A stretch of 64,000 bases of DNA. Origin: Nitrosococcus watsonii C-113. GTDB taxonomy: Bacteria; Pseudomonadota; Gammaproteobacteria; Nitrosococcales; Nitrosococcaceae. Of this stretch, positions 1-64,000 are shown piece after piece. The stretch covers positions 3,192,001-3,256,000 of the forward strand of contig NC_014315.1 of the NCBI RefSeq assembly GCF_000143085.1. Reading direction: 5' to 3'. Below the pieces are notes generated by a model. It had not been told where the DNA came from, searched no databases, and saw nothing but the letters and a program-made list of their open reading frames with translations. How positions within the stretch are numbered: position 1 is the first letter of the stretch; each line of letters starts with the position of its first letter. The position numbers and the translations under genes were made by a program.

Positions 1-2284
1 CCAGCATTTCCTGATCGAGACGATAACGGCGGGCTACTTGCGGAATTACCTTATAGCTGCGTCCCTCCAGATTGAACCAATTAATATAACCGCCTCCCAG
101 CATGACTCCTAAATTTCGCCCAATATCTTCCATGCGAATGCCGAGATCTCCCGCCAGATCCCGGTTGATGTTAAGGGTGGTCTTGGGGCGGGTGAATTTG
201 ACGGATTTTTGCAGAAAGGCAAACTTGCCGCTCCCCATTGCTCGCCCAATCAGGTCGCCGGCAACCTGGTCCAGGCGGGAGAAATCCGCAGCCGAGGTGA
301 TCACGAATTGAAGCGGCAGCCCACGGCCGGCACCAGGCAAGCTAGGACGGGGGAAAATCGCAATTTGAAACCCCGCGACTGCTTGCAGCTTTTGCTGTAA
401 CTCAGGCTGAATCTCCATCTGGGAGCGCTCCCGCTGGGAAGGTACGGGCATCTTGAAACCGCCAAAAACAGTGCTAGGATCGCTGCCTTGGCCGAGCAGA
501 AGAAAACTTTCCTGGTATTGGGGAAAAGTTGCAAATATCTCGATGATCTGACGGGAGTAGGCTTCATCATAATCAATAGTCGCGGTTTGGGGCGCGGTCG
601 CCTGAAAAAACAAGATACTTTGGTCTTCAGTGGGCGCCAGTTCATTGTGGCTAGTCACGTACATAAAATAAATGCTGCAAAACATGACTCCCGCAAAAAC
701 CATAACGACCGGCAGGCTGTCCAGCGTGTACCGCAAGAAGCGCGAGTAATACTCCGCAAGACGGGTAAAAAAGCGCTCCACCCACTGCTCAAAGCGGCCT
801 GCTTCACTGGCTGGCCTTAACACCTTGGAAGAAAGCATGGGGGAGAGGGTGAGCGCCACGACCCCTGAAACCAGTACTGCGCCCGCCAGCGTAAAAGCAA
901 ATTCGGTAAATAAGGTTCCCACCAGGCCGCCCATAAAACCGATAGGCGCATAAACGGCGACCAGGGTCGTGGTCATAGCGATAATAGGCAATCCCAATTC
1001 CCTGGCGCCCTGGATGGCGGCCTGAAAACGGGACCCTCCATACTCCAAGTGCCGGTGGATATTTTCCACCACGATAATGGCATCATCAACCACCAAGCCA
1101 ATGGCCAGCACCATGGCTAGCAAAGTCAGCAAATTCAGGGAAAAGCCCAGCGCTAGCATTAAAAATGCCGCGCCAATCAAGGATAGAGGGACAGCAACAG
1201 CCGGCACCAGAGCCGCCCGCAAGGAGCCCAGAAATAAAAAGATCACTATTATCACGATGATCACCGCTTCCGCAAGGGTACGGAACACTTCCTTAATGGC
1301 ATCCTCAATATAGGCGCTGGCGTCATAAACAATGTAACCGTTCAGTCCAGCAGGAAGTTGACGGCGTATCTCTGGCATTAGGCCGTGGAGGTGTTCGGCA
1401 ATATCCAGCGGATTGGCACCTGGCGCCTGCTCAATGCCAATAAAAATGGCCGGCTTGCCGTTATACCAATTGGTGGAGTCATAGTCTTCGGCGCCGAGCT
1501 TGGGGTCGGCGACATCCCGCAGGCGCACTAGGGCGCCATCGGCCTCCCGCACCACTAGATTAAGGAAGTCCTCTTCCCGGCTAATATCCGTGGTGGCGCT
1601 GAGATCAATAGCGACGTAGGCTCCCTTGGTATGGCCTACGCTGGCGAGATAATTATTTTTGAGCAGGACTTCTCTTATATCACCAGCGGTCACCCCCAGG
1701 GCAGCCATTCGGCGGGGATTGAGCCAGATGCGCATAGCAAAGGTTTTATTACCAATAAGCTGCGCCTTGGATACGCCCGGTACCGCCTGGATCTTAGGCC
1801 GCACCACCCGCAATAAATAGTCCGTAATTTGGGACGGTAACATCTCTTCACTGTAGAAAGCCATGTACATCAACGCGGTAGGATCGCCCGTGGTGGAGTC
1901 GATCACCGGATCTTCCGATGCCTCGGGAAGGACATTGCGCTGGCTGGCGACTTTAGCTTGAATTTCGGCAACCGCGGCGTTGGAATCGTAGTTCAGCACC
2001 ATGTGGGCCTCGATAACTGAGTGGCCCTGAGTGCTGGTCGCCACCAGATAATCGATCCCCTTCGCCTCGGCGATTGCCTGTTGCAAGGGGGTGGTAATAA
2101 AGCCGTTAATCAATTCGCTGCTGGCCCCCGGATAAGCGGTAGTCACTGTCACCACCGTATTTTCGGTCTCAGGGTACTGCCGTACCTCCAGTAATGCCAG
2201 GGAACGTAACCCAATCAGCAGAATTAACAAGCTCACCACGCTGGCCAGCACCGGACGGTGAACAAAAAGATCGGTAAACTTCAT
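1..2284 (-). CDS. RND-family efflux permease, C-terminal part outside the window
   Basis: Inner-membrane proton-driven pump of the AcrB/MexB (HAE1) class that would pair with the adjacent membrane fusion protein and an outer-membrane channel. The frame reads open from an ATG at 2284-2282 to the window edge, giving about the first 761 of roughly 1030 residues. It begins MKFTDLFVHRPVLASV, the usual N-terminal transmembrane helix of these pumps. The helix IV motif GLVVDDAIIVVENI, with the paired proton-relay aspartates, is encoded near 1060-1100. The start codon overlaps the upstream fusion-protein stop by four bases (ATGA), which indicates translational coupling. The substrate cannot be told from sequence. 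Truncation is only due to the window boundary. Confidence 0.93.
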   Translation of the reverse strand, partial: MKFTDLFVHRPVLASVVSLLILLIGLRSLALLEVRQYPETENTVVTVTTAYPGASSELINGFITTPLQQAIAEAKGIDYLVATSTQGHSVIEAHMVLNYDSNAAVAEIQAKVASQRNVLPEASEDPVIDSTTGDPTALMYMAFYSEEMLPSQITDYLLRVVRPKIQAVPGVSKAQLIGNKTFAMRIWLNPRRMAALGVTAGDIREVLLKNNYLASVGHTKGAYVAIDLSATTDISREEDFLNLVVREADGALVRLRDVADPKLGAEDYDSTNWYNGKPAIFIGIEQAPGANPLDIAEHLHGLMPEIRRQLPAGLNGYIVYDASAYIEDAIKEVFRTLAEAVIIVIIVIFLFLGSLRAALVPAVAVPLSLIGAAFLMLALGFSLNLLTLLAMVLAIGLVVDDAIIVVENIHRHLEYGGSRFQAAIQGARELGLPIIAMTTTLVAVYAPIGFMGGLVGTLFTEFAFTLAGAVLVSGVVALTLSPMLSSKVLRPASEAGRFEQWVERFFTRLAEYYSRFLRYTLDSLPVVMVFAGVMFCSIYFMYVTSHNELAPTEDQSILFFQATAPQTATIDYDEAYSRQIIEIFATFPQYQESFLLLGQGSDPSTVFGGFKMPVPSQRERSQMEIQPELQQKLQAVAGFQIAIFPRPSLPGAGRGLPLQFVITSAADFSRLDQVAGDLIGRAMGSGKFAFLQKSVKFTRPKTTLNINRDLAGDLGIRMEDIGRNLGVMLGGGYINWFNLEGRSYKVIPQVARRYRLDQEML

Positions 2285-3378
2285 GCGCCACCCACCCGTC
2301 CGTCCAGGGCTTTTTGATCGCTAATCTGAACCTGCTGACCACTATGTAATTTCAGCTGACCCGCGCTGACGACCCAATCGCCTGCCTGCAATCCCTTGGT
2401 AATTTCAACTTGGCCTTCCCGCACCTTGCCCGCCCGCACCGGCTGCTGCTGGACCACTAGACCGCCATTTTTCTTTTGGATAACAAACACCATATCCCCA
2501 TAGGGATTGTAGGTAATGGCCGTTTGGGGCACCGTCAAGACTTGTTTCTGCTCAGGCAATATGGCCCGTACCTCGGCAAACATCCCAGGTCGTAGCTTAA
2601 AGTTTGGATTCTCAAAAGTGGCGCGCACTTGGACATTGCGGCTGCTGGGATTAACGCCTGGATTAATCGCGGTAATGCGGCCTTTAAAGTGCTGTGTGGG
2701 ATAAGCTTGAACGGTAATCAGCACGGTTTGGCCTTGGGCAAGCAAGGAAAAATAGCGCTCGGGCAGGGAATAATCCACATAGATAGGATCAAGCGCCTGT
2801 AAAAGCACAATGGAAGAGCCGGGTGCTAAATATTCTCCCAGATCGACCTGGCGGATTCCCAATAAGCCGGAAAAAGGGGCACGAATCTGCTTTTTTCGTA
2901 TCAGGGCTCGTTTGGCCGCTACCATGGCTTGGGCATTTTCTAACTGGGCCTGGCTTTCATCATAAACAGAACGGGATACCATTTGCTTTTTGAGCAAACG
3001 GGTATTGCGCTGGAATTGTAGTTCCGCCAGCTTCTGCTCCGCTAACAATCCCTTGAGATCCGCCTGATCAACACTATCTTCGAGCTGTAACAACAACGCG
3101 TTTTTTTTAATCTGCTCTCCGGATTCAAAGTTAATCGCATCGATGAGCCCGGCAACCTCATTAGTTACATGGACACCTTGAACGGCAACTAGACTACCCA
3201 CCGCCTGTAAAGAAGTTCGCCAGGACTCTGACCGGACCTTGGCGGCGGCCACGGTAGCTGGCGGGGGGGGCATGGCGGCCTGAGCGGCCTGCTGTTGCTG
3301 CTGATAATACTTCCAACCGAAGATACCGCCGAAGAATAAACCCAAGGCTAGCACTACCACTATAAGATGCTTTAACAT
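2281..3378 (-). CDS. Periplasmic adaptor (membrane fusion protein) of the RND pump
   Basis: HlyD/AcrA-type adaptor linking the inner-membrane RND pump to an outer-membrane channel. The 365-residue product starts with a hydrophobic segment (about residues 4-20) that acts as signal or anchor; there is no lipobox cysteine. A glutamine- and proline-rich linker follows, then a biotinyl-lipoyl-like half (around VTNEVAGLIDAINFESGEQI), an alpha-helical hairpin (about 100-150), the second lipoyl half (RAPFSGLLGIRQVDLGEYL) and beta-barrel domains. It lies between the TetR gene and the pump, all on one strand, with ATGA coupling to the pump. The efflux substrate is unknown. Confidence 0.93.
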   Translation of the reverse strand: MLKHLIVVVLALGLFFGGIFGWKYYQQQQQAAQAAMPPPPATVAAAKVRSESWRTSLQAVGSLVAVQGVHVTNEVAGLIDAINFESGEQIKKNALLLQLEDSVDQADLKGLLAEQKLAELQFQRNTRLLKKQMVSRSVYDESQAQLENAQAMVAAKRALIRKKQIRAPFSGLLGIRQVDLGEYLAPGSSIVLLQALDPIYVDYSLPERYFSLLAQGQTVLITVQAYPTQHFKGRITAINPGVNPSSRNVQVRATFENPNFKLRPGMFAEVRAILPEQKQVLTVPQTAITYNPYGDMVFVIQKKNGGLVVQQQPVRAGKVREGQVEITKGLQAGDWVVSAGQLKLHSGQQVQISDQKALDGRVGGA

Positions 3379-3451
3379 TGTTATCCCTTAGCTTCCGGAT
3401 TTTTGCAAAAATAAGCTTATCCGAACCCTATTATTTGCTTATGTCTGATCT

Positions 3452-4096
3452 TTAATCCCACTCAACCAAGCATCCCGTTAGCAAAATTTCGCTCAAAGCC
3501 TTGCTGTAGTCCTCCACTCCCTCAGCAAAACTAACATCCCGGAAATGCCGGAATACATCCCGCGCCATGAAGAAAAAAACATCTGCCCCCAACAACACTA
3601 CCGCTAAAACTGCTGGATCAATAGTAGAGCGGATTTCCCCTGCAGCCTGCCCTTCGCGAACCATCTGGACTAGCCGGGCAAAATTGCCCTCCAGCACACC
3701 CTTGGCAAGCATTTCCTTACGGTGAGAGTCCTGAGCCAGTAGTTCACGCAGGAAAAGCTGTACGGCGCCAGGCTCATTGAACATATTCTCAAGGTGGATT
3801 TGGGCAAACTGCCGCAGCTGCTCCCGACAAGTCGGCGCCGAAATCGGCCTGCCCCCTCGAAGAGGACTTAACTGCTCGCAGTAATCCTTAAGAACGGCCA
3901 GATAAAGCCCCTCTTTAGATCCAAAATGATGAAAAATATTAGCTTTACACACCTTGGCACGGGCCGCGATCGTACTAAGGGTAGTGCCATGATAGCCTTG
4001 CTCCGCAAACTGGATTTTGGCGACCGAAAGAATAGCTTCCCGCCCCTGGCCAGGCGTTTGGGTGTCATGATCACGGCCTGCCGGGCGCTTAATCAT
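3452..4096 (-). CDS. TetR-family repressor, probable regulator of the efflux operon
   Basis: A 214-residue TetR-type regulator. The N-terminal helix-turn-helix spans about residues 30-66 and shows the family pattern GYHGTTLSTIAARAKV followed by the recognition helix and FGSKEGLY. The C-terminal half would bind an inducer and mediate dimerisation. It is the first gene of a same-strand run (tetR, adaptor, pump) separated by 73 bp, so it likely represses its own operon. A GACCGGTC palindrome lies about 50 bp upstream of its ATG and could be the operator. The ligand is unknown. Confidence 0.9.
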   Translation of the reverse strand: MIKRPAGRDHDTQTPGQGREAILSVAKIQFAEQGYHGTTLSTIAARAKVCKANIFHHFGSKEGLYLAVLKDYCEQLSPLRGGRPISAPTCREQLRQFAQIHLENMFNEPGAVQLFLRELLAQDSHRKEMLAKGVLEGNFARLVQMVREGQAAGEIRSTIDPAVLAVVLLGADVFFFMARDVFRHFRDVSFAEGVEDYSKALSEILLTGCLVEWD

Positions 4097-4138
4097 AGGG
4101 CCTTCCTATGGCTGGATACACCTTTCATGGATAGTTAT

Positions 4139-4160
4139 TTACCAATCGACCGGTCAGTAA
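4139..4160. promoter_or_regulatory. Candidate TetR operator
   Basis: An imperfect dyad upstream of the tetR ATG. Its core is the perfect 8-bp palindrome GACCGGTC at 4148-4155, bordered by TTAC on the left and GTAA on the right. GACCGGTC cores are common in operators of TetR regulators that control efflux pumps. The outer arms are about two bases out of register, so the exact limits are uncertain. Confidence 0.4.
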
Positions 4161-4355
4161 TTTAAAGACACAAAATTTCATAAGATTCTGATTTTTCATC
4201 TTATCACTGCCATATTTTCCCCTACAAGGTGTGAAGATATTCAACCTAAGCTTGCGGAGCTAGGCAAATAACCATCGGGGAGGCATGGCAATGGGCAGAT
4301 CCTGAGTATTAAGGGAAAGCCTGGATAAAAAACACTTACTTCCTCTCTATCTTCG

Positions 4356-5288
4356 CTAATTCGCGCCCGCTCCAGCGGGCACCAGGATAATGGGTGCCTC
4401 ATCAGCGAGAAATGCCTGGTCAGTTGCTTCGAGATGGTTGTAGTGGATCATCTCCCTGATTTCGTCGACGTAGGCCTGTCCGCGTTCCGAATAATCGACC
4501 AAAGTATCCACCAGCGCAAGCCCTGTTGGTTCATTGCCTTGATTGCGCAAGACCGCGCGCCTCTCGCGTAGTTCCGCATAGGTCGGATGGGTATTGAGAT
4601 TCAACATATAGGCACGGACCGAATCGATCGGACTTTCGAAGGACGCGATACCATAGTCTCCCTTGCCGGTACGCTTTTCCCTCGGCGGAATCCCGTCCCC
4701 GCCGTAAGTCCATTGCCCGAATAGCGCATTACCGAGATCAGCGAACCGGGAAGTGCCCCAGCCACTTTCGTTGGCAGCTTGGGCTAGCACCAATGACGGC
4801 GGAATAATATCAACCCGGGTACGCAGTTCAGCTAGCTGCTCGATGCCAAGATTGTCAACGCTAGCGCCGTTGACAATCTTGTATTGCTTGGCTAACCCCA
4901 GCAACCAGGCGGTATCGGCACTATTCCGGGAATCCTTCGCTACCATTGCTTCCAGGCGCGAGCGATCCGCCAGGATCAACTCGTTGCTGCGCAATACGGC
5001 CGGTCCCAGTAAGCGGAAAAACAGACGTTTCTTGTTCGCCGTGCTTATTTCTTTCGAATACTTATTCTTCCATCGCGAAGGGATGTTCGAAAGATAGATT
5101 CGAGGCACTTTACGGATGCCCTTCTGCCAGGCATCGACCGTATAGCCCTGCTGCTGGAACAAAGTCTCGACCTCTTTATACGACTGGAATGCCAATTCTT
5201 CCGCGACAGCTACCACCGATGCAGAAAAAATCAAAACGCCCAGTAATGCTCCGCTGATAAGGCGAAAAAATATTTTTGCGGTACCCAT
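4356..5288 (-). CDS. Bax-like exported glucosaminidase-family protein
   Basis: A 310-residue protein with an N-terminal signal sequence (about residues 1-30, ending near VVAVAEE). The C-terminal domain carries PPSLVLAQAANESGWGTSRFADLGNALFGQW, the typical core of GH73-type N-acetylglucosaminidases and of E. coli Bax, including a likely catalytic Glu in AANESGWG. The expected role is cleavage of peptidoglycan glycan strands in the periplasm. It stands alone, divergent from dusA. The name Bax is by family resemblance; the enzymatic activity of Bax itself is little studied. Confidence 0.8.
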   Translation of the reverse strand: MGTAKIFFRLISGALLGVLIFSASVVAVAEELAFQSYKEVETLFQQQGYTVDAWQKGIRKVPRIYLSNIPSRWKNKYSKEISTANKKRLFFRLLGPAVLRSNELILADRSRLEAMVAKDSRNSADTAWLLGLAKQYKIVNGASVDNLGIEQLAELRTRVDIIPPSLVLAQAANESGWGTSRFADLGNALFGQWTYGGDGIPPREKRTGKGDYGIASFESPIDSVRAYMLNLNTHPTYAELRERRAVLRNQGNEPTGLALVDTLVDYSERGQAYVDEIREMIHYNHLEATDQAFLADEAPIILVPAGAGAN

Positions 5289-5458
5289 CCTGATTGAACT
5301 AATCCTTTTTTTCTGCTCGAATTGTTGACTGTCCGTGGTTTGGTGAGGTGGGCTGCATTAAAAGAGAACCTGGAACGAACTCTCCTTACCTTAAAAACCG
5401 GCCAGCATTCACAGCTTCCTCCAACTCGAAATGCAATGATAAACCAAAGACAACATAA

Positions 5459-6436
5459 ATGCTAAGCTCCTCAATACCTTATAAAGTGTCGATTGCGCCC
5501 ATGATGGACTGGACCGATCGGCACTGCCGCTATTTTCTCCGCCTGATTTCCCATCACGCCTTGCTCTATACCGAAATGGTCACCACGGGGGCGCTCGTTC
5601 ATGGAGATCGAATCCGTTTCCTGGCCCATCATAGTTCTGAACATCCCTTAGCTTTGCAACTGGGAGGCAGTCATCCCGAAGAATTAGCTCTTTGTGCCCA
5701 GATAGCCGAAGACTATGGATTTGATGAGGTTAATCTTAATGTGGGCTGTCCCAGCAACCGGGTACAATCTGGGCGCTTTGGAGCCTGCCTGATGGCGGAA
5801 CCTCAGTTGGTTGCCGAATGCGTTGCCGCCATGGCTCAAGCTACCCAAATCCCGGTAACGGTCAAGACCCGGATTGGAATTGATGAACAGGACTCCTATG
5901 AGGCGCTAAGCAGTTTTATCAGCACGGTGGCGCAAGCAGGTTGCCGGACTTTTATCATCCACGCCCGCAAAGCTTGGCTGCAAGGTTTGAGTCCCAAGGA
6001 AAATCGGGAGAAACCTCCCTTACGCTATGATGTGGTGCGGGCCATTAAGCGGGATTTTCCTCAACTAGAAGTAATGATCAATGGGGGTATTACCACTCTG
6101 AAAGAGGTCTCTGAGCACTTAGAATTATTGGATGGCGTCATGATTGGCCGGGCAGCCTACCATAACCCCTATCTGCTTGCACCAGTAGACCAGCGCTTCT
6201 ATGGAGATTTCCGCGCTTTACCCACCCGGCATGAGATTATTGAAGCTTTCCTGCCCTATGCAGCGGAGCAATTGGCCCGCGGCGTATATTTGAGTCGCAT
6301 GACCCGTCATATTCTAGGGTTGTTCCAGGGCCAACCAGGGGCCCGGGCCTGGCGCCGTTATTTAAGTGAAAATGCTCACCGGCCTGGCGCGGGGATAGAG
6401 ATAATTCGAGAAGCCTTACAAAGAGTGCTGTGCTAG
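5459..6436 (+). CDS. dusA: tRNA-dihydrouridine(20/20a) synthase
   Basis: Flavin-dependent reductase that converts U20/U20a in the tRNA D-loop to dihydrouridine using NADPH. The 325-residue protein has the Dus TIM-barrel hallmarks: APMMDWTDRHCR near the N-terminus, VNLNVGCPSNRVQSGRFGACLM with the proton-donating cysteine at about residue 97, FIIHARKAWLQGLSPKENR (the DusA-specific segment), and INGGI plus VMIGRAAYHNPY for FMN phosphate binding. Length and motifs are normal. It is monocistronic by context, divergent from the Bax-like gene and followed by the AIPR remnant. Confidence 0.96.
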   Translation: MLSSSIPYKVSIAPMMDWTDRHCRYFLRLISHHALLYTEMVTTGALVHGDRIRFLAHHSSEHPLALQLGGSHPEELALCAQIAEDYGFDEVNLNVGCPSNRVQSGRFGACLMAEPQLVAECVAAMAQATQIPVTVKTRIGIDEQDSYEALSSFISTVAQAGCRTFIIHARKAWLQGLSPKENREKPPLRYDVVRAIKRDFPQLEVMINGGITTLKEVSEHLELLDGVMIGRAAYHNPYLLAPVDQRFYGDFRALPTRHEIIEAFLPYAAEQLARGVYLSRMTRHILGLFQGQPGARAWRRYLSENAHRPGAGIEIIREALQRVLC

Positions 6437-6585
6437 TCAGGGTAGAATAAATTTTTGTGAAAAACCGAATTTTATACCTGCTCTAAAAAGTTAGCTGCCA
6501 CAAAATTCAGACCTTACGGTACACTACAACGAGTCGAACGGTCGTGCCAATCAGAAGTTGCACAGTCACAGCTCCGTACTGGCCG

Positions 6586-6607
6586 GCGCTTAACTCAAGC
6601 GTTGGCT
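6586..6607 (+). other. Right half of an integron attC-like site upstream of the AIPR gene
   Basis: The sequence GGCGCTTAACTCAAGCGTTGG closes with GTTGGCT (6601-6607). This closely matches the canonical right-hand end of cassette recombination sites, where the L' and R' boxes form a GCTTAACTCAAGCGTTRRRY block. It lies 25 bp before the AIPR start codon, exactly where a preceding cassette's attC would end. A matching left half of the same site was not clearly seen between the dusA stop and this point, so this is a remnant or partial site. No integrase gene is in the window. Confidence 0.5.
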
Positions 6608-6632
6608 GGAAAAACATCATGAAGGAAAAATA

Positions 6633-8333
6633 ATGCACCGTATTGTTGCAAGCCACTTGAATAGCTTCGTTGGCGAATATGCTCTTGAAGCGGATAATCC
6701 TACGCTTCAATTTGAGAAGTTCGCTAATTACGCCGTTCTTTCAAGCAAGCTTGCTTCAAGCATAGAGCTGGATGATGTAACTACGGGCGAGGACGATGAT
6801 GGGACCGCCGGGATTGCGGTCATTATTAACGAGGAGCACATTGTATCCGCTGAAGATGCGGAGTCCATATTTACTCAAGAACGCCGCAACAACGATGTTG
6901 AAGCTGTGTTTGTACAAGCAAAAACTAGTGATGGGTTTGATCTCGGCGATTTCTTAAAGTTTAAGGAATCAGTTTTGAGATTCTTCACGCAGGAACCTTA
7001 CACTGCAAAAAACGAAATACAACAAGACGCACGGTCAGCTTTTGATGTTGCAATTAGCAATGTTCCCAAAATTCGGCACGGCAAACCTAGTGTCGGTGCG
7101 ATATTCGTAACTACAGGAACATACGCTGCGCCTGAAGCACTAGAGACCGCTCGCAAAGAAATGATCAAACAACTTGAAACATCGGGTTTGTTTCAAAATA
7201 CAGATGTTCGTTTTATGGGGCGTGATGAGCTGATCAAGGCTTGGGTGGCTAGCTACAGTGGTATCGAAGCAAGTTTGGTTATGAATAGCAGTGCGTCACT
7301 ATCTGAGATCGCGGGTATAGACGAAGCATACTTAGTAGTCGTTAAGGCTAGGGAGTACGTCGAGAATCTCCTGGTAAGCGAAGATGGAAGCATAAGAGGT
7401 CAGCTATTTGAGGAAAATGTCCGACATTTTTTGGGGTCAGAAAATCCAGTTAACGCCCAAATCGCGGAAACAATTACTGATAGCGATGGGAGAACAAGGT
7501 TTCCAGTCTTAAATAACGGGGTCACTCTCGTGAGTCCTGATGTTCGAGTGCAAGGGACTACGCTACATATATCAAACTTTCAGATTGTGAATGGCTGTCA
7601 GACTTCTCATGTACTCTATGAAAACCGCAATGCATTAACCGATGATCTGATGGTTACTCTCAAAGTAGTCGAAACTACGGATGAGGATGTCTTCAGCGAG
7701 CTAGTTCGCGCCACAAATAGCCAGTCCAAAATAGAAGAATCACAGTTCCTTTCACTAAGCCCTATAGCAAAGAAAGTTGAGGAATATTTCAACACATACG
7801 AAGGTTAAGATAGCCGCCTATATTTTGAGCGTAGGGATAGACAGTATGTGGGAAAAGGAATCTCAGCAATTCGAGTTGTCTCGTTGCACAAAGCTGCCAA
7901 GTGTGTTTGTGCGATGTTTCTTCATAGGCCAGATTTATCATTTAGATATCCGAAGCGGATGTACCAAGATTTTGGGCAGAAGATTTTTAGCGATACCAAT
8001 CGCGAGATCATCTTCTGCGCAAGTGCATTGACGCTGTATCGCTTTTACCTCCTAACCTCGAATAGCACGATTCCTCAGAACATGCGGAGATTTAAATGGC
8101 ATATTCTTCCTCTGGCTGCCGCAATTGTTGTAGGAAAAAACTTGCCACAACTGGGCTCTAAAAAAATTGACACGTATGCTCAAAAGGTGATTGATAGATT
8201 TGAACACCATGGGCCTGAGGGGACGGCGGTATTTACTGATGCCGTAAAGATAATCAGCTCCCTGGGGAATATCACGAATGATCGACTAAAAAGGCAGAGC
8301 GTCTTGGAAGAAATGCTAGCCAAGGTGGGCTAA
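6633..8333 (+). pseudogene. AIPR-family (abortive infection phage resistance) gene with an in-frame stop
   Basis: The N-terminal part (6633-7805, 391 codons) and the C-terminal part (7809-8333, 174 codons plus stop) lie in the same frame and are separated only by TAA at 7806-7808. The reading continues as DSRLYFERRDRQYVGKG directly after that stop, which is the natural AIPR continuation. The family core, including FQIVNGCQTSHVLYENR, is intact upstream. AIPR proteins are linked to phage abortive infection and often accompany restriction systems; the mechanism is not well defined. The start has a good ribosome site (AAGGAAA). Nothing else appears damaged, so the lesion looks recent. It could still express a truncated protein, or be read through. 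The neighbouring attC-like sequence suggests gene-cassette origin. Confidence 0.75.
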
Positions 8334-8403
8334 CAAGAAGATCAAACCGCTCACTATCCGTTCGCTAGGACTTTGCCGCTTGCGTTCAGCGGCAGGTGAG
8401 CGG
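8328..8403 (+). other. Degenerate attC-like hairpin after the AIPR gene
   Basis: GGCTAACAAG overlaps the AIPR stop codon and is followed by ATCAAACCGCTCAC, which resembles the R''/L'' end of many chromosomal-integron attC sites. Outer arms CCGCTCAC (8347-8354) and GTGAGCGG (8396-8403) pair perfectly. Inner arms GCCGCT (8375-8380) and AGCGGC (8388-8393) also pair, giving an extended foldable structure. No clear GTTRRRY right end sits at the expected distance; GTTAAGT at 8506-8512 fits the consensus but is far away. It is either a decayed attC or a terminator-like hairpin without a T-run. Confidence 0.45.
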
Positions 8404-8519
8404 AGTAGCGATATACGATTAAAGGGGGGAGGCGTGCCGAAGCTAACCGGCTACTGGGAGTGCGCAACACCCTCGAACCCGCAATGATACGTCTATCGTT
8501 ACTCCGTTAAGTGTCATTT

Positions 8520-9788
8520 TTAATTAAGCTGTATTCTTCGCCCCCATGGCACTTGGGCTTTACCCTTGACCAGCCAGATGACCGGATAAGGAGGCTCTGT
8601 TGGTGGGAATGGACCCCGGGCATCAGTGAAATAAAGCAGGACATCCGGGTAGCTGCCTGCTTGCTCCACCCATCTAAAGGGGGGACGAAAATTGGTATCG
8701 CCACCACCAGGTAAATTTTTTGGCAGTGTCAACCCTTCCCAAGATTCATAGATCCATGGGCCTAGTTCACACAAATCAGCATCGCAGGCATGAAGAGTTA
8801 CGCGGGCACGAAGTTGGCCCTTTAGGGCACTGACTTCGGTAAGAAAACTCTGCAATTGCTCATCATGGATGGAACCGCTAGTATCCAGCACGATCGCCAG
8901 ATCTATTTGTTGAGAGGCGAGGCGAGGCAGTATCGCCAGACCTTCGCGGCGGCGAGGCGGACGAGCAAAACTGTAATCATTCTGGGCGGCTGCATTCAGG
9001 TATTGGGCGAGCAACTGCCGCCACGGAAGCTGGGGTTGTCCCAGACTCCCGATAAGGCGTCGCAGTGGACCGCTTAGCTTACCGTTTTGCAAGGCTTGCT
9101 GGGCGAGACTTGCAGTCCGCTGTTGCCACAGGCGGTTGAGCTGTTCCCGCTCCGCTTCGGCTAGCGGAGCGGGCAAATCAGAAGTTGCAGACTGGGTTGA
9201 AGGAAGGAAAAATTCATCAGAGACAGGCTTGCTTTGCTGTTTTGGGCTATCGTTACTACTCCCATCTTTACTAGTCAAATCAGCTATGGGCGAAGAACTG
9301 AGTGGCGAGGCACCATGATCATAGACGTGTCGATCAACCGTTTGTAGTTTTGCTTCCGCCGGGAGCAAGGGGTAGATTTCCTCAGCGCTAAGTCCTCGGT
9401 AATCTTGCTTGAGCAATACCCCAGGCGGGGGCTGTAGGCCCTCTCGAACCAATAATTGATTGACAGCGTAATCACAAGCTGCATTCCAGCGGCCTAGATT
9501 CCGGCGTCCGCGGCGAGCAAAGTGGCATAAAGCACAGTGGAGAGCCTCATGGGCCAGAATAAATTGAAGCTGCTCAAAGGAAAGCCATTCCACATAGGCA
9601 GGATTATAGTAAATAGCACGGGCATCCGTGGCGGTGCTACCGCACCATTCGGGGCTGGCTTCCCGTAAGGGAAGATGCAGCACCAAAGCCCCCAGGAAAG
9701 GCCGTTCCACGATAAGGCGCGTCCGGGCAGCACTGAGTTTAGTGTGAAGCGCAGTCTCTTTGGATGCGGACGCTCTTTTACCGTTCAT
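8520..9788 (-). CDS. DUF2201-type VWA-like putative metallopeptidase
   Basis: A 422-residue protein with two parts. The N-terminal DUF2201 region carries a zincin-type HEALH motif (His80, Glu81, His84). A low-complexity Ser/Pro linker spans about 165-215. The C-terminal VWA-like domain has DLAIVLDTSGSI near residue 295, a MIDAS-like DxSGS. The gene overlaps the upstream MoxR-type ATPase by 11 bp (its ATG lies within the ATPase's last codons), so the two are translated together. Such ATPase/VWA pairs are thought to act as chaperone-like or metal-loading machines, but the client here is unknown. Proteolytic activity is not proven for this family. Confidence 0.82.
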   Translation of the reverse strand: MNGKRASASKETALHTKLSAARTRLIVERPFLGALVLHLPLREASPEWCGSTATDARAIYYNPAYVEWLSFEQLQFILAHEALHCALCHFARRGRRNLGRWNAACDYAVNQLLVREGLQPPPGVLLKQDYRGLSAEEIYPLLPAEAKLQTVDRHVYDHGASPLSSSPIADLTSKDGSSNDSPKQQSKPVSDEFFLPSTQSATSDLPAPLAEAEREQLNRLWQQRTASLAQQALQNGKLSGPLRRLIGSLGQPQLPWRQLLAQYLNAAAQNDYSFARPPRRREGLAILPRLASQQIDLAIVLDTSGSIHDEQLQSFLTEVSALKGQLRARVTLHACDADLCELGPWIYESWEGLTLPKNLPGGGDTNFRPPFRWVEQAGSYPDVLLYFTDARGPFPPTEPPYPVIWLVKGKAQVPWGRRIQLN

Positions 9789-10824
9789 AGAGCATGAGAT
9801 CGGAAACCTGCCGCGCCCATTTGGAAAATTCAGGATGCTTCAGCAAAGGACGGCCAATGGCCCGGAACATTTCAGTCACCAGCATCACGCCCATCTCCCG
9901 TTCTGGGAGCCGGGTAGCATAACCCAGAATATAGCCGTAGATCTGGTGCGCTTCATGGCTATTCCTGGCATCCACCGCGCGGCGCACTAAGGTAGCGGCA
10001 ACCCCATATTGGAGATCTAGCGCTTCTGGAACGGAAGCGTCCTCTCCCCGCAATATTGCTTCCACATCGGGCATGCGCGCCATATTATCAATAAAAGCCT
10101 TGAGTTCTAAACCGGCCCCAGGACCCACACAGGCTTGCAGGGCCTCTAGTAGAAGCTCTGGAACATCCTCGAATTTTTGCAGGGCCCGATGGGCATATTC
10201 CCAGGAGCGGGGGGTAGGGAAAGCAAGGGGGTTTTGATTAGGGTCAAAATCGAACAGCAGTTCAGGCCGGTACAGTAAAAATCCAATTAAGCGCTGATCG
10301 ATACCCCGATGGGCCGCCCAGGTAACCCAATCACCCACATGAGGCTCAATTTCATAATGAGTAAAGCGATTAGCAAGGGGAGCAGGCAAAGTATAGGTAA
10401 TCCCTCGATCACCCTGACGATTACCCGCCGCCACGATCGCCCAACCTTCTGGGACAGCATACTCTCCTAACTGACGATCCAGGATAAGCTGGTAGGCAGC
10501 AGCCGAGACCGTAGGGAGTGCTGACGTTAACTCATCTAGGAATAGAATCCCCTCGGAACCATGGCGTTTTGAGTTGGGCAACATGGCGGGGATGGCCCAT
10601 TCTACCCAGTGATCTGTCCGAAAAGGGATTCCACGCAAATCTGTCGGTTCAAGCTGCGATAAGCGCAGATCGATGAGTGGAACCCCAAAACTATCCGCTA
10701 CCTGAGAAAGAAGCTGGGATTTACCCACACCCGGCGGTCCCCATAGCATGACGGGCGTATGCTGACCGTTTCGGGCTGCGGTAAATTCCCGCTTGAGAAG
10801 GGTGGTAATTTGTGAAGGGCGCAT
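9778..10824 (-). CDS. MoxR-family AAA+ ATPase
   Basis: A 348-residue AAA+ protein with Walker A GPPGVGKS at residues 29-36 and Walker B ILFLDELTSA, followed by the sensor-1-like WAIVAAGNRQGDRG. It has an alpha-helical lid and no separate DNA-binding domain. MoxR ATPases remodel partner proteins, often for cofactor insertion or complex maturation, and typically work with a VWA protein. Here that partner is the overlapping downstream DUF2201/VWA gene. The layout recalls RavA-ViaA, but the families differ in detail. The regulatory input is unknown. Confidence 0.88.
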   Translation of the reverse strand: MRPSQITTLLKREFTAARNGQHTPVMLWGPPGVGKSQLLSQVADSFGVPLIDLRLSQLEPTDLRGIPFRTDHWVEWAIPAMLPNSKRHGSEGILFLDELTSALPTVSAAAYQLILDRQLGEYAVPEGWAIVAAGNRQGDRGITYTLPAPLANRFTHYEIEPHVGDWVTWAAHRGIDQRLIGFLLYRPELLFDFDPNQNPLAFPTPRSWEYAHRALQKFEDVPELLLEALQACVGPGAGLELKAFIDNMARMPDVEAILRGEDASVPEALDLQYGVAATLVRRAVDARNSHEAHQIYGYILGYATRLPEREMGVMLVTEMFRAIGRPLLKHPEFSKWARQVSDLMLYER

Positions 10825-10934
10825 AAGGTTTTTCCGCTGATCAATCCCGGATATCGGTCTTAACCGCTGCTCAAAAGACGAAGCGCAGGAACTCGCACCA
10901 CGTTTTGGGTCCGCATCATTATTAATACTTGTAG

Positions 10935-11474
10935 CTAGTCGGCTTTGAGTATCAAGCCGCCTGCTTTTCGATGGGAGGGAGAGTCATGCCCGTCTCCAGG
11001 GATCAATCGATAGGCGTGCTTTTTTCGATGATGCGTTCCATGATTACCTTTATGGTGCCGTCCTAGCCTATGTTGGAATTTATGATGCTTTAGGCTGCGA
11101 TGAAAAATAGAGGGATAGACAGTGCCATATTGAGGCTGATCCGGTGTACTCACATAGACAACCTGCGGTGAAGGGGGTTGTTGCGCCGCTTTTTGTTTAG
11201 CTTTTTTCAGCTTTATTTTTTCTCGCTGAATATGCTTTTTATATAGACGCTGCCATTGGTTGGCAATCGAGTAATAATTATCTTCAACGGCAGGATACGA
11301 TGAAGGCACTTGAATCAAGGTTACCTGGGTTGCAGAAGAACTGGGTGCTTCATCTGAATAATGGGTAACTCCATTATCATCGATCCATTTATGCACACTT
11401 CCAGCAAAAGCTGGCCTTTCTAAAAATAGAAGAAATAAAATTATTGTAATTATTAAATAGAGAGATTTATTCAT
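10935..11474 (-). CDS. Exported DUF4124 protein with a histidine-rich tail
   Basis: 179 residues from the ATG at 11474; a GTG five codons upstream is possible but has no ribosome site. A signal peptide (NKSLYLIITIILFLLFLERPAFA) is followed by a short DUF4124 domain, VHKWIDDNGVTHYSDEAP, a small beta motif common in secreted proteins of gammaproteobacteria. A lysine-rich helical segment is next. The last third is crowded with histidines and basic residues (FHRSLKHHKFQHRLGRHHK and more), which could bind metal ions or the cell wall. The function is unknown. It stands alone between the MoxR ATPase and HU genes. Confidence 0.7.
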   Translation of the reverse strand: MNKSLYLIITIILFLLFLERPAFAGSVHKWIDDNGVTHYSDEAPSSSATQVTLIQVPSSYPAVEDNYYSIANQWQRLYKKHIQREKIKLKKAKQKAAQQPPSPQVVYVSTPDQPQYGTVYPSIFHRSLKHHKFQHRLGRHHKGNHGTHHRKKHAYRLIPGDGHDSPSHRKAGGLILKAD

Positions 11475-11639
11475 AATCCATAAGACCACTTTTTTAATAG
11501 GCTAGTTCCTCATGAAAAACATTGCGAAAGCATGAAAAAGTAAAAAATTTGCGGCTGATTAGCTATCTGAATATGGATATTTTCCCTGCGGAAATGAGCA
11601 TACCTTGGGCCTTCCGCCTGCGGATCAAAAATAACAAAA

Positions 11640-11924
11640 TTACCGTTTCCGCTGTTGCACTATTTCCTTGAGCGCGTTACTAGGCTTGAAAGTGGGGACG
11701 CTTTTTGCCTGTATGGCTATCACCTCTCCGCTCTGGGGATGCCGGCCAGAGCGGGCAGCTCTTTTTTGCACGGAAAAAGAACCAAAACCTGCTAAGTTAA
11801 CCTTCCCCTTTTCGCTGAGGACTCCAGTGATCGTCTGGAATAGCGCATTGACAGCACGCTGGGCAACCGCTTGGGAAAGATTCGCTTCTAAAACAACAAA
11901 ATTAACTAATTCAGTTTTATTCAT
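11640..11924 (-). CDS. HU-family DNA-binding protein
   Basis: A 94-residue nucleoid protein of the HU/IHF fold. It begins MNKTELVNFVV and has the signature VNLAGFGSFSVQKRAARSGRHPQSGE, where the family usually shows GRNPQTG on the DNA-intercalating arm. It bends and compacts DNA as a dimer. The C-terminal tail is basic. It is a single-gene unit, divergent from the nsrR-like gene. IHF subunits are also possible, but the arm sequence and length favour HU. Confidence 0.93.
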   Translation of the reverse strand: MNKTELVNFVVLEANLSQAVAQRAVNALFQTITGVLSEKGKVNLAGFGSFSVQKRAARSGRHPQSGEVIAIQAKSVPTFKPSNALKEIVQQRKR

Positions 11925-12066
11925 CCTGATATCTCAGTATCCATATTGCTAGCCTCTTGGGGAATACCATAAACGATTCCTGGCAGCTATCTCTTCAAGT
12001 CATAGGGAGGTCTCGGTCATTCAACATAGAATGTGTCGCTCAGTGGTTACATTGATTGACTTAAAA

Positions 12067-12079
12067 ATGCCCGAGGCAT
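12067..12079. promoter_or_regulatory. Small dyad in the nsrR promoter region
   Basis: ATGCC-CGA-GGCAT, a 5-bp inverted repeat, lies about 60 bp before the Rrf2-family gene. A TTGACT hexamer is at 12056-12061, and a TATAAT hexamer at 12097-12102 fits no good -35 at 17 bp. The dyad could be an autoregulatory site, but it does not match the known NsrR consensus well. Confidence 0.25.
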
Positions 12080-12136
12080 AAACTGTATTTTTAATCTATA
12101 ATTAAAAAGAGCCTAGTTCTTAGTAAAGGAAAGGCA

Positions 12137-12598
12137 ATGCAACTGACACAATATACGGATTATTCATTACGGGTTTTAATTTATCTCGATCTTTACAATA
12201 AGGAGCTTGCCACTATTAGTGAAATAGCCAAAAGCTATAATATCTCCCGTAACCACCTTGGGAAGGTAGTCCATAACCTTGCAAACTTAGGTTATATTGA
12301 TACCACCCGGGGAAAAGGAGGCGGGATGCGGCTGTCGCAAGCACCCGAGAATATTAATATAGGACAAGTGGTGCGACAGACGGAGGGACGATTTGATCTG
12401 GCTGAATGCTTTAATGCCGCACACAATACTTGCTCTATTTCCTCTTGTTGTCAATTAAAAAATGTCTTTTGGGAAGCGCGGTGCGCATTTATCGCAGTGC
12501 TAGATCGCTATACATTGGCCGATATTGTTAAAAATAAAAGCCAGTTACGTTCCTCACTCCAGATTGAATGGTTTCCTCCTAAAGCAGCAAGTCATTAA
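12137..12598 (+). CDS. nsrR: Rrf2-family NO-sensing repressor, NsrR type
   Basis: A 153-residue Rrf2 regulator with an N-terminal winged helix (residues 1-65, LTQYTDYSLRVLIYL through GKGGGMRL). It has the cysteines expected to hold an iron-sulfur cluster at 91, 99 and 104/105, spaced as in NsrR rather than IscR. NO destroys the cluster and lifts repression. The gene lies next to the norSY-senC-orf1 cluster on the opposite strand, with convergent 3' ends. A site resembling the NsrR consensus overlaps the promoter of that cluster at 16254-16273. The assignment rests on the cysteine pattern and context. Confidence 0.85.
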   Translation: MQLTQYTDYSLRVLIYLDLYNKELATISEIAKSYNISRNHLGKVVHNLANLGYIDTTRGKGGGMRLSQAPENINIGQVVRQTEGRFDLAECFNAAHNTCSISSCCQLKNVFWEARCAFIAVLDRYTLADIVKNKSQLRSSLQIEWFPPKAASH

Positions 12599-12707
12599 AC
12601 CCAGAGTTCATATTGCCGAAATCTCTAAGTTCTAATCTGCAAGAGCATTACAAAATTACTCGCTTATGTGTGGCAATGGTTCCCGCTGTAATATCGCTTA
12701 GGGTAAC

Positions 12708-13319
12708 TTAATTTTTTTCCGATAATGATGGATTAGATGCCAAAATTTTAGGCTTTTTCCACCTCACCCCGAATAAAATACGTAGTGTCCAGATCACAGC
12801 CCAAATACTTCCAATAATCAATAAAGCACGGCCAAGTATGCGCTGCTCCCCAAGTAAATAATTGGCGCATAGGCGATCCGGAAGCACTACATATAACCAA
12901 CCTAAGCGCATAAACATCGCCCAGAACTCTAGCATCAATACTCCTCGGGCAATGTAGTTAAGCTGAAACCAACTCAGGCTAAGCGCGGTACCAATAAATA
13001 ATGGGATACCAATAAATTTGGCAATCTCAAAAATAGGTTCTGAGATGGCCGCATCCAAAGCACGGGGCAGCATCCAGTAAAGCACGGTCGCAACCACCAG
13101 GACCATACCGGAGATACCCCACCGATTCCAGGGGGCAATTCTACGCTTTAGCTTTTCCGGAAAGGCTTGACCCAACCACCATCCCAAGAAGGCTAGAAGT
13201 GGCAACTGCACCAGCATATGGGTAATCATGCTCAGTTCTAGAACGTGCCGTAAGGGTGGCAACGCTAGCAATCCCCAAATCAGGCAAGGCAAATACCAAC
13301 TCCGCCTGCTAACCTTCAT
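12708..13319 (-). CDS. Multi-pass membrane protein of the sNOR cluster (orf1)
   Basis: 203 residues from the ATG at 13319, which has a GAGGGAA ribosome site; an upstream TTG at 13337 is less likely. It has about five or six hydrophobic segments (for example MITHMLVQLPLLAFLGWWLG and ALLIIGSIWAVIWTLRILFG) and ends in a charged cytoplasmic tail. The start overlaps the senC stop, so it is translationally coupled. It is the last gene of the norS-norY-senC-orf1 arrangement known from ammonia oxidisers. A role in assembly of the haem-copper enzyme is inferred from position only; no motif reveals a reaction. Confidence 0.75.
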   Translation of the reverse strand: MKVSRRSWYLPCLIWGLLALPPLRHVLELSMITHMLVQLPLLAFLGWWLGQAFPEKLKRRIAPWNRWGISGMVLVVATVLYWMLPRALDAAISEPIFEIAKFIGIPLFIGTALSLSWFQLNYIARGVLMLEFWAMFMRLGWLYVVLPDRLCANYLLGEQRILGRALLIIGSIWAVIWTLRILFGVRWKKPKILASNPSLSEKN

Positions 13320-13935
13320 TAGATTTTCCCTCAGCAAGAGCTATAGTCAAATAATCCTGCAGCTTGGAGTATTCCTCAACGCCAAAAATGGCTACCAAGC
13401 GCCCCTGAGGATTAATAACATGGTAACCCGCAGTATGAGTATAACCGCCCATTCCATCGGGAATAACCGTCACCTTAAAGAAGTCCAGAATCGCCTTTTT
13501 CTCAACAACATGAGTGGGGCGCGTCGCAACCCAATACTTTCCTTCGCCAGAAAAATGGGAAAAGTGATGGCGGAGCCGCTCCGGAGTATCCTTTTCTGGA
13601 TCAAAACTAATACTCAATAAGCGCAGCCTGTCCTTATCCAGCGCTTTTTCAAACTCTCTCTGAAGATTCCCCATGCCACTGCTGAGAGTTAAGCACGCGC
13701 TCGTACAACTCGTGTAAATAAAATCCACAACCACATATCGCCCGTGCCAATCACTCAGTGCTAGTGTCTTAGCATTCTGATCCTCCAAATGCCAGTTGGG
13801 GACTGGTTTTGGGTGTTCGCGCACCTCGAGGCGGCGCGCTGTTTCCGCGGTAAAGGCTCGGCCACCGTCTGTGCCTACCCATAGCGCTGTCAGGCCTGCT
13901 ATTGCCAAGAGCGTACTTAGAAACAGAGTTCTCAT
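13309..13935 (-). CDS. senC: SCO1/SenC-family copper chaperone
   Basis: A 208-residue thioredoxin-fold protein with an N-terminal signal or anchor (residues 1-20). The copper-binding CxxxC is at Cys77 and Cys81 (YTSCTSACL), after VVDFIY, and a conserved histidine region lies near HTAGYHVI. SCO proteins deliver copper to, or reduce, the CuA centre of haem-copper oxidase subunit II. Here the client is the NorS-like protein encoded upstream in the same run, which has a full CuA site. A hairpin with a T-run lies between norY and this gene, so its expression may be lower than that of norSY. Confidence 0.9.
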   Translation of the reverse strand: MRTLFLSTLLAIAGLTALWVGTDGGRAFTAETARRLEVREHPKPVPNWHLEDQNAKTLALSDWHGRYVVVDFIYTSCTSACLTLSSGMGNLQREFEKALDKDRLRLLSISFDPEKDTPERLRHHFSHFSGEGKYWVATRPTHVVEKKAILDFFKVTVIPDGMGGYTHTAGYHVINPQGRLVAIFGVEEYSKLQDYLTIALAEGKSNEG

Positions 13936-14033
13936 TTCTCAATCCTCCTTCTGGAGTCTACGTAGAATAATTAGACTCCCGTTAAATGAGATTTATTCCT
14001 TACACTCTCTAAAGCTAGTATAAAAACCTGATA

Positions 14034-14079
14034 GATAAAAGCGGCGCGCTTCCTTAATTAATAAAGAAACGCAGCCGCT
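14034..14079 (-). terminator. Hairpin with T-run between norY and senC
   Basis: Read on the minus strand, AGCGGC plus GCGTTTCTT pairs with AAGGAAGCGC plus GCCGCT around an AT-rich loop, and TTTTAT follows. This is a good Rho-independent terminator or processing stem downstream of the norSY pair. It would make senC-orf1 expression partial or dependent on read-through. Confidence 0.6.
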
Positions 14080-14145
14080 ATTCACACTAATTTTATGATT
14101 ATCAGATGCTTATCTCTATCTAAATCTAGATTCGCCTGCTACCTT

Positions 14146-15645
14146 TTAGTGGGCGGGTGCGAGCGCGGGATCAGGAGCTTTCGGAAGCACGGTAAGCACA
14201 CGCAAGGTAAATAGCAAAACACCCAGTATTACTAATATCGCGCCCCAAGTACTCCACTGTGCATAGGGAACCCATTCTTCTAAATGAACTGCCCAACGAC
14301 GGGGAACCCCGTTAGCACCACTCGTTAGAAAGCCTCCTACGAACAACAAGGCGCCTCCCACAAAGCTGTAAAATCCCAACTGCTCGATCAAAGGTGGTTT
14401 TTCTCCTTGAGAACCATTGGCTCCATTAAGAAGGTAAAAAGTAAAGCCAAAAATCATCGGCAACACGCCTAGCAGTAAATAAAAGTGGAAGTGGCCTGGC
14501 ACCCACATGGTATTGTGTAAGACCCGGTTAAAATCCACCATGGAATCAACAACTGCCGGAATACCTCCCGCAGCCCAGCCAAATATGGAAAGCATCAGCA
14601 GCTTGGCAGAAGTGTTCCACTGAATTCCCGAGCGATACACCAACATCAGAGCGCCATAGCCCGTCACCACCATCACCGGCAAACCACTACTATAGGAAAG
14701 CACCTGAGCACCAACCATAGCCCACCCGGGCATGGGAAAATCCATGTACAGATGATGGGGATAGACGCTCATCACCATGAAAACGATGGCAAACCAAGCA
14801 GCATAAAACACCTTCGAGGTCTTATAAGGACGGCCGGTAAAACGGGGCAACAGTTCATAGATGGCTGCTACCGCAGAATAAATGGCCACATTAATGATCA
14901 CGTGACCGAAGAAATAGATTAAGTTCTTGACCAATAGGGCGTCAGGCTTAAATTCTGGATTATAAAGGTTGACCAGCATCATCACCAATACCACGGCTCC
15001 CGCCGCAATACCGATAAAATCGACGATAAGCACCATGGTTCCCGCGACCACGGTTGCCGGATGGTAGGGGTCCAGCGGCTCTTTACCAAACAGTTGGGGC
15101 AATCCCAGTGCCCGCCCTAAACTGCCGTAGCTAGAAAGAATGGCTCGGCCAAAATCCAAAAGAAGAATCAGAAACCCGGTGCCAATGATGAGCAAGCCTA
15201 GCAAAAATGCCGCAGCCGCTCCGGTGGACCAAGCCCCCATGGAAATACCCGGCAAAGGGTATAAAAACGTCCAGGCGCCACCATACTTGCCGAGAAATAT
15301 GGAGCCCAAAATAATGACCACACCGGTAAGAAAGATACCAAAATTAAGCCAGAATATTTTGGTGCTTAACGGCACATATTGGCGCAAAAAATACCATAAC
15401 ACCGCCATCCCACCAATTGCTGCCGTGCCGACCATGCCAGCGCCATGGACCGTCATAAATTGGTAAAAAACGTCCGCTCCTATCGGCGCCATATTACCTT
15501 GGGCAGCACGCAGCGTCGCGCCTGCCAGCATCATTAACAAGAAAACCAGAAACCCGGCAATCAGATGGGCTTTTACCGCCACCAGTGCGGCCTGATTCTC
15601 CGCTTCGCTATAACTAATTTTTTTATCTAATGTTGTTGTGCTCAT
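14146..15645 (-). CDS. norY: sNOR catalytic subunit (haem-copper oxidase superfamily subunit I)
   Basis: A 499-residue, about 12-helix protein. All metal-ligand histidines are visible: His67 and His387 for the low-spin haem, His385 for the high-spin haem, and His248 plus His297/His298 for CuB. At the helix VI position where oxygen reductases carry the cross-linked tyrosine (His plus four), this protein has Asn252 in FGHVIINVAIY. That departs from ordinary oxidases and fits the sNOR (NorSY) nitric oxide reductase class described in ammonia oxidisers. It follows the CuA subunit by 38 bp. The reaction expected is 2 NO to N2O in the cytoplasmic membrane. Activity with O2 cannot be excluded from sequence. 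Confidence 0.88.
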   Translation of the reverse strand: MSTTTLDKKISYSEAENQAALVAVKAHLIAGFLVFLLMMLAGATLRAAQGNMAPIGADVFYQFMTVHGAGMVGTAAIGGMAVLWYFLRQYVPLSTKIFWLNFGIFLTGVVIILGSIFLGKYGGAWTFLYPLPGISMGAWSTGAAAAFLLGLLIIGTGFLILLLDFGRAILSSYGSLGRALGLPQLFGKEPLDPYHPATVVAGTMVLIVDFIGIAAGAVVLVMMLVNLYNPEFKPDALLVKNLIYFFGHVIINVAIYSAVAAIYELLPRFTGRPYKTSKVFYAAWFAIVFMVMSVYPHHLYMDFPMPGWAMVGAQVLSYSSGLPVMVVTGYGALMLVYRSGIQWNTSAKLLMLSIFGWAAGGIPAVVDSMVDFNRVLHNTMWVPGHFHFYLLLGVLPMIFGFTFYLLNGANGSQGEKPPLIEQLGFYSFVGGALLFVGGFLTSGANGVPRRWAVHLEEWVPYAQWSTWGAILVILGVLLFTLRVLTVLPKAPDPALAPAH

Positions 15646-15683
15646 GACCGTCTCCGCTATTCTCTCCTCTATGTTTCAAAAGC

Positions 15684-16214
15684 CTAGCTGGCAGCTTCCA
15701 CCTTCAATTCACTCATCATGACGTGATGTGCCAAGCCACAATATTCCAGGCAAAAAATACGGTACTTACCGGGTTCATCAAATGTATGGATTAACTTGTT
15801 AGTATAGCCAGGCATGGCCTGAACTTGGGCAACGAGTTCCAAGTTTTCATTATAAACCCCAAAACCGTGATTGACATCAGCTCCCACGACCCGAAATTCC
15901 ACAGGCTTACCCGCAACAACGGTATCAGTACTCATCGTCCAATACCACTGATGTCCGCTGACATCGACTTGCTGATAATCGTCACTGGAATAAGTTTTAG
16001 CTTGAGGGGGAATGGGAAAGGGAATCAGCGTTCCCAAGGTAAAAGCAGTCCCTAAAATAATTAGAAAAATAAACCACTTACCGCGAAAGCTATACCACTT
16101 ACCGCTAAAAGTCGAATACTCCTCCCGGAGCTTAGAATTACTAATAACAAAATAGAACACTCCAAGAAGCAACACTGTGCCGAGGAGTGTTATATACGAA
16201 GCGATTGATTGCAT
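15684..16214 (-). CDS. norS: sNOR CuA subunit (subunit II-like)
   Basis: A 176-residue protein with two N-terminal membrane segments (about 7-25 and 46-65) and a periplasmic cupredoxin domain. A complete CuA site is present: His116, Cys155, Glu157, Cys159, His163 and Met166 in CLEYCGLAHHVM. It would accept electrons from cytochrome c or another donor and pass them to the NorY subunit. It is the first gene of norS-norY-senC-orf1. Its start lies about 40 bp from a candidate NsrR site overlapping a sigma-70 promoter. The short length matches NorS-type rather than aa3-type subunit II. Confidence 0.88.
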   Translation of the reverse strand: MQSIASYITLLGTVLLLGVFYFVISNSKLREEYSTFSGKWYSFRGKWFIFLIILGTAFTLGTLIPFPIPPQAKTYSSDDYQQVDVSGHQWYWTMSTDTVVAGKPVEFRVVGADVNHGFGVYNENLELVAQVQAMPGYTNKLIHTFDEPGKYRIFCLEYCGLAHHVMMSELKVEAAS

Positions 16215-16253
16215 TGTGCTTATCCTTCCTCATAGAATCGGTCAGAATCTGAA

Positions 16254-16282
16254 AACATATATTTGATATAGTTCTTTGTCAA
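16254..16282 (-). promoter_or_regulatory. Promoter of norS with overlapping NsrR-like dyad
   Basis: On the minus strand TTGACA (16282-16277) is followed by a 17-bp spacer and TATGTT (16259-16254), a good sigma-70 promoter about 40 bp before norS. The plus-strand stretch AACATATATTTGATATAGTT (16254-16273) matches the E. coli-type NsrR consensus AAnATGYATTTnAAATRCATnTT at most positions of the left half-site and several of the right. It covers the spacer and -10, where a repressor would block polymerase. Confidence 0.55.
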
Positions 16283-16601
16283 CTAAGGCGAGGGAATAAA
16301 TTCAATATGCTTTCCCGGGGCTTTATGGCTGGAATTAATGGTTATTTTAAAGTTTACTATCGTTAGCTGGATCTAATTGGCTTGCAACGTTAACCTATTT
16401 GCCAGCCTTAGCCTGCCCACCGTAAGTATGAGAGAAAGCCGCTACCGTGTCTATCTCAAGATAAACCAGGGAACGGTAACAGTAGCAAACAGGGATTATC
16501 AAAAGCGCCTGGCCCACCGCTGGTATGGAGCCGCCATCTCATACTCTATTACGGACGAAAGCGCCTAAAAGAAGTTGTTGACGCCAACGGAGGTTTGTTC
16601 T

Positions 16602-17192
16602 TCAATGGGCTTTTTCTTTAATGGCAACCTGATAAATGGCCAACACTTTACGGGCGCTACTCACTGCCGCCCGCGAGCTCAGGGTAGCGCCGGTGATACC
16701 TTGGATTCCATAATTAAGATTAAGCTCAGTGAGCTGGCGTTGGTAAAGCTGTGCAAACCAACGTTGCGGCGGCTGATATTCCGGAGGCTCATGGAAAGCA
16801 AGCGTGTAAATTTTATCCAGTTCGCCGCTAGGGGTAAGAATAACCAACAAGGTTTCCGGTTTAGTACGTACCGTGTGGGACTCAATCGCCGCATAGCCAA
16901 GGAGCTCGCCTTCATTTCGTCCCACATAAAAGGTAAACAGTTTAGATTCCAGCTTAACCCGGGCAAGCCGCTCGATTTCTTCTACTTGGGATTCAGTCAA
17001 AAATAGAGACAATATCTCGACTTGGGCTTCTTTGCCAAAAGCCAGCTCCAACGCCTCTTTTTTACCGTAATAAATGGTACCAATAGCGTTTCTCGTTACA
17101 AGGACTACTATTATTGCCCCTGCTATGAGAAAAAAATGCCTCCCCTTTTTAAATGCTTTCATAAATCTTGATATAGGCATGACAGGACCCAT
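16602..17192 (-). CDS. Membrane-anchored FMN-binding domain protein
   Basis: A 196-residue protein with one N-terminal membrane helix (about residues 15-34) and an exported FMN-binding domain of the RnfG/NqrC/NosR type. The C-terminal motif YGIQGITGATLSSRA contains the threonine to which FMN is covalently attached in this family (S/TGATxSS). It probably carries electrons on the periplasmic side of the membrane. It follows the porin-like gene by 48 bp on the same strand and is likely co-transcribed. The electron donor and acceptor are unknown. The first ATG sits in a small GGGCCCAT/ATGGG hairpin; a second ATG four codons on is possible. Confidence 0.8.
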   Translation of the reverse strand: MGPVMPISRFMKAFKKGRHFFLIAGAIIVVLVTRNAIGTIYYGKKEALELAFGKEAQVEILSLFLTESQVEEIERLARVKLESKLFTFYVGRNEGELLGYAAIESHTVRTKPETLLVILTPSGELDKIYTLAFHEPPEYQPPQRWFAQLYQRQLTELNLNYGIQGITGATLSSRAAVSSARKVLAIYQVAIKEKAH

Positions 17193-17240
17193 GAAAATGG
17201 GCCCTGCACAATACGATAGACAAAAATAATACCTTTAACA

Positions 17241-18713
17241 CTAAAAAATAAACCCAAGCCCCAGATTAAACTCATCAGCAGCGGAAGGGTTGCTATCTCT
17301 ACCTACGAAGTTACGATAATCCGCCTTAATGACCACATTGGGAATAGGTTTGTAGTTGATTCCCACCTGGTAGATATCCTGATTGATACCGCCTTTATCC
17401 GAAAATCCTGCTGGAGCGCTGGCAATAGTATTCAGTTGCTCAAAGCGGAAGAAGGGAGCCAAGTACTGGATAGTTTCCGGCCACACCAACGGTAACAAAT
17501 TATAAGCCAGCTCCGTATACCAGCCAAAATTGCTCTTACCAATGGTTTCCCCCTTGGCGGCACTAAGCGCTTCGGCATCACCGATATGTCCCCAGGCCCC
17601 TAGAGCCCGGAGCCACCAGCCTCGATACTGCCACTGGAGGTGGCCCTCATAGAGCTGAGTGAAGACATCCAGATCTTGCCCTGCATAGCTTTGATCCTGG
17701 CCCGAATTGCCCACATAGGCGGAGCCGCCAAAGGAAAGCCCAAGCATCGCCGGAGGCGAGTACTCCAAACGGCCCACAAAGGCCAAATCTTCCGCTAAAG
17801 CTTTACTGCCGGCCTGGCGACCGTCGCGGATACCTCTGGAGCTGAATTCTTCGGCATTCAAGCCATTCACTCCATACATAGTATAGGTTAATCCCGGCCA
17901 GAGCTGACCAAAAAGACCCACCCCATTCTCGTGCCAGGTGCTGGGAATAATTCGCTGTTCGACTTCGGGACGCTTATTGCCGAAAAAGAAGGGCGGTTCA
18001 TGAATAAGGTTGATAAACCCCATAGGAAGCAACAGCATGCCAGCCCGGACATTGAACCGGGGATCAATGAAAAAATCGAGAGAAGCAAACTCGACAGAAA
18101 CTTCGCCCTTCTCCTCATCCCCTTCCCCGGTAGTGCCATGTTCAAATTCGATTTCGCTATTAAACAATATCCTATCGGTGAATTTATAACCGACATAGAG
18201 CACCACACGCTCTAAATCAGCATTATCCTTTCCATCCCCATTCACAAAGTTTTGGTAGAGAGCGTTGCCATAACCACCAATGGAAAGCCCTTTACCAGCT
18301 TGGTAAACTTTAGAAGCTGCCGGCCCAAAACCGTACATGCTTTTATACTTGAACTCTTCGGGAATGTGCATCGCGGTCCGCAGGCTTTCTACCGCTTCAG
18401 CGAGAACACCCGTTTTGTGTTCCAACTCCTTAACCTGAGCTTTTGTCTCCGTATTCTCCTCAGAAGCAGAGGTTGCTGTTTTTGGAGATTCTTTAGTGCT
18501 CTCCGATGCTTCTTTAGAAACCTCTGGCTGAGCTTCCTCTTCTACGGGTTGGGATTTCGCTTTGAGTGCTTCAATTTCCTTTTGCTGCTGCTGAATGATC
18601 CGCCACATTTCTTCCATGGTTTGTGGCATTTCCTCCGCCGCCTTCAGGGGCAAGTTTGCAGCCAATGTGAGCGCGGCTAACCCAACCCTCACTAAGCTTT
18701 TCTTCTTCCTCAC
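17241..18713 (-). CDS. Outer-membrane porin-like beta-barrel with N-terminal coiled coil
   Basis: 490 residues starting at a GTG with a GAGAGGAT ribosome site. A signal peptide (about 1-25, ending near LKAAEE) is followed by a coiled coil (MWRIIQQQQKEIEALKAK), an acidic, threonine-rich linker (about 55-95) and a long barrel domain rich in alternating aromatic and polar strands. It ends in GLGFIF with a terminal Phe, the outer-membrane insertion signal. The N-terminal coiled coil resembles trimeric porins such as DcaP or phosphate-type porins. The substrate is unknown. It lies upstream of the FMN-binding protein, so they may share a stress or respiratory function. Confidence 0.75.
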   Translation of the reverse strand: MRKKKSLVRVGLAALTLAANLPLKAAEEMPQTMEEMWRIIQQQQKEIEALKAKSQPVEEEAQPEVSKEASESTKESPKTATSASEENTETKAQVKELEHKTGVLAEAVESLRTAMHIPEEFKYKSMYGFGPAASKVYQAGKGLSIGGYGNALYQNFVNGDGKDNADLERVVLYVGYKFTDRILFNSEIEFEHGTTGEGDEEKGEVSVEFASLDFFIDPRFNVRAGMLLLPMGFINLIHEPPFFFGNKRPEVEQRIIPSTWHENGVGLFGQLWPGLTYTMYGVNGLNAEEFSSRGIRDGRQAGSKALAEDLAFVGRLEYSPPAMLGLSFGGSAYVGNSGQDQSYAGQDLDVFTQLYEGHLQWQYRGWWLRALGAWGHIGDAEALSAAKGETIGKSNFGWYTELAYNLLPLVWPETIQYLAPFFRFEQLNTIASAPAGFSDKGGINQDIYQVGINYKPIPNVVIKADYRNFVGRDSNPSAADEFNLGLGFIF

Positions 18714-19537
18714 TTAATTTTATCCTCTCTTGAAAACATTACAGTGGTAGCCGAAAAAAAGGTGGCATAGTTAACATAAGATAAGATTAAAATGCAAATT
18801 ATTATTAATTAACACTTTAACTTGTTAACTAAAATGCTAGAATAGTTAAGGAATATGGCGTATTGGGTTAGCAACTAAATTTGTAAAAATTGCCCTAATC
18901 TTAATGCGCTGGAAAAGCGCTCTGCCAGCCGCAGGAGAAACTCCTCTCTCCAGAAAACCCCAAACACCGACTACTCAAATGGGCATCAGAGAAGACCATC
19001 CTTAAAGATACGAGGCTAAGCCGGTCCTTGGCTTGAGGGCACCTTCATCCGACTCCCGTCCAATACTATGGATGGGTATAACCGCTAGCTTTTCACTAAG
19101 GATCAGAACTGAACTAAAATGCTCAGCCAAAAAGGAAAAATGCCAGGAATTGGCGCACCCTCTAGCCACGTCTCATCCCTACTTCTAGTATTAGAAATTG
19201 GGCCTTGGAGTGTTGCCGGAAATTGGAAAAACATAAAACTCCGGATAATGGCCGCTTTTACGGGCTTTGCCTCGTACCCAGGGGGTACTCAGGAAAACCA
19301 GGGAACGAAGGTAGAGACTCCGCAAACAGAATACAGGCTCCTCAACGGCAAGTAGTCTGGATCGGCCCTGGCCTGGTGGCTCTCCTTAAATACCACACTT
19401 CCAACCAACCGTTAGCCCAAGTTTTGCGGCATGTTCAGAATTATTATTTTATTTAATAAGATAATAGGGTAGATTAATAAAAACTTGAGAAAAACCGTAT
19501 AAACCGTAAACAGAATGGAAAAAGGATAACGCTTATT
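18714..19537. other. Long intergenic stretch without a convincing gene
   Basis: About 820 bp between the porin gene and doxX, which are divergent. Short open frames at 19119-19355 and 19205-19456 have no ribosome site and no recognisable protein pattern. The AT-rich part next to the porin (18780-18850) probably holds its promoter and a 7-bp dyad. The remainder, 18890-19480, is richer in GC and shows nothing I can name. Confidence 0.5.
18825..18849. promoter_or_regulatory. Inverted repeat TTAACTA-N11-TAGTTAA upstream of the porin gene
   Basis: Perfect 7-bp arms TTAACTA (18825-18831) and TAGTTAA (18843-18849) are separated by 11 bp, a spacing of about one helical turn suited to a dimeric regulator. 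It lies about 110-135 bp upstream of the porin start in an AT-rich region with other TTAA steps. The regulator is unknown. Confidence 0.3.
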
Positions 19538-19939
19538 ATGAGTATACATTGGGGGATGGCCGATGATTTCGGTAAATTGATTTTGCGACTCACTCTGGGT
19601 ATTCTGGTACTGCTCCATGGGATCAGCAAAATCACCCATGGTATTAGCGGGATCGAAGGCATGCTGCAAGGAATAGGCCTGCCAGCTTCCATCGCCTACG
19701 GGGTTTATATCGGCGAAATACTGGGCCCCATTCTTTTGTTGCTGGGTTGGTATGCTCGCCTTGGCGCTGCAATAATTGCCATTAACATGCTCTTTGCTCT
19801 TTTCTTGGCCCATCGCCCAGAGTTTTTTAATCTGACTCCTAACGGCGGCTGGGCTTTGGAACTGCAAGGCATGTTTTTATTGACCGCCCTGGCCTTAATT
19901 CTAACGGGCCCTGGCCGGTTTAGTCTCAATAATCGCTAG
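19538..19939 (+). CDS. DoxX-family membrane protein
   Basis: A 133-residue protein with four predicted membrane helices, matching DoxX/DoxD: GKLILRLTLGILVLLHGISKI at the N-terminus and a second helix pair with GEILGPILLLLGWYARLGAA. DoxX proteins occur in the inner membrane and have been tied to redox and thiosulfate metabolism or to stress resistance, without a firm biochemical role. It is a single gene, convergent with the R3H ATPase gene. Confidence 0.85.
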   Translation: MSIHWGMADDFGKLILRLTLGILVLLHGISKITHGISGIEGMLQGIGLPASIAYGVYIGEILGPILLLLGWYARLGAAIIAINMLFALFLAHRPEFFNLTPNGGWALELQGMFLLTALALILTGPGRFSLNNR

Positions 19940-19980
19940 CAGCCGAAACTAGGCGCTATTCTGGTTCCAGGGTAGCGCCA

Positions 19981-21471
19981 TCAAACCGGATAAATAATTA
20001 AATGGCGTTGAGGCTCGCTACCTACGCTCTCCGCTAAGAGATGATGGCGGACCGCAAGGCGGTGCTGCAATTCCCGTATTGCTGCAGTGCGGGGCTGCAA
20101 AGTAGCCGTCACACCCTCCTTCATCACTCGCTTAATAGCCGCTTCAGCTTCACTCACGGCGATATCCACCTCGTCCTTCGGAACTCCATGAAGGATATTA
20201 AGCACATTCTGCAACAAACGTCGAATTTGAGCAGTAGTATTCTTTTTTACGACGTAAAGGGGCACCCGAGTCACTTGCAGTAGCCGCCGTAAACGGGCAT
20301 CTTCCGCCCGGGAGCGGAGCGCTATAATAAAATCAGCTTGCTCGGGATTTTTGACCGCCCGGGCTTCCAGCCGCAAATCACGGATTACCCGCTCTACCGT
20401 ATCGCGGCTCAAGGCGTAGGGATGAATGCGAATTAGCCCTGCCTGGTTTTCTACCGAGACTGGCTTGGCCGATTCTGGGAGAGGGGACTTTTCGGGGCTA
20501 AGAATCTCTTCCCCCTGGGGTGAGCGCCGTATGCCGCCAGGGTCAAGACCCCGGAGCAATTTATCTACGGCACTGGCCGTATCAGGATGGACCATCATTA
20601 TCTCACGATTAACGATCTCTACCACAGCATTAAAGGTAGGAAGGGCTTTACGCTCCCGAATGGTTTTCTGAGTTCTCCGCAGTCGAGCTTCATCGTCGCC
20701 TAAGGTAACGACCTGGACTCCCCCGATTAAATCGGCCAAAGTAGGATTCATCACCAGATTTTCTAGCGTATTGCCATGGGCAGTACCAATTAATTGTACG
20801 CCCCGCTCGGCGATAGTTCGGGCTGCCATGGCTTCGCTCGTGGTCCCAATTTCATCCACGACAATGACCTCCGGCATATGGTTTTCCACCGCTTCAATCA
20901 TGACTCCATGCTGCTGCTCAGGATGAGCCACTTGCATCCGCCGGGCGCTACCAATAGCCGGGTGGGGAATATCTCCATCGCCCCCAATTTCATTGGAAGT
21001 ATCGACAATGACCACCCGCTTGCCAAATTCGTCGGCTAACACCCGGGCGATCTCCCGTAAGCGTGTGGTTTTGCCCACTCCCGGCCGTCCCAGAAGCAAT
21101 AGATTGACCTCCCGTTCAATGAGATCTTGGATAAAATCAATTGTTCCCGCAATGGCCCGCCCTACCCGAAGGGTTAAGCCAATAATTTCTCCACGCCGGT
21201 TGCGTAAACAGGCGATGCGGTGCAAAGTCCCCTCAATACCAGCCCGGTTATCTGCGCTAAATTCCCCAACCAAAGCAACGACTCGCTCTAAATCTGCTGG
21301 ACTCACGGGGTCCGTAGTTAAATTAACTGCTCGCCCAGAAAATCGGGCCTGAGGAGGACGACCTACATCCATGATAACTTCCAAAAGCTGATGCGTGGGC
21401 AACCCCTGTAAGGCAGCACGCAAAACTGGCGGTAAGACTGCCAGAAGGGATTGTAAATCAGCGTTAAACAT
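19981..21471 (-). CDS. Ycf45/SpoIIIAA-like ATPase with C-terminal R3H domain
   Basis: 496 residues from the ATG at 21471; an in-frame TTG lies four codons upstream. Walker A GRPGVGKTTRLREI is near residues 128-140 in this numbering, and VIVVDEIGTTSEA is Walker B with the family's DEIG. The middle is charged. The C-terminus has an R3H-like single-stranded nucleic acid binding segment (RTAAIRELQHRLAVRHHLL with the RxxxH pattern). This architecture is common in cyanobacteria and plastids (Ycf45) and found in scattered proteobacteria. The cellular role is not established. It is monocistronic. Confidence 0.82.
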   Translation of the reverse strand: MFNADLQSLLAVLPPVLRAALQGLPTHQLLEVIMDVGRPPQARFSGRAVNLTTDPVSPADLERVVALVGEFSADNRAGIEGTLHRIACLRNRRGEIIGLTLRVGRAIAGTIDFIQDLIEREVNLLLLGRPGVGKTTRLREIARVLADEFGKRVVIVDTSNEIGGDGDIPHPAIGSARRMQVAHPEQQHGVMIEAVENHMPEVIVVDEIGTTSEAMAARTIAERGVQLIGTAHGNTLENLVMNPTLADLIGGVQVVTLGDDEARLRRTQKTIRERKALPTFNAVVEIVNREIMMVHPDTASAVDKLLRGLDPGGIRRSPQGEEILSPEKSPLPESAKPVSVENQAGLIRIHPYALSRDTVERVIRDLRLEARAVKNPEQADFIIALRSRAEDARLRRLLQVTRVPLYVVKKNTTAQIRRLLQNVLNILHGVPKDEVDIAVSEAEAAIKRVMKEGVTATLQPRTAAIRELQHRLAVRHHLLAESVGSEPQRHLIIYPV

Positions 21472-21721
21472 TTTTAAATTCAATAAATTACACTTGATTA
21501 TTGAGAATCAAATAAGACCTAAATGCTCTTCTAAGGTTCCCTATTCAACCTCCCAGTGCCAAAGCTCATCCTGAACGACAAAATTAATGGAATCAGAAAG
21601 ATAGTATACCCAAGTATAATTTTCTATAATTTGGCGCTATAGTTATATTAATCAGCCGCTTCTCCTTCCATGTAGTTTTAATTTATAGAGAGGAGGCCAT
21701 TCTTCCAATACGGAGATAGCT

Positions 21722-22057
21722 ATGAATCTACACATGGAAAAAATTAACGGGTCGATTATCCTTTATATCAAGGAAAAACGTCTCGATGCCCATAACTCAG
21801 GGGAATTAAAGGACCGGATGCTAGAGCTAGGAGAAAATGGAAAAACCCACCTGGTCGTGGACTTAGAAGAAGTCCGGTTTATTGACAGTTCTGGCCTCGG
21901 CGCATTGCTATCGGGGCATAAAAACACTACCCTTGGGAATGGAAGCTTCAAATTGTGCGGCCTTCAATCCCAGGTGCAATCGATGTTCGAGCTTACCCGC
22001 TTGCATCGGGTCTTTGATATCTATCCTTCCGTTCAGGAAGCTCTCGGCAACAACTAA
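21722..22057 (+). CDS. STAS-domain anti-sigma factor antagonist (SpoIIAA/RsbV-like)
   Basis: A 111-residue single STAS domain. The signature VRFIDSSGLGALLSGHK has the Asp-Ser-Ser-Gly loop whose serine (56 or 57) is phosphorylated by the partner kinase. In the unphosphorylated state such proteins bind and neutralise the anti-sigma kinase. The kinase gene follows after 13 bp, and a PAS-SpoIIE phosphatase that could dephosphorylate it is encoded at 27.6-29.9 kb. The controlled sigma factor or alternative target is not visible in the window. Confidence 0.9.
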   Translation: MNLHMEKINGSIILYIKEKRLDAHNSGELKDRMLELGENGKTHLVVDLEEVRFIDSSGLGALLSGHKNTTLGNGSFKLCGLQSQVQSMFELTRLHRVFDIYPSVQEALGNN

Positions 22058-22070
22058 CAGCGAGGTTGCC

Positions 22071-22496
22071 ATGTGTAACGGGGATATTCAGTTAGAGATC
22101 AGGGTTCCAAATAAAACCTGTTATCTTGGTTTTATCGGAGATATCGGCGAAAAAATCGCTAACGAGCTAGCACGCTATACAGGCGACCGCGCAGCCCTTG
22201 CCTATCATTTAAATTTGGCTCTTACCGAAGCCTTGGTCAATGCAATTGAGCATGGAAATACGGACGATCCGGATCAAACCGTCCGGGTATCCATTCGAGT
22301 TTTGCCTGATCAATTATGCATTGAAGTCTACGATCATGGGCAGGGATTTGATCTGGATCAAGTGGGAACGCCTGACCTAGAATACCCGGGGGAACGGGGA
22401 CGGGGCATTTTTTTAATCAAGTCCATCATGGACTCAGTAAATTATCGGAAAATTAAGGGCGGCAATGTGTTAGAAATGAGGAAAATGCTTGATTGA
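22071..22496 (+). CDS. Anti-sigma factor serine kinase (SpoIIAB/RsbW-like, GHKL ATPase)
   Basis: 141 residues from the ATG at 22071; the open frame extends further back only inside the STAS gene, so this start is preferred. GHKL boxes are clear: N box LTEALVNAIEHGNTDD, G1 DHGQGFDLD, and G2 GERGRGIFLIKSIMD. It should phosphorylate the STAS protein on serine and, when free, bind a sigma factor or another target. It forms a two-gene unit with the upstream STAS gene. Many gammaproteobacterial members act outside sigma control, so the output is open. Confidence 0.9.
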   Translation: MCNGDIQLEIRVPNKTCYLGFIGDIGEKIANELARYTGDRAALAYHLNLALTEALVNAIEHGNTDDPDQTVRVSIRVLPDQLCIEVYDHGQGFDLDQVGTPDLEYPGERGRGIFLIKSIMDSVNYRKIKGGNVLEMRKMLD

Positions 22497-22625
22497 ATTC
22501 CTTATTTTTAATCTCCGGCTACCATGACAGGCTGCCACTGTCCTATTGGCAGGCACTTTATTGCTCTTTAAATAAGGAAGAAATACACCAGCGTCTATAA
22601 TACTAACCTTTCCCTCTATATTCCT

Positions 22626-25600
22626 ATGAAAATCTTTGTGGAAGTCTGTGAATCCCGAACAACCTATAGCGATTACGAACAAAAAAAAAGCGAGCTTCAT
22701 TCACTTTTAGAGCAGCAAAGTAAAGTCCACGAAAAGCGCTTTCTTAAAGCGCTTGCCACAGTGCTTATTAGCCCTAATTCTTTTTTTCTTTACATCCCCG
22801 CTTATCAGGCAGCCTCCTTATTGGCCGATTTTCTTGCCCTCATTGAGACACGCAAGACAGAGGTTGCAACCCATTGTTTTCCTTTTCCGGAGAACACCGG
22901 TACATTGTTGCTAATAAGCTCACCCTATACTTCCTATCTGGCGGACTCCCTGGAAGCTTCAAGAGAATCGCAAGATATCGACTTTCATCTCATGGCTTAC
23001 CATGTCTTAATGATAAAGCGCCGTGGCGGGCAAATCATTGACTTGGGAACAGCTGATAAACCTGGCCCCAAAGAGTTATTGATCCTTCTAAAACTTGAAG
23101 AGGTTAGTGGAAAAAAATTCCAAGATTTTACTGCGGCCATTCAAAAAATATTCTCAGAAGCTTTAAAAGTCCAAAGTGATAAGGTAAATATTACCGCCCA
23201 GATTAAGCAATTAGAACAGGCGTCTTCTCTCCAAGCATGGAAAAGCTTTTTAAGTTGGTGCCGACAAGGTGCTTTTATTCCATTTGCCTACCATTGCTTT
23301 ATCGTCAATTCTCAATCCGGTAAAAAATTTGCTGCTCAAGAACAAAATGATAAGCATTTGGGATTACCTTTTGAATCCTTATTAGGATCAACAAAGGAAG
23401 AAAACATTTCTCCTTTATCCACCATACTGAGACCTAAAGAAATCCAACGGGAATTACCGGTTCTCGTTCAGAAAACCAGCATAAAAAGTCCCCTTTACCG
23501 CCCCGAATACTTAACCTATCTGGGCATCAGAGAACCCTTGGAAGAAGGAAAAAGCAGAGAACACGCTTTTATAGGCTTGTTTTCTGAAGAGACATTCGTA
23601 GGCAACGCAATGAACATCCCTGCGTTGCGAGATAAAGTAGAGCAAACTTTAAAACAATTACACCAGCCTACCCTAGGTCACGAATACGATAAACTTATCG
23701 AGCTATTCCATTTCTTCCCTAAAGTAGAGTTCTTTTTTATAGGCGAAATGCAATTACAAATTATTGCTCGCTCCTTACTGCCTTTTCTTTACCGCTCAGA
23801 CACGGTTAAATTACTCATACTTGCAAGCCCTAGCCCTACCCGAATCGCGGCTCTCGTTCTTATTCCCCAAGAACTTTTTAACGAATCCCATTTAAAGGAC
23901 ATAGAAACATACCTTTGCCACGAACTCAAGGCCACTCTTGATAACTCTCAAATTATTAGGGGAACTCACAACCATTATATTGGCTTGTGCTTGACGTTGA
24001 TTCCCCAAAAAGAAGAAGTATTCATTCCCATTAATCAGTTGGAAAAATCTCTCACCCAGATTGCTAAACCCTGGAATTACAAACTTCAGGTATTGCTAGA
24101 GCAGACAATGGGGAAAAAGCAAGGGGAGATTTTATGGAATAAATACCGCAAAGGATTTCTACCGGAATATCAGGCGCTAACTCCACCCCAAGCAGCCCTC
24201 CAAGATATCAAGGGGTTAGAGCGCGTCCTAGAAACGGGACAACAATTTATTGATTTACGGGAGTCTCCTTACGAACTACCCAAAGGACGCTATCGTCTTC
24301 AGTTTTATAGCCTACAGGAAAGCTTTCTTGATGAGTTCATGCCGGTATTAGAAAATTTAGGCTTAAGAGTCATTGATCAAGTTCGGTTTACCCTTGAAAT
24401 AGAAAACCGTGGGCTTTTTATTAAGAGCTTTTCTATAAGCGTCGCCAGAGATATAGCCAAGCCGCTTTCTTCTCTGCGCGTTCCTCTTCTGGATGCTTTA
24501 GGAACTCTATTTCGTGGTGAAGTTGACGACGATTCCTTAAATGAGCTGTTGGTATTGACGGGGCTTTCCTGGAAGGAAGTCGATATATTCCGCAGCTATC
24601 GAAATTATTACTTCCAACTTGGCACGCCTTTTACACACGCCCGTTTTCACCAGTCTCTTAACCATAATCCCCAGGTGGCTTTACTTTTATGCCGCTATTT
24701 TGAGGCCCGATTTCGCCCCAACCCCCAGTGGGACGATCCGATGCGGCGGGAAGAGGAAGGATTGCTTCCTATTCGCTTAGAACTGGCTACCGCTCTCAAG
24801 TCAGTCACAGATGTCAATGAAGACCGCATTCTACGGACCCTATTTAATCTTATTGATGCTACTGTGCGCACCAATTTTTATCATCGGCAAAAACAAGGAG
24901 ATTACTTTCTTGCTTTCAAGATTAGTAGCTTAGGCATTATTGATATGCCCGCCCCTAGACCTCTGTATGAAATCTACATTCATTCTGCCACCATGGAAGG
25001 GATTCACTTGCGCGGTGGACGGGTAGCGCGGGGAGGACTTCGCTGGTCGGATCGCCCCGATGACTTCCGGACCGAGATCCTCGGATTGATGCACACGCAA
25101 ATGATGAAAAACTCCCTCATTGTTCCAGTGGGTGCCAAGGGAGGCTTCGTTGTAAAGCGCTCCTTTAGTTCCCGCGAGGAAGGGGCAAAGCTAGCTAAAC
25201 AGGCCTATATTACCTTTATCCGGGGCCTTCTCGATCTTACTGATAACCGGGAAGGAACCCGGATCGTCCGTCCGCCCAAAGTTGTTGCCTATGACGAAGA
25301 GGATCCTTACTTGGTCGTTGCCGCCGATAAGGGCACGGCTCATCTACCTGATACTGCCAATGAAGTCGCTCAGGAGTATCATTTCTGGCTGGGTGACGCC
25401 TTCGCTAGTGGAGGCGCTTTTGGCTACCACCATAAGAAATTGGGCATCACGGCTCGTGGTGCCTGGGAGTGCGTAAAGCGGCATTTCCGTGAGCTGGGTC
25501 TTGATACCCAAACCCAACCTTTTACCGTTATAGGCGTTGGCAGCATGGATGGGGATGTATTTGGCAATGGTATGCTGCTTTCCCGCCAAATACGCTTGCT

Positions 25601-27410
25601 AGCCGCGTTCGGGGCCGAGCACATTTTTATTGATCCTGATCCAGACCCGGAGCTTTCCTATAAAGAAAGGAAACGATTATTTGAGCTACCCGGTTCCTCC
25701 TGGAATGATTACGATAACACCTTGATTTCCAAGGGAGGAGGCATTTATCTTCGCCGGGCCAAGGATATCCCTCTTTCTCCCCAGGTGCGCCACTGGCTCA
25801 AGACGCGGCATCCATTCATGGATGGTGAGGATCTCATTCGTTTACTCCTGACGGCCCCGACTGATCTGCTCTGGTTTGGGGGTATTGGCACCTATGTTAA
25901 AGCAAGTATAGAAAAACATATTGATGTGGGCGACCGCGCCAATGATGCGGTTCGGGTCGATGCTTCACAACTACAAGCACGGGTAGTAGGCGAAGGTGCT
26001 AACCTGGGTGTTACCCAAAGAGGACGCATCGAATATGCCCTAGGAGGCGGCCTTATCAATACGGATGCCATTGATAATTCCGGTGGCGTAGATCTTTCTG
26101 ACCATGAGGTTAATCTCAAGATCTTTTTTAATCACTTGAGAGAAAGAAAAGTCATCTCTTCTGAGGAAGAACAAAACCACTGGCTTGAGAAAGTCAAGGA
26201 AGAAGTATGCCAGCAGGTATTAACCAACAATTATAGCCAAAGTCTGTGCTTATCCCTTGATCGGGAGCGCTGCCTGCGGGACACTGAGCCTTTTATGGAG
26301 CTAGCGGATCGCTTAGAAAACGCTGGCTTGCTCGATCATATTTCCGATACATTTCCCCATCGCAAGGAAGTCCTGGCGCGCCATGGGGAGGGTTTGACCC
26401 GTCCCGAATTGGCTGTTTTAATGTCCTATAGCAAGATGCAGCTTTACCAAATTCTTTTAGAGCAGCCAGATATCTTGTCTGAACCATTTCTGCAAGAGTT
26501 CGCTGTTAGCTATTTTCCCCGGGCCATAAACGAGCAGTTTGGTAACCATGTATACGATCACCCCTTAGGGAAAGAAATTACAGCGACTATTTTATGTAAC
26601 ACCCTTATTGATCACACAGGATGCACTTTTCTTACCTGGGTAGAAGAATTAAAAGATATTCCTATTGCCCATCACCCAATGGTAGCTTATTTAAGCTTCG
26701 ATAAAATCCTAGAAGGAAATACGCTTCGTACCCAAATTTATGCTTTAGATACTATCATTCCCGCTTCCCGTCAGTGTGGCTTATTATTAAAATTTGAAGA
26801 TACACTAGCAAGTTTCTGCCGCTGGACCCTCGCCAATAATAAGCGGATTATTCCCGACGAAAAAACGCTAACTTCGTTCCGCTATTATTTAGAACAATAT
26901 GAACGATATCAAGAAGAAATTTTAACTGAGTCCGAAAACCAGCCTCTTACAGAAAGGGTAAGGGAGCTTATAGAAGAAGGTTTTTCAGCAAAAATTTCCC
27001 GCCGTATCGCTCTCTTGGATCATCTCACAGACTTTCCTTTATTAGTAGATCTCGGCAATACTTCAGGAAAAGAATTTGCTCTCGTAGTGAGTATTTATGA
27101 GGCGGTTTCCAATTATCTTGGCTATCCTAAGATAAAAGAAATTTTACCTCAAGTACCCGTGCGTAATCGTTGGGAATATAGAGCGATAATCACACTTAAA
27201 GAGCAGTTCGGAACCTATCTATCAAGCTTAACGTTAGCCATACTAGCTACTCCAGAGCACGACATTGCCACTTTTTTCTCCACGGCAAAGCGTCAACAGA
27301 GATTATTGCAATACCAAAGATTGTGGGAAGAATTAAGGGAAACTCCACCTACTGAGTTGCTTCCTTTTACGGTGCTGAGCGGAAAGTTAGAAGCCTTAGT
27401 TCAGGATTAA
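22626..27410 (+). CDS. NAD-specific glutamate dehydrogenase, large (180-kDa) type
   Basis: A 1594-residue enzyme of the bacterial L-GDH180 family, which oxidatively deaminates glutamate to 2-oxoglutarate and ammonia with NAD. The N-terminal half holds ACT-like regulatory regions. The catalytic core starts around residue 800: HLRGGRVARGGLRWSDR, then MMKNSLIVPVGAKGGF with the substrate-binding lysines near 828 and 841. GVGSMDGDVFGNGM and EGANLGVTQ are the NAD-binding part, and a long helical C-terminal domain follows. Length is normal for the family. It is a single gene placed between the STAS/kinase pair and the SpoIIE-type phosphatase. Confidence 0.95.
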   Translation: MKIFVEVCESRTTYSDYEQKKSELHSLLEQQSKVHEKRFLKALATVLISPNSFFLYIPAYQAASLLADFLALIETRKTEVATHCFPFPENTGTLLLISSPYTSYLADSLEASRESQDIDFHLMAYHVLMIKRRGGQIIDLGTADKPGPKELLILLKLEEVSGKKFQDFTAAIQKIFSEALKVQSDKVNITAQIKQLEQASSLQAWKSFLSWCRQGAFIPFAYHCFIVNSQSGKKFAAQEQNDKHLGLPFESLLGSTKEENISPLSTILRPKEIQRELPVLVQKTSIKSPLYRPEYLTYLGIREPLEEGKSREHAFIGLFSEETFVGNAMNIPALRDKVEQTLKQLHQPTLGHEYDKLIELFHFFPKVEFFFIGEMQLQIIARSLLPFLYRSDTVKLLILASPSPTRIAALVLIPQELFNESHLKDIETYLCHELKATLDNSQIIRGTHNHYIGLCLTLIPQKEEVFIPINQLEKSLTQIAKPWNYKLQVLLEQTMGKKQGEILWNKYRKGFLPEYQALTPPQAALQDIKGLERVLETGQQFIDLRESPYELPKGRYRLQFYSLQESFLDEFMPVLENLGLRVIDQVRFTLEIENRGLFIKSFSISVARDIAKPLSSLRVPLLDALGTLFRGEVDDDSLNELLVLTGLSWKEVDIFRSYRNYYFQLGTPFTHARFHQSLNHNPQVALLLCRYFEARFRPNPQWDDPMRREEEGLLPIRLELATALKSVTDVNEDRILRTLFNLIDATVRTNFYHRQKQGDYFLAFKISSLGIIDMPAPRPLYEIYIHSATMEGIHLRGGRVARGGLRWSDRPDDFRTEILGLMHTQMMKNSLIVPVGAKGGFVVKRSFSSREEGAKLAKQAYITFIRGLLDLTDNREGTRIVRPPKVVAYDEEDPYLVVAADKGTAHLPDTANEVAQEYHFWLGDAFASGGAFGYHHKKLGITARGAWECVKRHFRELGLDTQTQPFTVIGVGSMDGDVFGNGMLLSRQIRLLAAFGAEHIFIDPDPDPELSYKERKRLFELPGSSWNDYDNTLISKGGGIYLRRAKDIPLSPQVRHWLKTRHPFMDGEDLIRLLLTAPTDLLWFGGIGTYVKASIEKHIDVGDRANDAVRVDASQLQARVVGEGANLGVTQRGRIEYALGGGLINTDAIDNSGGVDLSDHEVNLKIFFNHLRERKVISSEEEQNHWLEKVKEEVCQQVLTNNYSQSLCLSLDRERCLRDTEPFMELADRLENAGLLDHISDTFPHRKEVLARHGEGLTRPELAVLMSYSKMQLYQILLEQPDILSEPFLQEFAVSYFPRAINEQFGNHVYDHPLGKEITATILCNTLIDHTGCTFLTWVEELKDIPIAHHPMVAYLSFDKILEGNTLRTQIYALDTIIPASRQCGLLLKFEDTLASFCRWTLANNKRIIPDEKTLTSFRYYLEQYERYQEEILTESENQPLTERVRELIEEGFSAKISRRIALLDHLTDFPLLVDLGNTSGKEFALVVSIYEAVSNYLGYPKIKEILPQVPVRNRWEYRAIITLKEQFGTYLSSLTLAILATPEHDIATFFSTAKRQQRLLQYQRLWEELRETPPTELLPFTVLSGKLEALVQD

Positions 27411-27591
27411 ACCACATGGTAATTGCTATTACATATTTATGAAAAACATCCTTGAAAGTTCTTCCTTAGAACTAACACGGTGTTTGGTGCCTATTTCGCG
27501 AGGCCATCATGTCACCCATGCCCCATTCTTTCCAAACCTGCTTTCGGATCTTGATATCCCATAAGTATTTTTAAAAGGATCTTTAAAAAAT

Positions 27592-29868
27592 TTACATCAC
27601 TTTTAAAACCACCATAGTGACATCATCCCTAAAATTTTCGCTTTCGCAGAAAGTTTGTAAATTTTTTACAATGACCTTGATAAGTTCCTGTGGTGCCAGA
27701 TGCCGATGCGCCACAATTACTTTACTTAAACGCTGGATACCAAAAAATTCACCCCGCTTACTCTCCGCTTCTATAATACCGTCGGTATAAAGAAATACGA
27801 GATCTCCCTTTTCAAGAAAGGTTCTCTTCTCTTCAAAGGAAACGTCTTTCTTAACCCCAAAAATTAACCCATCTGCTTCTAACTTATTGCATATTGCTTC
27901 ATTACGACGTAATAGCAAAGGGGGATTATGGCCCGCGCTTGCATAATTAATTCCTCCCGTCGCAATATGGTACTGCATATAGAACATGGTAATGAAATGA
28001 TCAGCTCCATTTAAGTCTTCATAAAGTGAATCATTTAAAGCAGCAAGAGTATTAGCGGCGGTGAATTTTGATCGCATGTGTGTTTTCAAGGCGCTACGAG
28101 TTTCAACCATAAAAAGGGCTGGACCCACAGAATGACCAGAGACATCGGCAATGGTTACATCCACGGTATTATCAGGTTGGCGATAATAATAATCAAAATA
28201 GTCTCCCCCCACCTGAGACGCAGGGAGGCAATGACCAACAACCTGGACTTCAGGTAACACCAAGGATTCTGTAGGCAGTAAGGATTCTTGGATTTGCTGT
28301 GCAATCCTCAACTCGTTGTGTGCTACCGCAAGGCTTATTTGCGTCCGCCGGATCAATTCCTGGGCTTCAAGCTGTTTGGTAATATCTCGATCAAGACCTC
28401 GCCATTTGACGATTTGGCCTCGTTCATCCAGAATGGGTTCACCGCTAGACTCCGTAAAAACTTCACGGCCATCTTTGTGGCGATAGCGACAAACAATGCG
28501 AAAGAACCGCTTCCCATCGCGCGAGCTCTTACAAGCTATGCTCTCCTGAGATTCTAGGGTAAAGAACTCGCAGTAATGCTTGCCGAACATTTCCTTAGGT
28601 TCATATCCCAGTATTTCCTTAACTGCCCCGCTGCAATAGGTAAAACGCCTGGAGGAATCTTGTTCCCATATCCACTCGCCGGTCATCTTAGCAACCTGGC
28701 GAAACCTTTCTTCACTTTCTTGAAGAGCCTTTTCGATTTGTTTACGCTCAGAAATATCTTCCCCAATAGCGAGAAAATGGGTAATCTCACCTTGAGGACT
28801 CTTAATAGGTGAAATGTGTTCTAATATCCAATAGATTTCTCCATTCTTTTTTTTGTCTTGTATCTCCCTTCGCCATTCTCCTCCAGAAGTAATAGTACTC
28901 CATAGCTGTTGATATGCTTCCGGCGAAGTCTTTCCTGATTGCAGGATGCGTGGATTTCTCCCAATAATCTCTTCTCTGCGGTAACCAGTTAATTCGGTGA
29001 ATTTAGCATTCACATATTGAATTTTGCCCTCGGTATCGGTAATAGTTACCGCAACTGGGCTCTGCTCCAAAGCCCTAGATAGCCATAACAGATCTTTCTC
29101 TCTTTGCTTGCGCCGGGTAATATCGCGGGTAATTATTGCTGCGCCAATAATATGACTTTGGCTATCCCGGATAGGAGAAATGGTAAGAGAAACATGTATT
29201 TTTCTGCCATTCTTCCTCTTGCGTACTGTCTCAAATTGTTTAATGCACTCACCGCGCCGAATATGCTGAAGAATTTGCGGTATTTCATCGGCTCGATCAG
29301 AGGGCGCGAGAATAGAGATAGATTGGCCGCAAACTTCCTTGGCCATATAGCCGTATATTCGTTCAGCAGCAGCATTCCAGCTTACAATAATGCCATCAAG
29401 AGTCTTGCTAAGCATCGCATCTTCGGACGACTCGACAATAGCAGCAAGCCTTTGGGCTACTATTTCCTGTTGCTTGTGCGTAGTAAAGTCGCGAATAACG
29501 CCAGCAAAAAGCCGCTGTCCTCCGCGTTGAATCTCGGAAACCGACAGATGTGCGGGGAAAGTGCTGCCATCCTTACGTCGTCCCGTGACCTCGCGTTCAG
29601 AACTAACAACTTTCCCACAACCTGTAAGGCATTTATTATGCTCATCTGAGTATTCAGGTATGAGCCTACGCATATTCTGGCCTATCATTTCTTGCTGCCG
29701 ATAGCCAAAAAAATGTTCAGCGGCAGTATTCGTCAGAATAATGCGCTCTTTTTCACCAAAAACAATGATTCCATCGGCGACATTATTGACCAAAGCCCAA
29801 AGTAGATCGCAATTCTGTTCCTCCCTCCTTTTGTTTACTGACGTCTCAGTGTCTTCGCCGATTAACAT
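27592..29868 (-). CDS. Multi-PAS sensor with SpoIIE/PP2C serine phosphatase domain
   Basis: 758 residues from the ATG at 29868, which has an AGGAGAG ribosome site. Four PAS domains follow each other (about 20-125, 140-255, 265-385 and 390-505), with typical PAS pieces such as FFGYRQQEMIGQ and ITGYRREEIIGRNPRILQSG. A short coiled linker leads to a SpoIIE-type PP2C domain (about 530-757) with the metal-binding acidic residues in GGDYFDYY and IADVSGHSVGPAL. It has no membrane segments, so it is a cytoplasmic sensor. It likely dephosphorylates a STAS protein such as the one at 21.7 kb. The PAS ligands are unknown; PAS3 has NPRILQSG, not the LOV cysteine motif. Confidence 0.9.
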   Translation of the reverse strand: MLIGEDTETSVNKRREEQNCDLLWALVNNVADGIIVFGEKERIILTNTAAEHFFGYRQQEMIGQNMRRLIPEYSDEHNKCLTGCGKVVSSEREVTGRRKDGSTFPAHLSVSEIQRGGQRLFAGVIRDFTTHKQQEIVAQRLAAIVESSEDAMLSKTLDGIIVSWNAAAERIYGYMAKEVCGQSISILAPSDRADEIPQILQHIRRGECIKQFETVRKRKNGRKIHVSLTISPIRDSQSHIIGAAIITRDITRRKQREKDLLWLSRALEQSPVAVTITDTEGKIQYVNAKFTELTGYRREEIIGRNPRILQSGKTSPEAYQQLWSTITSGGEWRREIQDKKKNGEIYWILEHISPIKSPQGEITHFLAIGEDISERKQIEKALQESEERFRQVAKMTGEWIWEQDSSRRFTYCSGAVKEILGYEPKEMFGKHYCEFFTLESQESIACKSSRDGKRFFRIVCRYRHKDGREVFTESSGEPILDERGQIVKWRGLDRDITKQLEAQELIRRTQISLAVAHNELRIAQQIQESLLPTESLVLPEVQVVGHCLPASQVGGDYFDYYYRQPDNTVDVTIADVSGHSVGPALFMVETRSALKTHMRSKFTAANTLAALNDSLYEDLNGADHFITMFYMQYHIATGGINYASAGHNPPLLLRRNEAICNKLEADGLIFGVKKDVSFEEKRTFLEKGDLVFLYTDGIIEAESKRGEFFGIQRLSKVIVAHRHLAPQELIKVIVKNLQTFCESENFRDDVTMVVLKVM

Positions 29869-29871
29869 CAA

Positions 29872-30195
29872 TTAACTCTCCTAACAATAAACATTTATTT
29901 TTCAAGCTAAAACAAGCTGCCTCGCCTTCTACCAATGGAAAATACTTTTCACATAAATTTCAAATAGGCATTGATTACTCTTAAGTTCGGCGCTAAAAGA
30001 CCTTACATTAACCTTCATTGAAATGCCATGAACTTTACTAACGAGTTAGTAGTACTGGAATAGGGGATAATCGAGTCCCTTTGATATTTAAGAGTAAAAA
30101 AGCAAACTCCACGGCGGAGTACTTGACTACTAACGCTAACTCTGGCAATGATTCTATTTAATCATTAAGTAAGTTATGCTGTTGAAATAACCGCG
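29872..30195. other. Divergent regulatory region between the phosphatase and sugar dehydrogenase genes
   Basis: About 320 AT-rich bases between divergent genes. It contains the perfect 16-bp palindrome described separately and an imperfect AGGG/CCCT dyad near 30060-30090. A TTGACT at 30124-30129 lacks a convincing -10 partner. I see no gene. Confidence 0.5.
30036..30051. promoter_or_regulatory. Perfect palindrome TACTAACGAGTTAGTA
   Basis: Seven-base arms TACTAAC and GTTAGTA flank GA in the intergenic region between two divergent genes. It lies about 165 bp from the phosphatase start and about 145 bp from the dehydrogenase start. Symmetry and position suggest a transcription-factor site. No family could be assigned. 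Confidence 0.4.
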
Positions 30196-31386
30196 GTGGA
30201 CAAGCACCCAAGAAAGAAAATTTTCTATCGCCTACTCTCTTGCCTGCTGTTTGCCGGTATTGTTCTATGGTTTTTCCTACCCGAACGCTTTGCCATAAAT
30301 ATTCCTATCCGGCTATTTGAAGCAAGTTCCCCCTCAACCACGATTCTTCAGGAGCGCCTACAATTACCTGACGGGTTTATTATCAGACTTTATGCCAGCG
30401 ATCTTCCAGACATTCGTATGATGCGATTTACGCAGGAAGGCGACCTTTTAGTCAGCTTAGCAAAGGCCGGGGACATCGTTCTACTGGAACGCGATGCTAA
30501 TGGCGACGGCCAGCCCGAGGACCGCCATACCTTACTAACCCAACTTAACCAGCCTCACGGGATCGGCCTTCATCAAGGCTGGCTCTATGTTGCAGAAACG
30601 GATGCCGTAGGCCGCATTCGCTTTGATGCGACAGCTCGTGTTGTTCGTGGAAAATACCAACACATTGCTCGGCTCCCCAGCGGCAGTGGGCACTGGACCC
30701 GCACCTTGGGTTTTAGCCCCGATGGCTGGCTCTATGTTTCAGTGGGTTCGAGTTGCAATGCTTGCGAAGAAGCAGATATTCAGCGGGCAACGCTGCTTCG
30801 TTTTTCCCCAACCGGCAGCAAGGGTGAAATTTTTGCGTCTGGCCTGAGAAATACGGTTGGTTTTGATTGGCATCCTAGTACGCATCAGCTCTATGGTACG
30901 GATAATGGCCGCGACTTCCTGGGGGATGACCTTCCCCCCGATGAGCTAAATCTTATTGAACAAGGTGGATTTTATGGCTGGCCCTATGCCTATGGAGATA
31001 AAATTCCCGATCCTAGCTTGGGTCCAGGCCATCAAGAAGCTATTCAAAATAGCATTGCGCCCGTCTATCACTTCGCCGCTCATACAGCTCCCCTTGGCAT
31101 CACCTTCTTGCGCGGTAAGCAGCTTCCACCCGCCTATCAGGAAGCGGCTTTAGTGGCACTTCATGGCTCCTGGAATCGAACCGAGAAACAGGGCTACGAA
31201 ATTGTCTCTTTACACTTTAATAAGGCAGGAGAGATCAGCGACCGCAAGTTTGCTACTGGCTTCGAAATAGATGGAAATGTCATTGGGCGCCCAGTGGATG
31301 TGGCGGAAGGCCCCGATGGAGCCATCTATATCACCGATGATTTCACAGGCAGCATTTATCGTGTGAGCTATCTATCAAATCCCTAG
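30196..31386 (+). CDS. PQQ-dependent soluble aldose/sorbosone-type dehydrogenase
   Basis: 396 residues from a GTG start. An N-terminal membrane anchor or signal (about 9-28) precedes a six-bladed propeller of the GSDH/sorbosone dehydrogenase family. Typical pieces are LTQLNQPHGIGLHQGWLYVAET, DGWLYVSVGSSCNACEE, SGLRNTVGFDWHPSTHQLYGTDNGRD, and PEGPDGAIYITDDFTG-like blade ends (here AEGPDGAIYITDDFTG). Members oxidise sugars in the periplasm with PQQ as cofactor. The true substrate is not predictable, and some family members do not bind PQQ. It stands alone. Confidence 0.85.
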   Translation: MDKHPRKKIFYRLLSCLLFAGIVLWFFLPERFAINIPIRLFEASSPSTTILQERLQLPDGFIIRLYASDLPDIRMMRFTQEGDLLVSLAKAGDIVLLERDANGDGQPEDRHTLLTQLNQPHGIGLHQGWLYVAETDAVGRIRFDATARVVRGKYQHIARLPSGSGHWTRTLGFSPDGWLYVSVGSSCNACEEADIQRATLLRFSPTGSKGEIFASGLRNTVGFDWHPSTHQLYGTDNGRDFLGDDLPPDELNLIEQGGFYGWPYAYGDKIPDPSLGPGHQEAIQNSIAPVYHFAAHTAPLGITFLRGKQLPPAYQEAALVALHGSWNRTEKQGYEIVSLHFNKAGEISDRKFATGFEIDGNVIGRPVDVAEGPDGAIYITDDFTGSIYRVSYLSNP

Positions 31387-31728
31387 TCCAACTGAACATC
31401 ACATACTTTCTCCTATATTTTATAAACCCAACAAATATATAGGAAAAATCGAACTTTTTCATGTGTTTGTCCTCATAATGAGGAACATATTCCTACTTGA
31501 CTGCAACGGTTTTTCAGCCACACTTAGAAATAATCAAGAAAACTCCCAGTTACAGCCCATGAGCCACCTTATAGCCACTGCAGTTAAATCGCCCCCTTCC
31601 CAGCCTCCAAGCCTAAGGGAGCTTTTTCGGCTTGCTGTTTCTGCTTTGGGCGCGGGTATAGCATAGGCTTAATAAATAGCTTGGGATAAAGGTCTGTATT
31701 ATTAGTATTTTATAGAGGTTGATAGCCA
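31387..31728. other. Intergenic region before the inositol-phosphate synthase gene
   Basis: About 340 bp. One 67-codon open frame (31463-31666) shows no signs of being a gene. A small CAAGCC/GGCTTG hairpin lies around 31609-31637. The AT-rich stretch 31680-31715 probably carries the promoter of the downstream gene. Confidence 0.45.
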
Positions 31729-32892
31729 ATGAGAAAAATTAAGATTGCTATTATAGGCATGGGTAATTGTGCTAGTTCATTGCTGCAAGGGTTTTACTAT
31801 TACGCTGATAAAAAATCGGAGGACGCCATCGGCTTAATGCATTGGTCGATCGGAGGTTATAAACCATCAGATATTGAAGTAGCGGTGGCCTTTGATATTG
31901 ACAAACGCAAGGTAGGCAAAGACATAGCCGAGGCCATTTTCGCCGAGCCCAATTGCACGGCTATGTTTTGCCCAGATATCCTAAAAACCGGCACTAACGT
32001 CCAGATGGGAAAAATCCTAGACGGCGTCTCAGGCCACATGAAGGATTATGATCCCAAACATACCTTTATACTTGCCGATGATCCTGAACCGACTCAAGAA
32101 GAAGTCGTGCAAGCCTTACGGAGCTCAGGGGCGGAGGTTCTACTGAACTACTTACCGGTAGGTTCGGAGCAGGCAACCCAATTCTATGCGGAATGCGCCC
32201 TGGAAGCGGGGATTGCGTTTATCAATAATATTCCTGTCTTTATTGCTAGTAATCCCGCCTGGGCCAGGCGTTTCAAAGAGAAAAACCTTCCTCTTATCGG
32301 GGACGATATTAAGGCCCAAGTAGGGGCCACCATTACTCACCGCGCCTTGACTGATCTTTTTAGAAAGCGTGGGGTCAAACTAGAACGGACCTATCAGCTC
32401 AATACCGGCGGCAATACGGATTTTCTAAATATGCTGAACCGTCACCGGTTAGCTTCTAAGAAGGAGTCTAAAACAGAAGCCATACAGGCCGTTGCCGCCG
32501 AGCGCCTGGACCCGAACAATATCCATGTAGGCCCCAGCGACTACGTTCCCTGGCAAAAAGACAACAAACTCTGCTTTATTCGCATGGAAGGCAAGCTATT
32601 TGGGGATGTTCCCATGAATCTAGAATTACGCCTATCAGTGGAAGACTCCCCCAACTCAGCGGGTGTTGCCGTAGATGCCATCCGGTTCGTGAAACTTGCC
32701 TTAGAACGTGGCCAAGGCGGCGTATTGCACGCGCCTTCGGCTTATCTCTGCAAACACCCTCCACGGCAATATTCTGATGATGAGGCCTACCGCATGACCG
32801 AGGCATTTATCGAAAATAAACTGGTAGACTCCCCCGCGCTTCCTAACATTTACCAAGAAGAAGGAAAATCACCTGTAGCTTCTCGAAGATAG
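31729..32892 (+). CDS. Inositol-3-phosphate synthase
   Basis: 387 residues of the Ino1 family, which isomerises glucose-6-phosphate to 1D-myo-inositol-3-phosphate with NAD as recycled cofactor. The Rossmann start IAIIGMGNCASSLLQG, a middle NYLPVGSEQATQFYAE, NNIPVFIASNP, and the conserved core GDDIKAQVGATITHR then LNTGGNTDFLNM are all visible. The size matches actinobacterial and archaeal-type enzymes rather than the longer eukaryotic form. A CDP-alcohol phosphatidyltransferase follows 157 bp downstream on the same strand, which suggests inositol phospholipid synthesis. Confidence 0.94.
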   Translation: MRKIKIAIIGMGNCASSLLQGFYYYADKKSEDAIGLMHWSIGGYKPSDIEVAVAFDIDKRKVGKDIAEAIFAEPNCTAMFCPDILKTGTNVQMGKILDGVSGHMKDYDPKHTFILADDPEPTQEEVVQALRSSGAEVLLNYLPVGSEQATQFYAECALEAGIAFINNIPVFIASNPAWARRFKEKNLPLIGDDIKAQVGATITHRALTDLFRKRGVKLERTYQLNTGGNTDFLNMLNRHRLASKKESKTEAIQAVAAERLDPNNIHVGPSDYVPWQKDNKLCFIRMEGKLFGDVPMNLELRLSVEDSPNSAGVAVDAIRFVKLALERGQGGVLHAPSAYLCKHPPRQYSDDEAYRMTEAFIENKLVDSPALPNIYQEEGKSPVASRR

Positions 32893-33049
32893 GAGAGGCT
32901 TATTCACATATTTAAGATAAAAGCTTTGTCCACCTCAGTAAATAAAGATAAAACAATTAGCCCTCCCCGTGAGATGGGATAAAAGATATTGGCTGTTTTT
33001 TCTCCCGCCACATGGACAGTTTAAGTGTTTCTACTAGGGAGGAGATGAA

Positions 33050-33646
33050 ATGATGGAAAAAATCCGTGCTACTGCACAGCAATATTTACATCAAATTTTG
33101 GCGCCGGTAGTGCATCTCTTGGCCCGCTCCCGGCTATCCCCCAATCAGGTAAGTATCGCCGGTTTTATCCTTGCCCTAGTGGCGATGGTGGTCTTGCTTG
33201 CAGGTTATCCCTTTGCTGCCGGTGTCATATTCCTGCTGGGAAGTAGCTTTGATATTCTGGATGGGGCGCTGGCCCGGCTAGAGAAAAAAAACACACCCTT
33301 TGGTGCATTACTTGATTCCACATTGGATCGAATCAGCGAAGGCGCGATACTCATGGCCATTGCCTATCACTTAGCCCTGGAAGGGCAAGCAGCCGCAGTA
33401 GCAGTTGTGGTACTAGCCCAGCTTGGCGGGATGCTGACCAGTTACATCCGAGCGCGCGCGGAAGTTTTAGGCATCACCTGTACTATTGGTTGGGTAAGCC
33501 GCCCCGAGCGGGTTATTATAATAGGAACTGGTTTAAGCTTTGACCTGCTCATGGAAGCCGCCTACCTCCTCGCTGTGCTCAGCCTATGGACGGCCGGCCA
33601 GCGATTCTTTCATGTTTCCACGGCTCTCCACCGCCATAACCCCTAG
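33050..33646 (+). CDS. CDP-alcohol phosphatidyltransferase, possibly phosphatidylinositol-phosphate synthase
   Basis: A 198-residue multi-pass inner-membrane enzyme. The catalytic signature DG-x2-AR-x8-G-x3-D-x3-D is intact (DGALARLEKKN...FGALLDSTLDR). Such enzymes join CDP-diacylglycerol to an alcohol. The neighbouring inositol-3-phosphate synthase suggests inositol-1-phosphate as acceptor, as in mycobacterial PgsA1-type enzymes; this is inference. The start ATG has a strong GGAGG site, and a second ATG follows at once. The end is 1 bp from the convergent decarboxylase gene. Confidence 0.88.
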   Translation: MMEKIRATAQQYLHQILAPVVHLLARSRLSPNQVSIAGFILALVAMVVLLAGYPFAAGVIFLLGSSFDILDGALARLEKKNTPFGALLDSTLDRISEGAILMAIAYHLALEGQAAAVAVVVLAQLGGMLTSYIRARAEVLGITCTIGWVSRPERVIIIGTGLSFDLLMEAAYLLAVLSLWTAGQRFFHVSTALHRHNP

Positions 33647-33647
33647 T

Positions 33648-35015
33648 TTAAAAATCATTTCTCCCTTCAGCAAGCGCTTCCAGAATAAGTTCAAGCCCTT
33701 CGTTTAAGATAGCTTCATGGGTGCGCAGCTGCAGGATACAGATTCTCAGAAAATAGCGGCCACCAACCTCGGTCCCCGTCAACATGATGCGGCGAGGCGC
33801 ATTAATGCGCTCCAGCAACGCCTGGTTTCGGCGATTTTCTTCTTCCCTGCTGACTCCCTGAAAACGCTGCCGAAAAGCAAAGAGAGAAAGTTCGGGAGGG
33901 GCGGCCATCTCCACATCAGGCTCTCGGGAGAGCCGCTGCCAGGCTTGGACAGCCAAGCGGCGCTTTTCGCCCAGCGCCTGGCGAAAAGCAGCCACGCCAT
34001 GGAGCTTAAAAGGTAGCCACAGGCGCAGGCCCCGCCACTCACGAGAGAGTTCTGGTGACAATTCACAAAAATCCAAATGCTCGCCGCTTTCCTGAGAGGC
34101 TGGCATATAAGCCGCTGAGGCGCTAAATGCCCGGCGCAGATTTGCCATATCAGGCATGAGCAGAGCGCCAGTCCCATAGGCTAAAAAGAGCCCTTTATGA
34201 GGATCCATCGCCAAGGAATCCGCCCGCTCCATCCCTTTAAATAGGGGTTGCAGCTCCGGTACCATACGAAAAGCAGCCCCATAAGCCCCATCCACATGAA
34301 ACCAAAGCTCATATTTTGCCGCTACTGCCGCAATCTCAGCTAGAGGATCCACCGCACCTGTGTTTACCGTGCCGGCAGTGCCGCAAACAAAAAATGGCAA
34401 TAATCCCCGCTCGCGATCTTGACACACAGTTTCCTCAAACAGATCGGCCCGCAGGCGAAGTCTTTCATCGGCTTGAATTGGGCGCAGATTTCTCCCCGGA
34501 ATACCTGCCACCCTGGCCGCTTTGGCCACCATATGATGCGCCTCGCTGGAATAGTAGACAGTGCCTTTAAGAAGTTGCTCACCCAGGTATTTTTCTCTAG
34601 CAGCAACTAGGGCGATCAGCGTTGACATGGAGGCCCCTGAAGTCAAAAGTCCTAGCGATCCCCGAGGAAAACCCATTAATTCCGCCAGCCAACGGAGAAA
34701 CTGGGTTTCCAATTCAACCGCGGCGGGCGCGGCAGCCCAGATACCCGTATAGCGATTAACGGTGGCGGCAATCAGCTCACCAAGGGCCGAGGAAAATAGC
34801 CCGCCCCCTGGGACATAGGCAAGATAGCCGGGACTCGCCGAATTAAAGGCAGCAGGAATGACTTGCTCAAAGATAAAATCCAGCAGTTCTCCAGGCGCAC
34901 CTGGGGTTTCGGGTATGGGTTCCCGCAGCCAAGAAGCGTGGGGATCAAAGTAGTCAGCAGCTTGGGCAGGCTGCCGGTCTATCGTTGCCACAAAGGCAGC
35001 TAGCCGCTGACCCAC
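33648..35015 (-). CDS. PLP-dependent group II (aromatic-L-amino-acid type) decarboxylase
   Basis: 455 residues from GTG at 35015. The PLP lysine is Lys274 in MDPHKGLFLAYG, with VDGAYGAAF upstream for cofactor binding and GGGLFSSALGELIAAT near the N-terminus. Family members decarboxylate aromatic amino acids or glutamate, or act as aldehyde synthases; the substrate is unresolved. The frame is open 21 further codons upstream (reading SILDPSPAQLQKLLDEV), which looks like family sequence, but it holds no ATG, GTG or TTG before the in-frame TAG. So either an unusual start (ATT) is used, or the N-terminus has been altered. Confidence 0.85.
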   Translation of the reverse strand: MGQRLAAFVATIDRQPAQAADYFDPHASWLREPIPETPGAPGELLDFIFEQVIPAAFNSASPGYLAYVPGGGLFSSALGELIAATVNRYTGIWAAAPAAVELETQFLRWLAELMGFPRGSLGLLTSGASMSTLIALVAAREKYLGEQLLKGTVYYSSEAHHMVAKAARVAGIPGRNLRPIQADERLRLRADLFEETVCQDRERGLLPFFVCGTAGTVNTGAVDPLAEIAAVAAKYELWFHVDGAYGAAFRMVPELQPLFKGMERADSLAMDPHKGLFLAYGTGALLMPDMANLRRAFSASAAYMPASQESGEHLDFCELSPELSREWRGLRLWLPFKLHGVAAFRQALGEKRRLAVQAWQRLSREPDVEMAAPPELSLFAFRQRFQGVSREEENRRNQALLERINAPRRIMLTGTEVGGRYFLRICILQLRTHEAILNEGLELILEALAEGRNDF

Positions 35016-35193
35016 TTCATCAAGCAGCTTTTGAAGCTGGGCTGGAGAAGGATCTAAAATGGACGATGCCTCGCTCTATCATGCTATGATTCGTCATGGG
35101 TTTTCTACTGTTAATTCGCTCACATCAGCGGTATTTTTCCCAATAGGCCACCCCCATATCACCACCGGCTATAGAAAAACGCGCACTCCCTAT

Positions 35194-35376
35194 TTAAGGT
35201 GAGGCTCGGCGCGCTTCTAGCCAATAGATCCGCTCCCAGGTCGCTGGAGAGTGAAAGAGCAACTCCCATGCCCATACCGAATCGTTCATCCAGGCACTAT
35301 ATCCATATTCACAACTCTCCCGATCGCGCCAGCAAAGACGGTACTTTATTTGCGGCTCGTTGCCTTGCTCCAACAT
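35194..35376 (-). CDS. Possible small tryptophan-rich protein
   Basis: A 60-residue open frame with a GGGGGA sequence about eight bases before its ATG. The composition is unusual for a chance frame: six tryptophans and five tyrosines (YRLCWRDRESCEYGYSAW and SVWAWELLFHSP), no signal peptide and no membrane helix. I do not recognise it. It lies in an otherwise empty gap on the strand of its neighbours. Confidence 0.4.
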   Translation of the reverse strand: MLEQGNEPQIKYRLCWRDRESCEYGYSAWMNDSVWAWELLFHSPATWERIYWLEARRASP

Positions 35377-35454
35377 TCCTATTTCCCCCGCTGTGGCTTC
35401 TTAAAAATGTCAAAAGACGGTGTTTTTAACCTACCAACAGAAGAAATGCAAAAT

Positions 35455-36108
35455 TCAAACCACTCTAATATGGCGAATCTTATGGCTTTGAGGCATTCGG
35501 TAAAAGCGCCGTAATTCATTAACCAAATAGGAGTTTCTAGGAATAAGAGAATATTTTTCCTCAAGGGAACCGCAGTAGCGCGCCGCAAGACGATTGGCTG
35601 CCTGATATCGCTGCTGTTGGATAGTATCGAGCCCATCACGAAGGCGCGTTTCTTCAAACAACATGCGCCGAAGTAAGCGCATATCCGCTATTCCCCGCTG
35701 ACGATATACCAACGCCGCAGTCAGCACGAACTTATCAATTTCAGCCTGAAGCTCAAGTTCTAGCTGGGTAACCGTGCGCTCATAACCCACGTTCCAAGCA
35801 AGATAAAGGAAATGACTCACTCCTTCAAGGACAAACCAAAACTCCGCTAGATTACCATCATGGAGCAATTCGGTTGGATTATCACACACCAGCTGATCAA
35901 GCAATTCTTGATTCAGGTATAAAGCGAGATCAAGGTTATCCCCGCCTTGCCGAATCAAAAGCATTTCCATTGCTTGCTCCTTCCCCGCAGCTTCCTCCGT
36001 GAGCTTGCGGACCAAAGCGGGGTCTGTCACTAGAAAATCCTCTACCCGGTGATAGGTACGAATATCGTAAATATACTCAAGTTGGGCTTGAAGGGCATTT
36101 AAATTCAC
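35455..36108 (-). CDS. Unknown helical protein, second of a pair
   Basis: A 217-residue, mostly helical, soluble protein without signal or membrane segments and without a motif I recognise. Distinct pieces are FLVTDPALVRKLTEEAAGKE and FVLEGVSHFLYLAWNVGYER, and a basic C-terminus SHKIRHIRVV. It begins 8 bp after the upstream unknown gene ends, so the two are one operon. Coding quality is good (long frame, regular composition). The function is unknown. Confidence 0.8.
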   Translation of the reverse strand: MNLNALQAQLEYIYDIRTYHRVEDFLVTDPALVRKLTEEAAGKEQAMEMLLIRQGGDNLDLALYLNQELLDQLVCDNPTELLHDGNLAEFWFVLEGVSHFLYLAWNVGYERTVTQLELELQAEIDKFVLTAALVYRQRGIADMRLLRRMLFEETRLRDGLDTIQQQRYQAANRLAARYCGSLEEKYSLIPRNSYLVNELRRFYRMPQSHKIRHIRVV

Positions 36109-36116
36109 GATCGACT

Positions 36117-36740
36117 CTAATGGATGGGGCCAGAATGGTGTGGGTTAATCCCCAAACGTCTCAACTTGTACTCAAGCCGGGGGCTACCTGTTTTTGCCCA
36201 TAACGCATAGAGACTTAAAATATCATGCTTACTTGGACCGAAAGCGTTTTCGCCCACCTCCGCCAGGACATCGACGAATTGCACGAATTGCTGGGATAAC
36301 TGTCGAAAAATCGTCGCTAGCGCCCGCTCTCTTGCATTTTGACCTTTCGTATCATAGAGATAAGCATAGGCGCTGCCCCCCATAGCGATATAGTAGTCCA
36401 CATCCACCAAGCGGCGACGAAAATAGCCTGAAAAAAGCCCCGAGATGAATAAAGCTACATCCCCGAGGCGCTGCAATATAAGTTTACGCTCACTTTGGGA
36501 AGCAGCCTCAACGGCAAAGCCATATAACTCCGCCAAGGGTCGCAGGGTAAGCCCTTCCTGGGTATAGTCAAAAACTTTTTCCGAGCGCGAAAAGTCGGTC
36601 AAGAGATTAACGAGATAAAAAACCGTTGCCTCATCTGCTTTCACCTGTTGATTGGCGACTGCTTCTTGCAGGGAATCAAAAAAAAAGGGCCGCAATGCAG
36701 ATCGGGTAACTAAACCTGGGTGCTGACGACTATTGCCCAT
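36117..36740 (-). CDS. Unknown helical protein, first of a pair
   Basis: A 207-residue cytoplasmic-looking protein. The middle part GDVALFISGLFSGYFRRRLVDVDYYIAMGGSAYAYLY is the most characteristic and might form a helical bundle; no catalytic pattern was recognised. It is coupled to the following unknown gene with an 8-bp gap and lies 132 bp after the LOV gene on the same strand. An ATG start has an AGAGAGGTTC site upstream. A shared role with the LOV protein is possible but only by position. Confidence 0.8.
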   Translation of the reverse strand: MGNSRQHPGLVTRSALRPFFFDSLQEAVANQQVKADEATVFYLVNLLTDFSRSEKVFDYTQEGLTLRPLAELYGFAVEAASQSERKLILQRLGDVALFISGLFSGYFRRRLVDVDYYIAMGGSAYAYLYDTKGQNARERALATIFRQLSQQFVQFVDVLAEVGENAFGPSKHDILSLYALWAKTGSPRLEYKLRRLGINPHHSGPIH

Positions 36741-36872
36741 AGAACCTCTCTCTTTTTTACAGACCTGAAATAATCTTTAGCGTAACATGAGGCAGTTTGT
36801 CAAGAAAAACTCTTACATATCAGCACTTAATTATTCCTGCTGCTAAACAGCAATCAGCCATCGCCTACCGCT

Positions 36873-37325
36873 TTACCTGCCCAGTTCTTTACGGAGCTTT
36901 TCTATTTCCTTCGCCGCCAGTATCTGCTTGGTTACATCGTATTGTATGCCTAAAAAATAAATCAGATGTCCCTCTTGATCGAATATCGGATTGATTGCAA
37001 GATGATTGTAAAAAAGCTCACCATCTTTTTTATAGTTTTTTAAATCAACCTCAATAGGAACTTGCTTTTGAATCGCTTCCCTAACCCGCCGAGCCCCCTC
37101 CTGATCCTTGTCGTTGCCTTGTAAAATACGACAATTTTTACCCAGTATTTCATCTTTTTTATAGCCAGTTATTTTTTCAAAGGCTTCATTAACATAAACA
37201 AGTGGGTTATCCTCCTGATCAGGATCGGTTAGCGATACTCCATTTACGCAGGAGTCCAGAATTTGCGATAAAACTCGAGGGATAAGCCCCTCATCTTTTT
37301 CAACAATAAAAGGCATAATTGGCAT
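36873..37325 (-). CDS. Stand-alone LOV (blue-light sensing PAS) domain protein
   Basis: 150 residues from the ATG at 37325, which has an excellent GGAAGGAGG site 7 bases upstream; an ATG 27 codons earlier lacks one. The flavin-adduct motif GKNCRILQG holds the photoactive cysteine (Cys65). The other FMN contacts are also in place: NYKKDGELFYNHL (Asn97, Asn107) and FLGIQYDVT with the signalling glutamine (Gln128). A C-terminal helix (AAKEIEKLRKELGR) likely serves as the J-alpha-type output or dimer helix. There is no effector domain, so it is a short-LOV protein acting through partner binding. It follows an SRPBCC gene on the same strand. Confidence 0.9.
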   Translation of the reverse strand: MPIMPFIVEKDEGLIPRVLSQILDSCVNGVSLTDPDQEDNPLVYVNEAFEKITGYKKDEILGKNCRILQGNDKDQEGARRVREAIQKQVPIEVDLKNYKKDGELFYNHLAINPIFDQEGHLIYFLGIQYDVTKQILAAKEIEKLRKELGR

Positions 37326-37469
37326 GTTTTTTCCTCCTTCCAGAACGAGGGGGGGTATTTCACCACTTGAAAACGACCCTTCAGCAACAGGCTTTGCTTT
37401 CTCCATAGAATAATCTATATAAGAGCGTATTTTTTGAAACTACTCATGAATGTTGGCAGAATTGATAGA

Positions 37470-37916
37470 TTACGTTGTTTTTTCTTCGAGCAACCCTTTT
37501 AAATTATGCACCGTACTGTTGGTGCCTCCCCGAATAGCCGCCTCAATAAGTTTTTCAAAGGGCCGCATAAAAAAATCAATCTTTAATAACTCGAAGGTAA
37601 AGCTAATTCGTGTCGTCTGCTCGAGAGATGCAAAATCATAAATCACTCGAAAGGGTGTCTGAGCAGTCCCCTCGCAACAAAAACACCGGTTGGGTTCAAA
37701 TCTGGTAACACGGAAAGTAGACTCGGTGCGTCGTCCCTGATCTTTTCTTACCTGCCGCCCTAACGTGCCCTCGCCTACCGGTCCATCAGAAAGCTGCTCT
37801 AATTCTATAACCTCGGGAGACCATTTAGGATAATTGCTGAAGAAATCCACCGATATAAACTGGAACACATCATCGATAGGCCGGGCTATCACAATGCTTG
37901 ATTGGGCGCTAATCAT
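37470..37916 (-). CDS. SRPBCC (START-like) family protein
   Basis: A 148-residue polyketide-cyclase/START-like fold: it opens with SSIVIARPIDDVFQFISV, has a beta sheet with WSPEVIELEQLSDGPVGEGTLGRQV, and ends in a long amphipathic helix. Such proteins hold hydrophobic ligands in a deep pocket. The ligand is unknown. It is the first gene of a same-strand run leading to the LOV gene, with 144 bp between them. Confidence 0.82.
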   Translation of the reverse strand: MISAQSSIVIARPIDDVFQFISVDFFSNYPKWSPEVIELEQLSDGPVGEGTLGRQVRKDQGRRTESTFRVTRFEPNRCFCCEGTAQTPFRVIYDFASLEQTTRISFTFELLKIDFFMRPFEKLIEAAIRGGTNSTVHNLKGLLEEKTT

Positions 37917-38120
37917 GCTCAGGCTCCTACCTCGCTGTGTAAATGGTAGTCATTAGGCGACCGGTATCGAATCGGATAGTAACGTATCTACACCGATGCT
38001 TGCTACAAAATAGTCGACTTTACAACTATTTTTTCTTACTCTTCAAGTATTATTGCCTTAACCTGTTGCGCTCCTGGCCGAATAAGAACGAATAGTGGAA
38101 TAATTCTGGAGCAAAAAAAG

Positions 38121-39632
38121 ATGCCTTCTCTCTTTGCCGCGATTTTTATGGGTGCCTTACTATTTTCAGCTAATCCAAGCTTTGCTAAATCATGGGACTT
38201 GTTTCCCCGATCACCAGCGCTAGCGCAAGATATTCGTTTCTGGACCCGGGTTTATACCGAAATCGATAATAATCATGGCTTTATTCATGACAACCGGCAC
38301 CTTAACATTATCTATGAAGTAACCCCTTTACCCGCCGATCTAAATCCACAGGCTGCCAAGAAACAGCTTCAAGAACGACAGCAACACTATCAAGGGATCT
38401 TGCTCCGTCTTGCCGAGGGCAAACGGGATAACCTTACAGAAGAGGAGCAACGAGTACTCGCACTTTGGTCACGGAATGTGAGCAATAAAACGCTCCAGGC
38501 CGCCTCTGTAAGACTTCGCTTCCAACGAGGACAAGCAAATCGTTTTCGCGAAGGATTAGTCCGCGCTGGCGTCTATAAGCCTTTTATTCTCAAAACTTTG
38601 GATTCCCTGGGTCTGCCGCGGGAACTCGCCGTATTGCCTCATGTGGAGTCCTCATTCAATCCAGCCGCCTATTCCCATGCTGGCGCTGCGGGGCTATGGC
38701 AGTTCACCCGCCCCACCGGGCGCCGTTTTCTTCGTATTGATCATATTGCGGATGAACGCTTGGACCCCTTCAAGGCCACGATCGCTGCCGCCCGCTTGCT
38801 CCAGGATAATTATGAAAAGACTGGTACCTGGCCCTTAGCCATCACAGCCTACAATCACGGCGTATCAGGAATGCAGCGGGCGAAAAAGCAAATGGAAACC
38901 TCGGATATTGTGGCTATTCGGCAGCATTATAAAAGCCCTACTTTTGGCTTTGCCTCGCGTAACTTTTATGTGGCCTTCCTTGCCGCTTTAGAGGTAGATG
39001 CCAACGCAAAACTCTATTTTGGCCCTTTTCAGGCAGATAAACCAATAAAAAGCGAGAACATAGAGCTTCCGGACTTCATCCCTGTTCACGCGCTACAGCG
39101 AGTTTTGGAGCTTGATCAAGCCACGCTCAAACAAAGCAACCCTGCTCTGCTCTCGCCTGTCTGGAAAGGCCATAAATACTTGCCTCGGGGCTATAGGCTA
39201 CGCATACCCTGTACCCCCACCTGTAGCGGAGCTAAAGCACTAACTTATTTGGCTCCCTGGGAACGATTTGAGGAACAAATACCGAATCGTGTTCATAAGG
39301 TTCAACAGGGGCAAACCTTATCCCATATTGCCCGACGCTACCATATTAAAGTCCATAAGCTAATAAAATTGAACAAGCTTGCTAACCGCCATCACATTCG
39401 GATAGGACAAATCCTACAATTACCTTTCCCTGCCACTGCGGACGGAAACCACGCTCGCTCCAAAACTGGTCACTACACGGTGCAACGCGGCGATACACTT
39501 TCTAGAATTGCCCATCGTTTTGGGATCACCCAGCAAGCACTTTTAAAAAGCAATAATATTACCGATAAACATCGAATTTATGCTGGCCAAAATTTACTAC
39601 TAGCGCAATTTCCTTCTTCCTCCGAAAACTAG
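38121..39632 (+). CDS. mltD: MltD-like membrane-bound lytic murein transglycosylase with two LysM domains
   Basis: 503 residues with a signal peptide (about 1-22) and no lipobox cysteine seen. The SLT domain has HVESSFNPAAYSHAGAAGLWQF with catalytic Glu176, and AYNHGVSGM further on. Two LysM repeats at the C-terminus (about 393-436 and 450-495) bind peptidoglycan. It cleaves glycan strands non-hydrolytically, forming 1,6-anhydromuramic ends. It is monocistronic. Confidence 0.93.
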   Translation: MPSLFAAIFMGALLFSANPSFAKSWDLFPRSPALAQDIRFWTRVYTEIDNNHGFIHDNRHLNIIYEVTPLPADLNPQAAKKQLQERQQHYQGILLRLAEGKRDNLTEEEQRVLALWSRNVSNKTLQAASVRLRFQRGQANRFREGLVRAGVYKPFILKTLDSLGLPRELAVLPHVESSFNPAAYSHAGAAGLWQFTRPTGRRFLRIDHIADERLDPFKATIAAARLLQDNYEKTGTWPLAITAYNHGVSGMQRAKKQMETSDIVAIRQHYKSPTFGFASRNFYVAFLAALEVDANAKLYFGPFQADKPIKSENIELPDFIPVHALQRVLELDQATLKQSNPALLSPVWKGHKYLPRGYRLRIPCTPTCSGAKALTYLAPWERFEEQIPNRVHKVQQGQTLSHIARRYHIKVHKLIKLNKLANRHHIRIGQILQLPFPATADGNHARSKTGHYTVQRGDTLSRIAHRFGITQQALLKSNNITDKHRIYAGQNLLLAQFPSSSEN

Positions 39633-40063
39633 GACATAGCGCACACTTCGTAAAGGATAGCAAGAAGAGGATAATGCGCTGAAGTTATTAACCGAAATAA
39701 CCCATGCTGCATCTTGGCTACCTGCTCGACCACGTTTATTAAAAATTTCTGCTAATAATTATATTGGAATCCTTAAAGCAAGCGTAACCTCCTGCTAAGA
39801 AGCTTTAGCTAGCAAAACAAAAAATCCTTGAATAAAATATGGACGTTTTAGGAACAAGTTAGTGGCGTGCGTATCAGACTTTTTCAGGGAGAAAAAACGA
39901 GCTTGCGGAATACCACCAACTTGTTCCAGGAATACTTCAAAGTTCTCGCTAGGATACTTAATCTTCGTTTCTACTCCACCCTACTCTTATCCATTAACAT
40001 TTAGCTTATCTCAAACCAATAACGTTAAAATAAGATAATGTTCAGCATTCAGCGATCGTATCA
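39633..40063. other. Intergenic region holding a large inverted repeat
   Basis: About 430 AT-rich bases between the transglycosylase and co-chaperone genes. No credible open frame is present. The main structure is the 15-bp inverted repeat at 39851-39927, listed separately. Confidence 0.5.
39851..39927. repeat. Inverted repeat, 15-bp arms with 14/15 match
   Basis: GGAACAAGTTAGTGG (39851-39865) and CCACCAACTTGTTCC (39913-39927) pair with a single mismatch across a 47-bp interval. This could be the ends of a short non-autonomous element or a long RNA stem. No target-site duplication was evident next to the arms. Confidence 0.55.
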
Positions 40064-40855
40064 ATGAGTTGGTGGGGTAAAACGTTAGGCGGCACCTTTG
40101 GCTTTCTATTGGGAGGTCCCTTAGGGGGTCTGCTAGGTACGGCCCTGGGCCATCAAATTGATAATGGATTGAAAAAAATTGCTTCTTTGGGGCTTCCCTC
40201 GGAAGAGCGAAAACAGATCCAAAGCGCATTTTTCACCGCTACCTTTTCAGTTATGGGACACTTGGCTAAGGCGGATGGTTGGGTTTCACCCAACGAAATT
40301 CGAATAGCCGAAACTATTATGTCTCGTATGCAGCTTTCCCCGGAGCGACGCCGGGCCGCTATTAGACTATTCAATCAGGGTAAGCAGCCTAATTTTCCTC
40401 TCAACGAGATGCTGGATCAATTTTACCGCAATTGCCGCTATCGGCGTGTCTTGGTACGTGTGTTCCTGCAAATTCAACTGCAAGCAGCCATGGCTGATGG
40501 CCCCATCAACAGGACGAAACAACATTTATTGTGGCATATCTTTAACCGCTTGGGGATCTCCCAGCGAGAGTTTAAGGCTCTACTTTCATTACTCCAGGGA
40601 AAACGGGAGCAAGAAACGACGGGCAGAGGCAAAACACAGCAGCACCACCTCAAACAAGCCTATACCGTCCTAGAAATCAATGAAAGCGCTAGCAATGCTG
40701 AAGTGAAGCGTGCTTATCGACGGCTAATGAGTCAGCACCACCCGGATAAACTGGCTGTCAAAGGACTACCCGAAGACATGATGACGCTTGCTACCGAAAA
40801 GGCTAAAACCATTGGCGCCGCCTATGAACAAATCCGTAAAAACCGGGGCTTCTAA
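40064..40855 (+). CDS. djlA: DjlA-like co-chaperone (TerB plus J-domain)
   Basis: 263 residues: a glycine-rich N-terminal membrane helix (GGTFGFLLGGPLGGLLGTALG), a TerB-like helical domain (about 55-165), and a C-terminal J-domain (about 200-263) with the HPD tripeptide in MSQHHPDKLAVKG. It stimulates the ATPase of DnaK from the membrane face; in E. coli it is linked to envelope stress and colanic acid. Order and length fit DjlA. The broken hydrolase gene follows after 27 bp. Confidence 0.92.
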   Translation: MSWWGKTLGGTFGFLLGGPLGGLLGTALGHQIDNGLKKIASLGLPSEERKQIQSAFFTATFSVMGHLAKADGWVSPNEIRIAETIMSRMQLSPERRRAAIRLFNQGKQPNFPLNEMLDQFYRNCRYRRVLVRVFLQIQLQAAMADGPINRTKQHLLWHIFNRLGISQREFKALLSLLQGKREQETTGRGKTQQHHLKQAYTVLEINESASNAEVKRAYRRLMSQHHPDKLAVKGLPEDMMTLATEKAKTIGAAYEQIRKNRGF

Positions 40856-40882
40856 TCTAATAGCCACCGCCCTCAAGAAAGC

Positions 40883-41715
40883 ATGAATCTTGCCATTCTG
40901 CTAAAAGGCGCATGCTTGCTTATCCTTGCCTATGGCATAGTGATGCTCCCGGCGTATCTCTTCCAACCGTATCTGTTATATTTGCCCAATACCCCTAGTA
41001 GAACTGTGATGGGGACTCCAGCGCAGATAGGGCTTACCTTTGAAACGGTCACCCTGACCACCGAAGATGGCATTGTCATTAAGGGCTAGTACTTACCCGC
41101 CGCTAAAGAGCGGGGAACCATACTGTTTTTTCATGGCAATGCTGGCAATATTGCCCACCGCCTAGACTCCTTAAGATTATTCCACAGTCTTCGGCTCTCC
41201 AGTTTTATTATTGATTACCGAGGCTACGGTCACAGTCAAGGCCATCCTACCGAAGCAGGCACCTATCAAGACGCTCAAGCCGCTTGGCATTATCTGACTC
41301 AGCAACGCCAGATTCTCGGGAAAAAAATTATCATCTTTGGCCGCTCTTTAGGTGGAGCCATTGCTTCACAGCTAGCTGCTCATACCCGGCCTGGAGCCTT
41401 AATCGTGGAATCGGCTTTTACCTCCATTCCAGATTTAGCGGCAGAAATCTATCCTTTTCTGCCGATCCGATGGCTAGTACGCTTTCAATACCCTACCAAG
41501 GATTTTCTGCAACAAGCTACTTCCCCGTACTTATCATTCACAGCCGTGATGATGAGATTATCCCTTTCGCTCATGGGCAAGCTCTCTTCAAAGCAGCCCT
41601 TCTCCCTAAACAACTGCTAATGCTAAACGGAGACCACAACCATGCCTTTTTAACCAGCAAACGGATCTACTTGGAAGGGATAGAAGCCTTTCTGCAAACT
41701 TACTTCGAGCAATGA
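40883..41715 (+). pseudogene. Alpha/beta hydrolase gene with a nonsense codon and a frameshift
   Basis: Membrane-anchored hydrolase of the YfhR/BEM46-like family, inactivated twice. The N-terminal 68 codons end at TAG (41087-41089), where homologs usually have Trp (IKG-W-YLPA, a TGG-to-TAG change). The same frame continues FFHGNAGNIAHRLDS and GRSLGGAIASQ (nucleophile Ser). Near 41515-41530 the frame shifts by one base, probably a deletion in ACTTCCCCGTAC. The remaining part FPVLIIHSRDDEIIPFAHGQ to HNHAF, with the catalytic Asp and His, reads in another frame to 41715. All catalytic elements are recognisable, so decay is recent. Confidence 0.85.
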
Positions 41716-41741
41716 AGGGTTAAATTAATTGCTCTATAATT

Positions 41742-42404
41742 TTATCTTTGCCGCTCAATATTATCGATAACAACAGCGGTTCCAGACTCCAAAACGAGCT
41801 TATCGCCTTCTTTTAGGAGCGTGAAATTTAGCCTCCCTCTCAAGCTTCGGGGACCGGAGAGCACAAATTGACTCTGGGTTTCACTGCTTAGCAATGCGGA
41901 ATCCAGCGATTCGCCCACTTCCTGCACCAGCTCCTCGCCAATAATCTCATCATGTCCTGCTTGCCCGAACATACCTATAAACCAAATCTGATTACCGGTT
42001 GGAACGCCTACCCCGGTTGCAGTAGCAAAAAACCCCTTCAACTTGACACGGCTATAGACTAGTCCTTGCGGTCCACCAGCGAAGTCATGTTCAAAGCTTA
42101 CTGTCCTTATCTCCTCGGATGCCTCTGTCGCCACGAATGCTACATTTCTAAATTCGATTGCATTCACATTTTTCCGCGTTTTAACAATGCAAACCCTAGG
42201 TGCTTTGCCAGCTTCACTCCCCACCACTCGGAGCCCGGAATAATCACCCTCGATAGCCACGCAGGTTCCGGCAAAACCGCCTTTCTCATCAACTTCTAAT
42301 ATTTCCCCTTGGATGTTGGTGATCAATGCGCGGGCAGAGCTAACTTCTAGCCCCATTATCAATAAGAACAAGCTTAGGGTAGCCGTCCAAAGCAACCTCA
42401 TCAT
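41742..42404 (-). CDS. Exported protein of unknown function
   Basis: 220 residues from the ATG at 42404, which has a GGGGG site; a longer form starts at 42434 without one. A signal peptide (MMRLLWTATLSLFLLIMGLEVSSARA) is followed by a beta-rich domain with two cysteines (GTCVAIEGDYSG and RVCIVKT) that could form a disulfide. No family was recognised. It is convergent with the broken hydrolase gene. Confidence 0.7.
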   Translation of the reverse strand: MMRLLWTATLSLFLLIMGLEVSSARALITNIQGEILEVDEKGGFAGTCVAIEGDYSGLRVVGSEAGKAPRVCIVKTRKNVNAIEFRNVAFVATEASEEIRTVSFEHDFAGGPQGLVYSRVKLKGFFATATGVGVPTGNQIWFIGMFGQAGHDEIIGEELVQEVGESLDSALLSSETQSQFVLSGPRSLRGRLNFTLLKEGDKLVLESGTAVVIDNIERQR

Positions 42405-42434
42405 CCATCCCCCTATGAAATTATCTACTGTCAC

Positions 42435-42884
42435 TAAAAAATACCTGGGTTTTTGTAACTACTCTCCACTCTCTACCTTAGTCAAGGCTTCCCATTCGGA
42501 AATTGGGTATGGGCCTTCGTTAGCAAAGAGCTTGAATATTCGCTTTTCAGGTAACCTCCCGGTTTTCATCAGCTGCTTTCTGGAAACCCTTATTTTGAAT
42601 AGTATACGATACACTTTAACCATACAGCATGCTTAATCTTAATATGCTCCCTCGTATCGTCAACGTTTGCCTGATGGGGCAGAAATCGTCCATTGCTTCC
42701 TATTGTATAATGCTTTTAGCTAGAGGAGCAGCCTGGTTCCGCTCATTATCCGATTGCCGAACTGGAAGCAGCGGTGAGTGAAGCTTCCATCGTTACTCCA
42801 CCCAAAAAAGGGGTTTCGCCATGCGCGAGGGAATAAGATGGAGAGAAAAACGCGATTAAGGGATTATTTTTCTTCAACAAAATA
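42435..42884. other. Intergenic region before coaBC
   Basis: About 450 bp. An open frame at 42313-42636 is a chance frame with no ribosome site. Around 42728-42835 there is a 36-codon open stretch reading EQPGSAHYPIAELEAAV without a start codon, perhaps a gene remnant. An AGCAT/ATGCT dyad lies near 42628-42650. The coaBC promoter should be in the last 150 bp but no consensus stood out. Confidence 0.4.
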
Positions 42885-44096
42885 ATGTTTGCTCATCCTT
42901 TAAAAGAAAAACGTATACTGCTAGGGGTTAGCGGTAGTATCGCAGCTTATAAAGGTGCCGATTTGGTTCGCCGACTGCGAGAGTTGGGGGCTAAAGTGCA
43001 GGTTGTCATGACAACTACCGCCCAGGGGTTTATCACTCCTCTCACCTTTCAAGCATTGAGTGGAAAACCCGTTCATACTGCTCTTATGGATCCAGCTCAA
43101 GAGGCAGCCATGGGACATATTGCCTTAGCCCGCTGGGCAGATTTATTGTTGGTAGCGCCAGCCTCGGCAGACTGCCTAGCACGGCTAGCCCAGGGCCGGG
43201 CCAACGATTTGCTTACCGCGATATGCTTGGCGACAACCGCTCCTTTGGCAGTAGCTCCCAGCATGAATCAGCAAATGTGGCAAGCTCTGGCAACACAAGA
43301 AAATATAGCGGTTTTATGTAGGCGAGGAGTGCAGGTATGGGGGCCTGCCAAAGGAGAGCAGGCCTGCGGCGAGCAAGGTCCGGGCCGGATGGCGGAGCCC
43401 CATGAATTAATAGGGGCAGCAACGAAGCTATTGACCAAGCCCTTTCTCGCTGGCCGGTCTGTGCTAGTAACCGCCGGACCCACCCGTGAATCTTGGGACC
43501 CGATACGTTTCCTTAGTAACCGCAGTTCTGGCAAGATGGGGTATGCGCTAGCCGCTGCAGCGGCTGAAGCCGGAGCCCAGGTAACGCTGATTAGCGGGCC
43601 AGTAGCTCTTGAGACGCCTCTGGGGGTACACCGAATTCAGGTGGAGAGCGCCCAGCAGATGTGCGATGCTATGCTTGTCCAAGTGGCGGCCATGGATATC
43701 CTTATTGCCTGTGCCGCCGTGGCCGATTATCGGCCCGTTAAACAAGCAACTCAAAAAATTAAGAAAACTCACCAGGGCCTAACCCTAGAGCTAGAACGAA
43801 CGCCGGACATAGTTGAGCAGTTGTCTAATTTAGCCGATAAACCCTTTATCGTTGGATTTGCCGCAGAAACCGAGCACCTCGAAACCAATGCAAGCCGTAA
43901 ACTTAAACACAAAGGGCTTGATATGATTGCCGCCAATTGGGTGCGAGAAGGGCAAGGTTTTGAGGTGGATGACAATGCCTTAACGGTCTTATGGCATGGC
44001 GGTAAAGTAGATCTGCCCAGGACATCTAAAACTCAACTAGCCCGAACGTTTATAAAATTGATTGCGGAACATTATCATGCCAAAGGTCCAGCTTAA
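42885..44096 (+). CDS. coaBC: Bifunctional phosphopantothenoylcysteine synthetase/decarboxylase
   Basis: A 403-residue fusion of CoaC (flavoprotein decarboxylase, N-terminal) and CoaB (CTP-dependent ligase, C-terminal), two steps of coenzyme A synthesis. CoaC features are [27 protein letters not shown] and the substrate-clamp cysteine in [13 protein letters not shown]. CoaB features are ITAGPTRE-like [30 protein letters not shown] and the KIKK lysine motif. It overlaps the downstream dut by 20 bp, the usual gammaproteobacterial order. Confidence 0.96.
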
Positions 44097-44532
44097 AATT
44101 CTAGATTCCCGCCTTGGAACGGAGTTCCCTCTGCCGGATTATGCCACTGCAGGATCAGCGGGGTTGGATCTACGGGCTTGTATAGAAAGGCCCCTAGCCA
44201 TTTTACCTGGCGCTACCCAATTAATTCCTACGGGGCTAGCCATTCATATCGCTGATCCGAAGTTTGCCGCAGTGCTACTTCCCCGCTCCGGGTTGGGGCA
44301 TAAACAAGGTATTGTGCTGGGTAATCTGGTGGGCCTTATTGATAGTGATTATCAGGGGGAGCTTCTGATTTCTTGCTGGAATCGGGGAACAGAGTCTTTT
44401 ACCCTTGCTGTGGGGGAGCGAATTGCCCAGATGGTTTTTGTGCCAGTAGTGCAGATGGAATTCGAGCAGGTAGAAGCTTTTACTGCTACTCCGCGGGGAG
44501 AAGGGGGCTTTGGCCATACGGGCCGGCACTAA
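44077..44532 (+). CDS. dut: dUTP diphosphatase
   Basis: 151 residues from the ATG at 44077, inside the end of coaBC; a TTG 15 bp upstream is unlikely. All five dUTPase motifs are in place: [44 protein letters not shown] and the C-terminal [10 protein letters not shown] loop. The homotrimer hydrolyses dUTP to dUMP and pyrophosphate, limiting uracil in DNA and feeding thymidylate synthesis. Confidence 0.97.
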
Positions 44533-44664
44533 CTCGAAAGTTGTTTTAATCCCACTTCATTTTTAGTTACCCATACCCATTTCGAAGTTATTAGGCCGGA
44601 GCACAGGTTTTGAGATGGCGACTGAACTTAAGCTTAATGGTCATAAAATCAAAGGATAAAATCT

Positions 44665-47166
44665 TTGGCTGGTAAATTTTCCTTCTTTAGGAAGCAAAGC
44701 AAACACTCATTACAGCCTAAAGAAAAGAAGGCATTAGGAAACTATACCTTCGTGGCTTTTTTAACCACGGGATTTATTTTTGTGGGTTTGGCGCTGCTTT
44801 TCTACCAACATTGGTTACTTTCTTCTGGGCAACAATTTAGGAAATTGATTCAATTAGAGACTCAGCGCCAGGCAGTGGCCGTACACGCAAAAATCCGCTC
44901 CTATGCTGAAACTCTCACCTCCATGGCACGTAATCCCGTACTTTTACGATTAGTCGAGAATCAAGATAAACGATTATTGCGACTCAAGGAGCAAGAACTG
45001 AAATACGCTTTTCCTGGAGCGATAGGCGTTCGGATTTTACCACCAGGGATAAATGACATTGATAAACAGGCAACGCCACCCCTAAGTTATTCAAGCCTAG
45101 CCCTGTTGCGGGCGGCAGAAGAGAGCAGTGGGGCAACGCTTGCGGAAATACACTTGTTAGGCCACTCGGGACAATATGTGGCTATGGCCCACCGCCTCCT
45201 CTCACCAGATGGAGAGGTTGCAGGCGTTTTGTTCCTAACCCTTGAGCCTAGTGTATTTACAAAAGCTCTAAGCCAGCCGGGTTTAGCAGGCGGTTACCTG
45301 GAATTACGCCAGGGTGCGAAGCAGCAGCAGGCATTTGCTAGCTATGGAAATAGGCAATTAGCAAGCACTCCTCCCCAAGGGCTTATCCCTATTGAAGGTA
45401 GTCGTTGGCAATTGGCCTATTGGGCACCTATCCAAGAGAGAGGAGAAAACACTCATCTTATCTTTTGGGGAGGATTGATTTTTGGATTGCTGGCACTAGG
45501 CCTGATTTTTTATGCTCGAGATCGGCTATTTGCACGTTTTTTGCGGGAAGATTTGATGACCTTAGTGAATTTGGTCCGTGACTTACAAAGAAGCCAGCTA
45601 CAGGGCCGCTATAAAATCCATTTACCCGCTTTTAAGGGAGCAGCAGCCGTCATCCAGCGTATGGCCTCGGACAAACAGGTCACAGGAGAAACCATCGCCC
45701 CCGGGATGGCTTTCAGGGAAGATGCCTTCAGTGATGAGGATTTTCAAACAGCAGAGAGCATGAAAGTGAAAGAACAGCCCCTTAAACAGAGCGGCCGCAT
45801 CGCCCCCTCTATTTTTAAAGCCTATGATATTCGCGGTGTGGTAGGAAAAACACTCACACCGGAGAGTGTATATGAAATTGGGCGCGCCATTGGTAGCGAG
45901 GCCCGTGCGCAAAGCCAGCAAAATATTATCGTGGGTCGAGATGGTCGCCTTTCTGGTCCCGAATTAGCCCATAAACTTATCGAGGGACTTCGAGCAACGG
46001 GCTGTGATGTAGTCGACATTGGCGTGGTGCCGACTCCGCTGCTGTATTTTGCCGCGCAATATCTAAGTACCGGCTCAGGGGTGATGCTAACGGGAAGCCA
46101 TAATCCCCCTGACTATAACGGTATGAAAATTATGCTGCGCGGCGAGACACTTGCACTAGAGGCCATTCAGGCTTTGCGGCGTCGAATCGAAGCAGAGGAT
46201 TATACCCGTGGCGCGGGTGATTTACAGACAGTGGATGTGGTCCCTGATTACATCGAGCGGGTAACTAGCGATGTGAAACTTACCCGTCCCTTAAAAATTG
46301 TAGTGGACTGCGGCAATGGGGCCGCTGGCGAAGTCGCCCCTCGCCTATTCCGAGCGCTTGGCAGTGAAGTTAGCGAATTATATTGCGAGATTGACGGTCA
46401 ATTTCCTCACCACCATCCTGATCCGAGTCAAGCAGAAAATTTAGAAGATTTGATCGCCAAGGTAAAAGCAACGGGTGCAGATTTAGGGCTGGCTTTTGAT
46501 GGTGATGGTGATCGGTTGGGGGTAATTGATTCTCAGGGCCATATTATTTGGCCTGATCGCCAGCTGATGCTTTATGCCATGGATGTCCTTTCCCGGCATC
46601 CAGGGGCTACCATCCTTTATGATATCAAATGCTCCCGTCATTTAGATCAGGTTATTACTGAATATGGAGGCAGCCCGTTGATGTGGAAAACGGGGCACTC
46701 CCTTATTAAAGCCAAGATGAGAGAGACCGGTGCCCTTTTAGCAGGCGAAATGAGCGGTCATCTCTTTTTCAAGGAACGCTGGTTTGGATTTGATGATGCT
46801 CTCTATGCAGGGGCTCGCCTGCTGGAGATTTTGGCTGCCGATACCCGGTCCTCGGGGGAAATATTTGCTGCCTTGCCAAATGGGGTAAGCACGCCGGAGT
46901 TGCGAATAGAGATGGCCGAGGGAGAGCATTTTCAGTTTATGGAAAAATTACTGCACCAAGCCGAGTTCCCGGAAGCTGCTGTAACCACCATCGACGGGCT
47001 ACGGGTGGATTTTGAGGAGGGATGGGGGCTGGTCCGCCCTTCGAATACCACGCCTTGCTTAGTTTTACGGTTTGAGGCCAATGATGCTGAAGCCTTGGAG
47101 CGTATTGAAGATAACTTTAGGCGTTTACTATTGGAAGTAGATCCCAGTCTGATATTACCGTTTTAA
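44665..47166 (+). CDS. algC: Phosphomannomutase/phosphoglucomutase with N-terminal membrane sensor-like region
   Basis: 833 residues from a TTG start with AAAGGAT upstream. The first about 370 residues form a membrane-bound extension: helix at about 28-50, a periplasmic-type stretch, a second helix at about 268-284, then a charged linker. The C-terminal 460 residues are AlgC: KAYDIRGVVGKTLTPE, catalytic serine in LTGSHNPPDYNGM, metal site DGDGDRLGV, and the sugar loop GEMSGHLFF. It interconverts hexose 1- and 6-phosphates for LPS and exopolysaccharide. The long form also occurs in Pseudomonas; the role of the extension is unclear. Confidence 0.92.
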   Translation: MAGKFSFFRKQSKHSLQPKEKKALGNYTFVAFLTTGFIFVGLALLFYQHWLLSSGQQFRKLIQLETQRQAVAVHAKIRSYAETLTSMARNPVLLRLVENQDKRLLRLKEQELKYAFPGAIGVRILPPGINDIDKQATPPLSYSSLALLRAAEESSGATLAEIHLLGHSGQYVAMAHRLLSPDGEVAGVLFLTLEPSVFTKALSQPGLAGGYLELRQGAKQQQAFASYGNRQLASTPPQGLIPIEGSRWQLAYWAPIQERGENTHLIFWGGLIFGLLALGLIFYARDRLFARFLREDLMTLVNLVRDLQRSQLQGRYKIHLPAFKGAAAVIQRMASDKQVTGETIAPGMAFREDAFSDEDFQTAESMKVKEQPLKQSGRIAPSIFKAYDIRGVVGKTLTPESVYEIGRAIGSEARAQSQQNIIVGRDGRLSGPELAHKLIEGLRATGCDVVDIGVVPTPLLYFAAQYLSTGSGVMLTGSHNPPDYNGMKIMLRGETLALEAIQALRRRIEAEDYTRGAGDLQTVDVVPDYIERVTSDVKLTRPLKIVVDCGNGAAGEVAPRLFRALGSEVSELYCEIDGQFPHHHPDPSQAENLEDLIAKVKATGADLGLAFDGDGDRLGVIDSQGHIIWPDRQLMLYAMDVLSRHPGATILYDIKCSRHLDQVITEYGGSPLMWKTGHSLIKAKMRETGALLAGEMSGHLFFKERWFGFDDALYAGARLLEILAADTRSSGEIFAALPNGVSTPELRIEMAEGEHFQFMEKLLHQAEFPEAAVTTIDGLRVDFEEGWGLVRPSNTTPCLVLRFEANDAEALERIEDNFRRLLLEVDPSLILPF

Positions 47167-48111
<945 letters not shown>

Positions 48112-48150
48112 ATCTAACCATTTATTATCTATAAACACCTCACGCAGATC

Positions 48151-48816
48151 TTAGAAGCTTGGAAGATGACCCCTAGACTGAGTAAGCTCCTGAAAACGTT
48201 TGAGATCCTCAGTAAATTTTTCCTTAATAGCTACTTGCTCCTGGCGTTTCTTAGCAATATAACGCTGGTTACGGACTAAATGGGCCTTGACGTTTTGGAT
48301 ACCAGTAAGTAATTGCTCAGGAATCGTTTGGCCATTACGCTCTAAATGAGCTGCTTGATTTTGGCGTTCTCTCAACGCCTGTTGCAGTGTCTTTATTTTG
48401 CTCTGAACAAGTCTGATAGCTCCTTCAATAGCTCCGATCTGACTATCCCGGATTCGCAATAAATCGGCTTCAGAGCCAAAAGTCGCTAAGAGCATGTGAT
48501 TATAATCTTCCTGCTCTTGCGCTCGCTGCCGCTTTTCTGCTTCGATTTGAGCAAGGCGTGCTTCCTCAACAAGTTGTTTCTGAGTTTTTGCAGGGGGGAC
48601 TCGTTTAACCACTACCATTGTCTGACTATTAATAATTTCATATCCTCCCTGAACCGCCTCTGGGGGAAGGTTACCACTGAGCATCTGCGTCCCATTTTCG
48701 CCAATATAACGATAAAGCTGCCCTGCTTGCACTAAAGAGCTAAAACTACAGAGAGCGGCTAAGATAGAAATACCTGCTATAAACAGAATTTGGATAACGT
48801 TGCTTATTTTAGGCAT
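48151..48816 (-). CDS. Exported coiled-coil protein with DUF4124-like start
   Basis: 221 residues. The N-terminal hydrophobic signal ends near LVQAGQ. A short domain follows (LYRYIGENGTQMLSGNLPPEA) that resembles DUF4124. The rest is a long charged helix rich in Glu, Gln, Lys and Arg (about 75-215), very probably a coiled coil. It is a likely periplasmic structural protein of unknown role. It is divergent from the sulfite-exporter-like gene, which starts 43 bp away. Confidence 0.75.
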   Translation of the reverse strand: MPKISNVIQILFIAGISILAALCSFSSLVQAGQLYRYIGENGTQMLSGNLPPEAVQGGYEIINSQTMVVVKRVPPAKTQKQLVEEARLAQIEAEKRQRAQEQEDYNHMLLATFGSEADLLRIRDSQIGAIEGAIRLVQSKIKTLQQALRERQNQAAHLERNGQTIPEQLLTGIQNVKAHLVRNQRYIAKKRQEQVAIKEKFTEDLKRFQELTQSRGHLPSF

Positions 48817-48858
48817 AGGACAATTCAGAAAAACCTATTAACTAGACCCTTAGCCGCA

Positions 48859-49614
48859 ATGCATTGGTTTGATCAAGGCGCTTTATTTCTCATTTCCCTG
48901 CTAGCTAATTTATTTTCGGCCTTCAGCGGAGGTGGAGCAGGGCTAGTGCAGTTGCCGGCATTAATTTTCCTGGGCCTGCCCTTTGGTATCGCGCTAGCAA
49001 CCCACAAGGTAGCGTCCGTCGCCCTAGGTATCGGCGCTACTCTCCGGCACTTGAGAGAAGAGACCTTAGAGCGTCGATTTGCCCTCTTTATTCTGGCCTG
49101 GGGTTTACCGGGAGTTATCCTCGGAGCGAATGTAATTCTCAAAATTCCCACCCGCACAGCAGAGTTTGCACTGGGTTGTTTAACGCTAAGTTTGGGAGTC
49201 TATTCTTTCCTCAAACCGAATCTGGGACAAGCCCCTCATCTTTTAAACCGCCACTGGCGAGGCTATTTAGTAGGTGGCGGCACTTTATTCTTCATCGGCA
49301 TTTTAAACGGCTCTTTAACTTCAGGCACCGGACTCTTTGTCACTCTTTGGTTAGTGAGATGGTTTGGTTTAGACTATAAGCGGGCGGTGGCTTATACATT
49401 GGCGTTAGTCGGCTTGTTTTGGAATGGCGCAGGAGCCTTAACGCTAGGATGGCTCGGCAATATCCAATGGACTTGGCTACCAGCTTTGCTCATAGGTTCT
49501 TTGCTGGGAGGGTATTTAGGTGCTCATCTTTCTATTGTCAAAGGTAACCGCTGGATTAAGCGAGGCTTTGAAATAGTGACCTTACTCATTGGGCTCAAAT
49601 TGATTGCGGGTTAA
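48859..49614 (+). CDS. TauE/SafE-family membrane transporter
   Basis: 251 residues from the ATG at 48859; a TTG 69 bp upstream would overlap the divergent gene and is less likely. About eight hydrophobic segments are seen, with the family's [24 protein letters not shown] and the second-half repeat [17 protein letters not shown]. Members export sulfite, sulfoacetate or related organic anions; the substrate is unknown. The 3' end overlaps the convergent pyrE by 20 bp. Confidence 0.85.
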
Positions 49615-50266
49615 AAATCCGCTCTACTCCATATTGTTTTTTATAGGCTTGCATTTTATTTAAATGTTCTTTCATTCCCGGCTTCCCTTCTAAATGGCGA
49701 ATCAGATGGTCTAGACAGGTAATGCTCACTACGGGAATACCATGCTGGGCTTCTACCTCTTGGACAGCAGATTGTTTCCCTTGACCCCGCTCCTGGCGGT
49801 CCAAGGAAATCGCTACACCCGTGAGTGCAGCCCCTGCGGCATGGATAAGAGCAGCCGATTCTCGTACTGAGGTGCCGGCGGAAATAACATCGTCGACGAT
49901 TAGAACCCGAGCGCCTTTAAGTGGACTCCCCACCACCTTTCCTCCTTCCCCATGATCCTTGATCTCTTTGCGATTAAACGCGTACTCTATATCCCATCCA
50001 TGTTGTTCCATCAATGCAATAGCTGTAGCTGTCACTAAGGGGATGCCTTTATAAGCCGGTCCAAAAAGCACCTCGAAAGCAAGTCCCGAGTCAGCAATGG
50101 CTTGGGCGTAGAAACGACCTAGCCGGGCCAGGCTTGCACCGCTATTGAATAATCCGCTATTAAAAAAGTAGGGGCTCATCCGACCGGACTTCAGGGTGAA
50201 CTCCCCAAAGCGCAGCACTCCCTTTTCGATCGCAAACTTAATAAATTCGTTTTGGTAGCTCTTCAT
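49595..50266 (-). CDS. pyrE: Orotate phosphoribosyltransferase
   Basis: A 223-residue type I phosphoribosyltransferase converting orotate and PRPP to OMP in pyrimidine synthesis. The PRPP-binding motif [16 protein letters not shown] is clear, and the N-terminus [26 protein letters not shown] is typical of PyrE. Its neighbours (argB, algC, dut, coaBC) are the usual ones. It overlaps the 3' end of the TauE-like gene. Confidence 0.96.
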
Positions 50267-50398
50267 TCGTATTTCATAAGAAAAAGTACTATTTTAACGG
50301 ACCCCATATCCTTAGAAAACTTAAGCCGTAATTTTCTCTTTGAGGATACAATGGGTTAATGATACTTATCCATTCTGGCTATTAATGAGCGCCTCAAT

Positions 50399-51619
50399 TT
50401 GATTAAAGCAGGGCGAAAGTACTTGTGCGTTATTTTCTCAGGACGCATGTTGGTGGTTTCCTTGATGGGGTTTTCCAGTGGCCTGCCCCTTTTGCTCACC
50501 GGTTCAGTATTGCAGGCATGGATGCAACAAGAAGGTGTGGATTTAGGAACTATCGGTTTGTTTGCTCTGGTGGGGTTACCCTATACGCTTAAGTTCCTAT
50601 GGGCTCCTTTTTTGGATCGCTACTCACTCGGTGGTATGGGACGCCGCCGGGGCTGGTTGTTACGAGTGCAAATCGGGCTCATCCTCGCCCTGATGGGGCT
50701 GAGTTTAACAGAACCTGCCGCCAACCCCATAGACGTTGCCGCTGCCGCCTTGCTAGTGGCCTTCTTCTCCGCCACCCAGGATATCGTGATTGACGCCCAT
50801 CGCCGGGAAAGTTTAGCCGATCATGAACTAGGTTTAGGATCCTCCCTTTACGTTAATGGTTATCGAGTAGGGTTGCTATTGGCCTCTGGCGGAGGATTAA
50901 TCCTTGCTGATTATATGCCTTTTCACCAAGTTTACCAGTTACTAGCGCTAACCATGTTAATTGGCGTACTCACTACCCTGCTAGCGCCAGAGCCGACCAT
51001 TGCTGCTGAGACTCCTAAAACATTCCATGAAGCCGTTATAGCGCCTTTTCTAGAATATTTTCGCCGTCCTAATGCCTTTTTGATTCTACTCTTTATTCTG
51101 CTTTATAAAATCGGCGATATCATGGCGAGCCACATGAGCATGCCCTTCTATTTAGACCAAGGCTATTCCAAGACTGAGATCGGCGCCATTGTTAAAGGAT
51201 TTGGGTTTTGGGCTACAGTTTTGGGCGGTCTGACGGGGGGGGTTGTAATGCTACGATTAGGTATCTACCGGGCGCTATGGGCGTTTGGCCTGCTGCAAAG
51301 CATTTCTACCGCCGGTTTTGTCGCGCTTGGCGCTTATGGCTATAGCCTGTCAGGTCTTACTGCCGTTATCACCTTTGAAAATGTGAGCGGTGGTATGGGA
51401 ACGGCTGCTTATGTGGCGTTTATGTCGAGTCTGACAAACAAGAAATTTACTGCCACCCAGTATGCCTTGCTTTCTAGCCTAATGGGGATTCCCCGCGTTA
51501 TTGTGGCGGCACCAACCGGTTTTCTTGCCACCAATTTTGGATGGGTGGTATTTTTTTCCTGCTGTGCTTTGATGGCAATTCCAGGGCTACTTTTATTACG
51601 CCGCTTTCGGTCTTGGTAG
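50399..51619 (+). CDS. AmpG-like MFS transporter
   Basis: 406 residues from a TTG start. It has twelve predicted membrane helices; the start resembles AmpG (LMGFSSGLPLLLTGSVLQAWMQQEGVDL), with LPYTLKFLWAPFLDRY and ATQDIVIDAHRRE being characteristic of that family. AmpG takes up anhydromuropeptides for cell-wall recycling; another substrate is possible. No ATG fits well: the nearest one upstream hits a stop after five codons. It is convergent with yggU. Confidence 0.85.
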   Translation: MIKAGRKYLCVIFSGRMLVVSLMGFSSGLPLLLTGSVLQAWMQQEGVDLGTIGLFALVGLPYTLKFLWAPFLDRYSLGGMGRRRGWLLRVQIGLILALMGLSLTEPAANPIDVAAAALLVAFFSATQDIVIDAHRRESLADHELGLGSSLYVNGYRVGLLLASGGGLILADYMPFHQVYQLLALTMLIGVLTTLLAPEPTIAAETPKTFHEAVIAPFLEYFRRPNAFLILLFILLYKIGDIMASHMSMPFYLDQGYSKTEIGAIVKGFGFWATVLGGLTGGVVMLRLGIYRALWAFGLLQSISTAGFVALGAYGYSLSGLTAVITFENVSGGMGTAAYVAFMSSLTNKKFTATQYALLSSLMGIPRVIVAAPTGFLATNFGWVVFFSCCALMAIPGLLLLRRFRSW

Positions 51620-51630
51620 TAGGCCAACTT

Positions 51631-51939
51631 CTAACTTACTATTTTGCGAATAGGAGGGGTGATACCTGGCAGCAATTTAGCTGGTTTCTCAATGCGCACC
51701 CGTTTGTCCCGGCTAGCGGTTCCTGAAAGTAGATAGACTTGGTTTCTGCTGACCTGGAAGGTTTTAACCAAGAAGCGGAGCAGTTGAGTGTTAGCCTTGC
51801 CTTCTACCGGGGGTGCGGTAATTCGAATTTTTAGCCGATTCCCATGGGGGCCAATAACTTCATCGCCTCTAGCCCTGGGCTGGAGGCGTATCTGGACAAT
51901 TAACGCCTCCTGCTGCCAGCAATACCATTGAGCCGTCAT
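51631..51939 (-). CDS. yggU: YggU/DUF167-family protein
   Basis: 102 residues from the ATG at 51939 (a TTG two codons earlier is possible). Typical core: IVQIRLQPRARGDEVIGPHGNRLKIRITAPPVEGKANTQLLRFLVKTF. It is a small alpha/beta fold of unknown function that occurs downstream of yggT across gammaproteobacteria, as here, where it starts 6 bp after the yggT stop. Confidence 0.9.
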   Translation of the reverse strand: MTAQWYCWQQEALIVQIRLQPRARGDEVIGPHGNRLKIRITAPPVEGKANTQLLRFLVKTFQVSRNQVYLLSGTASRDKRVRIEKPAKLLPGITPPIRKIVS

Positions 51940-51945
51940 CAGCAA

Positions 51946-52509
51946 TTAGATAATGCGGGGAAACCAAGGCTCAATGAGCATGGAGGCCACCTGTAGAGCA
52001 ATCAAAACTACTAATGGCGACAAATCCAAACCTCCGATGGACGGCACTAAATTCCGGGCGGGCCGTAATAGGGGCTCGGTGAGATCGTATAAGAGTATAG
52101 TAACCGGATTATAAGTAGTGGGTGCTACCCAGCTCAGGATAACTTGGATAAAAATGGCGATTTTGAAAACATCAAAGATCAGACCGACTAGATCGCCGAT
52201 GCTTGCCAGTAACAAAACCGGTAGTGGAGGTACACTTAGAGCCAAGCTTGAGATGATGGTTAATTTAACCATCGTAAGCACGAGAAGCAGGAACAAGGAA
52301 GCCGTATCAATATTGCCCATAGGGGGCAAAAAACGGCGCAGAGGACGAAGGAGAGGTTGGGTAATAGTAATCAAAAACTGTGCCACCGGATTACGGGAGT
52401 TGGCCCGTACCGATTGCAGTAATAGGCGTAGCATCACCGCCAAAATATAGAGGCTAAAAAGAGTATTAATCAGAAAAATCAAGGGGATAGTTAAATAATC
52501 GTTAGGCAT
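51946..52509 (-). CDS. yggT: YggT-family membrane protein
   Basis: 187 residues from the ATG at 52509, which lies inside the last codons of proC (8-bp overlap). It holds two YggT repeats, each a pair of hydrophobic helices followed by QPLLRPLRRFLPPMGNID and EPLLRPARNLVPSIGGLDLSP. Linked to membrane or osmotic homeostasis and, in plastids, to thylakoid or nucleoid organisation; the function is not settled. Confidence 0.92.
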   Translation of the reverse strand: MPNDYLTIPLIFLINTLFSLYILAVMLRLLLQSVRANSRNPVAQFLITITQPLLRPLRRFLPPMGNIDTASLFLLLVLTMVKLTIISSLALSVPPLPVLLLASIGDLVGLIFDVFKIAIFIQVILSWVAPTTYNPVTILLYDLTEPLLRPARNLVPSIGGLDLSPLVVLIALQVASMLIEPWFPRII

Positions 52510-53335
52510 GCTTGCTTCCAAGTTCTTGGGCTAGCTCTCGGGCGCGATCGCGGGCAGCTTGCAAGGCGCGAGCGAAGGCTTTCCGGATGTTGGCCTCCTC
52601 CAAAGCGGCAATAGCCCGCTCAGTGGTGCCTCCCGGTGAGGTAACTCGCTGCCGCAAGCTGGCGCAGCCTTCTTCGCTTTTCAGGGCCATTTTAGCGGCT
52701 CCAAAAGCGGTTTCAAGCGTTAATAAGCGCGCAGTATTGGACTCTAAACCCAAATCGATAGCAGCTTTTTCCATTGCTTCCATCACTAGAAAGAAATAGG
52801 CAGGTCCACCGCCCGATAGGGCCGTCACCACCTCCATGAGATTTTCGTCGTTTAACCACAAGGTTAGCCCCACCGCTCGCAGCACGGACTCTGCCGTTTG
52901 CCGTTGATTCGGGCTGGTATGGGGATTGGCAAATAAGGCCGTGGCTCCCGCCTGAACCAATGCCGGAGTGTTAGGCATCGCTCGTACGATAGGCGCTGGA
53001 CCCCCAAGCCAAGCTTCTACATCCGGAGTTCCGATTCCCGCAGCAATAGTGAGCCAAAGGGGCTGGGAAAGGGTAGCCACATTTTTAAGCTGGGTGACTA
53101 CGCTTCTTAACTGTTGCGGCTTAACCGCCAACACGATTATAGCTGCATCTTGCGCCACCTGGATATTATCGGGCGCGGTATTAACGCCGAAACGCTCATG
53201 AAGGGCGTCTAGCTTACGCCGATCTGGATCGGCGACCCAGATGGCTTGGGCATCACGGCCATCGGCAACTAAGCCGCCTATGAGACTCGCCGCCATATTG
53301 CCACCACCAATAAAGGCAAGAGTTTGTTCGCTCAT
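52502..53335 (-). CDS. proC: Pyrroline-5-carboxylate reductase
   Basis: 277 residues from the ATG at 53335, which has a GAGG site; the ATG 21 bp upstream lacks one. The NADPH-binding start is LAFIGGGNMAASLIGGL, with AVKPQQL and the C-terminal TALSGGGPAYFFLVMEAM and VTSPGGTTERAIAAL segments. It makes proline from pyrroline-5-carboxylate. First gene of proC-yggT-yggU, with a sigma-70-like promoter in the gap after yggS. Confidence 0.96.
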   Translation of the reverse strand: MSEQTLAFIGGGNMAASLIGGLVADGRDAQAIWVADPDRRKLDALHERFGVNTAPDNIQVAQDAAIIVLAVKPQQLRSVVTQLKNVATLSQPLWLTIAAGIGTPDVEAWLGGPAPIVRAMPNTPALVQAGATALFANPHTSPNQRQTAESVLRAVGLTLWLNDENLMEVVTALSGGGPAYFFLVMEAMEKAAIDLGLESNTARLLTLETAFGAAKMALKSEEGCASLRQRVTSPGGTTERAIAALEEANIRKAFARALQAARDRARELAQELGSKHA

Positions 53336-53377
53336 GGCCTCACTTTTTGGCTCCATTTCGAATAGTGAGTTTATCCT

Positions 53378-53406
53378 ATAATATGAATGTAAGGCGAATA
53401 TTACAA
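53378..53406 (-). promoter_or_regulatory. Sigma-70-like promoter for proC-yggT-yggU
   Basis: On the minus strand TTGTAA (53406-53401), a 17-bp spacer and TATTAT (53383-53378). The -10 is about 40 bp before the proC ATG, so the operon can be transcribed independently of yggS. Confidence 0.5.
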
Positions 53407-53431
53407 CAGAGTTTTGCTAAAATGCGCTAGC

Positions 53432-54127
53432 TTAACGGTCTTTTCTTGGTCGGGAACCGAATATTGCCGTACCGACCCGCACCAGCGTGGCACCTTCCGC
53501 AATTGCAGCTTCTAGATCATCCGTCATGCCCATGGATAAACTGTCTAGTGCGAATCCCTTCTGTCGAAGCTCCTCCCATAACTGGTGCAAGGCCCGAAAA
53601 GGTCGACGTTGGGCCTCGAAGTCAGAATTGAGGGCAGGTAAAGTCATCAAGCCCCGCAAGGAAAGCTGGGGCATTTCAGTAACCGCTGCGGCTAATTCAG
53701 CAAGTTCCTGAGTAGTAGTGCCAGATTTAGAACTTTCACCACTAATATTCACCTGCAAGCAGACATTTAGGGGCGCTAATTCCGGCGGCCGCTGCTGACT
53801 CAGGCGCTGAGCAATTTTTAGACGGGCAACGCTATGAACCCAATCAAAGTGGGTGGCAATATCCCGGGTTTTATTGGATTGAATTGGGCCAATGAAATGC
53901 CATTCTAAACCTTCCGTTTCCAATTCTTTAATTTTTGGTAAAGCCTCTTGGAGATAGTTTTCTCCAAAAGCCCGCTGTCCACCGACTACTGCAGCGCGGA
54001 TTGCGGAAACCGGACAGGTTTTACTAGCTGCTACCAGGGATACACTTCCTTCAGAACGACCAAAGCGCCGTTCAGCCTGGGCGATACGAGTGTAAATTTC
54101 TGCTAATTGCAGTGCAATTTGGGCCAT
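53432..54127 (-). CDS. yggS: YggS/PLPBP-family pyridoxal-phosphate homeostasis protein
   Basis: 231 residues of the fold type III PLP protein family. The PLP lysine region is VSLVAASKTCPVSAIRAAV near residues 30-45, followed by FGENYLQEALPKI and WHFIGPIQSNKTRDIA, and the phosphate-binding SMGMTDDLEAAIAEGATLVRVGTAIFG at the end. It has no known catalysis and buffers PLP and amino-acid pools. Placed upstream of proC and divergent from pilT, as in Pseudomonas. Confidence 0.95.
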   Translation of the reverse strand: MAQIALQLAEIYTRIAQAERRFGRSEGSVSLVAASKTCPVSAIRAAVVGGQRAFGENYLQEALPKIKELETEGLEWHFIGPIQSNKTRDIATHFDWVHSVARLKIAQRLSQQRPPELAPLNVCLQVNISGESSKSGTTTQELAELAAAVTEMPQLSLRGLMTLPALNSDFEAQRRPFRALHQLWEELRQKGFALDSLSMGMTDDLEAAIAEGATLVRVGTAIFGSRPRKDR

Positions 54128-54233
54128 ATTTTGTACTTGCCGCCTCCTCGCTAAGGTTTAACCATTTTAAGTTTGACTGAGCCCAGCCGATATTTCTAAT
54201 GAAATTGGCAACTCATCAATATTAAGGAAATCT

Positions 54234-55277
54234 ATGGATATCGCTGAACTGCTTGCCTTTAGTGTCAAGAATTCTGCCTCCGATTTACATATCTCGGCGG
54301 GACTCCCACCAATGATCCGGGTAGATGGCGACGTGCGCCGAATTAACTTACCGCCTATGGAACACAAGGATGTCCATGCCATGATCTACGATATCATGAA
54401 TGACAAGCAGCGTAAGGATTATGAAGAATTTCTTGAGACCGACTTTTCCTTCGAAATCCCTGGATTAGCCCGTTTCCGCGTGAATGCGTTCAATCAGAAT
54501 CGTGGGGCGGCGGCGGTATTCCGCACCATTCCCTCCCAGGTGCTCACCCTTGAAGAACTTGATACTCCCGCCGTATTTAAGGATATTGCCGATAATCCCC
54601 GGGGGGTGGTGCTAGTAACTGGACCTACCGGTTCTGGCAAATCGACCACCTTAGCGGCCATGGTAAATTATAAAAACGAGAATGATTTTGCTCACATTTT
54701 AACCATCGAAGATCCCATCGAATTTGTCCACGAGAGTAAAAAAAGCCTAATTAATCAACGGGAGGTCCATCGAGATACCCACGGCTTTAGCGAAGCGCTG
54801 CGTTCGGCATTGCGGGAAGACCCTGATATTATTCTGGTAGGTGAATTGCGAGATCTTGAAACTATTCGCCTCGCATTGACGGCGGCAGAGACGGGTCATT
54901 TAGTCTTTGGCACCTTGCATACCAGTTCCGCAGCCAAGACTATTGATCGTATTATTGATGTATTCCCCGCTGCGGAGAAAGATATGGTGCGCTCTATGCT
55001 CTCCGAATCCCTGCGGGCCGTAATTTCTCAGACTCTCCTTAAAAAATTTGGCGGTGGCCGGGTTGCTGCCCACGAGATCATGATTGGCAATCCGGCTATT
55101 CGTAATCTCATCCGTGAAGATAAGATCCCTCAAATGTATTCTGCCATCCAAACGGGCCAAGGGGCAGGTATGCAGACTCTGGATCAGTGCCTGTCAGGCT
55201 TACTCCGTCGCAATATCGTCACTAAGCAGGAGGCAGCCAAGAAAGCCGTAAACAAAGAGCTTTTCCAGTCGATGTAA
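54234..55277 (+). CDS. pilT: Type IV pilus retraction ATPase
   Basis: A 347-residue hexameric secretion ATPase that drives pilus retraction and twitching. Walker A GPTGSGKST (near 128-136), Asp-box AHILTIEDPIEFVHES, Walker B EDPDIILVGELRD, His-box LTAAETGHLVFGTLHTSSA and the PilT-specific C-terminal AIRNLIREDKI are all present. Only this pilus gene is in the window; other pil genes must lie elsewhere. The mobile-element patch begins 33 bp after its stop. Confidence 0.97.
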   Translation: MDIAELLAFSVKNSASDLHISAGLPPMIRVDGDVRRINLPPMEHKDVHAMIYDIMNDKQRKDYEEFLETDFSFEIPGLARFRVNAFNQNRGAAAVFRTIPSQVLTLEELDTPAVFKDIADNPRGVVLVTGPTGSGKSTTLAAMVNYKNENDFAHILTIEDPIEFVHESKKSLINQREVHRDTHGFSEALRSALREDPDIILVGELRDLETIRLALTAAETGHLVFGTLHTSSAAKTIDRIIDVFPAAEKDMVRSMLSESLRAVISQTLLKKFGGGRVAAHEIMIGNPAIRNLIREDKIPQMYSAIQTGQGAGMQTLDQCLSGLLRRNIVTKQEAAKKAVNKELFQSM

Positions 55278-55309
55278 ATCCATGCAAGGCTCCGGTAGTT
55301 AAACTTGAG

Positions 55310-56468
55310 AGTCTGGTACCTTAGTACGGTACAAAAACAAAGACTTTCTCTAATTTTTTGTTATAGCGATCTTTTTATCAAAAAGGAGGTCAACCCAAAG
55401 TCATATCTGCCGTGTTTGTGAGGCGCCATTGGGCAAAGCTCGGCGCAGCGTATCCAACCCCAACCGGATCACACTCCAAGCGCGGCGCTCAAGCGAGCGA
55501 CCCGCTCTGGATCGGTGATGTGGTGTCTTCGAGGTTAAAACCCCCGGCGCTTCATTACCGCAAACAGGCACTCTGTTTGCCACCGTTGCCGGTAGTCTTC
55601 GAGCGCCTGTTCCGGGGCGTGGGCCGTGATGACGATGACCTGTTCCCCACGGGGTGCGCGCGTACCGACAAGGTACAAAGTATGCCCCCATAGGCGCCGT
55701 GGCCAATTGAGCACCATCACCTCACCGCTCTGCACGGGCAAAAAGCCGGGTGAGCGGTAGATGGGCGTTACAAGGGCAGTTAGGGGTCTGGGTATTATTT
55801 GGAAGGCGCAAGCGAAACCAAATCCCGCGTTGGATGAGATAGGCTAACCACCGATGACCACGGAACTCCCGCTCGGCCGCCAGACACTCAATGCGCTCCG
55901 GCGGAAAGCGGCGTAGAAACCGCTCTAGCAGGGCGATACGCTCCTCGGTGGAGGCGTTACCTCTTCTCCCCAGCACCGGTCCACATCAGCAGCACAGATA
56001 CCCCCCCTCATAGGCTACCGAGAGGACCAGTACGTTAATCAGCCTGCCTCCCAACTGCCAGAGGGTCCGATCCAGGCACAGCACCCACCGCTCGCCCACA
56101 TCTAGCCAACTCCTCACCAGCACCGCCACCAGCTCAGTTTCAAAAACATGGTGACGAAAAAAACGCTTCACCCGCTGATAAACCCATTCCCGCTGCACTA
56201 CCGCATCCAAACCCAACACCAGTTGGGTTAAATTCACCACCCGTACTTGAACCATCGCCACTATCAATTGGGCTAAACAGTCAATACGGGCTTGATGACA
56301 GGGCAGACAACGCTTACGTTCAAGCTTCAGTAAGTGAGCAGCCATCATGAGGAGATGAACCTTTACTTGGCGGTAAACCGTTCATCATAACCTTATCGCT
56401 CTCTTACTGTATAACTCACTGAAAGTGTTAACTATATCCGCGCTTTGTACCGTACTAAAGTCTGGTAC
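55310..56468 (-). mobile_element. Decayed IS4-family insertion sequence with 10-bp target duplication
   Basis: The direct repeat AGTCTGGTAC occurs at 55310-55319 and 56459-56468, the size expected for IS4-type insertion. Inside it the termini TTAGTACGGTACAAA (55321-55335) and TTTGTACCGTACTAA (56444-56458) are perfect 15-bp inverted repeats. The element proper is about 1.14 kb. The single transposase gene lies on the minus strand and is multiply frameshifted. The element has landed inside a zinc-ribbon transposase fragment of another family (56469-56664). Confidence 0.85.
55404..56348 (-). pseudogene. IS4-family transposase, frameshifted
   Basis: Pieces in successive frames together read as one IS4 transposase. 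N-terminal: LLKLERKRCLPCHQARIDCLAQL to CLDRTLWQLG (first Asp). A G-rich run near 56005 disrupts the frame, and then RRGNASTEERIALLERFL and CLAAEREFRGHRWL follow. After another shift come HTLYLVGTR and the Y-2-R-3-E-6-K signature YRQRWQTECLFAVMK, and a last shift in GGGTTTTAACC leads to NLEDTHITDPERVARL. At least three or four indels are needed. The second catalytic residue, normally Asp in ADREF, is Glu here, so it is dead even if repaired. Confidence 0.85.
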
Positions 56469-56664
56469 TCACGTTTAGGCCGCCCTGAAGGAAAGAAAGC
56501 CCTATACAACGCTTTTGAACATCACGTGGTGTGCGTGGCATTGGAGATTGTATGTAATTACAAGCGCAGGACTTGCAGCGGTAACGCCCCTTTGATCTCA
56601 CGATACCGTTCCTTACCGCCTCGGCACAAAGGCATGGAGCACAATGCATAGAACGGTATCTCAA
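56469..56664 (-). pseudogene. N-terminal fragment of an IS1-like zinc-ribbon transposase
   Basis: The open frame starts MRYRSMHCAPCLCAEAVR, continues NGIVRSKGRYRCKSCACNYIQ and then a helix-turn-helix-like stretch, PRDVQKRCIGLSFLQGGL. The CxxC pair plus CxxC and the NG-R-KG-RYRCK pattern are typical of the InsA-type start of IS1-family elements. It is cut by the right end of the IS4-type element, and nothing recognisable of its C-terminus is on the other side. Confidence 0.6.
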
Positions 56665-56785
56665 ATCTATCTATAAGTAGCAATGCCTATCTATGAACTC
56701 TGCTGATATAGGCTAAGACCCTTACTCCAGTGACTGTGTTTGAGCAGAAAGCTACCCTTCGTTTCATCCACCTTCAGCTTGTCTC

Positions 56786-57649
56786 TATAGTGATTTGAGA
56801 TAAGAATCGATCATGCTATCGTGAACCCATGAGGTATTTCTTAGACTTTCGTAAAAATGTGGTGAGCTTTATCGAAGAGGGCGGAAGCCGGAGAGAAGCC
56901 GGGCGCCTATTCAAAATATCCCGTAACACACTATATCGCTGGTGGACGAGTGAAGGTTTATGCCCTAAGCGGCATGGGCCTCGTTATCGAAAGCTGGATA
57001 AGGCGGCATTAAAGGGCCATGTTCAGGATTATCCTGATGCTAAACTTTCAGAGCGCGGCGCTCACTTTGGCGTTCATACCCGTGCAATTGGGTCCAGTCT
57101 GCGCCAGAAAAAAAGCGCGTAGATATGCCGAAAACTGCCCTATGCAAAGGGCGAATTATCTTGCCCGATGGCGCTTCAAAAGTCACGGTCAGGAGAACAG
57201 TGTTTATTGTGATGAAAGCGGCTTTGAAAAACACAGCTATCGCCCGCATGGAGGGCACCAGGGGGCCAAAAAATTTAGGGAGATGTAGCGGGAAACAACC
57301 GCAAGGAGGTGAACTTCATCATCGCCCAGCGCAGAGAACAAGGGCTGGCACCGGTTATATTCAAAGGCTCTTGCAACACAGCTTGGGTTAATATGTGGCT
57401 AAAGGATTTTTTGCTTAAAGAATTAACAAAACCAAGCGTTATTGTGATGGATAATGCCCGCTTTCACAAAAAATCTGATATCAAAGCCATTTTTGAGAAA
57501 GCCGGGCATACCTCACTTCCACTCCCAACCTACTCACCCGATGTCAACCCCATTGAACCATCCTTTGCTCTACTCAAAAAACAAAGGCAGTTCTCAGGAG
57601 AAAATATCGAAAAACTCATGATGTCACAAAGTTATTTAGTATAACTATA
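56786..57649 (+). mobile_element. IS630-family element with frameshifted transposase
   Basis: A region with one transposase on the plus strand. The probable ends are TATAGTGAT near 56786 and ATAACTATA ending at 57649, which read as an imperfect inverted repeat (CTATAGT on each side) with TA at the outer edge. TA target use is normal for IS630. The exact ends are not certain. Confidence 0.6.
56829..57644 (+). pseudogene. IS630-family transposase with two compensating frameshifts
   Basis: About 272 codons overall. The first frame (56829-57120) gives a helix-turn-helix start: FIEEGGSRREAGRLFKISR and YRWW. In a run of seven A at 57108-57114 the reading must shift to continue as ARRYAENCPMQRANYL and VYCDESGFEKHSYRPHG (first Asp). 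Near the A6 run at about 57271 it returns to the first frame: GDVAGNNRKEVNFIIAQRR, VIVMDNARFHK (second Asp) and SPDVNPIEPSFALLKK (Glu). The DDE triad is complete. One shift at a homopolymer could be programmed; two suggest decay. Confidence 0.8.
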
Positions 57650-58200
57650 GCATTCTCCTCGCCTCCTCTTCAGTTCTTCTCCTAGGGGCCAAACCCCGTA
57701 TAATCTTCTATTAACTGCCAAACTGGGGTCAAGCTATTGATTATTGGTTGAATAAACTGCGGTAAACTTAACATATGATTAAAGAGAGGGATAACTTGCG
57801 AAAAAGCAGTAATATTTCTCCTACTCCTGCATCTTCTAAAGAGGTAATGTGGTACCCAAAAAAGATCTGACTTATTATTACGGATTATTTCCTTAAGTGA
57901 GATTTCTACATTCTTACTGAGGAATACCTAAAAACCCTAGAGCTTTACCAGATACGGGGTTTATTAAGGGAGGACACCATAGAGGGTGAAATAGCGCATC
58001 AAGGAGGCAACGCTACAACGAGGGTCAGTTATCAAGGGCAAATGGAATGTAAGTGATAAGCATATGCTGATTTGGACCGGAAGAGCATATTAACTTGCAG
58101 CCGTATCGTAATGATGAGATAGCTATGATCTGACCCAAAAATGATCAACCTGCTCTCCTGCTCCGGAGGGGGCGGGCAGACCAGAAAGGCAGGAGTAAAA
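57650..58200. other. Gene-poor region with a possible gene remnant
   Basis: About 550 bp after the IS630-type element. The stretch 57901-58056 reads open for 51 codons on the plus strand (FYILTEEYLKTLELYQIRG and LREDTIEGEIAHQGG) and ends in TGA, but it has no start codon before its last few codons. It looks like the tail of a degraded gene of unknown type. Nothing else stands out. Confidence 0.4.
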
Positions 58201-58860
58201 ATGAAGACAGTAATGAAGCAATTATTACAGAGTACCCCTTTTCTTATGGCGACTATCTTTTTCTGCATACCGTATGCGTGGGCGCAGGAGGAAAATCCGG
58301 TGCAGGAACCTATGCTTGGCATACCATGCGTGACAAAAGCTAAAGGGTATGTAGTACATTTTACCGCTTATCAACGAGCAGAAAAGGGGGGAAAAGAGGA
58401 GGAGGGGAAAAAAAAGCTAGAGTTTGAACGTTTTTGCCATAATTTACCTATCACTGGTACTACGCTGATTACCATTGATCTCGTAGATCACTATACCAGG
58501 AGTCGCCCGGTAGCACTCCGGATTGTAGAAACAGCGTCAGGCGAAGAGCAAGGTACGGTAACAGAAACACGCACGTTAGTAGAGCTCCCTGAGAAAAACT
58601 ACCGTGCTGGCTTGCTGGAAACACAGGTGGATTTTAACAAACGAGGCGTATATGCCGCTGTCCTAACGATAGGGGGGGAAGAGATCAGTATCCCTATCCG
58701 GGTAGGGATAAAAGAAGAGGCTTCTTTGGCGCGGCGTTTACTGCCTATCATTTTTGGCATCTTGATACTTGCTGCGCTCGGTTATGCTTTTTACCGTTAT
58801 AGAAGCACAAAAGGGAAAAAAGCAGAAATGAAGGCTAAAAAAGAAACAGAAGAAAAGTAG
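58201..58860 (+). CDS. Membrane-anchored periplasmic protein, AmoD/PmoD-like by layout
   Basis: 219 residues from the ATG at 58201, which has a GGCAGGAG site; the frame stays open 60 bp upstream but without signal character. A signal peptide (about 1-28, ending YAWAQE) is followed by a beta-rich domain of about 145 residues with two cysteines (Cys43 in GIPCVTKAKGY and Cys79 in ERFCHNLPITG). One C-terminal helix (about 179-198) and a lysine-rich cytoplasmic tail complete it. This layout and the AYQ...FC.NLP pattern remind me of the AmoD/PmoD proteins associated with ammonia and methane monooxygenases, but I cannot confirm it. No amo gene is nearby. Confidence 0.7.
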   Translation: MKTVMKQLLQSTPFLMATIFFCIPYAWAQEENPVQEPMLGIPCVTKAKGYVVHFTAYQRAEKGGKEEEGKKKLEFERFCHNLPITGTTLITIDLVDHYTRSRPVALRIVETASGEEQGTVTETRTLVELPEKNYRAGLLETQVDFNKRGVYAAVLTIGGEEISIPIRVGIKEEASLARRLLPIIFGILILAALGYAFYRYRSTKGKKAEMKAKKETEEK

Positions 58861-59186
58861 GAAGGGAAGGACAAAGATTAATTTATAACCAACATTTTTA
58901 TCGTATACAGTGCTCCGATCTCCTGGTCACATTAACCTGACAAATAGTATATAAGTATCTCGGTAAAATTTAAGAGAGGAATATACGGTTAATTTTGCAT
59001 TATTCAACCGTTTCTGCAAACCAGCAAGCCTGAATGAGGAGTGTAGCAGCAGTGATTGGATTAAAAACTTACAATGTTAATTCCTTAAATTTTTATCAGG
59101 ATACTTAAATAAAGCTTTGCTCTAATTATGGAAATTCCCTGGCCGGGTGATCGGAGTCTATTATTATTAAAATATTAAGGTAAATC
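58861..59186. other. Intergenic AT-rich stretch
   Basis: About 325 bp between the two exported-protein genes. No open frame or clear hairpin with a T-run was found. The promoter of the following gene probably lies in the AT-rich 59080-59170. Confidence 0.4.
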
Positions 59187-59570
59187 ATGAAATTAAGGTG
59201 GTTAATTCTGGCACCGATGCTATTCTCTACGACTTCATTAGGCGATATGCTTGAAGATCGGGGTATGGTTCAATGGGACGTTGATTCAAGAAATTATTTA
59301 GAATGTTCCGAAAAAAATATATTTTTGAGAATACTCTGCGAGCCAGTTGAGTTCGTCGGCAACATGGGGGCTCGCTGGCCCATCAATATCCTTGAAGAAG
59401 GCGGATTTGGAGCGATGGATTGGGGGCGTACTGCAGGAGATAAGATTCCCGTATTAGGCCATATTCTAGGCGGGGCAGCAGGACTCGGGGTAGGTGCTTT
59501 TAAGGGTGTAGGGGAAGGCTTCATTTATTCATTCCCAGCAGTGCTTGAAAAACCAGGGATAATCGATTAG
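59187..59570 (+). CDS. Small exported protein with glycine-rich tail, function unknown
   Basis: 127 residues. A signal peptide (MKLRWLILAPMLFSTTSLG) precedes a domain with two cysteines (YLECSEKN and LRILCEPVEF). The second half, GHILGGAAGLGVGAFKGVGEGFIYSFPAV, has glycines at regular spacing and could insert in a membrane like a glycine zipper. I do not recognise a family. It stands alone between mobile-element debris and hemE. Confidence 0.65.
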   Translation: MKLRWLILAPMLFSTTSLGDMLEDRGMVQWDVDSRNYLECSEKNIFLRILCEPVEFVGNMGARWPINILEEGGFGAMDWGRTAGDKIPVLGHILGGAAGLGVGAFKGVGEGFIYSFPAVLEKPGIID

Positions 59571-59839
59571 AAAAACGGATTGCGCTTAAATTCTGCACGC
59601 TTAATACTTCCTACATGGATGGGATCGTATGGGAGATACGCTTGCATATAGGATCCTATCGTTGTCTTTAGGGCAATAATCCACCAGTATACATCTTTCC
59701 AAAGTAGGAAGGTTATAAAGGTATAACTGCAGAGTAAACTAATAGCCATCAAGGTTAGTTTAGCGATCGAGCAACTCCTCTTTATTATGGAGCATTAGGC
59801 ATCCTTTTATTAAACACTCCTTTGCTGGAACAAACTCAT

Positions 59840-60922
59840 TCACTTATAGGTATGGTATGGCACACTCAGTTCATGGACCGCATCCACAAGGGCCGTTACT
59901 TTCTCAGGCTTTACCGTAGGATGAATTCCATGCCCAAGATTAAAAATATGGCCGCTACCAGCACCATAAGCTTTAATGATTTCGCTTACCTCCCGGCGTA
60001 CCCGTGCGCTGGAGGCATAAAGCACGCAAGGGTCCATGTTCCCTTGCAGGGCTACTTGCTTTCCTACCCGCATTCGCGCTTTAGCGAGGTCCACGGTCCA
60101 ATCAACCCCTAGAGCATCACAGCCTGCCTCGACCATTGCCTCCAGCCAAAGCCCTCCCCCTTTGGTAAATAAAATCACTGGTACTTGCCGACCCTCGTTT
60201 TCTCGCATTAAGCCCTCCACGATCCGGGCCATATAAGAAAGAGAGAAGTCCTGATAGTCTCGGTGGCTTAACGCTCCACCCCAGCTATCGAAGAGCATTA
60301 CGGCCTGTGCACCCGCTGCTATCTGGGCGTTAAGATAGACTGTAACAGCCTGGGCAAGAACTTCTAGTAGGTGGTGCATTACCTGAGGTTGCTCAAACAT
60401 CAGTCCCTTGATTAGGGCAAAATCCTTACTTGATCCTCCCTCCACCATATAGCACGCTAAGGTCCAGGGACTGCCAGAAAAACCGATGAGAGGCACGCGC
60501 CCATCTAGCTCTCTTCGGGTTAATCGGAGAGCTTCCATGACATAACCTAAATCCGATTCTGGATCTGGAACCCCAAGGGCAGAGACTTGGTTGTTAGTTC
60601 TTACCGGCCGTTCAAAGCGAGGCCCTTCACCTTTGGAAAAATACAGTCCCAACCCCATGGCATGCGGAATGGTGAGAATATCAGAAAAAATAATAGCAGC
60701 ATCCAGGTCAAAACGGTGCAGCGGTTGCAAAGTCACTTCGCAAGCCAGCTCTGGCGTTGTACATAAGGTCAAAAAATCCCCAGCTTTAGCACGCACTTCC
60801 CGATATTCGGGGAGATAACGCCCTGCCTGGCGCATGATCCAAACCGGAGTTCGGTCCACCGGCTGCCGTAACAACGCCCGGAGAAAACGATCATTTTTTA
60901 ACTCAACCATATGGGTAGTCAT
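59840..60922 (-). CDS. hemE: Uroporphyrinogen decarboxylase
   Basis: A 360-residue TIM barrel that removes four carboxyl groups from uroporphyrinogen III to give coproporphyrinogen III in haem synthesis. The signature [16 protein letters not shown], the aspartate region [32 protein letters not shown] and [15 protein letters not shown] are all visible. Length is normal. It follows purE on the same strand with a 30-bp gap, so it is likely in one unit with topA and purE. Confidence 0.97.
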
Positions 60923-60952
60923 CGCTCCACTAAATTAAGACCCTAGGCTATT

Positions 60953-61453
60953 TCAGGAATGGTGCTCCAGAATATTGGCTTTAGCGAGGATAGCTTCAGC
61001 CATGGCTTGGCGATCCGAAAGAAGACGCTGAGCTAGAGCAGTATCTGTGATTCCTAAAATTTGGGCTGCCAAATAAGCGGCGTTTTTTGCTCCTGGCTTA
61101 CCAATAGCCACGCAAGCCACAGGAACGCCCCCAGGCATCTGTACCGTGGACAATAAAGCATCCATTCCCTTTAATGGCCCCCCCTCCATAGGTACCCCAA
61201 TTACCGGCTTTAAGGTATTGGCGGCTACGGCGCCGGCAAGATGGGCTGCTAACCCGGCCGCAGCAATAAACACACCACAACCACGGGCATCCGCTTCTTT
61301 AACATAATGAGCGGTAGCTTCTGGAGTTCGGTGGGCAGAACTAATCCGCACTTCAAAGGGCACTTCTAATGTTTTTAATACGTCCAAGGTAGCCTGCATA
61401 ATAGGTAAATCCGATTCCGATCCCATCAGCACAGCAACAAAAGGGTTGTTCAT
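60953..61453 (-). CDS. purE: N5-carboxyaminoimidazole ribonucleotide mutase
   Basis: A 166-residue class I PurE, converting N5-CAIR to CAIR in purine synthesis. GSESDLPIMQATLDVL, RISSAHRTPEATAHYV with the catalytic histidine, and AAAGLAAHLAGAVAANTLKPVIGVPM are typical. No purK is present next to it. It sits between topA and hemE on the same strand. Confidence 0.97.
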   Translation of the reverse strand: MNNPFVAVLMGSESDLPIMQATLDVLKTLEVPFEVRISSAHRTPEATAHYVKEADARGCGVFIAAAGLAAHLAGAVAANTLKPVIGVPMEGGPLKGMDALLSTVQMPGGVPVACVAIGKPGAKNAAYLAAQILGITDTALAQRLLSDRQAMAEAILAKANILEHHS

Positions 61454-61502
61454 CTATAATCCTCTTACAAAATAAAAACTTAACTCTATCTTGGCAGGAA
61501 AT

Positions 61503-63854
61503 TCAGCCTTTAGCTTTCTTCCGGCTTCCAGCTTTACGGCGCGCTCGTTTCACCGGTGCTTCATGGATAAGGGTTTGCGCTTGTTCCAGACTAAGCTCCT
61601 CAGGCGCTTGCTCCTTGGGAACGCGGACGTTGCGCTCGCCATCAGTTACATAAGGGCCGTAACGCCCATTAAGCACTTGAATTCCACTATCGGGAAACAC
61701 CTTAATCACCCGATTAGCATCAGCCTGTCTCTTCTCCTCGATAAGCACTAGCGCCCGTTCCAAAGGAATAGTATGGGGATCTTCTCCCCGCAGAGAAACA
61801 TATTTATTATCGTATTTTACATAAGGCCCAAAGCGCCCAATATTAACGCTAACTCGTTCGCCTCCCGGTGTAAATCCCAGCTCTCGCGGTAATTTAAACA
61901 ATGCCAACGCTTCTTCTAAGGTGATAGCATCCATTTTTTGGCCTGGCTGCAAACCGGCAAAGCGGGGCTTTTCTTCATCCTCCTTGGAACCAATCTGGAT
62001 ATAAGGTCCATAACGTCCCATGCGCACCGATACCGGACGGCTACTTTGGGGATCAACTCCTAATTCCCGAGCCTGGACGGCTTCTTCCCGACTAACGTTT
62101 TGTTCTTTTTCTTGTATCCGTGCAGAAAATGGCCCCCAAAATTCCTCCAACACTGGAATCCACACTTTCTCCCCACGAGAAATGGCATCTAGTTCATCTT
62201 CTAAGCGAGCGGTGAAATCATAGTCTACATAAGGATTAAAATGCTCCGTCAGAAAGCGGTTAACGACCCGTCCCACATCCGTTGGCTGGAAACGCTTGCT
62301 TTCCAAGACAGTGTAATCCCGTTGCTGGAGGGTTGAAATGATAGTGGCATATGTAGATGGGCGCCCAATACCAAATTCTTCCAAGGCACGCACCAGACTA
62401 GCCTCGGTATAGCGGGGTGGCGGCTCGGTGAAATGCTGCTCCGGGCGTATCTGTAACAGCGCTACTCTATCTCCTTCCTTCATGGGAGGCAACTTCCGCT
62501 GTTCCTCTTCCCCCTTGGCATCATCCCGACCTTCCTGATATACGGCCATAAAGCCGGGATCAACCACCGTCGAACCGGTAGCCCGGAAAATATTGCCGCG
62601 GGCATCCTCTCCCCTTTCTGGCGCTGCCTTTTGAGTGTCCAAATCTACCGCCACAGCATCAATGGTGGCATGATTCATCTGGCAAGCAATCGTGCGGCGC
62701 CAAATAAGCTGATAAAGCTTGAACTGTTCGGGTTTTAGGTAGGGTTTGAGTGCCTCGGGAACCCGGTATACCGACGTAGGCCGGACAGCTTCATGGGCTT
62801 CTTGAGCATTCTTGGCCCGGGTTTTAAAGGTCCTCGATTTAACCGGTAAGCTATTTTGTCCAAACCGCTCTGCAATGAAATTGCGAATTTCTCCCACGGC
62901 CTCATTCGCCAGATTGACCGAATCAGTTCGCATATAAGTAATCAAGCCCATCGCCCCATCCCCAATATCAACCCCTTCATAGAGCTGTTGGGCTACGCTC
63001 ATAGTCCGCTTAGCAGAAAAACCAAGCTTACGGGAGGCTTCCTGCTGTAACGTGGAAGTAATGAAGGGTGCTGCTGGATTGCGGCGGCGCTGCTTACGCT
63101 CTACCTTGATCACCCACAACTCGCCTGCTGCCGCCTTGGTCAGCCGTTCCACAAGCGCCAAAGCCTGATCTTTATTTTCAATATCAAACTGGGTTAGTTT
63201 TCTACCATCCAAATGGGTTAGTTTGGCAACAAATGGCTGCTTGGCTGCCGCTGCATCTGCCTCCAACGTCCAATACTCTCGAACTTTAAAGGCATCTATC
63301 TCTTTCTCCCGCTCGCAGATTAAACGCAGTGCTGGGCTTTGTACCCGTCCAGCAGACAGGCCGCGGCGAATCTTTTTCCAGAGTAGCGGAGAGAGATTAA
63401 ACCCTACCAGATAATCTAAAGCGCGCCGTGCCTGCTGGGCATTAACCAAATCCAAGGAAATATCACGAGGATGAGCGACAGCCTCGTTAACCGCCTGTGA
63501 GGTAATTTCGTAGAACACTACTCGCTGGATAGCTTTATCCTCCAAGACCCCCTCCTCCTTAAGAAGCTCGAGAAGGTGCCAAGAAATCGCCTCCCCTTCC
63601 CTATCTGGATCAGTGGCAAGAAGAAGAGAATCAGCACTTTTCAATGCCTTGGCAATAGCATTTACATGACGACCATTCTTTTCAATGGCCTGATACTTCA
63701 TTTTAAACCCATGCTCAGGATCGACCGCGCCCTCCTTGGGCATCAAATCCCGCACGTGTCCATAGGAAGCCAGCACTTCAAAGTTTTTCCCCAAATATTT
63801 CTTAATAGTTTTAGCTTTGGCTGGGGACTCCACAACAACCACATTTTTACTCAT
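61503..63854 (-). CDS. topA: DNA topoisomerase I with Toprim C-terminal repeats and no zinc ribbons
   Basis: 783 residues of type IA topoisomerase, which relaxes negative supercoils. Toprim: VVVESPAKAKTIKKYLG and LATDPDREGEAISWHL. The catalytic tyrosine is Tyr307 in GLITYMRTDSVNL. After about residue 600 there are three GRYGPY/GRFGPY-type repeats (RMGRYGPYIQIG, NIGRFGPYVKYD, LNGRYGPYVTDG) and a basic tail, with no cysteine pairs. E. coli TopA instead ends in Cys4 zinc ribbons. Smg precedes and purE follows on the same strand. Confidence 0.96.
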   Translation of the reverse strand: MSKNVVVVESPAKAKTIKKYLGKNFEVLASYGHVRDLMPKEGAVDPEHGFKMKYQAIEKNGRHVNAIAKALKSADSLLLATDPDREGEAISWHLLELLKEEGVLEDKAIQRVVFYEITSQAVNEAVAHPRDISLDLVNAQQARRALDYLVGFNLSPLLWKKIRRGLSAGRVQSPALRLICEREKEIDAFKVREYWTLEADAAAAKQPFVAKLTHLDGRKLTQFDIENKDQALALVERLTKAAAGELWVIKVERKQRRRNPAAPFITSTLQQEASRKLGFSAKRTMSVAQQLYEGVDIGDGAMGLITYMRTDSVNLANEAVGEIRNFIAERFGQNSLPVKSRTFKTRAKNAQEAHEAVRPTSVYRVPEALKPYLKPEQFKLYQLIWRRTIACQMNHATIDAVAVDLDTQKAAPERGEDARGNIFRATGSTVVDPGFMAVYQEGRDDAKGEEEQRKLPPMKEGDRVALLQIRPEQHFTEPPPRYTEASLVRALEEFGIGRPSTYATIISTLQQRDYTVLESKRFQPTDVGRVVNRFLTEHFNPYVDYDFTARLEDELDAISRGEKVWIPVLEEFWGPFSARIQEKEQNVSREEAVQARELGVDPQSSRPVSVRMGRYGPYIQIGSKEDEEKPRFAGLQPGQKMDAITLEEALALFKLPRELGFTPGGERVSVNIGRFGPYVKYDNKYVSLRGEDPHTIPLERALVLIEEKRQADANRVIKVFPDSGIQVLNGRYGPYVTDGERNVRVPKEQAPEELSLEQAQTLIHEAPVKRARRKAGSRKKAKG

Positions 63855-63871
63855 TGACTATCCTCTGAAAA

Positions 63872-63894
63872 CTCAAAGCCCGCAGAACGCGGGC
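63872..63894 (-). terminator. Hairpin between smg and topA
   Basis: On the minus strand GCCCGC-GTTCT-GCGGGC followed by TTTGAGTTTTC. A 6-bp GC stem with a short interrupted T-run, about 20 bp before the topA start. It would end or reduce transcription from smg into topA. Confidence 0.5.
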
Positions 63895-63958
63895 ATCAAG
63901 CAAACTCATAAGGCTAGTTCCCGCGCGCTCTCGGCGCGAGGCCAAGCAAACCCAAGCA

Positions 63959-64000
63959 TCAATGCAGAAGATCGCTGACCTCATCAAAAACCAAATCTTC
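63959..64000 (-). CDS. smg: C-terminal end of Smg (DUF494), cut by the window edge
   Basis: The minus-strand frame reads EDLVFDEVSDLLH then TGA. This aligns with the C-terminus of E. coli Smg as I recall it (EELLFEVNEGMLH). The dprA-smg-topA order is usual in gammaproteobacteria. Only 13 residues are visible, so the call leans on context. Confidence 0.55.
   Translation of the reverse strand, partial: EDLVFDEVSDLLH

Follow-up and report, generated by a model that had tools for sequence, protein, structure and literature searches.

Ammonia oxidisers are a source of NO and N2O. It is openly disputed if their haem-copper enzyme sNOR acts as an NO remover or as a respirer of O2, and its NO reductase activity is disputed as well (PMC6967387). 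The locus studied here raises this question from the side of gene regulation, as it places a complete sNOR gene cluster beside a regulator of the Rrf2 family. It lies in a 64-kb window (the whole stretch of DNA that was analyzed) of the genome, designated G000 (3.37 Mb in 3 contigs), of a marine ammonia-oxidising Nitrosococcus. From comparison of sequences, we propose that the sNOR operon is under the control of the NO-sensing repressor NsrR, so that norS would be repressed, NO would relieve the repression and NorSY would reduce NO. To this reading we assign a probability of roughly 0.78.

The norSY-senC-orf1 cluster and its enzyme

The genes norS, norY, senC and orf1 were found in this order on the minus strand, from position 16214 to 12708, and the Rrf2 gene, here called nsrR (12137-12598), lies beside them on the plus strand, convergent (tail-to-tail) with orf1. 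Coordinates and Pfam agreed on this arrangement, which the first-pass annotation of the window had described, and the COX2, COX1, SCO1-SenC and Rrf2 matches of the cluster and regulator proteins were all above the Pfam cut-offs. norS (15684-16214) encodes the CuA-bearing subunit II of sNOR (176 aa; COX2), norY (14146-15645) the catalytic haem-copper subunit I (499 aa; COX1), senC (13309-13935) a SCO1/SenC copper chaperone (SCO1-SenC, E 4.4e-16) and orf1 (12708-13319) a conserved membrane protein. As had also been stated in that annotation, both the gene order and the sNOR class are known from ammonia oxidisers (PMC3772326, PMC4940428): norSY-senC-orf1 has been described for Nitrosomonas and Nitrosospira (PMC4940428), and the N. 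oceani annotation already contains the cluster together with the adjacent NsrR gene (Noc2967-2971; PMC3772326). The parts list of the Nitrosococcus cluster is not new; what is new is the evidence for a regulatory link between NsrR and sNOR, of which an earlier mention in the literature is possible.

Upstream of norS and on the same strand, we also observed genes for two further proteins, one with an FMN-binding domain (16602-17192; weak match to PF04205) and one predicted to be porin-like (17241-18713). Both are kept in this place in four Nitrosococcus species, and neither was found in the stretches examined of two further Nitrosococcaceae genomes, G004 and G005.

With regard to the enzyme, the CuA site of NorS was complete, its six ligands (H116, C155, E157, C159, H163 and M166) being invariant in the 13 NorS proteins aligned. 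The haem and CuB ligands of NorY (H67, H248, H297, H298, H385 and H387) were likewise invariant among 30 NorY proteins. The position of the cross-linked tyrosine of oxidases was occupied by Asn252 in 30/30 NorY, while the oxidases compared from these genomes carry a tyrosine there; this residue comparison leaves out HCO_L001, HCO_L016 and HCO_L006, whose rows were taken from the wrong strand. Further, NorY shared 69-71% identity with NorY of Nitrosomonas, whose clusters show the same gene order. The one-strand order, the CuA site and the histidine ligands combined with a replaced tyrosine thus bear out the assignment to sNOR of the norSY type and the active-site residues given in the first-pass annotation. 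In-frame stops in norY of G001 were considered and rejected, as the match merely extends beyond the true stop.

The solved structure nearest to the NorY profile was the B-type ba3 oxidase of Thermus, which is to be expected since sNOR has been placed among the NO reductases related to the B family (PMC11388526). The same proximity is nevertheless what would be seen if NorSY served mainly as a B-type terminal oxidase of high affinity that is induced by low O2 or redox state, with NO sensing sustaining respiration while the other oxidases are poisoned by NO. SenC and a CuA site are common to oxidases, and sNOR was raised 2.7-10.8-fold in O2-limited N. europaea, where an oxidase role was proposed (PMC6967387). 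We nonetheless judge this explanation unlikely, because the catalytic tyrosine is an asparagine in every NorY compared and because nsrR recurs at the cluster and operator-like sites recur on norS, as detailed below. Other haem-copper oxidases, a cNOR (norB) and a qNOR are also encoded in G000.

The two remaining genes of the cluster accompany sNOR throughout: senC was found at all sNOR clusters retrieved, and an orf1 homologue at every one of them. No Pfam or NCBIfam match was obtained for orf1 of the window itself, and 8 of 28 orf1 relatives matched DUF1404 weakly. Its product, in which H34, W82, D89, C151 and Q159 are invariant, is probably an assembly factor. The predicted structure of Orf1 (pLDDT 88.8) had no convincing solved relative (Foldseek, VIA-align 2), which does not show a new fold. 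In another locus (L092, 4776-5384), a cbb3-like oxidase is followed by a further copy of senC and orf1; as that oxidase is devoid of CuA, this second pair hints at a role of Orf1 and SenC in the loading of CuB.

A strong hairpin followed by TTTTAT (14037-14082, minus strand; -28.9 kcal/mol, z -6.0) separates norY from senC, and for this reason a single four-gene transcript is not certain. The hairpin may be a partial terminator, or a stabiliser. Several relatives carry hairpins of differing sequence in the same gap. In N. oceani, the changes in the senC transcript differ from those of norS (PMC3772326).

A candidate operator on the norS promoter and the linkage of nsrR to sNOR

The norS promoter predicted in the first-pass annotation, TTGACA-17-TATGTT, occupies positions 16282-16254 on the minus strand with 10/12 matches, in a region with 2 promoter-like sites vs. 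0.9 expected. Its -35 element (16277-16282) is conserved in five of six species, and its -10 element (16254-16259) reads TAAGTT in two relatives. A 20-bp operator had been proposed to overlap this promoter; the sequence is present, but the operator-like unit is 23 bp long (AAGAACTATATCAAATATATGTT, 16254-16276, minus strand), with the 20 bp inside. The accompanying description of this sequence as close to the NsrR consensus was overstated. When compared with the published consensus gATGyAT-N5-ATrCATc (PMC1274295), the best match in the Nitrosococcus norS region reached at most 10 of the 14 fixed positions, with a chance probability of about 0.27, and we rejected this match as an argument for an operator in Nitrosococcus. 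A matrix built from the norS sites of other taxa alone was also rejected, given that about one equal match per 64 kb occurs by chance. Since both of these were near chance, the argument for an operator is carried by a family matrix and by conservation.

The family matrix, 23 bp long and palindromic, was derived from 11 non-norS promoter sites of Nitrosococcaceae that we chose by consensus, and it was used to scan the 64-kb window. The site at 16254-16276 ranked first with 17.2 bits (0.03 expected from shuffles). In second place was a weaker candidate site in the nsrR promoter (AAACTGTATTTTTAATCTATAAT, 12080-12102, plus strand; 10.9 bits, 0.69 expected), which is conserved in four Nitrosococcus species and might serve autoregulation. 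The Nitrosococcus norS site scored 10-17 bits, vs. 20-30 bits for the training sites; it was unique in each genome, and the same register gave the best match in 6/6 norS promoters (p <= 0.007 each). Hence, the candidate operator at norS is weak by consensus and significant by matrix and conservation.

The conserved block might, on the other hand, represent no more than the core promoter, or bind another factor, with NsrR controlling a nirK-type remnant near haoA and not norS; the weak consensus match at norS would then be accounted for, as would the strong canonical NsrR sites that G000 carries elsewhere (G000:C1:774197-774252). We consider this doubtful on account of the extent of the conservation. 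In 25-bp windows from -74, the block showed 100% identity among four species, compared to 59% upstream, and identity ran through the full 17-bp spacer, whose sequence a bare promoter leaves free to vary. Moreover, the register shared by the six species includes the more canonical norS sites of G004 and G005, and relatives carry canonical sites at norS. In these other taxa, the norS promoters matched the consensus at 14/14 positions in L076 and L092, at 13/14 in L075 and L095 and at 12/14 in L082 and L093 (p <= 0.003). Clade-specific NsrR-like variants with GTAGTAT or GTTGCAT half-sites were also observed upstream of norS in L079, L077, L081 and L083; regulator and operator may have co-evolved across clades with variant half-sites.

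Control of norS by NsrR also finds support in gene linkage. nsrR adjoins the sNOR cluster in all six Nitrosococcaceae genomes that have norY, and 10 of the 19 other alpha- and gammaproteobacterial loci compared (Nitrosomonas excluded) carry an nsrR-like gene at their sNOR cluster. Eight of these ten genes are head-to-head with norS, one is just upstream on the same strand and one is at the far end, which is the layout seen in the window. By neighbourhood and matrix scan, the sNOR clusters of Nitrosomonas had neither an adjoining nsrR nor an NsrR site before norS, which indicates that NsrR is not obligatory for sNOR. The operator and the control by the neighbouring regulator, put forward in the first place as inference, are now argued from comparative evidence, i.e., linkage, matrix and conservation.

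Identity of the regulator and NsrR sites elsewhere in the genomes

The regulator, of 153 aa, had NsrR of Streptomyces coelicolor (PDB 5n07) as its closest solved protein, whose cluster ligands are given in PMC5411485 as three cysteines and Asp8. Asp8, Cys91, Cys99 and Cys105 were invariant in the six Nitrosococcaceae regulators. Thus, of the cysteines pointed out earlier (Cys91, Cys99 and Cys104/105), the first two stand and the third is Cys105, since Cys104 is missing in one of the six. Phylogenetic analysis of 47 Rrf2 proteins placed the regulator in one clade (100/98) with the NsrR proteins of E. coli, N. europaea and S. coelicolor and separated it from IscR and from the remaining Rrf2 proteins of G000. 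Its recognition helix, SRNHL, is close to SRNHM of E. coli NsrR.

NCBIfam by itself cannot choose between NsrR and RirA, as the regulator scored 134.1 of 182 bits in the NsrR equivalog model and 135.9 of 193 bits in that of RirA, both under cut-off. The NsrR cut-off is an annotation threshold and not a biological trait, and the model appears to be narrow, given that 0/75 sampled genomes of the class pass it. Ligand set and tree agree on the NO-sensing NsrR identity despite this score. A RirA-like iron regulator that ties sNOR to the supply of iron and not to NO is very improbable in spite of the slightly higher RirA score. Inside the NsrR/RirA clade, the RirA proteins form a group of their own (100/100) with Asn8, and the regulator, with its Asp8 and SRNHL helix, lies outside this group; moreover, the predicted targets are NO genes.

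These targets were predicted by a genome-wide scan, performed by pattern in six Nitrosococcaceae genomes, which had been suggested in the first-pass annotation and which yielded canonical sites at nirK-cluster, nnrS and qNOR genes. Tandem canonical sites were located upstream of an operon of the multicopper oxidase-cytochromes-nirK type in G001, of its decayed remnant in G003 and of a solitary cupredoxin gene close to cytochrome P460 and haoA in G000 and G002, as well as of nnrS in G004 and qNOR in G005. As gATGyAT-N5-ATrCATc operators are present at NO genes within the same family, NsrR of the Nitrosococcaceae would appear to have ordinary targets and DNA specificity. The ncgABC-nirK-like operon with these sites is intact in G001 (L132, 6845-10059) and fragmented in G003 (L133, 3577-4014 and 4475-4900), while in the window's genome and in G002 only a single-domain cupredoxin is found, with the tandem sites kept (L129, 6406-6861).

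As a positive control, a combined matrix (family and other taxa) recovered sites of 24.5 and 20.5 bits in the nsrR-ncgA promoter of N. europaea, a known NsrR target (Beaumont 2004, as cited in PMC4103548). In G000, the cNOR operon showed only a weak site of 9.6 bits, before the gene upstream of norC, and no NsrR site was detected by matrix at the qNOR operon; NsrR control of these two operons was rejected. An NsrR-like site with 2 mismatches (AAAGTATATATAACATACATCTT) was also observed at G000:C1:3289780 and G002:C2:3443505; in G000 it is flanked by a hypothetical gene and by an A-type oxidase cluster, the latter with its cytochrome c side towards the site (L130).

Proposed NO response and comparison with known systems

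Starting from the genes, the active-site and cluster-ligand residues, the nsrR-sNOR linkage and the conserved operator-like sequences observed, we propose the following scheme, in which the Fe-S cluster, the binding, the direction of control, the functions given to SenC and Orf1 and the activity of the enzyme are predictions. NsrR with an intact [Fe-S] cluster held by Cys91, Cys99, Cys105 and Asp8 of the partner subunit would occupy the 23-bp site and block RNA polymerase at norS. NO arising during hydroxylamine or nitrite processing would destroy the cluster, so that NsrR would leave the DNA. NorS, with its CuA, and NorY, with haem-CuB and devoid of the cross-linked tyrosine, would then be made and would convert NO to N2O, drawing electrons from cytochrome c. 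SenC and Orf1 would help in copper loading.

In N. oceani, norS was up-regulated 9.6-fold by ammonium and 7.0-fold by hydroxylamine and was down 7-fold on starvation (PMC3772326). The rise with ammonium and hydroxylamine would be expected if NO relieves repression, with which it agrees without being proof; the ammonium induction might instead be a response to the energy status of the cell.

On a broader scale, we see an even chance that nsrR together with sNOR makes up an NO-response module that is widespread in alpha- and gammaproteobacteria, with direct repression of norS, and that in Nitrosococcaceae the regulon has moved from the nirK operon to sNOR. If so, the module would mark sNOR physiologically as an NO-removing enzyme and not an oxidase, as control by an NO-sensing repressor favours NO removal over O2 respiration. 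It would also add a different kind of NO reductase to the NsrR regulon, of which hmp, nirK and norB are already known. The 23-bp site and the named genes make the NO-removal role testable.

Compared with known systems, the cluster shares its gene order, CuA, haem and CuB ligands and the asparagine at the tyrosine position with Noc2969-2971 of N. oceani and NE0683-86 of N. europaea. In N. oceani, as in the window, NsrR (Noc2967) adjoins sNOR, and it is in this adjoining nsrR and in the site before norS that the Nitrosomonas clusters differ. The regulator carries the same set of three cysteines and Asp8 as S. coelicolor NsrR 5n07 and a recognition helix similar to that of E. coli NsrR, whereas the Nitrosococcus norS operator departs from gATGyAT-N5-ATrCATc. 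NsrR of N. europaea, 54% identical to that of the window and with ncgA operators found by our matrix, lies beside the nitrite reductase cluster (ncgABC-nirK) that it controls. An operon of this kind with such sites is present in G001, of the same genus as the window, while the NsrR of the window lies beside sNOR.
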